Source of the DNA: Spiroplasma endosymbiont of Polydrusus cervinus
Lineage (GTDB): Bacteria > Bacillota_I > Bacilli_A > Mycoplasmatales > Mycoplasmataceae
Assembly (NCBI RefSeq): GCF_964019755.1
Contig: NZ_OZ026469.1
Coordinates: 62,001 to 126,000 of the forward strand
Direction of reading: 5' to 3'
Length of the DNA: 64,000 nucleotides
Shown here: one piece after another, positions 1 to 64,000 of the stretch
Layout of the letters: every line of letters starts with the position of its first letter
Numbering within the stretch: the stretch's first letter is position 1
The notes under the pieces: model-generated
Database searches by the model: none
The model's input: the letters and a program-made list of their open reading frames with translations, nothing else
What the model was told of the DNA's origin: nothing
Position numbers and translations under genes: made by a program

Positions 1-86
1 GCAATCTTATTGACAGTCTTAATAACAATATCTTTACCATACTTTTTTATTAACGACCGCAAAATTAAATATTGCTTTATTTGCAT
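1..86 (-). CDS. Small plectrovirus-associated protein, partial
   Basis: Reading leftwards from ATG at 84-86 gives a short basic peptide starting MQIKQYLILRSLIKKYGKDI that runs off the window edge. A strong AGGAGG lies just upstream. The same 36-residue peptide is complete at 36226-36336 and frameshifted at 50181-50291. In both of those places it stands before a lipoprotein remnant and the IS30-type transposase, so it is part of that repeated plectrovirus-like unit. I do not know its function; there is no recognisable motif and no membrane segment. Confidence 0.5.
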   Translation of the reverse strand, partial: MQIKQYLILRSLIKKYGKDIVIKTVNKI

Positions 87-100
87 AATTTCAACCTCCT

Positions 101-187
101 ATAATTAACTTTTTGTGATTATTGTTTTTTATTTTTAATTTGTTATAATTTTATTAACTTGTTAAGATTTAGTTTTACAGTATACAA
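101..187 (+). repeat. Plectroviral A-type terminal repeat before ldh
   Basis: The stretch ends in the inverse of TGTATACTGTAAAACTAAAT, the outer end shared by many fragments here (14400-14488, 15965-16055, 19250-19347, 26350-26495, 54473-54646, 57112-57285 and others). It lies downstream of the IS30-type transposase in the longer copies, so it is read as the right end of that unit. Here it sits directly in front of ldh. Confidence 0.65.
122..149 (+). promoter_or_regulatory. Outward promoter-like element in the repeat, toward ldh
   Basis: TTGTTT at 122-127 and TATAAT at 144-149 are separated by 16 bases, and ldh starts 71 bases beyond the -10 box. No other equally good promoter lies between the repeat and ldh. 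The same pair occurs in every copy of this terminal repeat. The promoter call is by consensus match only. Confidence 0.5.
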
Positions 188-219
188 TAATGAACCAGGA
201 GATTCAAAGGAGAAAAAAG

Positions 220-1176
220 ATGGAGAATTCAACGAGAAAAGTAGTTTTAGTTGGATGTGGAATGGTTGGAAACAGCTTTTTATATTCAGCAATGAACAGA
301 GGGATTGCACAGCATTATGTGTTAATCGATGCATTTCGACAAGCAGCGGAAGGGAACGCAATTGATTTATCTGATGCTGCTGCTGTCTTAGAAAACCGTT
401 TTAGTACAATTAAAACTGGTGATTATAATGATTGTAAAGATGCTGATTTAATTGTTATTACAGCTGGAAGACCACAACGCGATGGGGAAACACGCTTAGA
501 TATGGTTGCTGATAATGCAAGAATTATGCAAGATATTGCTTTACAAATTAAAGCATCAGGGTTTAAAGGAGTTACTTTAATTGCTTCAAATCCAGTTGAT
601 GTTTTGGCATCAGTTTATCAAAAAGTAACTGGTTTTGCAAAAAATAAAGTTATTTCTTCAGGAACAACTTTAGATTCAGCACGTTTAAGAAGATTAGTGG
701 GGAATAAATTAAATATTGCTCCAGCTAGTGTTAATGCTTATGTTTTAGGAGAACATGGTGATTCATCAGTTTCAGTTTGATCAAAAGCTTCAATTATGCA
801 AAAATCAATTGTTGATTTTGTTGCAGAAGGGAAACTAACCGAAAAAGATCTAGAAGATATGCATCAACAAATGATGAAAATGGCTTATACAATTATTGAT
901 TTAAAAAAATCAACTTTTTATGGAATTGGAGCATGCTTATCATCAATTGCCAAAGCAATTTTAAATGATGAAAGATCAACCTTTTTAGTTGGGGCAAAGT
1001 GTGAAGGGCAATATAATGTTACTGGAACACACATTGGAGTTCCAGCCGTAATTGGGGTTAATGGAATTGAAGAAATTATTGAATGAAAATTAACTAAAGA
1101 AGAACAAGCTAAATTTGAAAAATCAGCAGCGCAATTACATGAAGCCTTAACGGTTGCTCTGGGGGCTTTAAAATAG
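220..1176 (+). CDS. ldh: L-lactate dehydrogenase
   Basis: Cytoplasmic NAD-dependent enzyme that reduces pyruvate to lactate and regenerates NAD for glycolysis, the main energy route of mollicutes. The 318-residue product has the N-terminal nucleotide-binding motif GCGMVG, the active-site motif GEHGDSS with the catalytic His, and QRDGETR. The Gln in the last motif marks lactate rather than malate dehydrogenase, which has Arg there. Trp is encoded by TGA at 778-780 and 1084-1086. The start is ATG 220, set by AAGGAG seven bases upstream; an upstream ATG at 190 lacks a ribosome site. It is a lone gene flanked on both sides by plectroviral repeat ends. Confidence 0.95.
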
Positions 1177-1227
1177 GAAATTGTAAATTGTAAATACCAA
1201 ATGGTATCATGTACGATGAAGCTCTGT

Positions 1228-1395
1228 ATACTGTAAAACTAAATTATAAAAAGTTAATAAAATTATAACAAATTAAAAATAAAAAACAATAATCACAAAA
1301 AATATTAAATTAAAAATATTATTTTTAATATTTATTTTTAAAATTATAAAATTAAACACAACAAAAAAATTTTACTAATCTTAACAAACACTAAT
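1228..1395 (-). repeat. Plectroviral A-type end, inverted
   Basis: It begins with TGTATACTGTAAAACTAAAT and is the reverse of the repeat before ldh, joined to the IS30-type transposase remnant at 1396-2309. Just before it (1183-1225) is a short hairpin-rich stretch containing ATCATGTACGATGAAGCTC, which recurs at 7643-7663. Confidence 0.6.
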
Positions 1396-2309
1396 TTAAT
1401 TTAAAAAAATTTTTTTAAAATATTGTCTTGATGTAAAATTTTCCAAGCAAGGTCTAATTGTGGTATTTAATATATCTAAAATAGATTTTAATCTACTACG
1501 AATATTAATTAATGGCTCATTTTGACCCAATCAACGCCTTATATCTCTATTTATTCTTTCTACTAATGCTTTCTGACGATGTTTACCAGGATCACAAAAA
1601 TAAACTCTTATTTTAAAGTGTTTTTCTATTGTTTTTCATCTATAAAATTATTTTCCTCTATCGGTTAAAATACAACTAAATTTACTAATACCAATTTATT
1701 TAATCATTTTCATTAAAATTGTTAATACAACACTTGCCTTTTTACTAAATAAAATATGATAAAAAAGTATTTTTGATTTACGATTTACTAAAACTAATAA
1801 ATAAAAATTACCACAATCAAGAGTATCCATTTCTCAAATTCCACTAAAACTTAAATCATTTCCATAATCATTTTAAAATTGCTTATAATCTCTAATATTA
1901 AGTAATTTTCCACGATTATCATTTTGTTCCCCATTTTTTGTTTTTCTTTTTTTATTTTTAAAATATAGCATTTCTTTTTTTAAATTAAAATAACCTAATT
2001 TAATATATTTATACATTGTTTTAAAACATACACCAAATTTTACATTATATTGTAATTCATACAAAGTAATAATATTTTGTGGCGAACGACCAAAATTATT
2101 ATATTCATTAGAAAAATGGCTTAATTCTTGTGAATTTAACATTGAATATTTACGACATTGTTTTTTATTTTTATCATGTATTTTTTGTTCTTTTGCAGCA
2201 TTATAATCATTAATATTATCAAACATATTTAACTCTTGCCAAATAGTTCTATAATCTCTATTCATTTGCTTAGCAATTTTTCGAATATTAATTGTTCCAT
2301 TTTTTTTAA
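1396..2309 (-). pseudogene. IS30-family transposase, SpV1 ORF3 type, truncated
   Basis: Read leftwards it matches the IS30-type transposase repeated through this window, from NGTINIRKIAKQMNRDYRT to the C-terminal FKKIFLN. The first ~30 codons are missing because IS-A copy 1 adjoins at 2310. The frame is stopped by TAA after RDYKQF near 1873, where other copies have a Leu codon. Downstream the DRG and VERIN regions remain readable. It is not functional. Confidence 0.8.
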
Positions 2310-2347
2310 TAGACTGCACCCTGTTTAGTAAGTATTAATAAAAAGGT

Positions 2348-3225
2348 TTACAAACTTTCATTTATTATATATTTTTCTTTTTGGTTTGAATATCATTTAT
2401 TTCATTTTTTAACATCATTAATATATTCATTATAAGATTTATAATTTTTATTATGGATTGTTCCTTTTTTAAGTAATGAATGAAAACTTTCAATAATAAT
2501 GTTGTCTGCACAATGATAATTTTTACCCATTGAAATTATAATTTTGTTATCTAAACATTTACTATTGTAATCTTTAGATGTATATTGATATCCGTGATCT
2601 GAATGAATTATTATTTTATTTAAATCTTTTTTTATTTTTTTAATTTTATTAATTGCATCATTTAAATTATCAATTACAAGTTTGTTATTATTAAATTTTG
2701 ATCATTTTACATCAATAATTTCTTTAGTATATCCATCAAGTATTGTTGATTGATAATGTTTTTTACCATTTCAAATTAAATAAGTTACATCAGTAAATAA
2801 ATTGAAAATCTTTCTTTAATATCATTAAAATTACGATTTACTAAATCAGGATATTTAATTATATTTTTATTTCTATTTTGTTTTATTAATATTTTTCTAC
2901 GCATACGCTTTACATATTCAGCTTGAATATTATTTTCTTTCATAATTCGCAATACTTTCTTAGCATTATAAACAATGCCATAATCTTCTTTTAAATATTT
3001 GGTAATTCGACGATAACCAAATTGTTTTAAATTTTCTTCATAGACTTTTACAATATTTTTTAATGATTCGCTATCCTTACCATTACTTGAATAATTTTTA
3101 TATTTATCTCAATAACTACGCTTTAAATCTGTTATATCAAGTAATAAATTTAGTGGATATTTATTAATGTTTTCTTTGATAAAAGATACAATTTTTCTTT
3201 TATTTAATTGTAAAAGTCATGAAGC
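2348..3225 (-). pseudogene. IS-A orfB, frameshifted (copy 1)
   Basis: Second transposase frame with the DDE integrase core (TDVTYLI, HSDHGYQYTS, IIIESFHS). A one-base deletion near 2798-2801, where other copies read AAATAAAATTG, breaks the frame ahead of the first catalytic Asp. Confidence 0.85.
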
Positions 3226-3467
3226 TTTTTTAGTAATTCATACCTAACTTTGTAATAGTTTAAATCTCTTTTTTCAAATGATTCTTTTGGACCTTTATTG
3301 GTGTTTAAAATTCCTTTCTTAAAATTTTCATACCATGAAGCAACAGTTTTTTTATTAATTTGATATTTTTTTGCAATAAAACTTATACTATTATTTTTAA
3401 CCTCGTGTACTATCATTTTTCGAAAATATGCTGTATATTTATTAAATTTTTGTCCTTTTCTTGCCAT
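3204..3467 (-). CDS. IS-A orfA, helix-turn-helix protein (copy 1)
   Basis: 87-residue protein beginning MARKGQKFNKYTAYFRKMIV. The segment SFIAKKYQINKKTVASWYEN is a typical helix-turn-helix for recognising IS ends. The start ATG follows AAAGGAGGTG by nine bases, which rules out the upstream in-frame ATG. Near the 3' end CTA AAA AAG forms an A6G slippery site for a -1 shift into orfB. Confidence 0.85.
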   Translation of the reverse strand: MARKGQKFNKYTAYFRKMIVHEVKNNSISFIAKKYQINKKTVASWYENFKKGILNTNKGPKESFEKRDLNYYKVRYELLKKLHDFYN

Positions 3468-3544
3468 ATAAAAATGCACCTCCTTTAAATTTTAGCAAAG
3501 ACTTTTTTTCTTTACTTACTTTTTTGGGTGCAGTCTAATTTTAA

Positions 3545-3585
3545 TAGTTAACTTTTTATGATTTGGTATTTACAATTTACATAGA
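3545..3585 (+). repeat. Plectroviral B-type end
   Basis: Single arm of the B-type repeat: the inverse of TGTAAATTGTAAATACCAAA followed by TCATAAAAAGTTAAC. It joins IS-A copy 1 to the remnant of another IS3-type element. Confidence 0.6.
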
Positions 3586-3586
3586 T

Positions 3587-4306
3587 TAAATATGTAATAT
3601 CTGTTCCAATTTTTTGGTTAATTCCAGTTGTAGAAAAATTTCTATTTAGAATATTTTCATATCTTAATTGACCAGAAAGTTTTTTATAATTGAATCTTTT
3701 TTTCTAATTATAGCTTTTAATTTCATTTGTTTCATATATCTATATACTACTCATGGATTAATATTTAAATCATATAATTTTTTAATCATAATGTAATCAT
3801 ATTATAACCATAGATTCTTTTAAAATTATGATATGTTGATTGAATAATATCAGCAATTAACTTATTTCATTTATTATATTTTGGTTTCCCCAAACATAAT
3901 CATTTATGATAACCAGCTCTGGAAACTTTAAATATTTTACACAAAGATACAATTGTATAAATATTAGATAATTAATAAATTTTTTTATATTTATTTTTTA
4001 CGCTTAGGGATAAGTACTTTGATAATTCTTCAAATTGTTTTGCATATTCATATATTTCTTTCTTTGTCATTAACTCTAATGGTTTATTGGCAACTCCATG
4101 CTTTCTGGCTCTGCTTTTTATTTGTGTTCCATGACCTCATTCTAAACTTTCTTCACCTTTTGCATTATATTTTTTAATTCATAAATAAATAGTATGTCAT
4201 GAAACATTATATTCCTTTGAAAGTAATTTTACGGGTTTTCTATTTTTGTATAAATTAATAATATTTATTTTAAATTCTTTATTGTTTTTTTCATATAAAA
4301 GAACAT
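3587..4306 (-). pseudogene. Remnant of a second IS3-family transposase (IS150/IS1138-like)
   Basis: Read leftwards from about 4306, a first frame carries NRKPVKLLSKEYNVSWHTIY (an orfA helix-turn-helix) and ends with TAA at 3972-3974. The overlapping second frame gives YHKWLCLGKPKYNKWNKLIA, then FKRIYGYNMITLWLKN, and after further frameshifts INQKIGTDITYLI, the first catalytic region of an IS3 orfB. There the element breaks off at the B-type repeat. The start codons and the orfA frame are also disturbed. A C-terminal piece, perhaps of the same family, lies at 18668-18788. Confidence 0.7.
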
Positions 4307-4384
4307 CTCCTTAATAAATTAATAAAATTTTAACATAATTTTCTATTTTTTATGTCTACTTTATTTTAGATGTTCAAATCTCTT

Positions 4385-4796
4385 TTATTTTTGTTGTAAA
4401 TATGTCTCTAAAATTAATTGCGCAGCTAAACTATCTTTCTTTTGTTTTCGTTTTTTACGAGAAAGATTTGCTTCTAACATAATTTGATGAGCTTGATGAG
4501 TTGTTAACCGTTCGTCAACCAAATGAATTGTTATAGTTGAATCTAATAAAGGTTTTAATAAAGTAACAAAATCATCAACCATTAATGCTCGTGAACCAAT
4601 GGTATTATTCATATTTTTGGGATATCCGATGATAATATCACTAAAATTTTCCTTTGTAATTAACTCCGCTAAATACTGTGCTGCCGCTAAAAAATCGTTT
4701 TCGGTAAAACGGTGAACACCATACGCTGTTGCAATAAGACCACGACTTGTTGCTAGCCCGACCGTTTTCGTCCCTAGATCAACTCCTAAATAATAC

Positions 4797-4804
<8 letters not shown>
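4385..4804 (-). CDS. ruvX: Putative pre-16S rRNA nuclease / Holliday junction resolvase YqgF
   Basis: 139-residue protein of the YqgF/RuvX family, an RNase H-like fold linked to 5' maturation of 16S rRNA and possibly Holliday junction processing. Residues 7-14 give VDLGTKTVG with the first catalytic Asp. IIIGYPKNMN and LVDERLTTHQA match the family's conserved GxP and DER(L/F)(S/T)T blocks. The start overlaps the end of alaS by eight bases, so the two are translationally coupled, a common arrangement in Firmicutes and mollicutes. The length is normal for the family. Confidence 0.9.
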
Positions 4805-7553
<2,749 letters not shown>

Positions 7554-7616
7554 TTTAATATTCCCTTCCTGTTCATAATTAATCAATAGGATTATAGCAT
7601 ACCAAACGAAAAAAAC

Positions 7617-7758
7617 TTCTTTTTTGTAAATTGTAAATACCATAGGCATCATGTACGATGAAGCTCCAAAAAAAATTCTTGTTAAATAAAAAGAGTTGTT
7701 TTTTATTTTTAATTTGTTATAATTTTATTGACTTTTTATGATTTAGTTTTACAGTATA
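7617..7758 (+). repeat. Plectroviral repeat remnants between alaS and hit
   Basis: Contains a B-like start (TTGTAAATTGTAAATACCAT), the hairpin-rich ATCATGTACGATGAAGCTC shared with 1204-1225, then an A-type right end that closes with TACAGTATACA at about 7758. No gene is visible in it. Confidence 0.55.
7696..7723 (+). promoter_or_regulatory. Outward promoter-like element in the repeat, toward hit
   Basis: TTGTTT (7696-7701), 16-base spacer and TATAAT (7718-7723), as in the other terminal repeats. A second TATAAT closer to the gene (about 7796-7801, in TTTGTTATAATTAATG) may be the native -10 box, so the repeat is at most an additional promoter here. Confidence 0.35.
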
Positions 7759-7828
7759 CACAATCCAATCTTCTTTTCAACATAAGTTTAGTTTGTTATA
7801 ATTAATGATATAAGGAGCTGAAATTAAT

Positions 7829-8245
7829 ATGAACGAAAGTAATTGTCTTTTTTGTGATATTATTGCCCAAAAAACACCAAGTAAACAAATTTATGAAAAT
7901 GACCTTGTCTATGCTTTTTTAGATGCCTTCCCCAATAGTGATGGTCATACCTTAGTAATTCCGAAAAAACATTTTGAATATTATAGTGTCACTGATGACG
8001 AATATTTAGCAGAGGTTGCTAAAGTTGGCAAACTAATTACTCAAAAAATGTATCAAGCCTTAAAACCAGCTGGTATCAATTATCTTAGTAATGAAAAAAG
8101 TGAAGCTTTTCAAAAAGTTTTTCACTATCATCTACACATTATTCCAAAATATCAAAAGGATGAAGGATATAGTTTTAAACTTAATGTTGACCAAGGAAAA
8201 TTACGTGATTTAGCAGCAATCCAAACAATATTAACTTTAAAATAA
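7829..8245 (+). CDS. HIT family hydrolase
   Basis: 138-residue histidine-triad protein. HYHLHIIPKY near residue 106 carries the His-x-His-x-His motif that binds and hydrolyses nucleotide phosphoramidates or dinucleotides. The N-terminal CLFCDIIAQKTPSKQIYEND is the usual HIT opening with two Cys of the zinc-type subclass, and HTLVIPKKHFE is the second conserved block. The ribosome site TAAGGAG lies 11 bases before ATG 7829. It stands alone, with alaS divergent on the left and nested IS-A copies on the right. Confidence 0.9.
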   Translation: MNESNCLFCDIIAQKTPSKQIYENDLVYAFLDAFPNSDGHTLVIPKKHFEYYSVTDDEYLAEVAKVGKLITQKMYQALKPAGINYLSNEKSEAFQKVFHYHLHIIPKYQKDEGYSFKLNVDQGKLRDLAAIQTILTLK

Positions 8246-8328
8246 AAAAATTATTTTTTAGACTGCACCCAAAAAAGTAAGTAAAGAAAAAAAGTCTTTG
8301 CTAAACTTTAAAGGAGGTGCATTTTTAT

Positions 8329-8560
8329 ATGGCAAGAAAAGGACAAAAATTTAATAAATATACAGCATATTTTCGAAAAATGATAGTACAAGAGGTTAAA
8401 AATAATAGTATAAGTTTTATTGCAAAAAAATATCAAATTAATAAAAAAACTGTTGCTTCATGGTATGAAAATTTTAAGAAAGGAATTTTAAACACCAATA
8501 AAGGTCCAAAAGAATCATTTGAAAAAAGAAATTTAAACTATTACAAAGTTAGGTATGAAT
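8329..8560 (+). pseudogene. IS-A orfA interrupted by copy 3
   Basis: Normal start MARKGQKFNK with AAAGGAGGTG upstream. The frame runs into the left end of copy 3 after VRYEL and would end DCTQKSK within it. Confidence 0.85.
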
Positions 8561-8630
8561 TAGACTGCACCCAAAAAAGTAAGTAAAGAAAAAAAGTCTT
8601 TGCTAAACTTTAAAGGAGGTGCATTTTTAT

Positions 8631-8894
8631 ATGGCAAGAAAAGGACAAAAATTTAATAAATATACAGCATATTTTCGAAAAATGATAGTACAAGAGGTTA
8701 AAAATAATAGTATAAGTTTTATTGCAAAAAAATATCAAATTAATAAAAAAACTGTTGCTTCATGGTATGAAAATTTTAAGAAAGGAATTTTAAACACCAA
8801 TAAAGGTTCAAAAGAATCATTTGAAAAAAGAGATTTAAACTATTACAAAGTTAGGTATGAATTACTAAAAAAGCTTCATGACTTTTACAATTAA
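8631..8894 (+). CDS. IS-A orfA, helix-turn-helix protein (copy 3)
   Basis: 87-residue protein MARKGQKFNK with the helix-turn-helix SFIAKKYQINKKTVASWYEN. The start is set by AAAGGAGGTG. The frame crosses A6G at 8867-8873 in the phase A-AAA-AAG, the canonical -1 slippery heptamer of IS3 elements. Normal reading stops at 8892-8894. Slippage continues into orfB to give a fused transposase of about 373 residues. Confidence 0.9.
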   Translation: MARKGQKFNKYTAYFRKMIVQEVKNNSISFIAKKYQINKKTVASWYENFKKGILNTNKGSKESFEKRDLNYYKVRYELLKKLHDFYN

Positions 8895-9751
8895 ATAAAA
8901 GAAAAATTGTATCTTTTATCAAAGAAAACATTAATAAATATCCACTAAATTTATTACTTGATATAACAGATTTAAAGCGTAGTTATTGAGATAAATATAA
9001 AAATTATTCAAGTAATGGTAAGGATAGCGAATCATTAAAAAATATTGTAAAAGTCTATGAAGAAAATTTAAAACAATTTGGTTATCGTCGAATTACCAAA
9101 TATTTAAAAGAAGATTATGGCATTGTTTATAATGCTAAGAAAGTATTGCGAATTATGAAAGAAAATAATATTCAAGCTGAATATGTAAAGCGTATGCGTA
9201 GAAAAATATTAATAAAACAAAATAGAAATAAAAATATAATTAAATATCCTGATTTAGTAAATCGTAATTTTAATGATATTAAAGAAAGATTTTCAATTTT
9301 ATTTACTGATGTAACTTATTTAATTTGAAATGGTAAAAAACATTATCAATCAACAATACTTGATGGATATACTAAAGAAATTATTGATGTAAAATGATCA
9401 AAATTTAATAATAACAAACTTGTAATTGATAATTTAAATGATGCAATTAATAAAATTAAAAAAATAAAAAAAGATTTAAATAAAATAATAATTCATTCAG
9501 ATCACGGATATCAATATACATCTAAAGATTACAATAGTAAATGTTTAGATAACAAAATTATAATTTCAATGGGTAAAAATTATCATTGTGCAGACAACAT
9601 TATTATTGAAAGTTTTCATTCATTACTTAAAAAAGGAACAACCCATAATAAAAATTATAAATCTCATAATGAATATATTAATGATGTTAAAAAATGAAAT
9701 AAATGATATTCAAACCAAAAAGAAAAATATATAATAAATGAAAGTTTGTAA
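8873..9751 (+). CDS. IS-A orfB, DDE transposase part (copy 3)
   Basis: About 292 codons in the -1 frame relative to orfA. The IS3-type HTH_21 region GYRRITKYLKEDYGIVYNAK is followed by the integrase core with Asp in FTDVTYLIW, Asp in HSDHGYQYTS and Glu in NIIIESFHSLLKKG. Trp codons are TGA. There is no good start of its own, so expression is expected as OrfAB by frameshifting. Confidence 0.9.
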
Positions 9752-9789
9752 ACCTTTTTATTAATACTTACTAAACAGGGTGCAGTCTA

Positions 9790-10679
9790 AATCTAAAAAA
9801 GCTTCATGACTTTTACAATTAAATAAAAGAAAAATTGTATCTTTTATCAAAGAAAACATTAATAAATATCCACTAAATTTATTACTTGATATAACAGATT
9901 TAAAGCGTAGTTATTGAGATAAATATAAAAATTATTCAAGTAATGGTAAGGATAGCGAATCATTAAAAAATATTGTAAAAGTCTATGAAGAAAATTTAAA
10001 ACAATTTGGTTATTGTCGAATTACCAAATATTTAAAAGAAGATTATGGCATTGTTTATAATGCTAAGAAAGTATTGCGAATTATGAAAGAAAATAATATT
10101 CAAGCTGAATATGTAAAGCGTATGCGTAGAAAAATATTAATAAAACAAAATAGAAATAAAAATATAATTAAATATCCTGATTTAGTAAATCATAATTTTA
10201 ATGATATTAAAGAAAGATTTTCAATTTTATTTACTGATGTAACTTATTTAATTTGAAATGGTAAAAAACATTATCAATCAACAATACTTGATGGATATAC
10301 TAAAGAAATTATTGATGTAAAATGATCAAAATTTAATAATAACAAGCTTGTAATTGATAATTTAAATGATGCAATTAATAAAATTAAAAAAATAAAAAAA
10401 GATTTAAATAAAATAATAATTCATTCAGATCACGGATATCAATATACATCTAAAGATTACAATAGTAAATATTTAGATAACAAAATTATAATTTAAATGG
10501 GTAAAAATTATCATTGTGCAGACAACATTATTATTGAAAGTTTTCATTCATTACTTAAAAAAGGAACAATCCATAATAAAAATTATAAATCTCATAATGA
10601 ATATATTAATGATGTTAAAAAATGAAATAAATGATATTCAAACCAAAAAGAAAAATATATAATAAATGAAAGTTTGTAA
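9790..10679 (+). pseudogene. IS-A orfB with nonsense codon (copy 2)
   Basis: Continuation of the split outer copy. TAA at 10494-10496 (other copies read TCA, Ser) stops it before the catalytic Glu. An Arg in GYRRI is Cys here. Clearly inactive. Confidence 0.85.
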
Positions 10680-10773
10680 ACCTTTTTATTAATACTTACT
10701 AAACAGGGTGCAGTCTAAAAAACAAGACCGTTTTAAAGAATATTCAAAATAGAATTAAGAAGGAGTTTATGCA

Positions 10774-11979
10774 GTGAATTTAACAACATGAATTGTCCAT
10801 GATACTTATGGAAATTGATTTCGTCCATATTGACTTTTTATTTTTTGTGCTTTTGCAATTACTATTATTTTGTCGTGGGTTAATTTTCGGAAACGTGATA
10901 TTCCAACCCAAGGTTTTTATTGAGGAATTTTTGTCATTACCCCAATTGCTTTATTAGGAGCGAGTTTGTTTGGCAAATATGATGTTAAGAATCCAATTTT
11001 ATTTTTTAATTTATTTGCCTTTTGAGAACCCGGAATGAGTATTCATGGAGGGTTAATTTTTGGTTTAATTACTGGTTGAATTTGATTTGGGTTTGAATCA
11101 CGAAAGCATAATATTTCATTATGAGTTTATGCTGATTTAATTGTGCCAAATATTTTATTAGCTCAGGCGATTGGTCGTTGAGGGAACTTTTTTAATCATG
11201 AGTTGTTAGGAAGTCCAATTGCTCGGGAACAGTTAGTGTGATTGCCAAGTTTTATTCGGGACAACCTTTTTAAATGATATGTTCCAACACCACTGCCCGA
11301 TCATTTTCATCCAACCGAGGCAATTGGTTTAAATGGCAGTGGTGTTGACCCCACTGATTTTGTTAATGTTCAATATTTTCAACCAATATTTTTATATGAA
11401 TCATTTGCGAATATTTTACTGTGAATTTTAATTGTGATTGCATTACCGTTAATATTTCGTTATAGTTATTATTGACGGTTTAAAAAAGAAGAACCCGATT
11501 TTAGAAAGTTATCGTGAAAAGGTGTTTCGGCAAAATGATATTATGATGTAAAACCTGATCCAACGATTGTTACTAACTTATCACAGCAAGTAAATTTACA
11601 TAAAGTTTATTTTAAAAATAAACATAAGATGACAAAAAAGCAAGTGATGAAAGCTAAATGAAAATATTGTGGGGCAAGGTTAAAACAAATTTTTACAGCA
11701 GATGTTCGTGCATTAGAAAAAATAGAAAATCCACATCAATTAAAGATTGTGCGTTGTGGTGTTAAAGCGGGAATGTACATTGCTGGTTATAATTTAATTC
11801 GGATAATTTTAGAAACACAACGAAATGACCATGATTTATTTTTAAAAAATATGCGAACATTAGACTATATTATTCTTAGTTTAATGATTGTTGTTGGTAT
11901 TATTTTAATATTATTTGTCCAATGGATAACTGTTAGAAAATGAAGAAAAGGCGGATGATTATATGAAAAACAATACTAA
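10774..11979 (+). CDS. lgt: Prolipoprotein diacylglyceryl transferase
   Basis: Membrane enzyme that transfers diacylglycerol from phosphatidylglycerol to the lipobox Cys of prolipoproteins, the first step of lipoprotein maturation; the lipoprotein at 19380 would be a client. About 401 residues with several membrane segments. The Lgt signature GRWGNFFNHELLG and the SIHGGLIFG block are clear. The start is GTG 10774, with AAGAAGGAG eight bases before it; the nearby ATG at 10769 reads into a stop. The C-terminal part after the fifth helix is longer than in most bacteria. It overlaps trxB by 17 bases, and lgt-trxB pairing is common in Firmicutes. Copy 2 of IS-A abuts its upstream side. Confidence 0.93.
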
Positions 11980-12904
11980 TGAAATATATGATATTTTAGT
12001 AATTGGGGCTGGCCCTGGCGGGATGACAGCGGCCATTTATGGGGCTCGCGCAATGGCAAAAATCGCAATGATTGAAAAAGGGGCTCCTGGTGGAAAAGTA
12101 ACAAAGACAAGTGAAATTGAAAACTATCCTGGTTTTGAGAGTATTCAAGGTCCTGATTTAGCAATAAAAATGTTTCAACAAACTCAGAAATTAAAAATCC
12201 CCTATCTTGCCGATCGCGTAATGAACATTACCAAAACAGATAATTTATTTAAATTAGATCTATTTTCAAAAAAAGAAGTATTGTCAAAAGCAGTTATTGC
12301 CGCAACCGGAACGGTTGAACGAAAATTAGGCGTGCCTGGTGAATTAGAATTAGAAGGACGCGGGGTTTCATATTGTGCTGTTTGTGATGGAGCTTTATAT
12401 AAAGGGAAAGATGTCGTTGTTGTTGGCGGTGGCTATGCGGCGCTTCAAGAATCGCTTTATTTAGCGCGGTTTGTTACTAAAGTGAATTTAATTCATCGTC
12501 GTGATAAGTTCCGCGCTGATAATAATATTGTTACGAAGGTAAAAGAAAATCCCAAAATTAATTTGATTATTGATACAATCATAACCGAAATTAAGGATGT
12601 GGCCGAAAAGTGTGTCACAACGGTTGTTATTAAAAATGTTAAGACAGCGAAAATTGAACAATTAGCAGTGAGTGCGATTTTCCCATATATTGGGGCAATT
12701 CCAACTAGTAGTTTTGCTGCTAAATTAGGGGTCTTAGATCCAGAAGGTTATTTCATTATTAATAATAAATGTTTAACAGCAATCCCGGGATTATACGCTG
12801 CTGGGGATGTTACTAATACAACATTACGGCAAATTGCAACAGCTGTTTGTGATGGAGCTAAAGCAGCCCAGTTTGCCTTAGAATATCTTGATAGTTGTAA
12901 TTAA
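11963..12904 (+). CDS. trxB: Thioredoxin reductase
   Basis: 313-residue FAD/NADPH flavoenzyme that reduces thioredoxin. Order of motifs: FAD-binding GAGPGGMTAA (residues 14-23), redox-active CAVCDG, NADPH-binding GGGYAALQE, and the C-terminal FAD motif AAGDVTN. The start overlaps lgt; GGCGG lies a few bases before ATG 11963. Codon choice is richer in G and C than in the neighbouring mobile DNA. Confidence 0.95.
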   Translation: MKNNTNEIYDILVIGAGPGGMTAAIYGARAMAKIAMIEKGAPGGKVTKTSEIENYPGFESIQGPDLAIKMFQQTQKLKIPYLADRVMNITKTDNLFKLDLFSKKEVLSKAVIAATGTVERKLGVPGELELEGRGVSYCAVCDGALYKGKDVVVVGGGYAALQESLYLARFVTKVNLIHRRDKFRADNNIVTKVKENPKINLIIDTIITEIKDVAEKCVTTVVIKNVKTAKIEQLAVSAIFPYIGAIPTSSFAAKLGVLDPEGYFIINNKCLTAIPGLYAAGDVTNTTLRQIATAVCDGAKAAQFALEYLDSCN

Positions 12905-12962
12905 AACGGTAATTTTACGGTAAGATATATAGTGGATAAAAAAAGAAAGTGAGAAGGAATTT

Positions 12963-14201
12963 ATGATGAACAAAAAAGAATTAAAAGATGTTCAAGTTAA
13001 CGGAAAAAAAGTTTTAGTCCGTGTTGATTTTAATGTTCCAATGAAAAATGGACAAGTAACAGATGATAATCGTATCGTTGCTGCGTTGCCAACAATTAAA
13101 TATTTATTAGGCCAAAAGGCAAAAGTTATTTTATTTTCCCATTTAGGAAAAGTAAAAACAGCAGCTGATTTAGAAAAACATGATATGGTCCCAGTTGCAA
13201 AAGTGTTAGAACAAAAATTAGGGCAACCAGTTAAATTTGTTAATGCTTTTGAAGGCAAAGAATTAGAAGATGCGATTAATCAAATGCATAATGAGGATGT
13301 TATTTTATTCCAAAATACCCGCTTTGCGGACATTATTAATAGTGATGGTCAAATTAGTGTTGATAGTGATGGAAAAGCAACTACAAAACGAGAAAGTAAA
13401 AATGATGCTGCGCTAGGAAAATATTGAGCAAGTTTAGGGGATGTTTTTGTTAATGATGCCTTTGGAACTGCTCACCGTGCGCATGCTTCAAATGTTGGGA
13501 TTGCTGATAACATTACCGAATCATGTTTAGGATTTTTAGTTGAAAAAGAAGTTAAAATGTTATCACAAGGGGTTGATAACCCGGTTAAACCATTTGTGGC
13601 AATTATTGGGGGAGCGAAAGTTTCTGACAAAATTGGTGTAATTGAACATTTATTAACTAAAGCAGATAAGATTTTAATTGGTGGAGGGATGGCTTATACA
13701 TTTTTTGCTGCGCAAGGACACAAAATTGGTAATTCATTGTTAGAAAGTGATAAAGTGGCGATTGCAAAAGAATTTTTAGCAAAAGGAAAAGGGAAAATTA
13801 TTTTACCAATTGATGCTTTAGAAGCGTCAGAATTTGACGATGTTCCATCGAAAGTTACTATCGGCGTTGATATTGACGATGGTTATATGGGCTTAGATAT
13901 TGGGCCTAAAACAATTGAATTATTTAAAAAAGAATTAGCTGATGCAAAAACAGTGGCTTGAAATGGTCCCATGGGAGTTTTCGAATTTAAAAATTATCGA
14001 ATTGGAACCCAAGCAGTTTGTGAAGCAATTGCGGAATTAGAAGGGGCCTTTATTTTAATCGGTGGAGGAGATTCTGCCGCAGCGGCAATTCAATTAGGTT
14101 ATAAAGATAAATTTACCCATATTTCAACTGGTGGTGGAGCTAGTTTAGAATATATGGAAGGTAAACCACTACCGGGAATTGAAGCGGTGCAAAATAAATA
14201 A
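12963..14201 (+). CDS. pgk: Phosphoglycerate kinase
   Basis: Glycolytic kinase that makes ATP from 1,3-bisphosphoglycerate, 412 residues. The N-terminal substrate-binding motif is [22 protein letters not shown] and [10 protein letters not shown] follow, then the nucleotide-binding GGAKVSDKI and the C-terminal GGGDSAAA and [11 protein letters not shown]. Trp is TGA at 13426-13428. The ribosome site AGAAGGA precedes two consecutive ATGs (12963 and 12966); either could be the start. It is 58 bases downstream of trxB and ends at a terminator. Confidence 0.96.
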
Positions 14202-14207
14202 CAGGAC

Positions 14208-14231
14208 AAAACGACAAAATGTCGTTTTTTT
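14208..14231 (+). terminator. Intrinsic terminator after pgk
   Basis: Stem AAAACGACA / TGTCGTTTT with a three-base loop, followed directly by a T run. It lies seven bases after the pgk stop. Confidence 0.85.
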
Positions 14232-14488
14232 GTTACCAAAAAGAGTTTATTTGCGAAGGGATATCAACAAAAAGTGTTAGATAAAATAAACTTAATAGAA
14301 TGGGATTTATTCTTATTCAATTTATTGTTGTATGCTATAAAACTAAATTTTTAAGAATTTGATGATTATTTTGGCATTGGAAAATTAAAAATCAAAGGTT
14401 AGAATTTATTTTTTGTGATTATTGTTTTTTTATTTTTAATTTGTTATAATGTTATTAACTTTTTATGATTTATTTTTACAGTATACAT
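14232..14488 (+). repeat. Gap with a plectroviral A-type end before pyrH
   Basis: No gene is visible. The second half (about 14400-14488) is the A-type terminal repeat ending TACAGTATACA, slightly diverged from the others by an extra T in the promoter spacer. The first half holds no recognised feature. Confidence 0.5.
14422..14450 (+). promoter_or_regulatory. Outward promoter-like element, toward pyrH
   Basis: TTGTTT (14422-14427) and TATAAT (14445-14450). An extra T makes the spacer 17 bases, the optimal length, whereas other copies have 16. pyrH starts 76 bases downstream and no other clear promoter is seen between them. Confidence 0.5.
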
Positions 14489-14525
14489 ATTAGAATAAAA
14501 TAGAACAAAGAGAGGAAAATTTATA

Positions 14526-15251
14526 ATGGCGTTACAATATAAGCGTGTTTTATTAAAATTATCTGGTGAAGCTTTAGGGAATCCTAATGATTTATATGAT
14601 TCAAATAAAATTCATGATATTGCTAAGCAAATTGTTAAATTGCAAAAAGAAGGCTTACAAATTGCAATTGTTGTTGGAGGCGGTAACATTTGACGTGGTA
14701 ACCGCGCTGATACAATTAATATGAACCCAATTAGTGCAGATTATATGGGAATGTTGGCAACTGTTATGAATGCATTAGCATTAGAAGCAGTTTTAAAAAA
14801 TGAAGGTAGCGAAAATGTTGTTGTAACTTCAAAAATTCAAGTTTCGGAAGTTGCTTCGCCATATTTATTTAAAAAAGCAAAAGCTGCTTTAGAAAAAGGG
14901 ACAATTGTTATTATGGCCGGAGGAACTGGGCAACCAAAATTTACCACTGATACAGCAGCAACAATTAGAACAATTGAAATTGATGCGGATGTGATGTTAA
15001 TGGCTAAAAATGGCATTGATGGGATTTATGATAAAGATCCCCGCCACAATGCCGATGCTGTTCGTTTTGACAATATTAGTTTAAATGAATTACAAAAACA
15101 ACAATTAAAAGTGATGGATTTAACTGCTTCTAGTTTAGCAATGGAAGATAATGTTAAAATTGTTGTTTTTGATATTAATGAATCAGATAATATTTATAGG
15201 GCAGCGCATGGTAATGCTCGCTCAACAATTGTCACAGGAGGAAAAAAATAG
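14526..15251 (+). CDS. pyrH: UMP kinase
   Basis: Bacterial hexameric UMP kinase that makes UDP, 241 residues. The start MALQYKRVLLKLSGEALG is the family opening. VVVGGGNIWRGN (Trp as TGA), the UMP-binding GTGQPKFTTDTAA, and GIDGIYDKDPR follow. GAGAGGA lies ten bases before ATG 14526. frr begins on the base after the stop, so the pair forms the classical pyrH-frr operon. Confidence 0.95.
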
Positions 15252-15800
15252 ATGTCGCAAGAAGTTATTAATCAAACCAAAGAAAATATGGAGAAAGTGA
15301 TTGTTTCCTTTGAAAATGAATTAGTCAAAATTCGCACTGGTCGGGCTAATCCAAATATGTTATCATATATTATGATCGATTACTATGGAACATTAACCCC
15401 AATTCAACAATTAGCTAATATTATGGTTCCCGAGGCACGCCAATTAGTAATTAAACCATATGACCGTTCAATTATTAGTTTAATTGTTACAGCAATTAAT
15501 AAAGCCGATTTAGGGTTAACACCAAATTCGGAAGCAGATTTAATTCGGTTAAATATTCCCCCATTAATAGAAGAACGCCGAAAAATAATGGTTAAAGAAA
15601 TGTGAAAGGCAAGTGAGCAATTTAAAATTTCTGTTCGTAATGAACGTCGTGATAGTAATGAACATATTAAAAAAGATGGTGATTTAAACGAAGATGATAA
15701 AAAATATTATGAAGGGGAAGTTCAAAAATTAACTGATCAGTTTATTAAAAAGATTGATGAAAAAGCAACGTTAAAGGAAAAAGAACTAAGGGAAGTGTAA
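15252..15800 (+). CDS. frr: Ribosome recycling factor
   Basis: 182-residue factor that splits post-termination ribosomes with EF-G. The family blocks KIRTGRANPNMLSYI, YYGTLTPIQQLAN and VRNERRDSNEHIKKD are present. CAGGAGG at the end of pyrH serves as ribosome site. The last codons run into a plectroviral palindrome: the stop TAA at 15798-15800 lies inside its left arm, so the element supplies the stop codon. The overall length is nevertheless close to normal. Confidence 0.94.
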
Positions 15801-15875
15801 ATTGTAAATACCAAATCATAAAAAGTTAACTAAATCAATAGTTAACTTTTTATGATTTGGTATTTACAATTTACA
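15796..15875. repeat. 80-bp perfect palindrome at the frr stop (B-type arms)
   Basis: Two perfect 35-base arms (15796-15830 and 15841-15875) around a ten-base loop. The arm starts TGTAAATTGTAAATACCAAA. The same palindrome with a slightly different loop lies at 25995-26076 behind the permease. It could act as a strong hairpin at the 3' end of the transcript. Confidence 0.85.
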
Positions 15876-15899
15876 AAATATTTTATTATTAATCTAACA

Positions 15900-15924
15900 A
15901 GATATAAATTTGCCGTTTCTATCT
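15900..15924 (+). other. Conserved hairpin in plectroviral sequence (copy A)
   Basis: A 25-base hairpin within TAACAAG...CTACACAGCGCC. The arms are AGATATAAA and TTTCTATCT, with one mismatch. Related hairpins lie at 19194-19218 and 45323-45347. Confidence 0.5.
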
Positions 15925-15964
15925 ACACAGCGCCATTTTAAAAATAAATATTAAAAACAATATT

Positions 15965-16055
15965 TTTAATTTACTATTCTTTGTGATTATTGTTTTTTAT
16001 TTTTAATTTGTTATAATTCTATTAACTTTTTATGATTTAGTTTTACAGTATACAA
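15965..16055 (+). repeat. Plectroviral A-type end before an IS-A cluster
   Basis: Same right-end sequence as before ldh, with TTGTTT and TATAAT, ending TACAGTATACA. Any gene it once preceded is now separated from it by the IS-A cluster 16058-18666. Confidence 0.6.
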
Positions 16056-16057
16056 AA

Positions 16058-16104
16058 TAGACTGCACCCAAAAAAGTAAGTAAAGAAAAAAAGTCTTTGC
16101 TCTT
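16058..16104 (+). mobile_element. Solo left end of IS-A (47 bp)
   Basis: TAGACTGCACCCAAAAAAGT and the rest of the leader to GTCTTTGCT, then CTT. It is followed at once by the right end of copy 4 in inverted orientation. The same 12-base junction recurs, inverted, at 56727-56742. Confidence 0.8.
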
Positions 16105-16142
16105 TAGACTGCACCCTGTTTAGTAAGTATTAATAAAAAGGT

Positions 16143-17021
16143 TTACAAACTTTCATTTATTATATATTTTTCTTTTTGGTTTGAATATCATTTATTTCAT
16201 TTTTTAACATCATTAATATATTCATTATGAGATTTATAATTTTTATTATGGATTGTTCCTTTTTTAAGTAGTGAATGAAAACTTTCAATAATAATGTTGT
16301 CTGCACAATGATAATTTTTACCCATTGAAATTATAATTTTGTTATCTAAACATTTACTATTGTAATCTTTAGATGTATATTGATATCCGTGATCTGAATG
16401 AATTATTGTTTTATTTAAATCTTTTTTTATTTTTTTAATTTTATTAATTGCATCATTTAAATTATAAATTACAAGTTTGTTATTATTAAATTTTGATCAT
16501 TTTACATCAATAATTTCTTTAGTATATCCATCAAGTATTGTTGATTGATAATGTTTTTTACCATTTCAAATTAAATAAGTTACATCAGTAAATAAAATTG
16601 AAAATCTTTCTTTAATATCATTAAAATTACGATTTACTAAATCAGGATATTTAATTATATTTTTATTTCTATTTTGTTTTATTAATATTTTTCTACGCAT
16701 ACGCTTTACATATTCAGCTTGAATATTATTTTCTTTCATAATTCGCAATACTTTCTTAGCATTATAAACAATGCCATAATCTTCTTTTAAATATTTGGTA
16801 ATTCGACGATAACCAAATTGTTTTAAATTTTCTTCATAGACTTTTACAATATTTTTTAATGATTCGCTATCCTTACCATTACTTGAATAATTTTTATATT
16901 TATCTCAATAACTACGCTTTAAATCTGTTATATCAAGTAATAAATTTAGTGGATATTTATTAATGTTTTCTTTGATAAAAGATACAATTTTTCTTTTATT
17001 TAATTGTAAAAGTCATGAAGC
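16143..17021 (-). CDS. IS-A orfB, DDE transposase part (copy 4)
   Basis: Open from the slippery site to TAA at 16143-16145, about 292 codons. One substitution turns Asp into Tyr in the VIDNL segment, outside the catalytic triad. Expression is doubtful because the orfA leader is displaced by copy 5. Confidence 0.8.
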
Positions 17022-17263
17022 TTTTTTAGTAATTCATACCTAACTTTGTAATAGTTTAAATCTCTTTTTTCAAATGATTCTTTTGGACCTTTATTGGTGT
17101 TTAAAATTCCTTTCTTAAAATTTTCATACCATGAAGCAACGGTTTTTTTATTAATTTGATATTTTTTTGCAATAAAACTTATACTATTATTTTTAACCTC
17201 TTGTACTATCATTTTTCGAAAATATGCTGTATATTTATTAAATTTTTGTCCTTTTCTTGCCAT
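17000..17263 (-). CDS. IS-A orfA (copy 4, leader displaced)
   Basis: Complete 87-codon frame starting MARKGQ. The bases just upstream of its ATG now run into the right end of copy 5, so it lacks the AAAGGAGGTG ribosome site. Confidence 0.8.
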   Translation of the reverse strand: MARKGQKFNKYTAYFRKMIVQEVKNNSISFIAKKYQINKKTVASWYENFKKGILNTNKGPKESFEKRDLNYYKVRYELLKKLHDFYN

Positions 17264-17314
17264 ATAAAAATGCTCTTAGACTGCACCCCGTTTAGTAAGT
17301 ATTAATAAAAAGGT

Positions 17315-18193
17315 TTACAAACTTTCATTTATTATATATTTTTCTTTTTGGTTTGAATATCATTTATTTCATTTTTTAACATCATTAATATATTCATTAT
17401 GAGATTTATAATTTTTATTATGGATTGTTCCTTTTTTAAGTAATGAATGAAAACTCTCAATAATAATGTTGTCTGCACAATGATAATTTTTACCCATTGA
17501 AATTATAATTTTGTTATCTAAACATTTACTATTATAATCTTTAGATGTATATTGATATCCGTGATCTGAATGAATTATTATTTTATTTAAATCTTTTTTT
17601 ATTTTTTTAATTTTATTAATTGCATCATTTAAATTATCAATTACAAGTTTGTTATTATTAAATTTTGATCATTTTACATCAATAATTTCTTTAGTATATC
17701 CATCAAGTATTGTTGATTGATAATGTTTTTTACCATTTCAAATTAAATAAGTTACATCAGTAAATAAAATTGAAAATCTTTCTTTAATATCATTAAAATT
17801 ACGATTTACTAAATCAGGATATTTAATTATATTTTTATTTCTATTTTGTTTTATTAATATTTTTCTACGCATACGCTTTACATATTCAGCTTGAATATTA
17901 TTTTCTTTCATAATTCGCAATACTTTCTTAGCATTATAAACAATGCCATAATCTTCTTTTAAATATTTGGTAATTCGACGATAACCAAATTGTTTTAAAT
18001 TTTCTTCATAGACTTTTACAATATTTTTTAATGATTCGCTATCCTTACCATTACTTGAATAATTTTTATATTTATCTCAATAACTACGCTTTAAATCTGT
18101 TATATCAAGTAATAAATTTAGTGGATATTTATTAATGTTTTCTTTGATAAAAGATACAATTTTTCTTTTATTTAATTGTAAAAGTCATGAAGC
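17315..18193 (-). CDS. IS-A orfB, DDE transposase part (copy 5)
   Basis: Intact second frame with all three catalytic regions (TDVTYLI, HSDHGYQYTS, IIIESFHS). Expected to be made as OrfAB through the A6G slip. Confidence 0.87.
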
Positions 18194-18435
18194 TTTTTTA
18201 GTAATTCATACCTAACTTTGTAATAGTTTAAATCTCTTTTTTCAAATGATTCTTTTGGACCTTTATTGGTGTTTAAAATTCCTTTCTTAAAATTTTCATA
18301 CCATGAAGCAACAGTTTTTTTATTAATTTGATATTTTTTTGCAATAAAACTTATACTATTATTTTTAACCTCTTGTACTATTATTTTTCGAAAATATGCT
18401 GTATATTTATTAAATTTTTGTCCTTTTCTTGCCAT
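18172..18435 (-). CDS. IS-A orfA, helix-turn-helix protein (copy 5)
   Basis: 87 residues with one change, Met to Ile in YFRKIIVQEV. The leader and ribosome site (GAGGAGGTG here) are intact. Confidence 0.87.
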   Translation of the reverse strand: MARKGQKFNKYTAYFRKIIVQEVKNNSISFIAKKYQINKKTVASWYENFKKGILNTNKGPKESFEKRDLNYYKVRYELLKKLHDFYN

Positions 18436-18566
18436 ATAAAAATGCACCTCCTCTAAAGTTTAGCAAAGACTTTTTTTCTTTACTTACTTTTTTGGGTGCA
18501 GTCTATCTCTCCTTTAAAGTTTAGCAAAGACTTTTTTTCTTTACTTACTTTTTTGGGTGCAGTCTA

Positions 18567-18666
18567 AGTTTAGCAAAGACTTTTTTTCTTTACTTACTCT
18601 TTTGGGTGCAGTCTAAGTTTTTAGCAAAGACTTTTTTTCTTTACTTACTCTTTTGGGTGCAGTCTA
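18567..18666 (-). mobile_element. Two tandem solo left ends of IS-A
   Basis: Directly after the left end of copy 4 come two further left-end pieces (18567-18615 and 18616-18666). Each runs from AGTTTAGC (AGTTTTTAGC in the second) to GGGTGCAGTCTA. They look like stumps of elements that had received insertions in their leaders and then lost the rest. Confidence 0.8.
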
Positions 18667-18667
18667 T

Positions 18668-18788
18668 AAAAATTGGATTGGCAACCCTTTTTAGGACACT
18701 TTTTATATGGACTGTTGTTTTCTAAATTAAACAGGTATGAAATAATTTAAACTACCGTGAATTCGAATATTGTTATATCAATGCACAA
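18668..18788 (-). pseudogene. C-terminal remnant of another IS3-family transposase
   Basis: Read leftwards, AFVHWYNNIRIHGSLNYFIP followed by Val and a stop is the typical C-terminus of an IS150-type orfB (WYN...R.H..L). Downstream the element end appears to be TGTCCTAAAAAGGGTTGCC. It is not IS-A, whose C-terminus is different. It may belong to the same family as the remnant at 3587-4306. Confidence 0.65.
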
Positions 18789-18789
18789 A

Positions 18790-19132
18790 GGCAAATATTG
18801 TATTAACAATTTTAATGAAAATGATTAAACAAATTGGTATTAGTAAATTTAGTTGTATTTTAACCGATAGAGAAAAAGAATTTTATAGATGAAAAACAAT
18901 AGAAAAACATTTTCAAATAAGAGTTTATTTTTGTGATCCTGGTAAACCTCGTCAGAAAGCATTAGTAGAAAGAATAAATAGAGATATAAGGCGTTGATTG
19001 GGTCAAAATGAGCCATTAATTAATATTCGTAGTAGATTAAAATCTATTTTAGATATATTAAATACCACAATTAGACCTTGCTTGGAAAATTTTACATCAA
19101 GACAATATTTTAAAAAAATTTTTTTAAATTAA
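18790..19132 (+). pseudogene. IS30-family transposase (SpV1 type), 3' fragment
   Basis: Starts inside the gene at ASIVLTILMKMIKQIGISKF and reads openly through LTDREKEFYRWK, FCDPGKPRQKALVERINRDI and the C-terminal FKKIFLN. The N-terminal half is missing. In this copy the KEF codon is intact, unlike several others. Confidence 0.8.
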
Positions 19133-19193
19133 ATTAGTGTTTGTTAAGATTAGTAAAATTTATTTTAAATAATGTTATTATTAATTTAACAAG

Positions 19194-19218
19194 AGATACA
19201 AATTTGGAGCTTGTATCT
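19194..19218 (+). other. Conserved hairpin, compensated variant (copy B)
   Basis: Arms AGATACAA and TTGTATCT pair fully. Relative to the copy at 45323-45347 a T-A pair has become C-G, so both arms changed together. Confidence 0.5.
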
Positions 19219-19283
19219 ACACAATGCCATTTTAAAAATAAATATTAAAAACAATATTTTTAATTTACTATTTTTTGTGATTA

Positions 19284-19311
19284 TTGTTTTTTATTTTTAA
19301 TTTGTTATAAT
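19284..19311 (+). promoter_or_regulatory. Outward promoter-like element, toward the lipoprotein
   Basis: TTGTTT (19284-19289), 16-base spacer and TATAAT (19306-19311), 69 bases before the lipoprotein start. Confidence 0.45.
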
Positions 19312-19379
19312 TTTATTAACTTTTTATGATTTAGTTTTACAGTATACAAATTTAATAAATATAAAAAGGAGTGGGTAAA

Positions 19380-21707
19380 ATGAAAAAATTACTTTCAATT
19401 TTAGGGACAACAACTTTAACATTAACATCTGTGTTAGGAGTAGTTGCTTGTTCAAAAGGAAAAAGTAACAAGGATGATTATTTTGATAGCGAAATTAATA
19501 ATATTGATCCGACAATTCGTAATTTAGTAAAATATACTAGTTCAATTGCTAAAATATTAATTTCTGGACGCCATGAAAATATGAATAATTATGCATTTCC
19601 AACATTGCAATATTTTTTAAATAATGTTGGAAATAACTTAAAAGGTACTTTTACGACTAAGAGTGGTAAAGAGGTTGAAATTAAGAAATATGTTGAGGAA
19701 TATAAAGCGTTAAATAATATTTCTTATAATCCATGAAAAGCAACAAGTACAACATATCAACCAGAATGAAACATTTATAATTTGATGTCTACAATGGTAG
19801 CAATGACTGATTTTTCAAAATGAAACACAACAAAGAACCAAGGGCGTCCTACTACTAAAACTGATACAACAGGGCGTTATGAAGATTTTCAAGTAAACCA
19901 AAATTTAGCATGAGCGCAATATGATACGGGGGCTCTGGCAAATACATTATCACAAAAATCCGATTCAGTTCTTGCTTATATTCAGAGAATTGCTAATTGA
20001 GGGGGATCTTATTATGATTCATCATCACAAGCTTATGTGTCAAATATTTTATATCATAATTCTCTTTCAAACCCACCAACAAAAGAAATAATGTCTTATA
20101 CGGATGGTAAAAAAGAAATTCAGTTTGGGAAAGCGGTTGCGAACCAATCTAGTGCATTATACGATTTATTTGGTTTAAAATATTTTGATGAAGCAATTAC
20201 CATGTTAATGCACTTTGGGCCAGGGCTAGAATTACCAGTTTTATATTCGTTAGCACAATTATTACCATTTGCTCAAAATAACCGTTTTGGTGAAAAAACA
20301 GCTGGAATTTTCTTAGTGGCACCATTTTTTATTTTAGGTCAAATTAGAGAAGAATTTTTTGATGACTCAGGTAATTCAAAAGATGCTAGTCCATTATTAG
20401 AAATATTTGACCGTGATACAATTGATAAAACTGTTCTTAAAGTTGAAAAACAAAGTGATGGTGAAGTGATTGAACCTAATAAACAAGTTGATGAAATGAA
20501 TCTTTACGGAATTTTAAATAGTCCGGTGATAGAAAAATCTATTAGAGGTTTCGGTCTCGGTGGAGAGGAACAGTTTTTAGATTTAACAAATACTACAGAC
20601 AAACACACAAATACCTTTTTAAAATGATATGCTGTTTTAGGAAATTGATTTACAGCTGCTTTAACAAAAGAAGGTTCAAAGTTTGATGTTCAAAAATTTA
20701 ATCGCATAATGACAAAAACAGTTTATAATGGACTTTTAAGATTCCAAGGAGCAATTGGGTTGTTTGCAGAAGATGCTGTTGTTGCGTTAATTCGAACATT
20801 ATTGCAAATGTTGAATGCACCAAACTTTGATTTATTTAGTTTATTAAAAGGAATTTCTGGATTAGCAAATTGATTTTATACTAGTGATAGTGATGGACAT
20901 TATAATTTAAATATTAATAATGTCAAAACAGTTGAGAATGTTTATATTGAAGGAAAAAACAAAGCTGGGTTTAAAAATAACTTAGCAGCAGTTGATATTA
21001 ATAGTGAATATGCTAAATTTATTTTAGATAATTATGGCTTTGATAAAAATACTCATAAATATAAACCAGGGTCATTATTTGATATGATTGACATTTGATC
21101 ACATGGGAGGAATAATACTTATCCTGATCATGAAGCAATGCATAATTTTATTACCCAAATATTAGATTCTCAAAATGGTTATATTGGTGATTTAACAAGT
21201 CAAATTAATACGGCAATGGCCCAAGATTGACTTGATAATATTTTTTTAGATCGTAAATGATACATCACTGCAACAGAAACAGGTGTTGATGGTACTAAGT
21301 TAGGAGTAGTTGTAACGGATGGTCATATAACAGGTGTACGTTACCAATTAGATTATTATGGACCAAAAGACGCTTCAACTAAATTAGGACTTCATAAAAA
21401 ACCATTAGGATATAATGATCCTGTTTCTGGTAATTCTCCTTCGTATGTTGAACAAATAAAAGATGCAAACCAGCGTCATAATATTACCCCAGAGGGCCAA
21501 ACATGAAGTGAACAAGATTGATTTGACTATGATGGAATGGGTAATGAATATTTAGCAAATAGTGAAAAAATTAAATACAGTTATGTTGTTGAATTTCAAA
21601 ACCAAGCTCGCTTCTTATATAACCTGGGTATTAAAGATGATTTAACAAAAAATGCATATTTATTAAGTGATTTTTCTTGATACTATAATAATGTTCGTTA
21701 TTATTAG
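19380..21707 (+). CDS. Large surface lipoprotein
   Basis: 775-residue protein with a clear lipoprotein leader: MKKLLSILGTTTLTLTSVLG, then VVAC, with the lipobox Cys at residue 24. It would be matured by Lgt and anchored outside. The remainder is rich in Asn, Lys, Tyr and Trp (TGA) with no internal membrane-spanning pattern that I trust and no domain I recognise. The start ATG 19380 follows AAGGAG by eight bases. The next gene, a giant permease, begins 30 bases after the stop, so the two are probably co-transcribed. The lipoprotein may be a substrate-binding or assembly partner of that permease; this is inference from adjacency. Confidence 0.8.
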
Positions 21708-21737
21708 TAGTCAAATTGAAAAAGAGGAGATTTAAAA

Positions 21738-24700
21738 ATGTTGCTGTTTTGACAAATATTAAAAGGTGTGTTTAAGCAAAAAGCACAACTAACTATTTTC
21801 ATAATATTGGCTGCGCTTTTAACATTGTTAACAACTTCTTCGTGAATTATTAATGCACGTTTAATTGATGCATATTCATTCATGGGGCAAGGAACTTTTG
21901 CTTATGATTATTTATTGAGGTTTGATAGTAAAAAGAAAAAAGGACAGAATGTTGAAACAATTACACCGTGATATGCTTTTAGTAATACTTATCATTTAAT
22001 TACTGATACTGATGGTGGACAATGAACATTACCTTATGTTCATTTGGGCCAAGATGGGGCTTTAAAAGCCTTGGACAAGAATATTGAAATGGCATTTACT
22101 TTTGATTCAACAACAAAAGAAGTTACTAATATTGTTTTTACTGACCCTGATAAGGAGGCCCTAAATTTTTTAAATAATGGATTGTATTGTTTTAACTTTC
22201 AAAGTAAAGCGTTTCAAACATCTGTAATAGGGCAATTGTATGATCAAAATGGATTACTTTTTGCACAAAATAATTTAAGTTTAATTGAAAAATTTATGGA
22301 TAATTTTACTCGTAGTGATATTTCACAAAATACTGTTAATTTAATTATTGCATATTTGAATAAGAAATACTCTGGGGAAGCAGATAAGGCAAAATTAAAA
22401 GAGGTCGTGATTGATTTTGTTAATAATGGGGTAACAAAATGGAAAAAAGATGTTGATTTGCGGGGAGAAATTAATGAAATTCCGACAAAAAATGATATTC
22501 AGGATCGCTTATTTAATGAAAAATTAAATGGGGATTTAAGTTTTTTAACCAAAGACACATCACAATCTTTAACAAAAATTAATTTTTATTATTCACCAAC
22601 TGTTAATAATAATCTTGAAGTTGGTTATAATAATAATCTTGAAAATGCCGTTTTTAGTATTAATGATTTTTATAATCAAAATAATAAAAATAGTAATTTT
22701 AAGAATCACCCATATGGGCCTTATCAATTTATAGAAACTTACTATGGTTTAGTTGCAAAAGCTACAAATTTTTCATATGAATTACGTGAGCAATTTGCGT
22801 ATTGAGACTTAACATCAAATTTAAAATATAAAATTATTAATTCCCAACAGTTGTTACAAAATAATAAGTTAAAGTTTATTAAAAAATATGCTTCATTTGA
22901 TCCAAGTGATCCAATTAATTCGGTTTATGTTACTATTACGCCTCAATTTGCGCGTAGCCAAAAATTAAAATTAGGAGATCAACTAACAATTGGTGAAAAT
23001 TCTAATTTCTTTGTGGGTGCGATTGGTGGAGATCCAGCTAATATTTATCCGACAATTTATGATACTGATGTTTTCCCAGACCCAAAAAAAGATGGGATTA
23101 TTTATGTTTCAGAAAGTATTTATCGTGGTGAATCAATTGTTGCAAATGCAGAAATTGAAGAAAATTCAACATTATATATTACTCATTTTGGAACACCCGA
23201 AAATAAGAATGCCAATATGGAGCAGTTTAAAAAATATTTAGCTGGTGATTTTTGAAGTTTAAATAACCCAAGTGATAAAAATGCTTCCTTGCAAAATCGT
23301 GATGAAACAAAATTAGTTTATTTGCGTTATTCTTTATTAGGAACAATAATTAAGTTTTATCGTACCATTACAATTATCTTATGTGTTCTGTTCATAATTA
23401 TTTTAGTCTTTACATTAGTAATTTTAATTAAAAAAATTATTAATCAACAAAAAATTGAGAATGGGATTTTAAAAGCAAATGGTTATAGTGGATTAACAAT
23501 TTCTAGTTCTTATTTAGCCCATGCTCTTGTGGTAACTGGTATTGGTGTCCCGATTGGATGGATTATTGGGATTATTTTACAATTACCTATTATGAGTGTA
23601 TTTAATAGTTACTTTGTTATTCCGGTTAACTTTTCATTTTCAATTATTCCATTTGCAATTTGTTTAGGAATTATTGGTCTTGTAAGTAGTTTGTCAATTT
23701 TAACAACTGCAACTCGCCAGTTAATAATCAGTCCGTTAGACTTATTGAATCCAAATAAAAATATTAAAATTTCAAAATTAATTTATTCAATTAGTAATCT
23801 TTTCCATTTTAAAAAATTTACAACAAAATTCAAGTTTATTATGATGGCTGTTTCAATTAAAAAAATTGGCTGATTTTTCTTAACATTTTTTATTGCTAGT
23901 TTATCCTTAACATTAGCAACGTTAATTCCCACTGCTATTAATAAGTTTAGTAAAGATTATTATGCTAATTTAAATTATAATAATGAATACGAATATACTA
24001 ATGTTATTGGTAATATGCCATTTACACGTTATGAAATGTATGATTGAAATGGACCAGGGGCTTCAAATAATGCCGCGTATCCATTAACTAAAAATTCATT
24101 AGTCAGTGATTATTTATATAATAATAACAAGTGATTATCAACAAGGACTGATATTAATGATAAAAATGCTAATTTATATGTGCAACAATTAAATAATATG
24201 ATTATTTTTAATTTTATGGTTGGCAAAGGGGCAAGTTTATCAATTGGAACACTCTATGTTATGTATCTTCGTTATGGTGAAAATATTGATATTCGAAATC
24301 AAATTGATACTTTATTATGTTTAACAATGCCCCGCGCTTTTAGAAAAAAACTAGTTCATCCAACTGACCGGAATATTATTGACTGTTGAACTTATTGTGC
24401 TCAATATGCAACAAGTGATGTTATGCCAAATAAGATTCGTTCAATGTGGTTAAAAAGTGAGGCAGCTAAATTGCAGTTTAATTTTACCTTTGGGACTTCA
24501 ACCTATAATGCTAAAGATGAAGATGTTTATACTGGATATATAACAAATATTGCTGGGACAAGTTTCATTCTTTCAATATATGGGATTAATGCAAATAATA
24601 AAACGATTATTTTCCCAAATAAAAATATTAAAAAAATATTAGACGATACTAAAAACTTAGATATTGCAACAGATATCATTCCTATTGTCGTTAATAAAGC

Positions 24701-25979
24701 GGCAGAAAGTAAATATAATTTATCATTGAATAAAATAATTACTGGTACAACTAATGTTAAACAATTACAATATTGTGATGATGCAGCTCATTGTGTTGTG
24801 CCGCAAGCAAATTGATCATATGAGTTACCAAATGGTTTTGTTGATGATAATATTAATCCATTTACCCTTGATTTAACAAAATTAGCGGTTGTTAATAAGC
24901 TTCGGGCTGGTTTTGAAAGCAAAACAGGAACAATTCAAGACTATTACAATATTAAGAATTTTATTTTAAAATTACCAGTTAATGCTTTTAAAACAAGTGA
25001 ATTTCAAAATGAAACAATTTCAATGACAACGGGGAATCGTTTGCCGGGATTATTAGATGTTAATAGTCCACTTGTTAATCAAAAAGTAATTACAAAAGAA
25101 GGAGACTATTATATTATTCATCCATTTGATAATAAATTTGATAAGGAAATTAATGAAATTAGTGATTTAAAAACGGGGTTCCCGACTAATTGATATCGCG
25201 AAGCTTTACGACAAGGATTATTAAAAATTGGGAAAATTACTAAAAATTTTAATTACCAGGTTATTGGAATTCAAAATTCTTATGATGTGCCAAAAGCATA
25301 TGTAAACCAAGTTTTAGCGAATAAAATTCTTGGTTTTAATACAGACAATGGTCCATTATACAATAATGAAAATGATAATCCATTGTTGTGATTTAATGGT
25401 AAATTTAGTAAATATCCCGATCAAGTTGATCAAACAAAACGTTTTAATCTTTCTTCACCAGATGGGTCATATTCAATGAATGATTTTATGAATGGTCAGT
25501 TAAGCGATGGGATTGGAACAACAGATTATTTAATTATCAAATCTCAAGTTATTGCCAAATTTGCTTGAATTTCAAGTATCTTATCAATCATCTTTGTTGT
25601 TATTACTATTATAACTGCTGTTATTATTGTATATATTATGACAGAATCGTTTGTTAATTCATTCTTGAAATTTATGGCGGTAATGAAAGCGTTAGGATAT
25701 TCAAATCATGAAATTAATAATTTAACATTAGGAATATTTACGCCATTTGCTGCGCTAGCATGGATATTAGGTGTTGGAATTATGTGGTTAATATTGTGAT
25801 TAGGAGTTTATGGCTTTATTGCAATTGCTAAAGTAATTATTCCGTTTGGATTCCCATGAATTACAATTCCGATTACGTTCTTTTTAATGATAGCAATTTA
25901 TTTAGTAACTTATTGCATTTCAACGTATAAAATTAATCATATGAGTATTCAAGAGCAAATTAATGCAAATGAAATATAA
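21738..25979 (+). CDS. Giant ABC transporter permease with two FtsX-like domains
   Basis: About 1413 residues. An N-terminal helix (FIILAALLTLLTTSSW) is followed by an extracellular region of ~450 residues. Then comes an FtsX/MacB-type block with three helices (ITIILCVLFIIILVFTLVI, then SSYLAHALVVTGIGVPIGWI, then SIIPFAICLGIIGL) and the family-like KANGYSGLTI. A second helix (FFLTFFIASLSLTLATLIP) opens another large extracellular region, and the C-terminal block repeats the pattern with MKALGYSNHEINNL. This is the MacB/LolC-type permease layout, doubled. No ATPase gene is in the window. The ribosome site AGAGGAG precedes ATG 21738. The gene is open only with TGA as Trp. Confidence 0.82.
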
Positions 25980-25994
25980 ATTTAAGGTTCTGAA

Positions 25995-26076
25995 TTGTAA
26001 ATTGTAAATACCAAATCATAAAAAGTTAACTATTAATTTAGTTAACTTTTTATGATTTGGTATTTACAATTTACAA
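25995..26076. repeat. 82-bp perfect palindrome after the permease (B-type arms)
   Basis: Same 35-base B-type arms as at 15796-15875, extended by one base, with loop TATTAATTTA. It begins 15 bases after the permease stop and runs straight into an IS30-type fragment. Confidence 0.85.
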
Positions 26077-26319
26077 TGAAAAACAATAGAAAAACATTTT
26101 AAAATAAGAGTTTATTTTTGTGATCCTGGTAAACTTCGCCAGAAAGCATTAGTAGAAAGAATAAATAGAGATATAAGGCGTTGATTGGGTCAAAATAAGC
26201 CATTAATTAATATTCGTAGTAGATTAAAATCTATTTTAGATATATTAAATACCACAATTAGACCTTGCTTGGAAAATTTTACATCAAGATAATATTTTAA
26301 AAAAATTTTTTTAAATTAA
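26077..26319 (+). pseudogene. IS30-family transposase (SpV1 type), 3' fragment
   Basis: Begins at WKTIEKHFKIRVYFCDPG, covers KALVERINRDIRRWLGQ and ends FKKIFLN. A Gln codon in TSRQYF has become TAA. Everything upstream of this piece is lost. Confidence 0.8.
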
Positions 26320-26495
26320 ATTAGTGTTTGTTAAGATTAGTAAAATTTATTTTTTGTTGTGTTTAATTTTATAATTTTAAAAATAAATATTAAAAACAAT
26401 ATTTTTAATTTAATATTTTTTGTAATTATTGTTTTTTATTTTTAATTTGTTATAATTTTATTAGCTTTTTATGATTTAGTTTTACAGTATACAAA
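26320..26495 (+). repeat. Plectroviral right-end region
   Basis: Non-coding 3' flank of the IS30-type gene ending in the A-type end TACAGTATACA at 26495. It holds the promoter-like pair TTGTTT (26429-26434) and TATAAT (26451-26456), pointing at the decayed gene that follows. Confidence 0.6.
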
Positions 26496-27699
26496 GAGTT
26501 AAACCAGGAAAGTAATGAAAAATAATTACTTGCTGATGATGGTGCTTCGGAAGTAATTTATTTTGATGAAAATTTAATGACCGAAGAATTAGAGATGAAG
26601 AAGTTATTTTACCATCGCTTAATGAAACAGAGCTAATTCAATACCAAGAAAAGAGCGTTTCAGATGAAAGCAAAAATGTTCCGGCTGCTGCTGAAAAAGA
26701 ACCTAGGCCAAAAGTAGAATTAACCGCAATGAACAAGCATGAAAAGACGGAGGAAGCAAGACCGAAGGAACATGCGGAACATTTAAAATCACATGTTGCC
26801 ACTCATTCACATACAACCAGCACACGTTAAAAAAGATAGTGGTGAAGAAGACAAAGAGAAGGAACATAGTGAACATTCAAAAACGCATGCAACAGTTCAT
26901 TCGTATGTAGCATCCCATATTAAAAAAGATATTAACGAAGATATCAAATCAAGTGAACATTCTGTTTTATCACATCATAAAACAAAAGAGAGTTCACAAA
27001 GTTTAGAAGCTGACCAAGTTAAATTAAATCAACAAGCAATTATTTGGGCAAAAGAAATTATGGAAAGTAAACGAAATATTGCGCATGGTTTTATTGATAT
27101 TGAAGTTGATATTAGTGAATTAGTTATTTTATTATTAATTATGTGTGAAGCATATTCACAAAATGAAATTGTATTAACATTGTTAATTTTTTATGTTAAA
27201 GCGGTTTACGATGGATTAAAAAAATTTCCTATTCTAAATGCATCTTTTATTAGTAAAGATCATGCCCTTTTATTGAAATTATTTTATAATATTGTTTTTA
27301 ATGTGGATAGTGCTACTACTGTGAAAATGCCATTTTTATATGATTTGAAAAATTATTCCATTAAAGAAATTGCTTCAAAATTAACAAAATTAATAAAGAA
27401 AACTATTAATAATGAATTAGAAGAAACAGACTATCGCGATGCCTCATTTTCAATTATAAATTATGGTGAATATGGGATAATACGGGGAACATTTATCATT
27501 CCAGAGGATAATGTTGCTGGAATTGCCATGGGAATTATTTTTAAAAAACCAGTTGTTGTTGAAAAGAATGATATTGCAATTCGCAATATTATGGTTATTA
27601 TACTAGGCTACAATGAAGCTGTAATTGGATATTACAGAAGCAAGTAAATTTGTCCATTATGTAGCGTATTTACTATCAAATCCAGGGTTATTATTATAA
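26496..27699 (+). pseudogene. Decayed gene for a His/Glu-rich protein of unknown function
   Basis: Coding signal can be followed across at least three frames: ...ADDGASEVIYFDENLMTEEL, then DEEVILPSLNETELIQYQEK to HAEHLKSHVATHSH, then KKDSGEEDKEKEHSEHSKTH and a longer C-terminal part ending IRNIMVIILGYNEAV. A last shift near 27630 restores a plausible end ITEASKFVHYVAYLLSNPG. There is also a TAA near the start. The middle is rich in His, Glu and Lys; the C-terminal ~190 residues look like a folded cytoplasmic domain. I do not recognise the family. The 5' end is cut by a plectroviral end. Confidence 0.6.
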
Positions 27700-27754
27700 A
27701 ACAAAAAAAGTAATGTTTTTTATTACGTATTTTTTTATTTTTAGGAGGGGAAAA

Positions 27755-28696
27755 ATGAATATTAAAGATTTAACGAAAGAAGTTAATAATGTGGAATTAA
27801 ATGTGATTGCTGATAAAGTAACACAAGGAACAGCTTCCAATGGAAGCACTTATTTATCAATAACATTAAAAGATCGCACAGGGATAATTGAAGCAAGATT
27901 ATGAGATGCCCGCCCAAGTGACCTTGAATGTTGAGCGAAAGGTAATTGTTATAAAGTAAATATTAATATTATTGAATATCGCAAAGTTTTACAAGCAAAA
28001 ATTAATAGTTATGATGTCATTGATAATGAAAGTATTAATTTGGATGATTTTATTGAAGTGGCACCACTTTCACTGGATAAAATGTATAAAGAAATTATGA
28101 AAACCGTAAAAAAAATGAAAACACCAGAATACCGTGAAATTATGACCTTAATTTTAGCCAAATATGGGGAACAATTTAAAATTTGACCAGCGGCAATTCG
28201 TAATCATCATGAAATAAAATCGGGTTTAATCTGACATAGTTTAACAATGCTACAAATGGCAAAAAATGTTGTCGATGTTTATCAAGATCGTTTAATTGAT
28301 GCCGAATTATTATATTGTGGCGTTATTTTACATGATCTGGGTAAAGTTATTGAAATTACAAGTGGGGCAACAAATGATTTTTCGTTTGAAGGGAAATTGC
28401 TTGGTCATATTTCAATTATGGCCAATGAATTAAACCATCTTGCCCAAAGTAATAAATTAAATTCAGAAAAGATTGTTTTGTTAGAACATATGATTTTAGC
28501 TAGTCATGGACGGTTAGAATATGGTTCCCCAGTTGAACCACACATATTGGAAGCTGAAATTTTATCATTTTTAGATAATTTAGATGCGCGAATTTACCGA
28601 ATTGATAAAGAATTATCAAAAACGTTACTTAATGAACAAACACAACGGCTATTATCAGTTGAAGGACGCTGATTCTTAAAACATTTTGAAAAATAA
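27755..28696 (+). CDS. 3'-5' exoribonuclease, YhaM-like (OB fold plus HD domain)
   Basis: 313 residues. The N-terminal ~100 residues read as an OB-fold nucleic-acid binding domain (GSTYLSITLKDRTGIIEARL, then WD). The C-terminal part is an HD domain: HHEIKSGLIWHSLTMLQMAK, then GVILHDLGKVIEIT with the metal-binding His-Asp pair, and HMILASHGRLEYGSPVEP. The combination is that of YhaM/CbfA, which degrades RNA and single-stranded DNA from the 3' end. The start follows TAGGAGGGG by six bases. The length matches the family. Confidence 0.87.
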
Positions 28697-28736
28697 TGTA
28701 GTATACCACACACATTTTGGAGATTGCAAGAAAAAA

Positions 28737-28875
28737 TTGTATACTGTAAAACTAAATAATAAAAAGTTAATAGAATTATAACAAATTAAAAATAAAAAAC
28801 AATAATCACAAAAAATATTAAATAAAAAATATTGTTTTTAATTTAATATTTTTTGTGATTATTGTTTTTTATTGG
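28737..28875. repeat. Head-to-head plectroviral A-type ends forming a long hairpin
   Basis: An A-type end on the minus strand (starting GTATACTGTAAAACTAAAT) is joined to the inverse of its inner part. ATAATCACAAAAAATATTAA and its complement face each other at about 28803-28872. It sits 40 bases after the exoribonuclease stop. Confidence 0.6.
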
Positions 28876-28995
28876 TCGCATGGAAAAAGAAGGGTTTTGA
28901 AAAAAAACTTAGAAATTGAATAAGAATAAATAAATCATTTACTAAAATGGTTTATTTATTTATAAAACCATAATTATATATTAATTTAATTGAAA
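28876..28995 (+). terminator. Possible gene 3' end and terminator
   Basis: A short open stretch ends RMEKEGFWKKT plus stop near 28910. It is followed by a hairpin (ATAAATAAATCATTT against AAAATGGTTTATTTAT, about 28925-28962). It reads like the tail of a gene whose body was removed by the repeat to its left. Weak evidence. Confidence 0.3.
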
Positions 28996-29152
28996 CAGAG
29001 AAAAGACAGCATCTTATTTATAAAATAAAAAACTTTATAGCAACTTTTTGATGTCCTCTTTAAGTTGTTTCAACATTTATTAAATATCTTAGAAATCTTT
29101 ACAAAAAATGTACCTGTTTTTTTTCCTAATTTAACGTGTTGTCTTTTCTCTG
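28996..29152. mobile_element. MITE-like element with ~17-bp inverted ends
   Basis: 157-bp segment bounded by CAGAGAAAAGACAGCA on the left and the inverse of CAGAGAAAAGACAACA on the right, one mismatch in 16. The interior has no start codon with a ribosome site; the minus strand is open but without known motifs. TATATTAATTT occurs on both sides a few bases away. It may be a deletion derivative of an insertion sequence not otherwise present here. Confidence 0.5.
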
Positions 29153-29618
29153 CTCCATTTATATTAATTTCTATTGGCACACTTAATTATTTATTAAAAA
29201 ATTAATATTTAATATATGATCTTTGAAAACTTAATAGTATTTTTCGGTATGCCAATTTTTACTATTTTGCATATTTTAAATGTGTCAAAATTTATTTTTA
29301 TTATATATTTAATATATTTATTTAAAAGACAGATAGATAGAGAGATAAAAAATAAAATATTAATATTTATCTCACACTCTCTCATAAATAATTAGTTAAT
29401 AACAAAATTAATATATTTTTTAATAAATAAATTATAGTAAAAGTAAGTAAAAAAGTATTAATAATATATTTATCTTAATCTCTATCATAAACAAATAATA
29501 TAAATATATTAAATTAAATATTTTTGATAAACATATCTTAAAATTATATAAAAAATAATGCTAAAAAATATTTAATAATTTTAGATTAATAAAATACAAA
29601 AAATAGGATGATAATTTA
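29153..29618. other. AT-rich gap without recognised genes
   Basis: Extremely AT-rich stretch with simple patterns such as GATAGATAGAGAGATA near 29331-29346 and CTCACACTCTCTC near 29372-29384. I see no open frame with a ribosome site, no RNA gene and no element ends. It leads directly into the methyltransferase remnant. Confidence 0.5.
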
Positions 29619-30359
29619 ATGAAAGAATTTAAAACTAATTTGGGTAAATTAACAAATACTAATGCTTTATCTTTTATCAAAATATTAGAAAATGATAGCG
29701 TTGATTTGATATTAACTGATCCACCTTATTTATATGATTTACCAACAAGAAAAAAAGAACAAATAAATTCCAGCGAAATATCAAAAAGTATAAATAAATA
29801 TACTAACGCTATCTATGATAATAATTTACATAATTCATTTGATATAAATACTTATTTAGATAAATTTTATCGAATTTCAAAAAATAAATTTATGTTAATT
29901 TAAATGAATAGAAGACAAATTAAAGATTACTTAGATTGAGTTTATAAAAATAATATGAATTTTGATTTTTATTTTTGAGAAAAAATAAATCCAATGCCAA
30001 TTAATAATTTTGTTTTTCAAGATAAAGAATATTGTATGATTATTTATTCTAAAAAAGATCCAATACCAAACTATATAAAAAACTATGAAAATAAAAAAAT
30101 AATATTTAAAAACCCAATAGGTTCATCTTATAAAAAAACAGAACACCCAACAGAAAAACCATTAAATATATTTGGCGATTTGATTAAAAAACACAGCAAA
30201 GAAAATGACTTAATTTTAGATCCTTTTATGGGAAGTGGTACAACCACATATGCTTGTGAACAATTAAAGAGAAAATGACTAGGTTGTGAAATAAATAATA
30301 ATTATTTTGCAATTATAGAAAAAAAATTAAATAAAATAGAACTTAAATTAAATTTTTAA
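29619..30359 (+). pseudogene. Beta-class DNA methyltransferase, interrupted by TAA
   Basis: 246 codons apart from one internal stop. The N-terminal catalytic motif IV is SVDLILTDPPYLYDLP, and the C-terminal AdoMet-binding motif I is LILDPFMGSGTTTYA, preceded by TEHPTEKPLNIF. This IV-before-I order marks a beta-class N6-adenine or N4-cytosine methyltransferase. TAA at 29901-29903 lies between FMLI and MNRRQIKDYL, exactly where a TGA (Trp) would keep the frame. No endonuclease gene is adjacent. The very high AT content and isolation suggest acquisition by transfer. It ends next to IS-A copy 6. Confidence 0.82.
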
Positions 30360-30493
30360 AAAATGAATAACTTTAGACTGCACCCAAAAAAGTAAGTAAA
30401 GAAAAAAAGTCTTTGCTAAACTTTAGACTGCACCCAAAAAAGTAAGTAAAGAAAAAAAGTCTTTGCTAAACTTTAAAGGAGGTGCATTTTTAT

Positions 30494-30757
30494 ATGGCAA
30501 GAAAAGGACAAAAATTTAATAAATATACAGCATATTTTCGAAAAATGATAGTACAAGAGGTTAAAAATAATAGTATAAGTTTTATTGCAAAAAAATATCA
30601 AATTAATAAAAAAACTGTTGCTTCATGGTATGAAAATTTTAAGAAAGGAATTTTAAACACCAATAAAGGTTCAAAAGAATCATTTGAAAAAAGAGATTTA
30701 AACTATTACAAAGTTAGGTATGAATTACTAAAAAAGCTTCATGACTTTTACAATTAA
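30494..30757 (+). CDS. IS-A orfA, helix-turn-helix protein (copy 7)
   Basis: 87 residues, identical to copy 3 apart from silent differences; NKGSKESFEK has Ser where most copies have Pro. AAAGGAGGTG is nine bases before the ATG. The A6G slip site is near its 3' end. Confidence 0.9.
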   Translation: MARKGQKFNKYTAYFRKMIVQEVKNNSISFIAKKYQINKKTVASWYENFKKGILNTNKGSKESFEKRDLNYYKVRYELLKKLHDFYN

Positions 30758-31614
30758 ATAAAAGAAAAATTGTATCTTTTATCAAAGAAAACATTAATAA
30801 ATATCCACTAAATTTATTACTTGATATAACAGATTTAAAGCGTAGTTATTGAGATAAATATAAAAATTATTCAAGTAATGGTAAGGATAGCGAATCATTA
30901 AAAAATATTGTAAAAGTCTATGAAGAAAATTTAAAACAATTTGGTTATCGTCGAATTACCAAATATTTAAAAGAAGATTATGGCATTGTTTATAATGCTA
31001 AGAAAGTATTGCGAATTATGAAAGAAAATAATATTCAAGCTGAATATGTAAAGCGTATGCGTAGAAAAATATTAATAAAACAAAATAGAAATAAAAATAT
31101 AATTAAATATCCTGATTTAGTAAATCGTAATTTTAATGATATTAAAGAAAGATTTTCAATTTTATTTACTGATGTAACTTATTTAATTTGAAATGGTAAA
31201 AAACATTATCAATCAACAATACTTGATGGATATACTAAAGAAATTATTGATGTAAAATGATCAAAATTTAATAATAACAAACTTGTAATTGATAATTTAA
31301 ATGATGCAATTAATAAAATTAAAAAAATAAAAAAAGATTTAAATAAAATAATAATTCATTCAGATCACGGATATCAATATACATCTAAAGATTACAATAG
31401 TAAATGTTTAGATAACAAAATTATAATTTCAATGGGTAAAAATTATCATTGTGCAGACAACATTATTATTGAAAGTTTTCATTCATTACTTAAAAAAGGA
31501 ACAATCCATAATAAAAATTATAAATCTCATAATGAATATATTAATGATGTTAAAAAATGAAATAAATGATATTCAAACCAAAAAGAAAAATATATAATAA
31601 ATGAAAGTTTGTAA
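30736..31614 (+). CDS. IS-A orfB, DDE transposase part (copy 7)
   Basis: Intact -1 frame with TDVTYLIW, HSDHGYQYTS and NIIIESFHSLLKKG. With orfA it would give a fused transposase of about 373 residues. Confidence 0.9.
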
Positions 31615-31675
31615 ACCTTTTTATTAATACTTACTAAACAGGGTGCAGTCTACTTTAGAGGAGGTGCATTTTTAT

Positions 31676-31939
31676 ATGGCAAGAAAAGGACAAAAATTTA
31701 ATAAATATACAGCATATTTTCAAAAAATGATAGTACAAGAGGTTAAAAATAATACTATAAGTTTTATTGCAAAAAAATATCAAATTAATAAAAAAACTGT
31801 TGCTTCATGGTATGAAAATTTTAAGAAAGGAATTTTAAACACCAATAAAGGTCCAAAAGAATCATTTGAAAAAAGAGATTTAAACTATTACAAAGTTAGG
31901 TATGAATTACTAAAAAAGCTTCATGACTTTTACAATTAA
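31676..31939 (+). CDS. IS-A orfA (copy 6)
   Basis: Complete frame with GAGGAGGTG upstream and small changes (YFQKMIV, NNTISF). The matching orfB is cut off, so only OrfA could be made; in IS3 elements free OrfA can bind ends and repress transposition. Confidence 0.8.
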   Translation: MARKGQKFNKYTAYFQKMIVQEVKNNTISFIAKKYQINKKTVASWYENFKKGILNTNKGPKESFEKRDLNYYKVRYELLKKLHDFYN

Positions 31940-32103
31940 ATAAAAGAAAAATTGTATCTTTTATCAAAGAAAACATTAATAAATATCCACTAAATTTATT
32001 ACTTGATATAACAGATTTAAAGCGTAGTTATTGAGATAAATATAAAAATTATTCAAGTAATGGTAAGGATAGCGAATCATTAAAAAATATTGTAAAAGTC
32101 TAA
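31918..32103 (+). pseudogene. IS-A orfB, truncated (copy 6)
   Basis: Only the first ~60 codons remain, to ESLKNIVKV, where foreign sequence brings a TAA. The catalytic core is missing. Confidence 0.85.
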
Positions 32104-32121
32104 TTTATTTTAAATGCTTTT

Positions 32122-32936
32122 TTAACATATTTTTTTATAAAAAATATCACTATTTGTACCAAAAAAAATATCATCATTTTTATCAATAGCAATATATTTA
32201 TATGTTAATTTCGCATATTTATTAAAATTAAGAAATTTTTTTGCTTTGGTTTCATTGCTTTTAAATACATATATATTATTGTCTGTTCCAAAATAAACAT
32301 TATCTTTGCTATCAAAAACAATTGATAAAATCTTATCATTTATATCATTAATTTTATCGTCTATACCATTAATTTTGGTTACGGTGTCCGACCCAATGGG
32401 CAACTTATATACACTGTTGCGTGTACAAAAATAAACATTATCTTTACTATTAATTGAAATTAAATAGACCGCATCATTTATACCATTAATTTTGGTTGCG
32501 GTTTTTCCATCGTGTTTTAATACATATACACCATTATCTTCTGTTCCAAAATAAACATTATCTTTACTATCGATAATAGGCTTAATATTTTTTTTAATTG
32601 TATGTGAATCTTTTATTCCTTCAATTTTTACTGGCGTTGTTTCGCCTTGTTTTAATACATATATTTTTTTATTTCCAATAAAATAAACATTATTTTTACT
32701 GTCAGTTATAATATCAAATACATCTTCATCTATGCCAAAAATTTTATTAATAGATTTATTATTAAATTCTAAAAAATCATTTGTTGATATATTTTCATTG
32801 TCTTGCCTTTTAACTCTTTTTAATTTTTCTAAATTATTTGTTTTATTATTTTTTTATATGGGCTAGCAGCAATTACAGTTGGCATTGCAGTTCCGATAAT
32901 TGTTAATAAACTTAATAAACTTAAAAGTTTTTTCAT
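32122..32936 (-). pseudogene. Secreted repeat (propeller-like) protein, frameshifted in an A7 run
   Basis: Starts MKKLLSLLSLLTIIGTAMPT, then VIAA and SPYKK: a non-lipidated Sec leader typical of spiroplasma exported proteins, preceded by AAGAAGG. Immediately after SPYKK an A7 run puts the frame into a stop. One more A would give NNKTNNLEKLKRVKRQDNEN and an open frame to 32122. The mature part holds five repeats of ~45 residues built round SKDNVYFGT...VYVLK...TKINGI, which suggests a beta-propeller or ligand-binding surface. A homopolymer at this place could be a contingency switch, but A7 is short. Confidence 0.7.
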
Positions 32937-33123
32937 TTTGTATAATTTCCCTTCTTAAATCTCTAAACTTTCTTCATGATCTATTGACATTATATATATA
33001 TATACAAGCACTTTTAGAACTATTTTAGGAAGGCAGGAAATTGAAATAACTATTATCGCGGAATTATGATTGTAATAACAAGTATGGGGGACGCGGTGAT
33101 TTTTTGGCGTATTGTTTTTTTTG

Positions 33124-33260
33124 CTTTAATTTTGTCGAAAACTCTTGATATTTTAATAAAACCCTGATTTTATTGAGTTTTTGATAAAATGTATTTCTTG
33201 CAAATCTCTATATTTTATAAGGTTTTTTGACTTTATCAAGAGTTTTCGACAAAATTAAAG
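33124..33260. mobile_element. 137-bp MITE with 27-bp inverted ends and 8-bp target duplication
   Basis: Left end CTTTAATTTTGTCGAAAACT and on to CTTGATA; the right end is its exact inverse over 27 bases. The direct repeat TTTTTTTG flanks it at 33116-33123 and 33261-33268. There is no open frame. Long TIRs with 8-bp duplications are a feature of ISL3-family transposition, so an ISL3-type enzyme elsewhere in the genome may have moved it. Confidence 0.82.
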
Positions 33261-33900
33261 TTTTTTTGTGTGTTTTTGTTGTATTTTCATATAAAATAAT
33301 TCCCTGATATGGCGTTTAAAATGCTTAATAAATGGCAGATTATTTTAATTATTTATTTGACATTTATTTTAAATGACGATATCATCATGTAGTAAAACTG
33401 CATCACATGTCTCAAAAGGAAAAGACTAACAATAACGGTTGCTTAGTTATATGTTCGTTCGTTGTATATGTTTAAATTATATATATTGAAATGTGGGAAA
33501 CTATTTCTCATTAAATATAGCGAAAAATAAACAAAGCAGAAATTCTTAGTTTATTCCTTGGGTTTGATAAACCTAATAGTTATATTTAATTACCAAAAAA
33601 ATGAGTGTAGCATTAATTATTGAAAAGATAATTAAAAAATAGTTTCTGTCTGTGTCAAAGTCTATATAAAGCAAGATTAAAAAATGGAGCCCTATTCGTT
33701 AAATGGGAATTAAAAAGTTTTTTGAAACTGGTTGGCATAAGTGGGTATCACTATATATACAAAAATTATTGCTAGATTAAGTAAAGTGATATAACAGAAA
33801 AAAAGCATATATAATTTGCATAGACGGCGATAATCACGGTAGTCTGGTTTAATAAAAATTAATATAATAATATTTAATTATCGCCACCTCCTTTCTATTA

Positions 33901-33930
33901 CAAGATTAATAATAATCTTGTTTTTTTATT
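33901..33930 (+). terminator. Intrinsic terminator
   Basis: CAAGATTA / TAATCTTG stem with a four-base loop (33901-33920) and then TTTTTTTATT. No intact gene ends in front of it. Confidence 0.7.
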
Positions 33931-34016
33931 AAAACTAAATTTGACAAATATCTAAAATAGAGTTAGTGTGTGAGCAATATTAATTTATAAATAAAAAGGA
34001 AAAGAGGGCAAAATAA

Positions 34017-35424
34017 ATGATAAATTTTGATAAAAATTATATTAAAAACTCTATTAATTTTTTAGATAAACAAAGTAATGAGATTATTCAACAAAATTTA
34101 GAATATTATGATGAATTAATTTTAAAAAATTATAAAACTCACGAAAGTTTAAAAGAATTTAAAGAATATAAAGTAAAAGAATTCAAAACAAGAACATTAA
34201 CTATTTTAAAAGGAAAAATAACTTTTAAAAGAAGAAAATATTATAAAATTAATCCAGAAACAGGCAAAGAAGAATATATTTTCCCTTTGGATAAGCTTTT
34301 AGGAATTGAAAAATGACAAAGAATAGATAATACTGTTAAAGAAAAAATATTATCATTTATTGGCAATAAAAAAACATATCAAGATATTTTAGATACTATG
34401 GAACATGTAAAAATTTGTATAAAAACAATTTCAAATATTATGAAAAATGCAAAAACTGATAAAGAATATTATATTAATAAAACTGCTAAAAAAATAAAGG
34501 TACCTCATACTTTATATATTCAAATTGATAGAACTTATTTAAAAATGTGAAATGAAAATAAAAAATTAAAAGAAAAAATAAAAAAACATAGTATATTTTC
34601 AACTGTTCATACTGGATTTGATAAAGCAAAATCAACTAAAAAAAGACCTGTAATTGCAAATGAATAGAGATTATAGAACTAGATAATATCCCAGAATATA
34701 TTAAAAAAAATAGTAAATTAACTAATTTTGTTAGTAAATTACTTACATTAATTACAAGTTATTATGATATTAATGACAATATTGAATTTATGGTATTGGG
34801 TGATGGAGCAACATGAATTAAAAATATTTCAAAATTTATTCAAGAATATTTCCCTAAAAATAAAGTACATTACACGATAGATAAATTTCATCTTGCAAGT
34901 AGATTTAAAAAATTATATCCTTATCAAAGTAAAAACAAGCAAAATAAAGAAACATATCATAAAGCAGTTGATTATTTTTTTAATGCTAAATATGAAGAAT
35001 TATTAGAATGTTTAGAAAACAGCGCTTCTTTTATAAAAGAATCAAAAATGAAATTCTTAAAAGAGACAATTAGATTAATTAAAAATAATGAAGAAGGTGT
35101 CAGAAATCAAACATTATGAAATAATATTGGTTGTCATATTGAGGGTGATATATCACATTACTGTAAAGGTGTTTCGGTTAAAAAAGCAACTTATAATGAA
35201 AAAAATCTTAAAAATAAATTAAATACTAGTATGATGAATTTTAAAAATAAAATTAATTTATTTAATACTAATGAACCATTAGAAGAAAATAGAATTAATT
35301 ATTCAGTTAATAATTTTGTAAATAATAGTTTACAATCAAACTTATATTTTTATTAATTTTATCTAATAAATTAAATAACTTTAATAAACATGTATTTTTG
35401 TCGTGGAAAAATTTAAAAAAATAG
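34017..35424 (+). pseudogene. ISLre2-family (UPF0236) transposase, broken
   Basis: From ATG 34017 the frame reads MINFDKNYIKNSINFLDKQS, then KGKITFKRRKYYKINPETGK and PHTLYIQIDRTYLKMWNENK. It stops near 34665, then continues in another frame with EFMVLGDGATWIKNISKFIQ, VHYTIDKFHLASRFKKLYP and GCHIEGDISHYCKGVSVKKA. A second shift near 35350 leads to LILSNKLNNFNKHVFLSWKN. These blocks are those of ISLre2-type transposases with their catalytic Asp residues. The first break coincides with a 26-base stretch identical to the IS30-type transposase gene (34656-34681). Confidence 0.78.
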
Positions 35425-35539
35425 AAAAATATATTGATAATAAAATTAAAAGTAATATAATCTAAGTAAGTAAGTGGTATATTATTCCACAATTTCTAAG
35501 GTATTAATTAAAACCCTTAAATAATACATACAACCTTTT

Positions 35540-35986
35540 TGTTTTTCTTTTTTTTATTTTTAAAAAAATAGCATTTCTTTTTTTAAATTAAAATAACCTA
35601 ATTTAATATATTTATACATTGTTTTAAAACATACATCAAATTTTACATTATATTGTAATTCATACGAAGTAATAATATTTTGTGGCGAACGACCAAAATT
35701 ATTATATTCATTAGAAAAGTGACTTAATTCTTGTGAATTTAACATTGAATATTTACGACATTGTTTTTTATTTTTATCATGTATTTTTTGTGCTTTTGCA
35801 GCATTATAATCATTAATATTATCAAACATATTTAACTCTTGCCAAATAGTTCTATAAGCTCTATTTATTTGCTTAGCAATTTTTTCAAATATTAATTGTT
35901 TCATTTTTCTTTTTAAATAATTCATTATCTTTTAATTTTTCCAAATTTACTCTTTCATTAAAATCTAATCTTTCATATTTTTTCAT
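35540..35986 (-). pseudogene. IS30-family transposase (SpV1 type), 5' fragment
   Basis: From ATG at 35984-35986 it reads MKKYERLDFNERVNLEKLKD, then NETINIWKIAKQINRAYRT (Trp as TGA) to KLGYFNLKKEMLFF. An extra base in a T run near 35565 shifts the frame, and the gene breaks off at about 35540. AGGAGG lies before the start in the arm of the palindrome 35994-36059. Confidence 0.78.
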
Positions 35987-35993
35987 ACTTTAC

Positions 35994-36059
35994 CTCCTAA
36001 AATATTTAAAATGTTATAATTTATGTGCAATAATTATAACATTTTAAATATTTTAGGAG
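35994..36059. repeat. Perfect 27-bp-arm palindrome between IS30-type gene and lipoprotein remnant
   Basis: Arms CTCCTAAAATATTTAAAATG...TATAAT (35994-36020) and the exact inverse (36033-36059) around a 12-base loop. Each arm carries AGGAG and TATAAT, so it can serve divergent reading. The copy at 50457-50522 has a T-to-C change matched in the other arm. Confidence 0.75.
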
Positions 36060-36190
36060 CAATCGGATTAAAAGCAACAAGTACAACATCATTAATTAGT
36101 TGCGAAAAACCAAATAATAGTGAAAACGGGGGGGTAATAAACCAGAACCCAAACCACAACAACCACCAGTTGGAAGTAATTGAAAGTTAA
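36048..36190 (+). pseudogene. Lipoprotein leader remnant
   Basis: ILGAIGLKATSTTSLISCEK followed by PNNSENGG is the second half of a lipoprotein signal with its Cys, and in a shifted frame NKPEPKPQQPPVGSNWKLIE. The start codon is missing and a G7 run shifts the frame. A second copy (about 50330-50470, minus) has Tyr instead of the lipobox Cys. Confidence 0.55.
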
Positions 36191-36225
36191 TTGAAAATTG
36201 TAAATTACGCGGGATAATTTATTCT

Positions 36226-36336
36226 TTACTTTTTAATTTCAATATCATTTGCAATCTTATTGACAGTATTAATAACAATATCTTTACCATACTTTTTTAC
36301 TAACGACCACAAAATTAAATATTGCTTTATTTGCAT
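36226..36336 (-). CDS. Small plectrovirus-associated protein, 36 residues
   Basis: MQIKQYLILWSLVKKYGKDI then VINTVNKIANDIEIKK. Complete here, but the ribosome site is weakened to AGGCTG. Basic, mostly helical by eye, function unknown. Confidence 0.45.
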   Translation of the reverse strand: MQIKQYLILWSLVKKYGKDIVINTVNKIANDIEIKK

Positions 36337-36339
36337 AAT

Positions 36340-36417
36340 TTCAACAGCCTATAATTAACTTAAAAAAGTTAACTAAATGAATAGTTAACTTTTTATGATT
36401 TGGTATTTACAATTCAA
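36340..36417. repeat. Plectroviral B-type arms upstream of lepA
   Basis: GTTAACTAAATGAATAGTTAAC core with a complete right arm ending GGTATTTACAATT and a degenerate left arm. It closes the repeat unit 35540-36417, which is present in reverse at 50090-50700. Confidence 0.6.
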
Positions 36418-36565
36418 TTATATAATTCTAATTAGAATTAATATTTCTTATCATTTGCAAGTTTCTTGGTTTAAAAATGTTATTTAAAGTTATTTTTTTA
36501 AAATTATGTATAATTAATAAGAATAAATAAGTAACTTTTTAAATAGAAAGGGTTTTAATTTTAAT

Positions 36566-38368
36566 ATGGATAAAAAATTAATTCGTAATTTTTCAATTAT
36601 TGCCCATATTGATCATGGGAAGTCAACGTTAGCAGACCGGATTTTAGAGTTAACAGGAACAGTTGAAAAACGTGAAATGCAAGAACAATTATTAGATTCA
36701 ATGGACTTAGAACGTGAGCGCGGGATTACGATTAAATTAAATTCAGTCCAGTTAAAATATCATGTGCAAGATCAGCAAGAGTATATTTTTCATTTAATTG
36801 ATACTCCTGGGCATGTTGATTTTACTTATGAAGTGGCGCGTAGTTTAGCAGCTTGTGAGGGAGCCATTTTAGTTGTTGATGCGGCACAAGGAATTGAAGC
36901 GCAAACATTAGCTAATGTTTATTTAGCAATTGATAATAATTTAACAATTATTCCGGTTATTAATAAAATTGATTTACCATCAGCTGATCCAGAACGAGTT
37001 AAGGAAGAGATTGAAAATTTAATTGGGATTCCAACAACAAATGCTCCTTTAATTAGTGCCAAGACGGGTTTAAATATTGAACAAGTCCTAGAGACAATTG
37101 TGAAAGAAATTCCGGCGCCATTAGATGCTGATGATAATAATCCGTTACAAGCTTTAATTTTTGATTCACATTATGATAAATATCGTGGAGTAATGGTTTC
37201 AATTCGTGTTAAGCAAGGAACTGCTCACGTTGGTGAAAAAATTAAATTAATGAATACAGGGGCTATTTATGAAGTCACAGAATTAGGCGTTAGAACGCCG
37301 AAAGAAGTAAAAAAAGACCAGTTGGTAGCCGGCGAAGTTGGTTGATTAACAGCAAGCATTAAAATGGTTCGCGATGTTCAGGTGGGAGATACGATTACAA
37401 GTGTTGCAAAACCAGCACAGCATCCATTACCAGGTTATAAAAAAATGAATCCAATGGTTTTTTGTGGTTTATACCCAATTGATTCAGCTAAGTATAATGA
37501 CTTAAAAGAAGCGTTAGAAAAAATTCAATTATCCGCTGCGGCCCTTGTTTATGAACCCGAAACATCACAAGCCTTAGGTTTTGGTTTTCGCTGTGGTTTT
37601 TTAGGCTTATTACACATGGATGTAATTCAAGAACGATTAGAACGGGAATATAACTTAGAATTAATTGCAACAGCTCCCTCGGTAATTTACCATGTTTATT
37701 TAACAAATAAAGAAATGATTAGTATTGATAATCCAAGTAAATTACCCGCCGTGCAAAAAATTGACCGGATTGAAGAACCTTTTGTTAAAGCAACAATTAT
37801 GACCCCTGAACAATATATCGGCGCTTTAATGGACTTATGTCAAAATAAGCGGGGAACATATGTTAACTTAGAATATATTGATGATACCCGTCGAATTTTA
37901 ACTTATGAAATGCCATTAAATGAAATTGTCTTTGATTTTTTTGATCGGTTAAAATCAATTAGTAAAGGTTATGCATCATTAGATTATGATTTTATTGGTT
38001 ATCGTCCAAATAAATTAGTTAAAATGGATATTTTATTAAACAATGAAATTATTGATGCTTTATCAATTATTGTTCACCGTGATTTTGTTTACGGACGTGG
38101 GAAAGCACTGTGTGCTAAATTAAAAAAAATTATTCCACGCCAAAATTTTGAAGTCCCAATTCAAGCATCAATTAATCATAAGGTGATTGCCCGGGAAGAT
38201 ATTAAAACAATGCGAAAAAATGTTTTAGCAAAATGTTATGGTGGAGATATTACCCGGAAAAAGAAATTATTAGAAAAACAAAAAGAAGGAAAAAAACGGA
38301 TGAAAGCAATTGGGTCAGTTGAAGTGCCACAAGAAGCTTTTATGGCAGTATTAAAGTTAGATGATTAA
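36566..38368 (+). CDS. lepA: Elongation factor 4 (back-translocating GTPase)
   Basis: 600-residue translational GTPase that acts on stalled or mis-translocated ribosomes. G-domain motifs: [13 protein letters not shown] (P loop), [23 protein letters not shown] and SAKTG. The LepA-specific C-terminal part ([64 protein letters not shown]) is complete. AAAGGG lies upstream of ATG 36566, and TATAAT near 36507 is a likely native -10. An IS30-type fragment begins ~50 bases after the stop. Confidence 0.96.
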
Positions 38369-39077
38369 TTTCTATATATTAGCAATTTTTTATGATTTGG
38401 TATTTACAATTTACAAATGAATATAATAATTTTGGTCGTTCGCCACAAAATATTATTACTTCGTATGAATTACAATATAATGTAAAATTTGGTGTATGTT
38501 TTAAAACAATGTATAAGTATATTAAATTAGGTTATTTTAATTTAAAAAAAGAAATGTTATTTTTTAAAAATAAAAAAAGAAAAACAAAAAATGGGGAACA
38601 AAATGATAATTATGGAAAATTACTTAATATTAGAGATTATAAGAAATTTTTAAATGATTATGGAAATGATTTAAGTTTTAGTGGAATTTGAGAAATGGAT
38701 ACTCTTGATTGTGGTAATTTTTATTTGTTAGTTTTAGTAAATCGTAAATCAAAAATACTTTTTTATCATATTTTATTTAGTAAAAAGGCAAGTATTGTAT
38801 TAACAATTTTAATGAAAATGATTAAACAAATTGGTATTAATAAATTTAGTTGTATTTTAACCGATAGAGGAAAATAATTTTATAGATGAAAAACAATAGA
38901 AAAACACTTTAAAATAAGAGTTTATTTTTGTGATCCTGGTAAACCTCGTCAGAAAGCATTAGTAGAAAGAATAAATAGAGATATAAGGCGTTGATTGGGT
39001 CAAAATGAGCCATTAATTAATATTCGTAGTAGATTAAAATAGACTGCACCCCGTTTAGTAAGTATTAATAAAAAGGT

Positions 39078-39956
39078 TTACAAACTTTCATTTATTATAT
39101 ATTTTTCTTTTTGGTTTGAATATCATTTATTTCATTTTTTAACATCATTAATATATTCATTATGAGATTTATAATTTTTATTATGGATTGTTCCTTTTTT
39201 AAGTAATGAATGAAAACTTTCAATAATAATGTTGTCTGCACAATGATAATTTTTACCCATTGAAATTATAATTTTGTTATCTAAACATTTACTATTGTAA
39301 TCTTTAGATGTATATTGATATCCGTGATCTGAATGAATTATTGTTTTATTTAAATATTTTTTTATTTTTTTAATTTTATTAATTGCATCATTTAAATTAT
39401 CAATTACAAGTTTGTTATTATTAAATTTTGATCATTTTACATCAATAATTTATTTAGTATATCCATCAAGTATTGTTGATTGATAATGTTTTTTACCATT
39501 TCAAATTAAATAAGTTACATCAGTAAATAAAATTGAAAATCTTTCTTTAATATCATTAAAATTACGATTTACTAAATCAGGATATTTAATTATATTTTTA
39601 TTTCTATTTTGTTTTATTAATATTTTTCTACGCATACGCTTTACATATTCAGCTTGAATATTATTTTCTTTCATAATTCGCAATACTTTCTTAGCATTAT
39701 AAACAATGCCATAATCTTCTTTTAAATATTTGGTAATTCGACGATAACCAAATTGTTTTAAATTTTCTTCATAGACTTTTACAATATTTTTTAATGATTC
39801 GCTATCCTTACCATTATTTGAATAATTTTTATATTTATCTCAATAACTACGCTTTAAATCTGTTATATCAAGTAATAAATTTAGTGGATATTTATTAATG
39901 TTTTCTTTGATAAAAGATACAATTTTTCTTTTATTTAATTGTAAAAGTCATGAAGC
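39078..39956 (-). pseudogene. IS-A orfB with nonsense codon (copy 8)
   Basis: TAA at 39450-39452 replaces the Glu codon in GYTKEIIDV, after the first catalytic Asp and before the second. The remainder is like the other copies. Confidence 0.85.
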
Positions 39957-40198
39957 TTTTTTAGTAATTCATACCTAACTTTGTAATAGTTTAAATCTCT
40001 TTTTTCAAATGATTCTTTTGGACCTTTATTGGTGTTTAAAATTCCTTTCTTAAAATTTTCATACCATGAAGCAACAGTTTTTTTATTAATTTGATATTTT
40101 TTTGCAATAAAACTTATACTATTATTTTTAACCTCTTGTACTATCATTTTTTGAAAATATGCTGTATATTTATTAAATTTTTGTCATTTTCTTGCCAT
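39935..40198 (-). CDS. IS-A orfA (copy 8)
   Basis: 87 codons starting MARKWQKFNK, with Trp (TGA) where other copies have Gly, and YFQKMIVQEV. The ribosome site GAGGAGGTG and the A6G site are present. Confidence 0.8.
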
Positions 40199-40361
40199 AT
40201 AAAAATGCACCTCCTCTAAAGTTTAGCAAAGACTTTTTTTCTTTACTTACTTTTTTGGGTGCAGTCTAAAAACTATTTTAGATATATTAAATACCATAAT
40301 TAGACCTTGCTTGGAAAATTTTACATCAAGACAATATTTTAAAAAAATTTTTTTAAATTAA

Positions 40362-40537
40362 ATTAGTGTTTGTTAAGATTAGTAAAATTTATTTTTTGTT
40401 GTGTTTAATTTTATAATTTTAAAAATAAATATTAAAAACAATATTTTTAATTTAATATTTTTTGTGATTATTGTTTTTTATTTTTAATTTGTTATAATTT
40501 TATTAACTTTTTATGATTTGGTATTTACAATTTACAT
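40362..40537 (+). repeat. Plectroviral right-end region with B-type terminus, before pgsA
   Basis: 3' flank of the IS30-type gene, with the promoter-like TTGTTT...TATAAT pair (about 40470-40497). It ends in the B-type TATTTACAATTTACA rather than the A-type end. pgsA starts 104 bases beyond. Confidence 0.6.
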
Positions 40538-40640
40538 CTCCTCTTCATAAACTTTCTTACATATTATACATTTATATAATATAATATGTAAGTAATATTA
40601 ACATATCTAGCAAAGATAGTTTTAGAAAAGAGGACATAAA

Positions 40641-41360
40641 ATGAATTGAGCTAATCGCATTACATTAATTCGGATTTTTTTAATCCCAGTTATTATTGTT
40701 TTAATGGTAATTGTTCCTTTTGAAAATAGTTCATTGTATAATGGCTGAGATCAACGCTTACTAATTGAAGGAAAAAATGTGACTTATTCATTGCCAATTA
40801 GTTATTTAATTGCTGGAATTTTATTTATTATTGCTAGTTTAACTGACTTATTAGACGGTTATATTGCTCGTCGATATCATCAAGTTACAACCTTTGGGAA
40901 ATTTTTTGATTCAATTGCCGATAAATTATTAACAAATGCTGTTTTAATTATATTTGCATGTGCTAACATTATTCCAATTTGAATGATTGTAATTTTAATT
41001 GCCCGAGACTTTGTAATTGATGTTGTTCGCCAAATTTTAGCAATCAAAAAAGTAGTAATGGCTGCTAATCAATTAGGGCGCATTCGCGCAGCAATGGAAA
41101 TGTTTGGAATGACAATTTTATTTTTTGTTGGCTGTCGTATGTTTAATGGTCATTCTTTACCAACAGGAGGACAATGAGATAAATTTGGATGAGTAAACCA
41201 AATTATTATGATTCCAATGTATTTAACAACAGTATTATCATTAGCGGCGGCTGGTAATTATATTTTCTTAAATCGAAAAACATTATTTGATATGACCGTT
41301 ATTAAAAAACCAACATTAGAAAGTGTACAAGAAACCAATGGCACAGAAAAAGGAAAATAA
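40641..41360 (+). CDS. pgsA: CDP-diacylglycerol-glycerol-3-phosphate 3-phosphatidyltransferase
   Basis: 239-residue membrane enzyme committing CDP-diacylglycerol to phosphatidylglycerol, the lipid donor used by Lgt. The CDP-alcohol motif DLLDGYIARRYHQVTTFGKF followed by FDSIADK has all the metal-binding Asp residues. The start MNWANRITLIRIFLIPVIIV is the family opening, and further helices follow (WMIVILIARDFVIDVVRQIL). AAAGAGGA precedes ATG 40641. An insertion of ~20 residues (NSSLYNGWDQRLLIEGKNVT) after helix 1 is common in mollicutes. Its end overlaps the next gene by 23 bases. Confidence 0.94.
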
Positions 41361-42141
41361 ATTAGAATGAGCTGTTGTTACGGGGGCTAGTAAAGGATTA
41401 GGCTATTGCTATTGCGAAGAATTATTAAAACTTGGTTATAATGTTATTGCAGTTGCTCGTAACACGATCCCGGTTGCTACTTTACAAAAAAAATATCCAT
41501 CCCAATCAATTAAAATGATTAATTATGATTTAAGTATTTTAGCAAATTGTCAAAAACTATTTAATGAGGTACAAACAGATAATGTAACAATTTTAATTAA
41601 TAATGCTGGATATGGGGTTTGAGGTTACTTTAATGAATCTAGTTTAGAACAAGAAATGAATATGATTGATTTAAATATTAAAGCATTACAAATTTTAACA
41701 AAACTTTTTGTGCAACGATTTATTGAACAAAACCAAGGTCGTGTTTTAAACATTGGCAGTTTAGCGGCGTTTACCCCTGCCCCAGTCTTTGCTAGTTATT
41801 ATGCTTCAAAAGCTTATGTTTGAAGTTTAGGCGTGGCAATTAATACTGAGTTAAAGAAAACAAAGTCACCAGTACGGGTTATTACCTTATGCCCTGGACC
41901 TTTAAAAACTGATTTTTGAAATCGAAGTAGCAATCAACACAATGCCAAATATTATTCAACTGTCAAAGTAATGAAAACATCTACTTATGCTCGCAAAAGC
42001 CTGGTAAAAAGTTTAAAAGTCAAACGAAAAAATTATATTATAACGGGGAGTATTAATAAGATTGTTAAGAAATTAACAAAATGGAGTCCTCAAAGTTGAG
42101 TGTTAACATCAGTCTATAATTATCAAAAAAAACGAAAATAG
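41338..42141 (+). CDS. Short-chain dehydrogenase/reductase
   Basis: 267 residues starting MAQKKENKLEWAVVTGASKG. The Rossmann motif TGASKGLG, the NNAGYG block, the catalytic Ser in LNIGSLAAF and YYASK (Tyr-x-x-x-Lys) are all present; CPGPLKTDFW follows. It belongs to the classical SDR group (DltE/YqjQ-like), NAD(P)-dependent, substrate unknown. It overlaps pgsA by 23 bases with AGTGTACAAGAAACC upstream and no strong ribosome site, so coupling is likely. Many Trp codons are TGA, which breaks the frame under the standard code. Confidence 0.87.
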
Positions 42142-42166
42142 AAACAACATTGTTGTTTCTATTTTT
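42141..42166 (+). terminator. Terminator at the SDR stop codon
   Basis: GAAACAA / TTGTTTC stem (42141-42159) followed by TATTTTTA. It begins on the last base of the stop codon. Confidence 0.75.
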
Positions 42167-42203
42167 ATATTAGGCATCGTACAGGACGCCTAATATAAAA
42201 AAA
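42162..42203. terminator. Second, stronger hairpin (bidirectional terminator)
   Basis: TTTTTATATTAGGC pairs with GCCTAATATAAAAA around ATCGTACAGGAC. T-rich on one strand and A-rich on the other, so it can terminate in both directions. Confidence 0.65.
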
Positions 42204-42216
42204 TCTAGATTTTATT

Positions 42217-42264
42217 TAGACTGCACCCAAAAAAGTAAGTAAAGAAAAAAGTCTTTGCTAAAAC
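42217..42264 (+). mobile_element. Solo left end of IS-A
   Basis: 48 bp from TAGACTGCACCCAAAAAAGT to TTTGCTAAAAC, followed directly by the right end of copy 9 in inverted orientation. The combined unit 42217-43492 has a left end at both outer sides and is flanked by TTT on each side. Confidence 0.8.
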
Positions 42265-42302
42265 TAGACTGCACCCTGTTTAGTAAGTATTAATAAAAAG
42301 GT

Positions 42303-43180
42303 TTACAAACTTTCATTTATTATATATTTTTCTTTTTGGTTTGAATATCATTTATTTCATTTTTTAACATCATTAATATATTCATTATGAGATTTATAAT
42401 TTTTATTATGGATTGTTCCTTTTTTAAGTAATGAATGAAAACTTTCAATAATAATGTTGTCTGCACAATGATAATTTTTACCCATTGAAATTATAATTTT
42501 GTTATCTAAACATTTACTATTGTAATCTTTAGATGTATATTGATATCCGTGATCTGAATGAATTATTGTTTTATTTAAATCTTTTTTTATTTTTTTAATT
42601 TTATTAATTGCATCATTTAAATTATCAATTACAAGTTTGTTATTATTAAATTTTGATCATTTTACATCAATAATTTCTTTAGTATATCCATCAAGTATTG
42701 TTGATTGATAATGTTTTTTACCATTTCAAATTAAATAAGTTACATCAGTAAATAAAATTGAAAATCTTTCTTTAATATCATTAAAATTACGATTTACTAA
42801 ATCAGGATATTTAATTATATTTTTATTTCTATTTTGTTTTATTAATATTTTTCTACGCATACGCTTTACATATTCAGCTTGAATATTATTTTCTTTCATA
42901 ATTCGCAATACTTTCTTAGCATTATAAACAATGCCATAATCTTTTTTTAAATATTTGGTAATTCGACGATAACCAAATTGTTTTAAATTTTCTTCATAGA
43001 CTTTTACAATATTTTTAATGATTCGCTATCTTTACCATTACTTGAATAATTTTTATATTTATCTCAATAACTATGCTTTAAATCTGTTATATCAAGTAAT
43101 AAATTTAGTGGATATTTATTAATGTTTTCTTTGATAAAAGATACAATTTTTCTTTTATTTAATTGTAAAAGTCATGAAGC
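42303..43180 (-). pseudogene. IS-A orfB, frameshifted (copy 9)
   Basis: A T6 run is reduced to T5 near 43011-43016, shifting the frame at NIVKV ahead of the catalytic core. Confidence 0.85.
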
Positions 43181-43422
43181 TTTTTTAGTAATTCATACCT
43201 AACTTTGTAATAGTTTAAATCTCTTTTTTCAAATGATTCTTTTGGACCTTTATTGGTGTTTAAAATTCCTTTCTTAAAATTTTCATACCATGAAGCAACA
43301 GTTTTTTTATTAATTTGATATTTTTTTGCAATAAAACTTATACTATTATTTTTAACCTCGTGTACTATCATTTTTCGAAAATATGCTGTATATTTATTAA
43401 ATTTTTGTCCTTTTCTTGCCAT
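43159..43422 (-). CDS. IS-A orfA (copy 9)
   Basis: Complete 87-codon frame MARKGQ with MIVHEVKNN. The ribosome site is weakened to AATGAGGTG. The A6G site is intact. Confidence 0.8.
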   Translation of the reverse strand: MARKGQKFNKYTAYFRKMIVHEVKNNSISFIAKKYQINKKTVASWYENFKKGILNTNKGPKESFEKRDLNYYKVRYELLKKLHDFYN

Positions 43423-43489
43423 ATAAAAATGCACCTCATTTAAAGTTTAGCAAAGACTTTTTTTCTTTACTTACTATTTTGGGTGCAGT

Positions 43490-44140
43490 CTATTTTTTTT
43501 CATAAGATACTTTTAAACTTTTTGAACGAAACATTGAAACTCTTAAATTATTATATCTTTTATCTAATTCTTTATCAGTTAAGATTTCTTTTTCTTCCGC
43601 ATGTATCATTTCATCTGTTCATGCAGAGATAATACCACTACCTTTACCAACTTCCCCCATAATTTTATTACCATTAGCATAACCAGCAAAAGCAACACGA
43701 GTACCACTAGGAAAAACAATTTCGCCACCTTCTTTAACATTTTTAGGTCAAACAACGCCATTTTCATTGTCAGACCCTATATCAATCCCATATTTATCAT
43801 ATAGATAGTTACATACATTAATTGTATCCCCAAATGTAGTATCTTCGTGAGTGTTGGCATATCTTCGTAAAATATTAGATGAAGCATCGGTAAAATTACA
43901 AGCAAAAAATAATTTTTCTGCTAAGTAATTTCATGTCTTATTAGTGCCGCGCCCCGCTGAGATAAACTTAAAAAAACTTGGCGAAGTAAAATATCGGGCA
44001 TAACTATCACCAACAAAATCTTTAAATACTTCTCAATCAAAACCAAAATTATAGTCACTAAAATTTAAATCATATTTTTTATTTAAATGTTCATAACTAG
44101 TAATTCGTTTTTTATTATTAATTTTACTAAATTCTTACAT
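43490..44140 (-). pseudogene. Phage terminase large subunit, N-terminal part
   Basis: From ATG 44138-44140 the second codon is TAA, then EFSKINNKKRITSYEHLNKK and ISAGRGTNKTWNYLAEKLFF, a Walker A-like segment in the position expected for a terminase ATPase. ANTHEDTTFGDTINVCNYLY, EIVFPSGTRVAFAGYANGNK and GKGSGIISAWTDEMIHAEEK follow. It resembles the PBSX-type large terminase that packages tailed-phage DNA. IS-A copy 9 cuts it after SYEKK. It is the only tailed-phage gene here and indicates a past prophage different from the plectroviruses. Confidence 0.72.
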
Positions 44141-44206
44141 ATTTATTGACCTCTTTATTTTATATATAATACATTATAAGAAAAAATGAAAGGAATTTAT
44201 ATAAAA

Positions 44207-45187
44207 ATGAGAAAATTTAAACATTTAATATTTGATGAGCGAGATTTATTTAAGGATTTATTATTATCTGATACTTGTAAAAAGAAAAATGGCACAATTA
44301 ATTTATCTGAAATATCACGACAAACGGGTCGTGGAGTTAATGCTGTTAAAAGAGAAATTAAGCGATTTAAAAATATACAAGATTATAATCCATATCAAGC
44401 ACAAAAAGATTATAAACAAAAACGTAAAAAATGCATTAAAAAACTACCTAAATTTACAAAAGAGCAGTTAGATTTTATTAAAATAAGATTTAATAAATAC
44501 CACGATATACCCGAACAATTAATTTATCGTTATTTCTTGGAGTTTGGTGTTAAATTTCCTGCTTGTGTTAAAACATTGTATAAATGAATTCGCTTAGGTG
44601 AATTTGGATTAAAAAAAGAAAATTTACCCCATCGTGGTAAAAAATATAAAACAAAAGGAAAACCTGATAATCGTGGTAAATTAACTAACTTTAAATCAAT
44701 TTGAGATATTGAAAATAAAGTTTCTAATGTTAGATGATTTGAAATGGATACTGTTGTAGGAAAAGACCATCAATCTAGTAATTTAGTTTTAGTAGAACAA
44801 TCAAGTAAAAATTATTTTGTAATGAAATTAAAAAATAATACTGCTAATGAAGTTTTAGAAAAATTTAAATATATTGTTAAAAATAATAATTTAATTGGGA
44901 AAATGAAAGGAATAATAACTGATAGAGGAAAAGAATTTAGTAAATGAAAACAAATGGAAATATTTGCTGAAACACAAGTTTATTTTTGTGACCCCGGTAA
45001 ACCACAACAAAAACCATTAATTGATCATATGAACGGTGAATTTAGATATTGACTTTCTAAGGGAATTGATTTTAATAATATTAGTCAAAAAATGATAGAT
45101 TGAGTAGTTAATGTTATAAATGATAAACTCCGACCATGTTTAAATTGACTAAGTGCAAAGACAATGTTTTTACAAAATTTTAAATAA
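44207..45187 (+). CDS. IS30-family transposase, second type, DDE changed to DDD
   Basis: 326 residues, open with TGA as Trp. N-terminal helix-turn-helix GTINLSEISRQTGRGVNAVK; integrase core with Asp in RWFEMDTVVGK, Asp in GIITDRGKEFSKW, and in the third position PLIDHMNGEF, where IS30 proteins have N-E-x-x-N-G. The Glu is thus Asp. It shares layout but not sequence detail with the SpV1-type copies. The second ATG (44207) is chosen because AAAGGA lies 12 bases before it; the first ATG (44186) has none. A likely promoter (TTGACC and TATAAT) lies at 44147-44172. No obvious terminal repeats were identified. Confidence 0.8.
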
Positions 45188-45477
45188 ATTTATTAGTTAA
45201 AATTTAATAAATTATTTTTAGTGTGCTTAAATATGAATAAAATAAGATAAAATTACAAAAATTTAATTTTTTCTGAAAAAGTTGTTGCAATTTATTAAAA
45301 ATATTTTATTATTAACTTAACAAGATATAAATTTGCCGTTTATATCTACACAGCGCCATTTTTAAAAATAAATATTAAAAAAATATTTTTAATTTAATAT
45401 TTTTTGTAATTATTGTTTTTTATTTTTAATTTGTTATAATTATATTAACTTTTTATGATTTAGTTTTACAGTATACA
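45188..45477 (+). repeat. Gap and plectroviral right end, convergent with infB
   Basis: No gene. About 45290-45477 is the plectroviral right-end region, with the 25-base hairpin 45323-45347 and the A-type end TACAGTATACA. It abuts the 3' end of infB on the opposite strand. Confidence 0.6.
45323..45347 (+). other. Conserved hairpin (copy C, fully paired)
   Basis: AGATATAAA and TTTATATCT pair over nine bases around TTTGCCG. CTACACAGCGCC follows, as in the copy at 15900. Confidence 0.5.
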
Positions 45478-45517
45478 AAGGATTAAAAATCCTACTTGCA
45501 TCTTTACTTTACAACTT

Positions 45518-45548
45518 GAAAAAGCCGTTACTTTGTAACGGCTTTTTC
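45518..45548 (-). terminator. Terminator whose stem encodes the C-terminus of IF-2
   Basis: Perfect 14-base stem GAAAAAGCCGTTAC / GTAACGGCTTTTTC with a three-base loop. On the minus strand the first arm encodes EKAVTK and the stop TAA lies at 45528-45530, inside the hairpin. Confidence 0.8.
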
Positions 45549-47381
45549 AGTATAAGCTTCAATAAGATCTTGCTCTTTTAAATCATTATAGTTTTTAATT
45601 GTTAAACCACATTCAGCACCATTCTTAGCTTCCTTAATGTCATTTTTAATATGTTTTAAGGATGCTAATTCCCCATTATAAACAATAACGCCATCACGTA
45701 ACACACGCACACGTGATTTATGGGGAATAAGACCATCCGTGACATGACAACCAGCAATTGTTCCAATATCGGAATGACGGAAGATTTGACGGACTTCTGC
45801 TTGGCCTAGAACTTCTTCGACCATTTCCGGATCTAACATTCCTTCTGCGGCGGCAATAATTTCCTCAGTTAGTTTATAAATAATCGTATGTAAGCGAATT
45901 GCGACTCCCTCATCTTCGGCTTTTTTACGAACATGGGCCGTTGGTCGCACATTGAAACCAACAATAAAGGCCTGACTAGCTAGTCCCAATGTAACATCAC
46001 TTTCCGATATTCCGCCAACAGTTGCTCGTAAAATATTAATTTTTACGCCCGAAATATTAATTTTTAGTAACCTTGACCTCGCTGCTTCAACTGTTCCTTG
46101 GGTATCCGCTTTTAAAATGATATTAATTTGTTTTAATTGGCCATCTTTAATTTGAGCTGATAAACTCTCTAATGAGAAATTTTGATTTTTATAACGTTTA
46201 TTCATCGTATCAATTTTTTTTCGTTTTAAAGCTATTTCCCGGGCTAGTTTTTCATCCCGAAAGACCATAAAGCGGTCTCCGGCATTAGGGATTTCATTTA
46301 AACCATGAATCATAACTGGTGTTGAAGGTCCCGCCAATTTAATTTTTTTACCCCTTTCATCAAATAAATCACGAACAAAACCAAAAGTATACCCAACAAC
46401 TACGGCATCTTTAATATTTAATGTTCCTGATTGAACCAATAATGTTGCCACTGGTCCTAAACCACGATTCAAGTGTGATTCAAGGACGGTTCCTAACGCA
46501 AAACGATTTGGATTTGTTTTTAATTCCATTAAATCAGCCATTAATAAAATGGTATCTAACAATTCATCAATTCCTTGTTTTTGTTTGGCACTTCCTTTCA
46601 CATAAGTCGTTGTCCCTCCTCATTCTTCAGGTGTTAATTCTTCTTGCGATAATTGCATTAAAATATTATCTAAATTTGTCCCTGGTTTATCCATTTTATT
46701 AACAAAAACAATAATTGGTACATCCGCGGCTTTGGCGTGGTCAATTGCTTCTTTTGTTTGCAACATCACCCCATCATCAGCCGCTACCACTAAGACAACA
46801 ATATCCGTTACCTCACTCCCACGGGCACGCATTTGGGTAAAAGCTTCATGCCCAGGAGTATCAACAAAGGTAATCTTTTCCCCATTTTTCGTTTTTATTT
46901 GATACGCCCCAATATGTTGGGTAATCCCGCCATGTTCAGTGCTAACAACATTAGTATTTCGAATTGTATCTAGTAAGGTTGTTTTCCCATGGTCAACATG
47001 CCCCATAATTGTTACAATTGGTGGACGTTTTTCTAACGACGCGGGATCATCATTAACTTCAAAACTCTCAATTAAGTTTTCATGCGTTACTGATTTTTCT
47101 CGTTTAAAATCTAACCCAAATTCCAAACATAACTCCCCTAATTGTTCTTCGATTAAAAAAGTATTTTGATTTAATATCATTCCTTTACTAAAGAAATATT
47201 TAATAATATCAGTAACAGGTTTTTTAATTTTTTGGGAAAATTCAGCAATTGTTAATGCTTCATCATACACAAAAACCCCTTCTGTAACATGGGCTTCAAC
47301 CGTTTTTAATTGTGATTGAATCCGATTGCGTTGATTTTTCGCTAATGATTTTTTATTCTGTTTGTTCTTTTGGCTACTCAT
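45528..47381 (-). CDS. infB: Translation initiation factor IF-2
   Basis: 617-residue GTPase that places initiator tRNA on the ribosome. A short basic N-terminus ([20 protein letters not shown]) and one IF2_N-like segment ([20 protein letters not shown]) precede the G domain: [44 protein letters not shown]. The remaining domains end with the tRNA-binding part ([20 protein letters not shown]). The long N-terminal region of larger bacteria is absent, as usual in mollicutes. GGAGGAGGGACAG lies before ATG 47381. It is last in the nusA operon; rbfA does not follow. Confidence 0.96.
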
Positions 47382-47404
47382 CTGTCCCTCCTCCTTTTTG
47401 ATTT

Positions 47405-47710
47405 TTAAGAATTATTTAATAATGTTAACAACCTTTGGACAAGATGTTGATCCTTAATCCCTATTGTTTTAACATTATCCATTCCTAAAGCTTGTTGAGT
47501 TAAATTGAAATCAAGGCACCTAAAATAAAGAATATGATAATAAAAACATTTTTGTTCATATTTTTTAGCTTGCGTTGGGCCAACATCAATACTAATTAAT
47601 ACTAAATAAACGGTTTTTTGTTGAATCGCTTGTAATAACCTAACTCCCGTAATGAGGTTACCGCCTCTTTTTGCTAAACCAAGATAACTATATCCTTGTT
47701 GTGGTAACAT
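47405..47710 (-). CDS. ylxQ: L7Ae-family RNA-binding protein YlxQ
   Basis: 101 residues starting [20 protein letters not shown]. The L7Ae/L30e fold is suggested by [12 protein letters not shown] and the following [20 protein letters not shown]; this group binds kink-turn RNA. The ATG at 47708-47710 comes two bases after the ylxR stop. A TTG further upstream is in frame but overlaps ylxR. The position between ylxR and infB is the standard gene order. Confidence 0.8.
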
Positions 47711-47712
47711 TG

Positions 47713-47988
47713 TTAATCTCAACCTTCACTAATTTCACGATATAACATTTCGTAAAATTGATTAGTTAATTTTGTTTTTAATGCCCGCTCTAAAACATTA
47801 CTTTTTTTTGCTTTTTCATAAATCTCTAATGTTGGTCGTAAATAAGCACCACGACCATTGGCCTTTCCGTTTGGGTCAATAATAATTTCCCCGTTTGATG
47901 TCTTAACAATTCGTACCAATTCTTTTTTTGGTAACATTTGTTGTGAAATAACACATTTTCGTAAGGAAATTTTTTTGTGGTTTGCCAT
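47713..47988 (-). CDS. ylxR: YlxR family RNA-binding protein (RnpM-like)
   Basis: 91 residues. The family pattern is clear: LRKCVISQQMLPKKELVRIV, DPNGKANGRGAYLRP and the basic C-terminal half. The frame extends through a TGA (Trp) to TAA at 47713-47715, two codons longer than under the standard code. The start follows GGAGGGAGCAAG. In Bacillus relatives the protein associates with RNase P. Confidence 0.88.
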
Positions 47989-48016
47989 CTTGCTCCCTCC
48001 TCATTAATTATTTATC

Positions 48017-49420
48017 TTAATCGTAATAATCATCATAGTCTTCATAGTTAATTTCATCATCTTCCTCTTCATCATCTTGATTTTCAAATTGTTCAGTTTC
48101 AAAATAAGAAAGATTTTCTTCAATTTCATTGGCTAATAGCGCTGGGTTTACTTCGGTTAAATTATCAACATGATAATTTTCTTCATCCAAAATCAGCATT
48201 TCTTCTACCATTTGTTCTTCAATAATTTCAAATTCTTCAATTGGTAATCCCACTGTGATTGCCACAGGTTCTGGGGTAATTTCTATTTTTGGTTTAATTT
48301 TATCTTTTAATTTAACTTGTAAAGCCGTAAGTTCCTCGGCGGTTAAATTACCATTTCATAAAATTTCAATTTGTTTAGTTAATGCTTCATTGTAACTCAT
48401 AATATTTAGTTTTCATTTCGTTAACTTCGCAACTAATTTGGCAGCACTACCACCTTTCCCAATTGCTAATGATAATTGTTCATCTGGAACAATAACATTC
48501 GCTTCTTTTCCTTCTTCATTAGTTATAATTGAAATTACTTTTACTGGTGATAATGAGTTAATAATAAATTGTTGACTATTATCATTATAAATACAAATAT
48601 CAATTTTTTCATCTTGTAATTCCGCTGTTACTTTATTAATCCGGCTTCCCTTGCTTCCAACACAAGCTCCAATTGGATCAATATTATCATTTGTACTATA
48701 AACCGCAATTTTACTACGGCGCCCTGGATCACGGGCAATTTCTTTAACAGTAATTACTTGTTCAAAAATCTCGGGAATTTCGCGTTCTAATAAACGATAT
48801 AAAAAATCATTGCTTGTTCGAGAACCAGTAATTTGACCGGCATTTTTTGACTTAACAACATCTTCGGCTAAAAAGATAATTGCTTGGCCAACTTCAAAAT
48901 GATCAGAAAAGATTAAATTCTTGCGGGAAATATAAGCAAATGTTCGTTCAACTTCGACTAATAAGTATTTTTCTTCCGCGGCAATGACAACACCAGTCAT
49001 TAAATGCCCTTTTTGGACAATATATTCATCAAATATTGAATCCTTTTCGGCTTCTTTAATTTGTTGTTTAATAATTTGGCCAGCTTGGAAAATTATTAAC
49101 CGAGAAAATTCTTCAGAGTTAACTGGTTCATAAATTTTATCATCAATCGTAATTTCGTCCCCGTATTTTGCTTTTGCTTCATTTAATCCAATTTCTAATA
49201 AGTCATCTTCAACTTTTTTGACAACAGTTAATTGTTTGTCAACTTTAATTTGTCCTGTTTTTTGATCAATATCAACAACAATTGTTGCTTCAGGATCAAA
49301 ATGTTTTTCATAAGCCTTTTTAATTCCTTCTTTAATTGATTCTAAAATTAAATCACGGCTAATTTGTTTTTCACTAACAATTTCATCAATTGTTGTTAAT
49401 ACTTTTGTACCATCAATCAT
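48017..49420 (-). CDS. nusA: Transcription termination/antitermination factor NusA with acidic tail
   Basis: 467 residues, if TGA at 48413-48415 is read as Trp. The N-terminal RNA-polymerase-binding domain (IVSEKQISRDLILESIKEGI, KKAYEKHF) is followed by the S1 domain (GVVIAAEEKYLLVEVERTFA) and two KH domains (GACVGSKGSRINKVTAELQD, LSLAIGKGGSAAKLVAKLTK). The last ~130 residues include SYNEALTKQIEILWNGNLTA and then a strongly acidic tail (DDEEEDDEINYEDYDDYYD). The start is ATG 49420, 10 bases after AAGAAAGGA; upstream TTG codons are in frame but lie in rimP. It is second in the operon. Confidence 0.93.
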
Positions 49421-49439
49421 ACTATATAATGTTCCTTTC

Positions 49440-49922
49440 TTAAAATTTAACCGCACAACGCGCAAATTTAATATTTTGATAAGTTATTTGTAACGTTTTA
49501 CGAGCACCTTTGATAAAATAAGTAACAGTAAGATTCTGTTCCTGATTAACCATTCTTAATTCACCAATAACATCAGCTAAATTATTGACTTTTTCCTTAA
49601 ATTCCAAATAAACATATGCATTAAGAGTTTGTTGTAATTCATTTCAATCTCGTAATGGTCGTTCCGCTCCAGGTGTTGAAACTTATAACAAATACTCTTC
49701 TGAAAATAAATCAAGGTTATCAACCAGATGATTAATTTCTTCGTTAATAATTGTTAACCGATCTAAATCAAGTCCGGTTGTTTGATCTTCAATTAACACT
49801 TGCACAACATTTGTTTCAAATTCTTGTAAAAAATTAATGGTAAACAATGTTAAGTTTTGCTCGGTTAAGTAATTCGCTAACGCGGTTCTTAATTGTTGCT
49901 CTTGTAGTATAAATTGTTCCAT
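49440..49922 (-). pseudogene. rimP: Ribosome maturation factor RimP, with premature stop
   Basis: Frame of 160 codons from MEQFILQEQQLRTALANYLT to FARCAVKF. TAA lies in the middle (about 49683-49685). RimP proteins read Y-x-L-E-V-S-(S/T)-P-G at this place; here the sequence is EEYLL, stop, VSTPGAERPLRDW, so a Glu codon (GAA) became TAA. The N-terminal domain alone (~80 residues) could be made. GAAAGGATGG precedes ATG 49922. The gene normally assists 30S assembly. Either it is a real loss or a base-calling error. Confidence 0.85.
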
Positions 49923-49971
49923 CCAACACCATCCTTTCTTAATCAAACATAACTAAATTTATGGCATTAAA

Positions 49972-49996
49972 GAAAGAGCACAATTGTGCTCTTTCC
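49972..49996 (-). terminator. Perfect 24-bp palindrome upstream of the rimP operon
   Basis: GAAAGAGCACAATTGTGCTC and TTTC: fully self-complementary. With TTT following on the minus strand it looks like the terminator of a lost upstream gene. The rimP operon promoter must lie between it and 49922 or upstream. Confidence 0.55.
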
Positions 49997-50090
49997 TGAC
50001 CCTTTTTAATTACATTATTATTATAATCCTTTATTAATAAAAAGCAAGCATATTTTTTTAAATCCATTTTAAACGATTTCACTAATTATG

Positions 50091-50180
50091 TATACTGTAA
50101 AAATAAATCATAAAAAGTTAACTATTAATTTAGTTAACTTTTTTAAGTTAATTTTTAAGTTAATTATAGAAGGTTGAAAT
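50091..50180. repeat. Plectroviral end with A- and B-like arms
   Basis: Begins TGTATACTGTAAAAATAAAT, then AAGTTAACTATTAATTTAGTTAACTT. It opens a repeat unit (50091-51193) that is the reverse of 35540-36417 and extends further into the IS30-type gene. Confidence 0.6.
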
Positions 50181-50291
50181 TATGCAAATAAAGCAATATT
50201 TAATTTTGCGGTCTTAGTGAAAAAGTATGGTAAAGATATTGTTATTAATACTGTCAATAAGATTACAAATGATATTGAAATTAAAAAGTAA
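50181..50291 (+). pseudogene. Small plectrovirus-associated protein, frameshifted
   Basis: MQIKQYLILRS, then a one-base deletion gives TAG. The rest (KKYGKDIVINTVNKITNDIE) is readable in another frame. The ribosome site is AGAAGG. Confidence 0.55.
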
Positions 50292-50329
50292 AGAATAAAT
50301 TATCCCGCGTAATTTACAATTTTCAATTA

Positions 50330-50475
50330 ATTTTCAATTACTTCCAACTGGTGGTTGTTGTGGTTTGGGTTCTGGTTTATTACTCGCCGTTTTCAGTATT
50401 ATTTGGTTTTTCGTAACTAATTAATGATGTTGTACTTGTTGCTTTTAATCCGATTGCTCCTAAAATACTTAAAAT
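50330..50475 (-). pseudogene. Lipoprotein leader remnant, second copy
   Basis: Reads ILGAIGLKATSTTSLISYEK, PNNTENGE and a stop. The lipobox Cys is Tyr. It is the counterpart of 36048-36190. Confidence 0.5.
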
Positions 50476-50522
50476 GTTATAATTATTGCACAATAATTAT
50501 AACATTTTAAGTATTTTAGGAG
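50457..50522. repeat. Perfect palindrome before IS30-type gene, second copy
   Basis: Arms of 27 bases around TATTGCACAATA. Compared with 35994-36059, T has become C in one arm and A has become G at the paired position, so the arms are still perfect inverses. Confidence 0.75.
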
Positions 50523-50529
50523 GTAAAGT

Positions 50530-51193
50530 GTGAAAAAATATGAAAGATTAGATTTTAATAAAAGAGTAAATTTGTAAAAATTAAAAGATAATGAATTATT
50601 TAAAAAGGAAAATGGAACAATTAATATTCGAAAAATTGCTAAGCAAATGAATAGAGATTATAGAACTATTTGGCAAGAATTAAATATATTTTGATAATAT
50701 TAATGATTATAATGCTGCAAAAGGACAAAAAATACATGATAAAAATAAAAAACAATGTCGTAAATATTCAATGTTAAATTCACAAGAATTAAGTCATTTT
50801 TCTAATGAATATAATAATTTTAGTCGTTCGCCACAAAATATTATTACTTCGTATGAATTACAATATAATGTAAAATTTGGTGTATGTTTTAAAACAATGT
50901 ATAAATATATTAAATTAGGTTATTTTAATTTAAAAAAAGAAATGTTATTTTTTAAAAATAAAAAAAAAACAAAAAATGGGGAACAAAATGATAATTATGG
51001 AAAATTACTTAATATTAGAGATTATAAGCAATTTTTAAATGATTATGGAAATGATTTAAGTTTTAGTGGAATTTGAGAAATGGATACTCTTGATTGTGGT
51101 AATTTTTATTTGTTAGTTTTAGTAAATCGTAAATAAAAAATACTTTTTTATCATATTTTATTTAGTAAAAAGGCAAGTATTGTATTTTAGCTG
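50530..51193 (+). pseudogene. IS30-family transposase (SpV1 type), 5' part
   Basis: Starts GTG with AGGAGG upstream: MKKYERLDFNKRVNL, then TAA in place of Glu. A one-base insertion near 50690 and another TAA (Ser codon) near 51135 follow. It is cut at 51193 by an IS-A left end. Confidence 0.8.
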
Positions 51194-51263
51194 TAGACTG
51201 CACCCAAAAAAGTAAGTAAAGAAAAAAAGTCTTTGCTAAACTTTAAAGGAGGTGCATTTTTAT
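51194..51263 (+). mobile_element. IS-A left-end fragment
   Basis: 70 bp from TAGACTGCACCC to the ribosome site AAAGGAGGTG and CATTTTTAT, ending before orfA. It joins the IS30-type remnant to the 3' end of the transporter gene. Confidence 0.85.
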
Positions 51264-51269
51264 TAAATC

Positions 51270-52433
51270 TTAGTTTGGACTTTGTTTGGGAATCTTGCCA
51301 AACAATTCATGAAAGGCTTGTTTTCAACCAACTTTGCTAGCATGAACCAAAAACTCATTACTAGAAATAATAAAAGTACACAAGACAATTGGCACAACAT
51401 AAATTCAATAATATCATGTTGGTGGTGCAACCTCATTTGTATCATTTGCTGCAATAAAAATATATTGAAAAATAGGCGTTCAAAATAACATTAACAATTG
51501 GGTTGAAGTTGTATAAGTTGCTCCAGCCATTGCTAAACAAGCATAATATAAAATTCGCGAACTACCCATAATAAGCCCCCCTGCAATGAAAATTAAAGCA
51601 TAATCGTAATATTGAAAATTCGCAAAAACTTTATACCCATCTACGAAACTTTGATGAGAAAAAACCGCGGCAATTGGAGTTCCCAATAATAACATTAATA
51701 ATGTTGAAGATCCCGTCTTAATGGAAACTGTCTCATGATTTGAAAACTTAATTTTAGAAGAACTCATTAAATGTGACATCCCTACTACTTCCATTGCATA
51801 AAAAGCAGTTGTTACTAAAGCTAAACACATCCCGCCAATCGACGATCAATCTAGGCTTTCTTCAAGGGCAAAATGAATTGACATTCCGATAATTAAAAAT
51901 GTTGAAATTGCTAATGCAGTCCAAGTATATTTACTTTGACGAGCACGAAAGAAAATAGCACTTCCAACCGCCGCTAAAATAACATTTAAGTTTAATAATA
52001 ATCCTGGCACTGTTCCATCTGTTCCATCATGATTAGTAATTGTTAATAATACTGATAATTGAAAAAAAACCATCGCAACTGGGCCACCTAAGAAACCATA
52101 TAAAACAACTAGTCATGTTTCTTTATGACGAAGTAATTTAAAAAAATTAATAAAAATTTTGGGCTTATAAAAAATAAATATCACAAAAACTGCCATTATT
52201 TCTTGCACTGTAACATAAAAAGTAACATTAATTGGTGATGCTAAATCTCCATAGAGTCCATGTGTTGGAATAATATATAACATTAAGGGGATAATAGAAT
52301 ACCCAACAGCAGAAATTAATCCATATAAAATCCCTAAAATAATACGTCGCTTTATTCGAATTGTATCTAATTCATTTTTTGTAAATTTTTCTTTTTGTAG
52401 CAGTTGTCCCTCTGCGTTAACCTGATCTGCCAT
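51270..52433 (-). CDS. Ten-segment transporter of the DMT/EamA-like type
   Basis: 387 residues open with TGA as Trp. After a charged N-terminus (MADQVNAEGQLLQKEKFTKN) there are about ten membrane helices, for example ILGILYGLISAVGYSIIPLM, NVILAAVGSAIFFRA, ALAISTFLIIGMSIHFALEE, YALIFIAGGLIMGSSRILYY and WIYVVPIVLCTFIISSNEFL. The size and helix spacing fit drug/metabolite transporters; the substrate is unknown. The C-terminus ends FHELFGKIPKQSPN, six bases from an IS-A fragment, so it may have been altered. No strong ribosome site is seen directly before ATG 52433. Confidence 0.65.
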
Positions 52434-52511
52434 ATTTATACTTACCTAATCCAATCTTTTTTTGCTAATATTGATATAATTTCACTTTTCCTTTAAAATT
52501 ATTAGTTATAT

Positions 52512-52560
52512 CTTACACTAAACATAAAAAAAGTTAAACTCTTTTAACTTTTTTTATGTT
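52512..52560 (-). terminator. Intrinsic terminator
   Basis: ACATAAAAAAAGTTAAA pairs with TTTAACTTTTTTTATGT around a short loop, with T-rich flanks. It lies upstream of the transporter and downstream of the remnant 52585-52671, to which it probably belonged. Confidence 0.65.
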
Positions 52561-52584
52561 TTTTATTTAATTTAAATAATATAA

Positions 52585-52671
52585 TTATGAAATTATAATT
52601 TCAAAGCAGAATTTTGTTTGGGTTTTAGTTCATTCGAAAAGAGTTGGATTAACAGCAGTAGCTCTAGTGTA
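52585..52671 (-). pseudogene. C-terminal remnant of an unidentified gene
   Basis: Open stretch RATAVNPTLFEWTKTQTKFC followed by FEIIIS and TAA. Composition is less AT-rich than the surroundings, as in real genes, and a terminator follows. The body has been replaced by the plectroviral end starting at 52672. Family unknown. Confidence 0.4.
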
Positions 52672-52839
52672 TACTGTAAAACTAAATCATAAAAAGCTAA
52701 TAAAATTATAACAAATTAAAAATAAAAAACAATAATCACAAAAAAATTAAATTAAAAACATTTTTTTAATATTTATTTTTAAAATTATAAAATTAAACAC
52801 AACAAAAAATAAATTTTACTAATCTTAACAAGCACTAAT
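52672..52839 (-). repeat. Plectroviral A-type right end, pointing toward the transporter
   Basis: Begins TGTATACTGTAAAACTAAAT and is continuous with the IS30-type 3' fragment to its right. Its promoter-like pair points left, toward 52433, but the terminator 52512-52560 intervenes. Confidence 0.6.
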
Positions 52840-53169
52840 TTAATTTAAAAAAATTTTTTTAAAATATTTTCTTGATGTAAAATTTTCCAAGCAAGGTCTA
52901 ATTCTGGTATTTAATATATCTAAAATAGATTTTAATCTACTACGAATATTAATTAATGGCTCATTTTGACCCAATCAACGCCTTATATCTCTATTTATTC
53001 TTTCTACTAATGCTTTCTGACGAGGTTTACCAGGATCACAAAAATAAACTCTTATTTTAAAGTGTTTTTCTATTGTTTTTCATCTATAAAATTATTTTCC
53101 TCTATCGGTTAAAATACAACTAAATTTACTAATACAAATTTGTTTAATCATTTTCATTAAAATTGAAAT
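52840..53169 (-). pseudogene. IS30-family transposase (SpV1 type), 3' fragment
   Basis: C-terminal ~110 codons from ILMKMIKQICISKFSCILTD to FKKIFLN, without an obvious stop. It is cut at the N-side by IS-A copy 11. Confidence 0.75.
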
Positions 53170-53239
53170 TAGACTGCACCCAAAAAAGTAAGTAAAGAAA
53201 AAAAGTCTTTGCTAAACTTTAGAGGAGGTGCATTTTTAT

Positions 53240-53503
53240 ATGGCAAGAAAAGGACAAAAATTTAATAAATATACAGCATATTTTCGAAAAATGATAGTAC
53301 AAGAGGTTAAAAATAATAGTATAAGTTTTATTGCAAAAAAATATCAAATTAATAAAAAAACTGTTGCTTCATGGTATGAAAATTTTAAGAAAGGAATTTT
53401 AAACACCAATAAAGGTCCAAAAGAATCATTTGAAAAAAGAGATTTAAACTATTACAAAGTTAGGTATGAATTACTAAAAAAGCTTCATGACTTTTACAAT
53501 TAA
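53240..53503 (+). CDS. IS-A orfA, helix-turn-helix protein (copy 11)
   Basis: 87 residues matching the consensus, GAGGAGGTG nine bases before the ATG, A6G site present. Confidence 0.88.
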   Translation: MARKGQKFNKYTAYFRKMIVQEVKNNSISFIAKKYQINKKTVASWYENFKKGILNTNKGPKESFEKRDLNYYKVRYELLKKLHDFYN

Positions 53504-54360
53504 ATAAAAGAAAAATTGTATCTTTTATCAAAGAAAACATTAATAAATATCCACTAAATTTATTACTTGATATAACAGATTTAAAGCGTAGTTATTGAGA
53601 TAAATATAAAAATTATTCAAGTAATGGTAAGGATAGCGAATCATTAAAAAATATTGTAAAAGTCTATGAAGAAAATTTAAAACAATTTGGTTATCGTCGA
53701 ATTACCAAATATTTAAAAGAAGATTATGGCATTGTTTATAATGCTAAGAAAGTATTGCGAATTATGAAAGAAAATAATATTCAAGCTGAATATGTAAAGC
53801 GTATGCGTAGAAAAATATTAATAAAACAAAATAGAAATAAAAATATAATTAAATATCCTGATTTAGTAAATCGTAATTTTAATGATATTAAAGAAAGATT
53901 TTCAATTTTATTTACTGATGTAACTTATTTAATTTGAAATGGTAAAAAACATTATCAATCAACAATACTTGATGGATATACTAAAAAAATTATTGATGTA
54001 AAATTATCAAAATTTAATAATAACAAACTTGTAATTGATAATTTAAATGATGCAATTAATAAAATTAAAAAAATAAAAAAATATTTAAATAAAATAATAA
54101 TTCATTCAGATCACGGATATCAATATACATCTAAAGATTACAATAGTAAATGTTTAGATAACAAAATTATAATTTCAATGGGTAAAAATTATCATTATGC
54201 AGACAACATTATTATTGAAAGTTTTCATTCATTACTTAAAAAAGGAACAATCCATAATAAAAATTATAAATCTCATAATGAATATATTAATGATGTTAAA
54301 AAATGAAATAAATTATATTCAAACCAAAAAGAAAAATATATAATAAATGAAAGTTTGTAA
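53482..54360 (+). CDS. IS-A orfB, DDE transposase part (copy 11)
   Basis: Open frame with the catalytic Asp, Asp and Glu. It carries several amino-acid changes: two TGA Trp codons became Leu (DVKLSKF, NKLYS), Cys became Tyr in NYHYADN, and Asp became Tyr in KKYLNK. It may be weakened. Confidence 0.82.
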
Positions 54361-54398
54361 ACCTTTTTATTAATACTTACTAAACAGGGTGCAGTCTA

Positions 54399-54472
54399 AT
54401 AATACCATAATTAGACCTTGCTTGGAAAATTTTACATCAAGACAATATTTTAAAAAAATTTTTTTAAATTAA
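54399..54472 (+). pseudogene. IS30-family transposase (SpV1 type), extreme 3' end
   Basis: Last ~24 codons only (TIIRPCLENFTSRQYF, KKIFLN). Confidence 0.7.
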
Positions 54473-54646
54473 ATTAGTGTTTGTTAAGATTAGTAAAATT
54501 TATTTTTTGTTGTGTTTAATTTTATAATTTTAAAAATAAATATTAAAAACAATATTTTTAATTTAATATTTTTTGTGATTATTGTTTTTTATTTTTAATT
54601 TGTTATAATTTTATTAACTTTTTATGATTTAGTTTTACAGTATACA
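54473..54646 (+). repeat. Plectroviral right-end region ending 10 bp before rsmA
   Basis: 3' flank of the IS30-type gene closing with TACAGTATACA at about 54646; the rsmA ribosome site AGGAG begins on the next bases. Confidence 0.65.
54582..54609 (+). promoter_or_regulatory. Outward promoter-like element, toward rsmA
   Basis: TTGTTT (54582-54587), 16-base spacer and TATAAT (54604-54609), 47 bases before the rsmA start. The repeat ends ten bases before the start codon, so any rsmA transcript must begin inside mobile sequence. Confidence 0.6.
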
Positions 54647-54655
54647 GGAGAAATA

Positions 54656-55522
54656 ATGAAAAAAAATCAAGAAATGGAAATAGAAGGTATTGTTGCCAAG
54701 AAAATTAAAGGGCAAAATTTTTTAACAAATCCTTATTTTATTAATTTAATTGTTGATAGTGCCTTTGATTTACCAAAAACAAATATTTTAGAAATTGGTC
54801 CCGGGATGGGAGCCTTGACAAGTTATATTTTGGCAAAAGGAAATAAACTTGTCTGTGTTGAAATTGATTCGGATTTAGTAAAATACTTAACAGTAAAATT
54901 TAAAGATCAAAACTTAAAAGTTATTGAGGCTGATATTTTGAATCTTGATTTAGAGACATTATTTTTAACAGAATTTTTCGATAATAATCCAATTAGTATT
55001 ATTTCTAATATTCCTTATTATATTACTTCACCAATTATTTTTAAATTATTAAAAATAAAAAATTCAAAAGTAACAGAGATTATTTTAATGATGCAAAAAG
55101 AAGTTGGAGAACGAATTATGGCACAACCAAATTTCAAAGCTTATAATAGCTTTTCGGTTGTTTGTCAGTTCTATAGTGATATTGAAAAAGTTAGTTTAGT
55201 TGGACGAAATAATTTTATGCCCGTTCCAAAAGTTGATAGTATTGTTTTAAAATTTAAATTAAATAAAAAATATCCAAGCTTAAAGGATGAAGAAGAATTT
55301 ATTAACTTTGTTCGGATGATGTTTGCAACAAAACGAAAAACAATTTTAAATAATTTATCAGGCATTGTTAATGATAAAACCTTAGCATCAGATGTTTTAC
55401 TGAAATTACACTATTCTTTAAATTTACGTTCTGAAAATTTAAGTTTAAATGATTTTTATATTTTATTTGTATATTGTAAAACTAAATCATACAGAGTAGA
55501 CTGCACCCAAAAGAGTAAGTAA
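54656..55522 (+). CDS. rsmA: 16S rRNA dimethyladenosine transferase with IS-derived tail
   Basis: Methylates two adenines near the 3' end of 16S rRNA; 288 residues as it stands. AdoMet motif LEIGPGMGALTSYI, acidic motif CVEIDSDLV, catalytic NIPYYITSPI, and the C-terminal FNFVRMMFATKRKT-type block (INFVRMMFATKRKTILNNLS) are intact. The start follows CAGGAG. After LSLNDFYILF the sequence is no longer rsmA: VYCKTKSYR comes from a plectroviral A-type end and VDCTQKSK plus stop from the left end of IS-A copy 10. Only the last few native residues are likely lost. Confidence 0.9.
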   Translation: MKKNQEMEIEGIVAKKIKGQNFLTNPYFINLIVDSAFDLPKTNILEIGPGMGALTSYILAKGNKLVCVEIDSDLVKYLTVKFKDQNLKVIEADILNLDLETLFLTEFFDNNPISIISNIPYYITSPIIFKLLKIKNSKVTEIILMMQKEVGERIMAQPNFKAYNSFSVVCQFYSDIEKVSLVGRNNFMPVPKVDSIVLKFKLNKKYPSLKDEEEFINFVRMMFATKRKTILNNLSGIVNDKTLASDVLLKLHYSLNLRSENLSLNDFYILFVYCKTKSYRVDCTQKSK

Positions 55523-55566
55523 AGAAAAAAAGTCTTTGCTAAACTTTAAAGGAGGTGCATTTTTAT

Positions 55567-55806
55567 ATGGCAAGAAAAGGACAAAAATTTAATAAATATA
55601 CAGCATATTTTCGAAAAATGATAGTACACGAGGTTAAAAATAATAGTATAAGTTTTATTGCAAAAAAATATCAAATTAATAAAAAAACTGTTGCTTCATG
55701 GTATGAAAATTTTAAGAAAGGAATTTTAAACACCAATAAAGGTCCAAAAGAATCATTTGAAAAAAAGAGATTTAAACCTATTACAAAGTTAGGTATGAAT
55801 TACTAA
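55567..55806 (+). pseudogene. IS-A orfA, frameshifted (copy 10)
   Basis: Two single-base insertions (near 55762 and 55778) change the end to FEKKRFKPITKLGMNY and stop before the slippery site, so no OrfAB can be made. Confidence 0.85.
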
Positions 55807-55810
55807 AAAA

Positions 55811-56689
55811 GCTTCATGACTTTTACAATTAAATAAAAGAAAAATTGTATCTTTTATCAAAGAAAACATTAATAAATATCCACTAAATTTATTACTTGAT
55901 ATAACAGATTTAAAGCGTAGTTATTGAGATAAATATAAAAATTATTCAAGTAATGGTAAGGATAGCGAATCATTAAAAAATATTGTAAAAGTCTATGAAG
56001 AAAATTTAAAACAATTTGGTTATCGTCGAATTACCAAATATTTAAAAGAAGATTATGGCATTGTTTATAATGTTAAGAAAGTATTGCGAATTATGAAAGA
56101 AAATAATATTCAAGCTGAATATGTAAAGCGTATGCGTAGAAAAATATTAATAAAACAAAATAGAAATAAAAATATAATTAAATATCCTGATTTAGTAAAT
56201 CGTAATTTTAATGATATTAAAGAAAGATTTTCAATTTTATTTACTGATGTAACTTATTTAATTTGAAATGGTAAAAAACATTATCAATCAACAATACTTG
56301 ATGGATATACTAAAGAAATTATTGATGTAAAATGATCAAAATTTAATAATAACAAACTTGTAATTGATAATTTAAATGATGCAATTAATAAAATTAAAAA
56401 AATAAAAAAAGATTTAAATAAAATAATAATTCATTCAGATTACGGATATCAATATACATCTAAAGATTACAATAGTAAATGTTTAGATAACAAAATTATA
56501 ATTTCAATGGGTAAAAATTATCATTGTGCAGACAACATTATTATTGAAAGTTTTCATTCATTACTTAAAAAAGGAACAATCCATAATAAAAATTATAAAT
56601 CTCATAATGAATATATTAATGATGTTAAAAAATGAAATAAATGATATTCAAACCAAAAAGAAAAATATATAATAAATGAAAGTTTGTAA
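55811..56689 (+). pseudogene. IS-A orfB (copy 10), not reachable by frameshifting
   Basis: The frame is open with the three catalytic residues (His to Tyr in HSDYGYQ next to the second Asp). Because orfA stops early it cannot be made as the fusion protein. Confidence 0.7.
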
Positions 56690-56727
56690 ACCTTTTTATT
56701 AATACTTACTAAACAGGGTGCAGTCTA

Positions 56728-56774
56728 AAGAGCAAAGACTTTTTTTCTTTACTTACTTTTTTGGGTGCAGTCTA
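56728..56774 (-). mobile_element. Solo left end of IS-A, inverted
   Basis: AAG, then AGCAAAGAC to GGGTGCAGTCTA. The junction with the right end of copy 10 is identical to that at 16093-16116 in inverted orientation. Confidence 0.8.
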
Positions 56775-57111
56775 TATTGTATTAACAATTTTAATGAAAA
56801 TGATTAAATAAATTAGTATTAGTAAATTTAGTTGTATTTTAACCGATAGAGGAAAATAATTTTATAGATGAAAAATAATAGAAAAACACTTTAAAATAAG
56901 AGTTTATTTTTGTGATCCTGGTAAACCTCGTCAGAAAGCATTAGTAGAAAGAATAAATAGAGATATAAGACGTTGATTGGCTCAAAATGAGTCATTAATT
57001 AATATTCGTAGTAGATTAAAATCTATTTTAGATATATTAAATACCACAATTAGACCTTGCTTGGAAAATTTTACATCAAGACAATAATTTAAAAAAATTT
57101 TTTTAAATTAA
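56775..57111 (+). pseudogene. IS30-family transposase (SpV1 type), 3' fragment
   Basis: Starts at IVLTILMKMIK, has TAA in place of the Glu of DRGKE, then reads RVYFCDPGKPRQKALVERIN to FKKIFLN. Confidence 0.78.
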
Positions 57112-57285
57112 ATTAGTGTTTGTTAAGATTAGTAAAATTTATTTTTTGTTGTGTTTAATTTTATAATTTTAAAAATAAATATTAAAAACAATATTTTTAA
57201 TTTAATATTTTTTGTGATTATTGTTTTTTATTTTTAATTTTTTATAATTTTATTAACTTTTTATGATTTATATTTTACAGTATAC
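57112..57285 (+). repeat. Plectroviral right-end region, convergent with gpmI
   Basis: Same 3' flank, ending TACAGTATACA. The -10 box is TTATAAT in a TTTTTATAAT context. A short mirror stretch (CACTGTAAAATATAAATACC) follows before the gpmI terminator. Confidence 0.6.
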
Positions 57286-57366
57286 ACTGTAAAATATAAA
57301 TACCAAATCAAATAAAAATGAATTCAAAATTGCAAAATATTTATTAATATCATAGCCGTTATATAA

Positions 57367-57392
57367 AAAAGATATTTTGCAATATCTTTTTA
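57367..57392 (-). terminator. Terminator of gpmI
   Basis: AAGATATT / AATATCTT stem with loop TTGC. On the minus strand it is followed by TTTTTT and lies just after the gpmI stop. Confidence 0.8.
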
Positions 57393-58967
57393 TTTTACAA
57401 TTAATGAAGGTTGTGTCATTTCTGCAGGAATTTCTTCCCCTAATAAATCTAAAATTGTTGGGGCAACATCAGCAATAGCTGGGTTATCTTCACGTAATTT
57501 GATTCCTGCTTTTGTAATAATAATTGGCACTAACTGGGAAGTATGTTTCTTATTTGGGCCACCAGTTTCGTCAATCATAACTTCAGCATTACCATGATCA
57601 GCGGTAATAATCATAATTCCATTAACTTTTTGGATTACTTCATAAATTTTACCAAGACAATTATCAATTGCTTTAACCGCTTTAATTACGGCGGGTAGCA
57701 TTCCAGTATGCCCAACCATATCACAATTAGCAAAATTTAAAATAATAACATCAAATTCATTGCTTTGAAGTTTGGTAATTAATTTATCAGTAATTTCATA
57801 TACTGACATTTCTGGTTTTAAATCATATGTGGATACTTTTGGTGATGGGATTAAATCTGCTGAGGCCCCAGGTAAAGTAATTTCTGCTTGAGTCGCTAAA
57901 CCATTTTTAAAATAATCTTTTCCCCCATCAAAGAAAAATGTAACATGCGCAATTTTTTCTGTTTCAGCAATTCGTAATTGACGATAACCTTTTTTGCTTA
58001 ATCATTCGCCTAACCCATTAACAACTTCAATTGGTTTAAAAGCAACATGTTTTGAAGCAACTGTTTCGGCATATTCCATCATTGAAACAAAATAAATATC
58101 TTTTAATTTTAGCGTAAAATAAGTTTCTGCTTCATTGCCTGGAAAAGCAGGATTTGTTAATGCTGAAGCAATGGCAATCGCACGATCAGGGCGAAAATTA
58201 GCAAAAAAGACCCCATCACCCGCTTTAATATATCCTTTTGGCGCATTAACATTATACGCTGGCATTAAAAATTCATCATTACGTCCAGCAGCATATTCGC
58301 GATCAATATATTCGATTGGATCACTAAATTCTGCCCCTTTTCTGGCAACTAAAACATCATAAGCCACTTGTACACGGTCATATTTTTTATCACGATCCAT
58401 CGCATAATAACGTCCCGCAATTGTGGCAATAACCCCAACTTTTAATTGTTCCTGTAATTGTTGAAATTGTTCAAGATAAATTTTAATACATTCTGGTTTA
58501 GTATCACGACCATCACCGAAAACATGTAAATATATTTCTTTTAAGCCTTCTTGCACCGCTAATTGATACGCAGCAAAAATATGGTTAACGTATGAATGAA
58601 CACCACCATCCGAAAATAATCCCATAATATGAAAAGCCCCATTATTTTTTTTCGCAAAATTAATTGCTGCTAAAATTTCTGGGTTTTGCTTAAATGTTCC
58701 ATCTTTAATTGCTTTATTAATTAAAGTTAATGATTCATATTTAATCCGCCCGGCTCCCAAATGAATATGGCCAACTTCAGAATTTCCCATTTGTCCTTCT
58801 GGCAAGCCCACTCATTCTCCCGAGGCATGCGCTGATACTAATGGATATTTTGCCTTTAACATTTCAACATTCACCATATGTCCTTGCGTAATAGCGTTCC
58901 CTTCCGCATCAGGGGCAATTCCTCACCCATCAAGAATTACCAATAAAATCGGTTGTTTTTCTTTCAT
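57390..58967 (-). CDS. gpmI: 2,3-bisphosphoglycerate-independent phosphoglycerate mutase
   Basis: 525-residue manganese enzyme interconverting 3- and 2-phosphoglycerate in glycolysis. N-terminal LVILDGWGIAPDAEGNAI, the phosphoserine segment GQMGNSEVGHIHLGAGR, and the metal sites DGRDTKPE, NFRPDRAI, NCDMVGHTG and ADHGNAEVM are all visible. The start ATG 58967 follows GGAGAAAGAGGAG. It is a single frame only with TGA as Trp. It follows the Cof-type phosphatase by 38 bases and has its own terminator. Confidence 0.95.
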
Positions 58968-59004
58968 TCTCCTCTTTCTCCTTTTTTCCTAAACAATTAT
59001 ATAA

Positions 59005-59817
59005 TTATTTTTTATCATTGAGAACATATTTTTCAATTATTTTTGCCACACCACCTGTTTCAACGCTACTTGTTACTTCCTTGGCAATGGCTTTAATTTG
59101 TTCTTGTCCATTACCCATTGCAATTCCTAAACCAACACTTTTAATCATTCAATAGTCATTCATACTGTCCCCAATTGCCATCATTTCCGATAAAGCAATC
59201 TTTCATTGGGTTGAAATTCATTTTAGTCCAGCTAATTTACTAATTCCAGGAGCATTTATTTCTGCTGTCTTTGCTACATTAATTGCAATCTCAATTTTCT
59301 CGGCACGAGCAGCAATAATAAATTGATCGTTTTCATCAACATCCATCACAATACATTTGTAACTTGTGTTCTGAATTTCAACTGCCGAATCATACTGAAT
59401 AAACTCCCCGTTAAAAAAGACTAATTCAGGATTTTGTTCCGCAACAGGATCAAAATTAACAATAACTTTTGTTAAATCATCAATATAACATCATAATTTC
59501 TTATAATATTTCTCTGCTAATTGAAATAAAAAATTAACTTGCAACACTGATAAAATTTGTTGATAAGCTATTTTATTGGCTTTAATATCATAAATACACG
59601 CCCCATTGAAACCAATAAAGTATTGCTGAAAATAATCCATTTTCACTCGTAATGCTTCAGATAAGGAAGTCAATACTGGCCGCCCTGTTGCAAAAACAAC
59701 TCGTACTCCCATTTCTTGTGCTTTAATAATTGGTTCAATATTTATTGCATGAATCTCTTGGTAAAAAGAACAAGCAGTACCATCCATATCCAATGCAATT
59801 AATTTAATCTTAGTCAT
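59005..59817 (-). CDS. Cof-type HAD family phosphatase
   Basis: 270 residues. HAD motif I LIALDMDGTACS, motif II VVFATGRP, and motif III/IV MMAIGDSMNDYWMIKSVGLG are complete; the C2-type cap lies between them. These enzymes dephosphorylate sugar phosphates or flavin precursors; the substrate cannot be told from sequence. The first motif has Cys-Ser where most have Leu-Leu. AAGTAGGGA lies before ATG 59817. Confidence 0.9.
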
Positions 59818-59913
59818 AATTCCCTACTTTCTATTTTAAAAAACTTATAATTATATTGTAAAAAAACCCATATTTGAAAATATGATTTAAAAGTTAATTA
59901 ATAATCCATACAA

Positions 59914-60819
59914 TTACTCCCTAATTGCTGTTTTAATTTCAGTGGCAGTTTCTGCTTTAAGTAATCAATCTTTAATTTGGGGACGAAAACCATAAATAGC
60001 TCCGACACAACTGCCTAAAATAATTAACACCCCAAACAGAGTAAGAAAAACAACTAACCCTGAGCGTGATTTTTTAGTTCAATTTTTACATTGACATTTA
60101 ACCTCGGTAGAATTAGCATCAATATTTAATTGATGACTTGTTTTGTTTCTTCCTGGTTGATTTTTATCATTGTTAATTAAATCTGCCGCTTTAACTGAAT
60201 TACCATTTTTAATATTAGCAATTTTTTCCGCAATTGTTTGATTTTGGACTCCTTGTCCTGTTGTTTGTTGGCCATTTCCTGGCGAAGAATTTAAACCCTG
60301 ACTATTTTGTTGTTCGTAGCAATTAACATTCCCGTGTTGTTGATATTGTTGTTGGAATGATGTTCCACTCTGATTAACATTATTGATTGCATTATAATTC
60401 TGAGCCCCAATATTTTGTTGATATTGTTGCACCCCAGAATTTTTTTGTGGTCCAAATTGTGGTGGACGTTGCATTAAATTTTGTTGTTGCAAATATTGTT
60501 GTGATTGCCCTCTTTCTGAAGTAGTTATCGGATGATAATTTTGATTAGAATTGTTTGGTTGATATTGTTGCACCCCAGAATTTTTTTGTTGTGAATATTG
60601 TTGTGATGAAACATTTTGTCCTAAATGTTGACCATATTGTTGTGCAATTTGTCCTCCTTCGACAGAATTCATTGGATTATAATTCTGATTAGAATTATTT
60701 TGTTGATATTGTTGTTGCGATGAAGCATTAAAAATATTTCCCTGGTTAAGAGAAACTTGTTGTTGATTACTTTCTGGTTTGTTGCCTAAACCATTATTAA
60801 AAGAATGTTTAAAATTCAT
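59914..60819 (-). CDS. Q/N-rich, low-complexity protein with C-terminal membrane anchor
   Basis: About 300 residues. Residues 10-190 are dominated by Gln, Asn, Ser and Tyr with irregular repeats such as KNSGVQQYQPNNSNQNYHPI and KNSGVQQYQQNIGAQNYNAI. A short charged part (IAEKIANIKNGNSVKAADLI) and KCQCKNWTKKSRSG lead to one helix, GLVVFLTLFGVLIILGSCVG, and a ~25-residue tail. The basic residues before the helix suggest the low-complexity part is cytoplasmic. The start at 60819 is favoured by GGAAGGG six bases before it; an in-frame ATG at 60843 has a weaker site. No family is recognised; prion-like composition. Confidence 0.75.
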
Positions 60820-60904
60820 TTTGTGCCCTTCCATTTTATTCATAATTACATACTCTTTATTTTCATATACTTTATACTATGATTATACCATAAAAGGCCC
60901 CCTT

Positions 60905-61915
60905 TTAAGATAATATTGCCTTTGTAAAAACATTGTTAATGATAATGCTTGGGCGTTTACAATTATATAAAATATCATATAAAGTTTCAAACAACGGTAA
61001 AGTAATATTATTAGCTTGCGCGTCTAACACAATTGTTTTACAAGTTAAAACTCCTTCGACTGTTTTTGGATAACTCGCTAAAACTTTTTCCGCATCATCA
61101 GCTTGGCCAATTTCAAAACCAAGAGTATAATTTCGTGATTTTTTAGAAGTAACCGTTAAAATTAAATCCGCTAAGCCGGCAAAGTTTAAAAAAGTTTCAA
61201 TCCGGGCTCCTTTTGCATTTGCAAAAAGTTTAATCTCATTTAATCCCATCGTAATTAATGATGCTTTAGCATTATCTGATTCATAAAGACCATTAAAGAT
61301 TCCTGAAGCAATAGCAACAGCATTTTTCAAGGCAACAGCATATTCAGCGCCAATCACATCAGTGTCAGCAAAAGTAACAAAATATTCATTATTAAACAAT
61401 CCTTGAACTTCTTGGGCAATACCAAGATCATTGGAAACTGCCATAATGCAAGTCGGTTTTCGTTGTAATACTTCCTTAGCAATACTTGGTCCATAAATAC
61501 CAGCATATGCTTTTAAAATGCTTGGACTAATTAATTTAACAATTGATTTTGATAAAATTTCATGTGTTTCAGGGTCTAAGCCCTTTGCAACATTAATGAT
61601 AACAACGGGTTTTTTCACTGTTTGATTAATTTTATCAATAATTGGTTTAATTGCCACAACAGGAATTCCTAAAATAATATATTCGGCATCTTCCACTGCT
61701 TCACCAAAATTTGTTGTTGCTTTAATTTCTTTATTAATTTTTAAATCCGCAAAAAAATGACGATTTAAATGATCATCATTAATATCATTAACTTCTTTGT
61801 TTTCAATACCATACATAATAACATTATGGTCGTTATCTGTTAAAACATTTGCTAAGACAGTTCCGTATGCACCGGTTCCAATAATAGTGATATTCTTTTG
61901 TTCTTTTTTCATCAT
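60905..61915 (-). CDS. gpsA: Glycerol-3-phosphate dehydrogenase [NAD(P)+]
   Basis: 336 residues making sn-glycerol 3-phosphate for phospholipid synthesis. N-terminal ITIIGTGAYGTVLANVL nucleotide motif (GAYG in place of the usual GAWG), VAKGLDPETHEILS, AGIYGPSIAKEV, and the catalytic-domain motif AVALKNAVAIASGIFNGL, with GLADLILTVTSKKSRNYTLG. The start MMKKEQ follows AATGAGG; 11 bases separate it from der. The cmk-der-gpsA order is typical of Firmicutes. Confidence 0.95.
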   Translation of the reverse strand: MMKKEQKNITIIGTGAYGTVLANVLTDNDHNVIMYGIENKEVNDINDDHLNRHFFADLKINKEIKATTNFGEAVEDAEYIILGIPVVAIKPIIDKINQTVKKPVVIINVAKGLDPETHEILSKSIVKLISPSILKAYAGIYGPSIAKEVLQRKPTCIMAVSNDLGIAQEVQGLFNNEYFVTFADTDVIGAEYAVALKNAVAIASGIFNGLYESDNAKASLITMGLNEIKLFANAKGARIETFLNFAGLADLILTVTSKKSRNYTLGFEIGQADDAEKVLASYPKTVEGVLTCKTIVLDAQANNITLPLFETLYDILYNCKRPSIIINNVFTKAILS

Positions 61916-61926
61916 AATCTACCTCA

Positions 61927-63243
61927 TTACTTTCTCTCTCTAAATAATATTTTCATTGGGACCCCATCAAAACCAAAATACTCACGAATTTGATTTTCAA
62001 AAAACCTTTTATAAGAAAAATGAATATATTTTGGATTATTACAAAACATAATAAAAGTCGGAATCATACTCTCGGGTTGTGTTGCATAATAGATTTTTAA
62101 ACGACCACCATTAAAATCTGGCGGGGGATTTAATAATTGAACTTTAACTAAAATTTCATTTAAAACACTAGTTTTAACCCGCTGGGTTAACCCAGCATAA
62201 ACTTCATCAATTGTTTGAAATAAAAGATGCAAACGTTTTTTTTCTAATGCCGAAACAAAAACCATTTTAGCATAATTTAAATATTTAAAATAACCGCGGA
62301 TACTTTTTTCAATTTTTTGCATTGACTGATCATCTTTTTCAGCTACCGCATCTCATTTATTAACAACTAAAATAATTGGTTTATTTTGTTCAAAGGCAAT
62401 TCCAGCAATATTAGTATCTTGATCAGTAATAGGAATTGTACCATCAATAATTAGTAAAACAAGATCACTTCGTTCAATAGCACTAACAGCCCGTAGAACA
62501 CTATATTTTTCGAGCTTTTCATAAACCTTTCCCTTGCGGCGAATACCAGCCGTATCAATTACAGTATAAAGTTGGGTATTTCGTTTAAAACTGGTATCAA
62601 TTGAATCGGTAGTTGTTCCCGCAATTGGTGAAACAATTACACGTTCTTCACCTAAAATGGCATTTGTTAAGGAAGATTTCCCAACATTTGGTTTTCCAAT
62701 TAATGAAAAATGAATCCCTTCTGTTTTTGGTTGAACGGGAATTTGATCTAAATGCGAAATTACTTGGTCTAATAAATCTCCCACCCCAATTCCATGGACT
62801 GCTGACACCGCAATTGGCTCGCCAAATCCTAATGTCATATATTCATACAATTCACTTTCTTTTTCTTGTTTATCATATTTATTAATAACTAAAAGAACTG
62901 TTTTTTTTGCTCGATATAAAATTTTAGCAATCATCTCATCATCGGAAGTAATCCCTTCTTTGTATGATAAAACAAAAATAATAATATCTGCTTCTTCAAT
63001 TGCAATTTCAGCTTGCATTTTAATTTTTTGGGCAAACATTGCTATATTATTTAACGTAATTCCACCAGTATCAATAATTAAAAATTCACGGGTCAATCAT
63101 TCTGAAAAAGCATAAATGCGGTCACGCGTCACACCAGGAGTATCTTCAACAATGGCAAGCCGATTTTTAATGATACGATTAAATAATGTTGATTTCCCAA
63201 CATTTGGCCGTCCTATAATTGCAACAGTTCCTTTTTGTGCCAT
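61927..63243 (-). CDS. der: Ribosome assembly GTPase Der (EngA)
   Basis: 438 residues with two tandem G domains and a KH-like C-terminal domain. G1: [33 protein letters not shown]2: [44 protein letters not shown]. The C-terminus contains [20 protein letters not shown] and [20 protein letters not shown]. It acts in 50S assembly. Its start immediately follows the cmk stop without a gap. Confidence 0.96.
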
Positions 63244-63915
63244 TTATTTCCCTGCTTTCTGATAAGTACTTACTACTTGATAAATTTTTGCTACTGTTTC
63301 AGCAAATGTTAATCCACTACTATCAATAACAATTGCGCCCGGGGCAATTGTTAATGGCCCTACTGTTCGGGTTGTATCAACATAATCCCGTTCAGTTAAT
63401 TTTGCTGTAATTTTTACTAAACTATTAGGAGTAATATGATTTTCCTTATTTTGATTTCATCGTCGTTCCGCACGCGCGACAATACTAGCTGTTAAATAAA
63501 TTTTTACTTCAGCATCAGGTACTATAACCGTTGTAATATCACGGCCAACAACAACATTCCCTTTCTTAATAACTAATTTTCGTTGCAAACAAACCATTGT
63601 TGTGCGAATAAAATCAATCCCCGTAATTTTGTTGATATTATCAAGAACGATATTGGTTTGTAACTTGTCAGTAACATCAACATTATTAACATAAACTTGA
63701 TTATTAATAACTTGATATTTAAAGTGTGCTAATTGTGCTTGCAATTGATGATGGTTTGTAAAATCAACGTCCCCTTTGACACAAAAATAAGTAAAGGCAC
63801 GATAAGTTAAACCAGTATCAATAAACTGATAATTTAATTTTTTAGCCAATTCATAACCAGCAGAGGATTTACCACTACCAGCTGGCCCATCAATCGCAAT
63901 ATTTATTTTCATCAT
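63244..63915 (-). CDS. cmk: Cytidylate kinase
   Basis: 223 residues phosphorylating CMP/dCMP. P loop IAIDGPAGSGKSSAGYELAK, substrate loop FIDTGLTYRAFTYF, and VVVGRDITTVIVPDAEVKIY with the conserved Arg-Asp; RDYVDTTRTVGPL is the C-terminal signature. Two ATGs (63915 and 63912) follow TAGGAGAAG; either may be used. The adjacent der gene begins at the base after its stop. Confidence 0.94.
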
Positions 63916-63930
63916 CTTCTCCTATTTTCT

Positions 63931-64000
63931 ATAACATAAAGATTAAAGCTATACAAACTATCAATAAAACAATTAGTAAAACCATCGTACTAAATAAAAC
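63931..64000 (-). CDS. Hydrophobic C-terminus of an upstream gene, partial
   Basis: Open to the window edge: VLFSTMVLLIVLLIVCIALI, FML and stop at 63931-63933. A C-terminal membrane segment of a protein that would be first in the cmk-der-gpsA group, 15 bases before cmk. Identity unknown. Confidence 0.45.

Follow-up and report, generated by a model that had tools for sequence, protein, structure and literature searches.

The DNA analyzed here, hereafter the window, is a stretch of 64,000 nucleotides (C1:62001-126000) from the single 1,120,781-bp contig, C1, that constitutes the genome of the Spiroplasma endosymbiont of Polydrusus cervinus. At positions 33124-33260 it contains a 137-bp element. 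A minus-strand gene with a broken frame presumably starts near 32935, with the element ~190 bp upstream of this start; on the element's other side, a promoter-like site lies at 33357-33385 (seven such sites were found, versus 5.9 expected by chance). When the genus was searched with the flanks of the element, the left flank proved to be part of a multigene family with many paralogues. The neighboring segment 32820-33103 comprises a conserved upstream region and the gene start of a large family of paralogues, which has many copies in the element's own genome and in genomes G008, G009, and G012. The parts of the element are as follows:

33124..33260, no strand given: 137-bp putative MITE, recognized by direct reading, repeat search, folding and relatives in G008
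33124..33150, + strand: left terminal inverted repeat of 27 bp, 27/27 complementary to the right end
33234..33260, - strand: right terminal inverted repeat of 27 bp, 27/27 complementary to the left end
33151..33233: core, common to the ten relatives in G008, with no recognizable insertion sequence (IS) origin past the sub-terminal bases
33116..33123, + strand: left copy of the target duplication, TTTTTTTG, by direct reading
33261..33268, + strand: right copy of the target duplication, TTTTTTTG, by direct reading

Both the inverted ends and the duplication were observed directly, as the sequence-only reading had described them. The repeat search returned 40-nt arms that were 88% complementary across 33124-33260, with the outer 27 pairs perfect. 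As a null, 40 copies of the window were generated with a first-order Markov model and searched for repeats within 600 bp, and the longest perfect inverted repeat found was 17 nt; the 27/27 ends are thus far above chance. Folding z-scores of the element were -9.6 (DNA) and -9.8 (RNA). An 8/8 duplication was obtained by chance with a probability of 1.6e-4 when the 60-bp flanks were shuffled, and identical 8-mer pairs at the same spacing occurred at 9 of 63,840 position pairs within the window. Taken alone, TTTTTTTG is weaker evidence than a mixed 8-mer would be because it is T-rich and of low complexity.

The element is short and encodes no transposase gene. It had been described as having no frame inside, and this holds in part: under genetic code 4 the third plus-strand frame is open over all 45 codons, but no protein likeness was found for it. 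No further copy of the element's end was present elsewhere in the window at up to three mismatches, and the earlier statement that no transposase with matching ends lies in the window was supported.

Perfect inverted repeats are not unique to the element, as the window has five more perfect palindromes, with 28-39-bp arms and sequences that differ from that of the 137-bp element. An 80-84-bp near-perfect palindrome with arms of 37 and 39 bp (15796-15875 and 25994-26077) recurs genome-wide. The copy at 25994 gave 90 genome matches, both strands counted, at E-values up to 0.001, corresponding to ~45 places, and some copies of this type are oppositely oriented and separated by ~1.4-1.5 kb. At 35994-36059 and 50457-50522 lie two 66-bp hairpins that are almost identical in sequence and have mirrored flanks; they may belong to a repeated insertion element. 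An 83-bp palindrome with 33-bp perfect arms is located at 28791-28873, and part of it was also seen by eye in C1:433010-433800 (L224).

Further copies and a full-length element with the same ends had been proposed as the search to make, and both types of relative were found. In the element's own genome there was no second 137-bp copy, and since the 137-bp form is single there, movement within this genome is not demonstrated. Two 997-bp elements with the same ends were present in opposite orientation at C1:988034-989030 and C1:965624-966620, identical to each other and both flanked by the 8-bp duplication CAAAGTTT. Their identity extends 130 bp past the left end and ~315 bp past the right end, which is most simply explained by one insertion that was later duplicated rather than by two insertions. 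They were the only loci in this genome to match PF12762 in a profile search. Both lack 145 bp present in an intact 1143-bp IS of G008, a deletion that takes out the zinc ribbon's second half and causes a frameshift. The 997-bp elements are defective IS1595-family insertion sequences with a broken transposase gene.

Using an end pattern that allowed up to three mismatches, we found matches in four of 14 genomes of the genus set (G000, G007, G008, and G012) and, across the taxonomic family, in the same four of 60 genomes; the reversed control pattern gave 0/14, and the control pattern 0/60. Of these, G008 (2,179,570 bp) corresponds to an S. phoeniceum MAG (CP110830.1), G007 is probably S. phoeniceum P40 (NZ_CP031088.1), and G000 and G012 are other members of the 14-genome set. 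By our pairing, the 36 ends per strand in G008 represent 26 IS copies (25 of 1143 bp and one of 2243 bp) and ten 137-bp MITEs. The genome has 26 transposase loci, 25 of which contain no TAA or TAG; 25 of the IS copies have an open 320-aa transposase frame, and the 1143-bp IS is a likely active parent in another Spiroplasma. The ten 137-bp relatives are 84-90% identical to the element in the window and, by flank similarity, occupy five sites: five copies share one repeated context, two share another and three are single. As aligned, only one of the five sites shows a full 8/8 duplication, and two have none; when the boundaries are moved by one base, one of the remaining two reaches 8/8 and the other 7/8. 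The window flanks did not match those of the G008 MITEs at 1e-6, so where some matches to G008 MITEs extended into the flanks, this was read as similarity of T-runs. A single 1141-bp IS copy was found in G007, whereas G012 yielded 151 transposase matches, many of them fragmentary. Four loci of G012 (L235, L236, L237, and L238) carry 92-bp near-perfect palindromes, in each of which the left IS end is joined to an inverted copy of itself. These share their ends with the element in the window but have no core and no visible 8-bp duplication at any of the four places, and are of other origin. The Nesidiocoris tenuis Spiroplasma also has a 1143-bp IS copy, flanked by the duplication ATATTTCA, on its plasmid pSNTEN_6 (AP029045.1); the transposase of this copy (L248, 1684-2643), annotated as a hypothetical protein, is 93% identical to that of G008. 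No exact copies of the 20-bp end were found in viral contigs, and phage records gave no match to the 1143-bp IS.

It is very unlikely that the element is not mobile but a chromosomal hairpin acting as a transcription terminator, structured RNA or regulatory repeat. Its very strong fold and the seven T residues directly after its right side would suit such a role, but a search of Rfam gave no match. No terminator-like site was found either, in a search whose loop limit of 8 excludes such a shape. Against a hairpin of this kind also stand the exact duplication on both flanks, the ends held in common with the IS, the relatives at unrelated sites and the absence of the hairpin from all 15 paralogous loci that were compared. 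Two of these 15 loci share both flanks, with nothing between them at L221 and another insert of ~270 bp at L223. With the element removed, the joined flanks align to L221 over 461 columns at 71% identity; L221 lacks about 25 bp around the flank junction and, with identity at this level, does not show the original target. Because the left flank has so many paralogues, orthologous and paralogous empty sites are inseparable here. The sequence-only reading had held that a single copy, together with empty-site homologues that carry the hairpin, would speak against a mobile element; the copy is indeed single in its own genome, but no empty-site homologue with the hairpin was seen.

Just as improbable is a full IS1595 copy that decayed and lost its inside in place, without ever having been mobile as a 137-bp unit. 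The single copy in its own genome and the IS-like ends are compatible with such a remnant, but in G008 five sites carry the 137-bp form with a related core, which argues that the short form itself spread. Alignment with the IS covers only positions 1-49 and 100-137 of the 137 bp; the core does not align, and the element is thus not a simple internal deletion of the IS. When a source for the core was sought in the IS and elsewhere in five genomes, the core matched only the MITEs, apart from short, weak matches. Two of these weak matches, at C1:454793 and C1:456485, were rejected as a source because they lie in unrelated sequence.

The family of the parent IS was determined from its transposase and its duplications. 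The 320-aa transposase scored 39.7 bits against the DDE domain PF12762 (DDE_Tnp_IS1595; cut-off 27) and 75.5 against NF033547, only 0.5 bit above the cut-off of 75. The G008 transposase scored 43.9 bits against the IS1/IS1595 zinc-ribbon model NF050000 (cut-off 28); the zinc ribbon is partly deleted in both IS copies of the element's own genome. Exact 8-bp duplications flanked all ten of the G008 IS examined, out of 26 copies. A wider sample was formed by 78 elements of 900-1200 bp, drawn from at least 92 paired elements in at least 120 stretches. Among the matches listed, IS with GTCG ends had an 8/8 duplication in 21 of 24 cases, and these 21 duplications were 90% A+T compared to 77% in the flanks; 8/8 duplications were found in just 4 of 36 IS with GTAG ends and in 5 of 18 others. 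The low rate among the GTAG-end IS counts against a uniform picture. Most of the GTAG-end and other IS presumably originate from the Nebria riversi symbiont, where the duplications could have been separated by recombination among its many copies. Mobilization of the element by an ISL3-family transposase, which the sequence-only reading had proposed with the 8-bp duplication as an argument, has a negligible probability: ISL3 elements likewise produce 8-bp duplications, but the ISL3 transposase domain PF01610 had no match in the element's own genome in a search that was positive in 4 of 14 control genomes, and the full-length elements with matching ends that were tested encode IS1595-family transposases and have 8-bp duplications. 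The parent IS has the DDE_Tnp_IS1595 domain, an N-terminal zinc ribbon and the 8-bp duplication, all of which are traits of the IS1595 family. According to excerpts of one source, this family usually produces 8-bp duplications and has a single transposase gene with a DDE_Tnp_IS1595 domain, and members outside the IS1016 group have an N-terminal zinc finger (PMC8101967).

The element at 33124-33260 is, with high probability, a non-autonomous MITE of a Spiroplasma IS1595-family insertion sequence and was presumably moved in trans. Movement in trans is suggested by the ends shared with the IS and by the same duplication size. An IS1595 transposase supplied in trans would recognize both 27-bp ends, move the 137-bp piece and insert it at an A+T-rich 8-bp target, which would thereby be duplicated. 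As the only IS1595 transposase genes found in its own genome are the two identical copies with the 145-bp deletion, the MITE is probably immobile there at present. Compared with the 1143-bp IS of G008, its left end has no mismatch in 27 and its right end has one, while comparison with its own genome's IS, or with that of G007, gives 1 and 2 mismatches in 27. The bases that differ are position 13 and, additionally, base 27 of the right end. At position 13, both arms have C in the window MITE, in 10/10 G008 IS examined and in the pSNTEN_6 IS, and both have A in 10/10 G008 MITEs and in the IS copies of the window MITE's own genome, so element ends and transposase appear to change together. It is conceivable, with the balance tilting somewhat against it, that the transposase behind the last move of the window MITE was a foreign IS1595 enzyme, perhaps plasmid-borne, and not that of the IS copies of its own genome.

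MITEs of this kind are already known, since excerpts of one report describe a Haloquadratum walsbyi IS1595-family MITE related to ISHwa6 that is 165 bp long, with seven copies, 25-bp inverted repeats and 8-bp direct repeats (PMC3852290). The window MITE shares its parent family and length class, has similarly long inverted ends and the 8-bp direct repeats, and likewise lacks a gene; the ISHwa6-type MITE differs in its archaeal host and lineage, and the window MITE has one copy in its host and ten in a relative. The window MITE also differs from the IS1595-family IS of the excerpted accounts in that it encodes no transposase. In E. coli, IS1595-family transposition of ISEc69/Tn7052 experimentally gave 8-bp A+T-rich duplications, as described in the excerpted text (PMC7835479); these are like those of the parent family here, although Tn7052 was studied as a composite transposon. 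No account of IS1595 or ISXO2 elements, or of MITEs, in Spiroplasma was found in the literature searched. IS1595 and ISL3 were absent from the available portion of PMC12453411, and "mite" in the portions of PMC12453411 and PMC8208695 refers to the animal. The present analysis ties a Spiroplasma MITE to a definite parent family and corrects the earlier guess of ISL3. It also provides a comparative set, made up of a genome with a broken IS and one MITE, a second with 26 IS and ten MITEs, and a third with 151 transposase matches, many of them fragments, that could allow the co-evolution of element ends and transposase to be traced.
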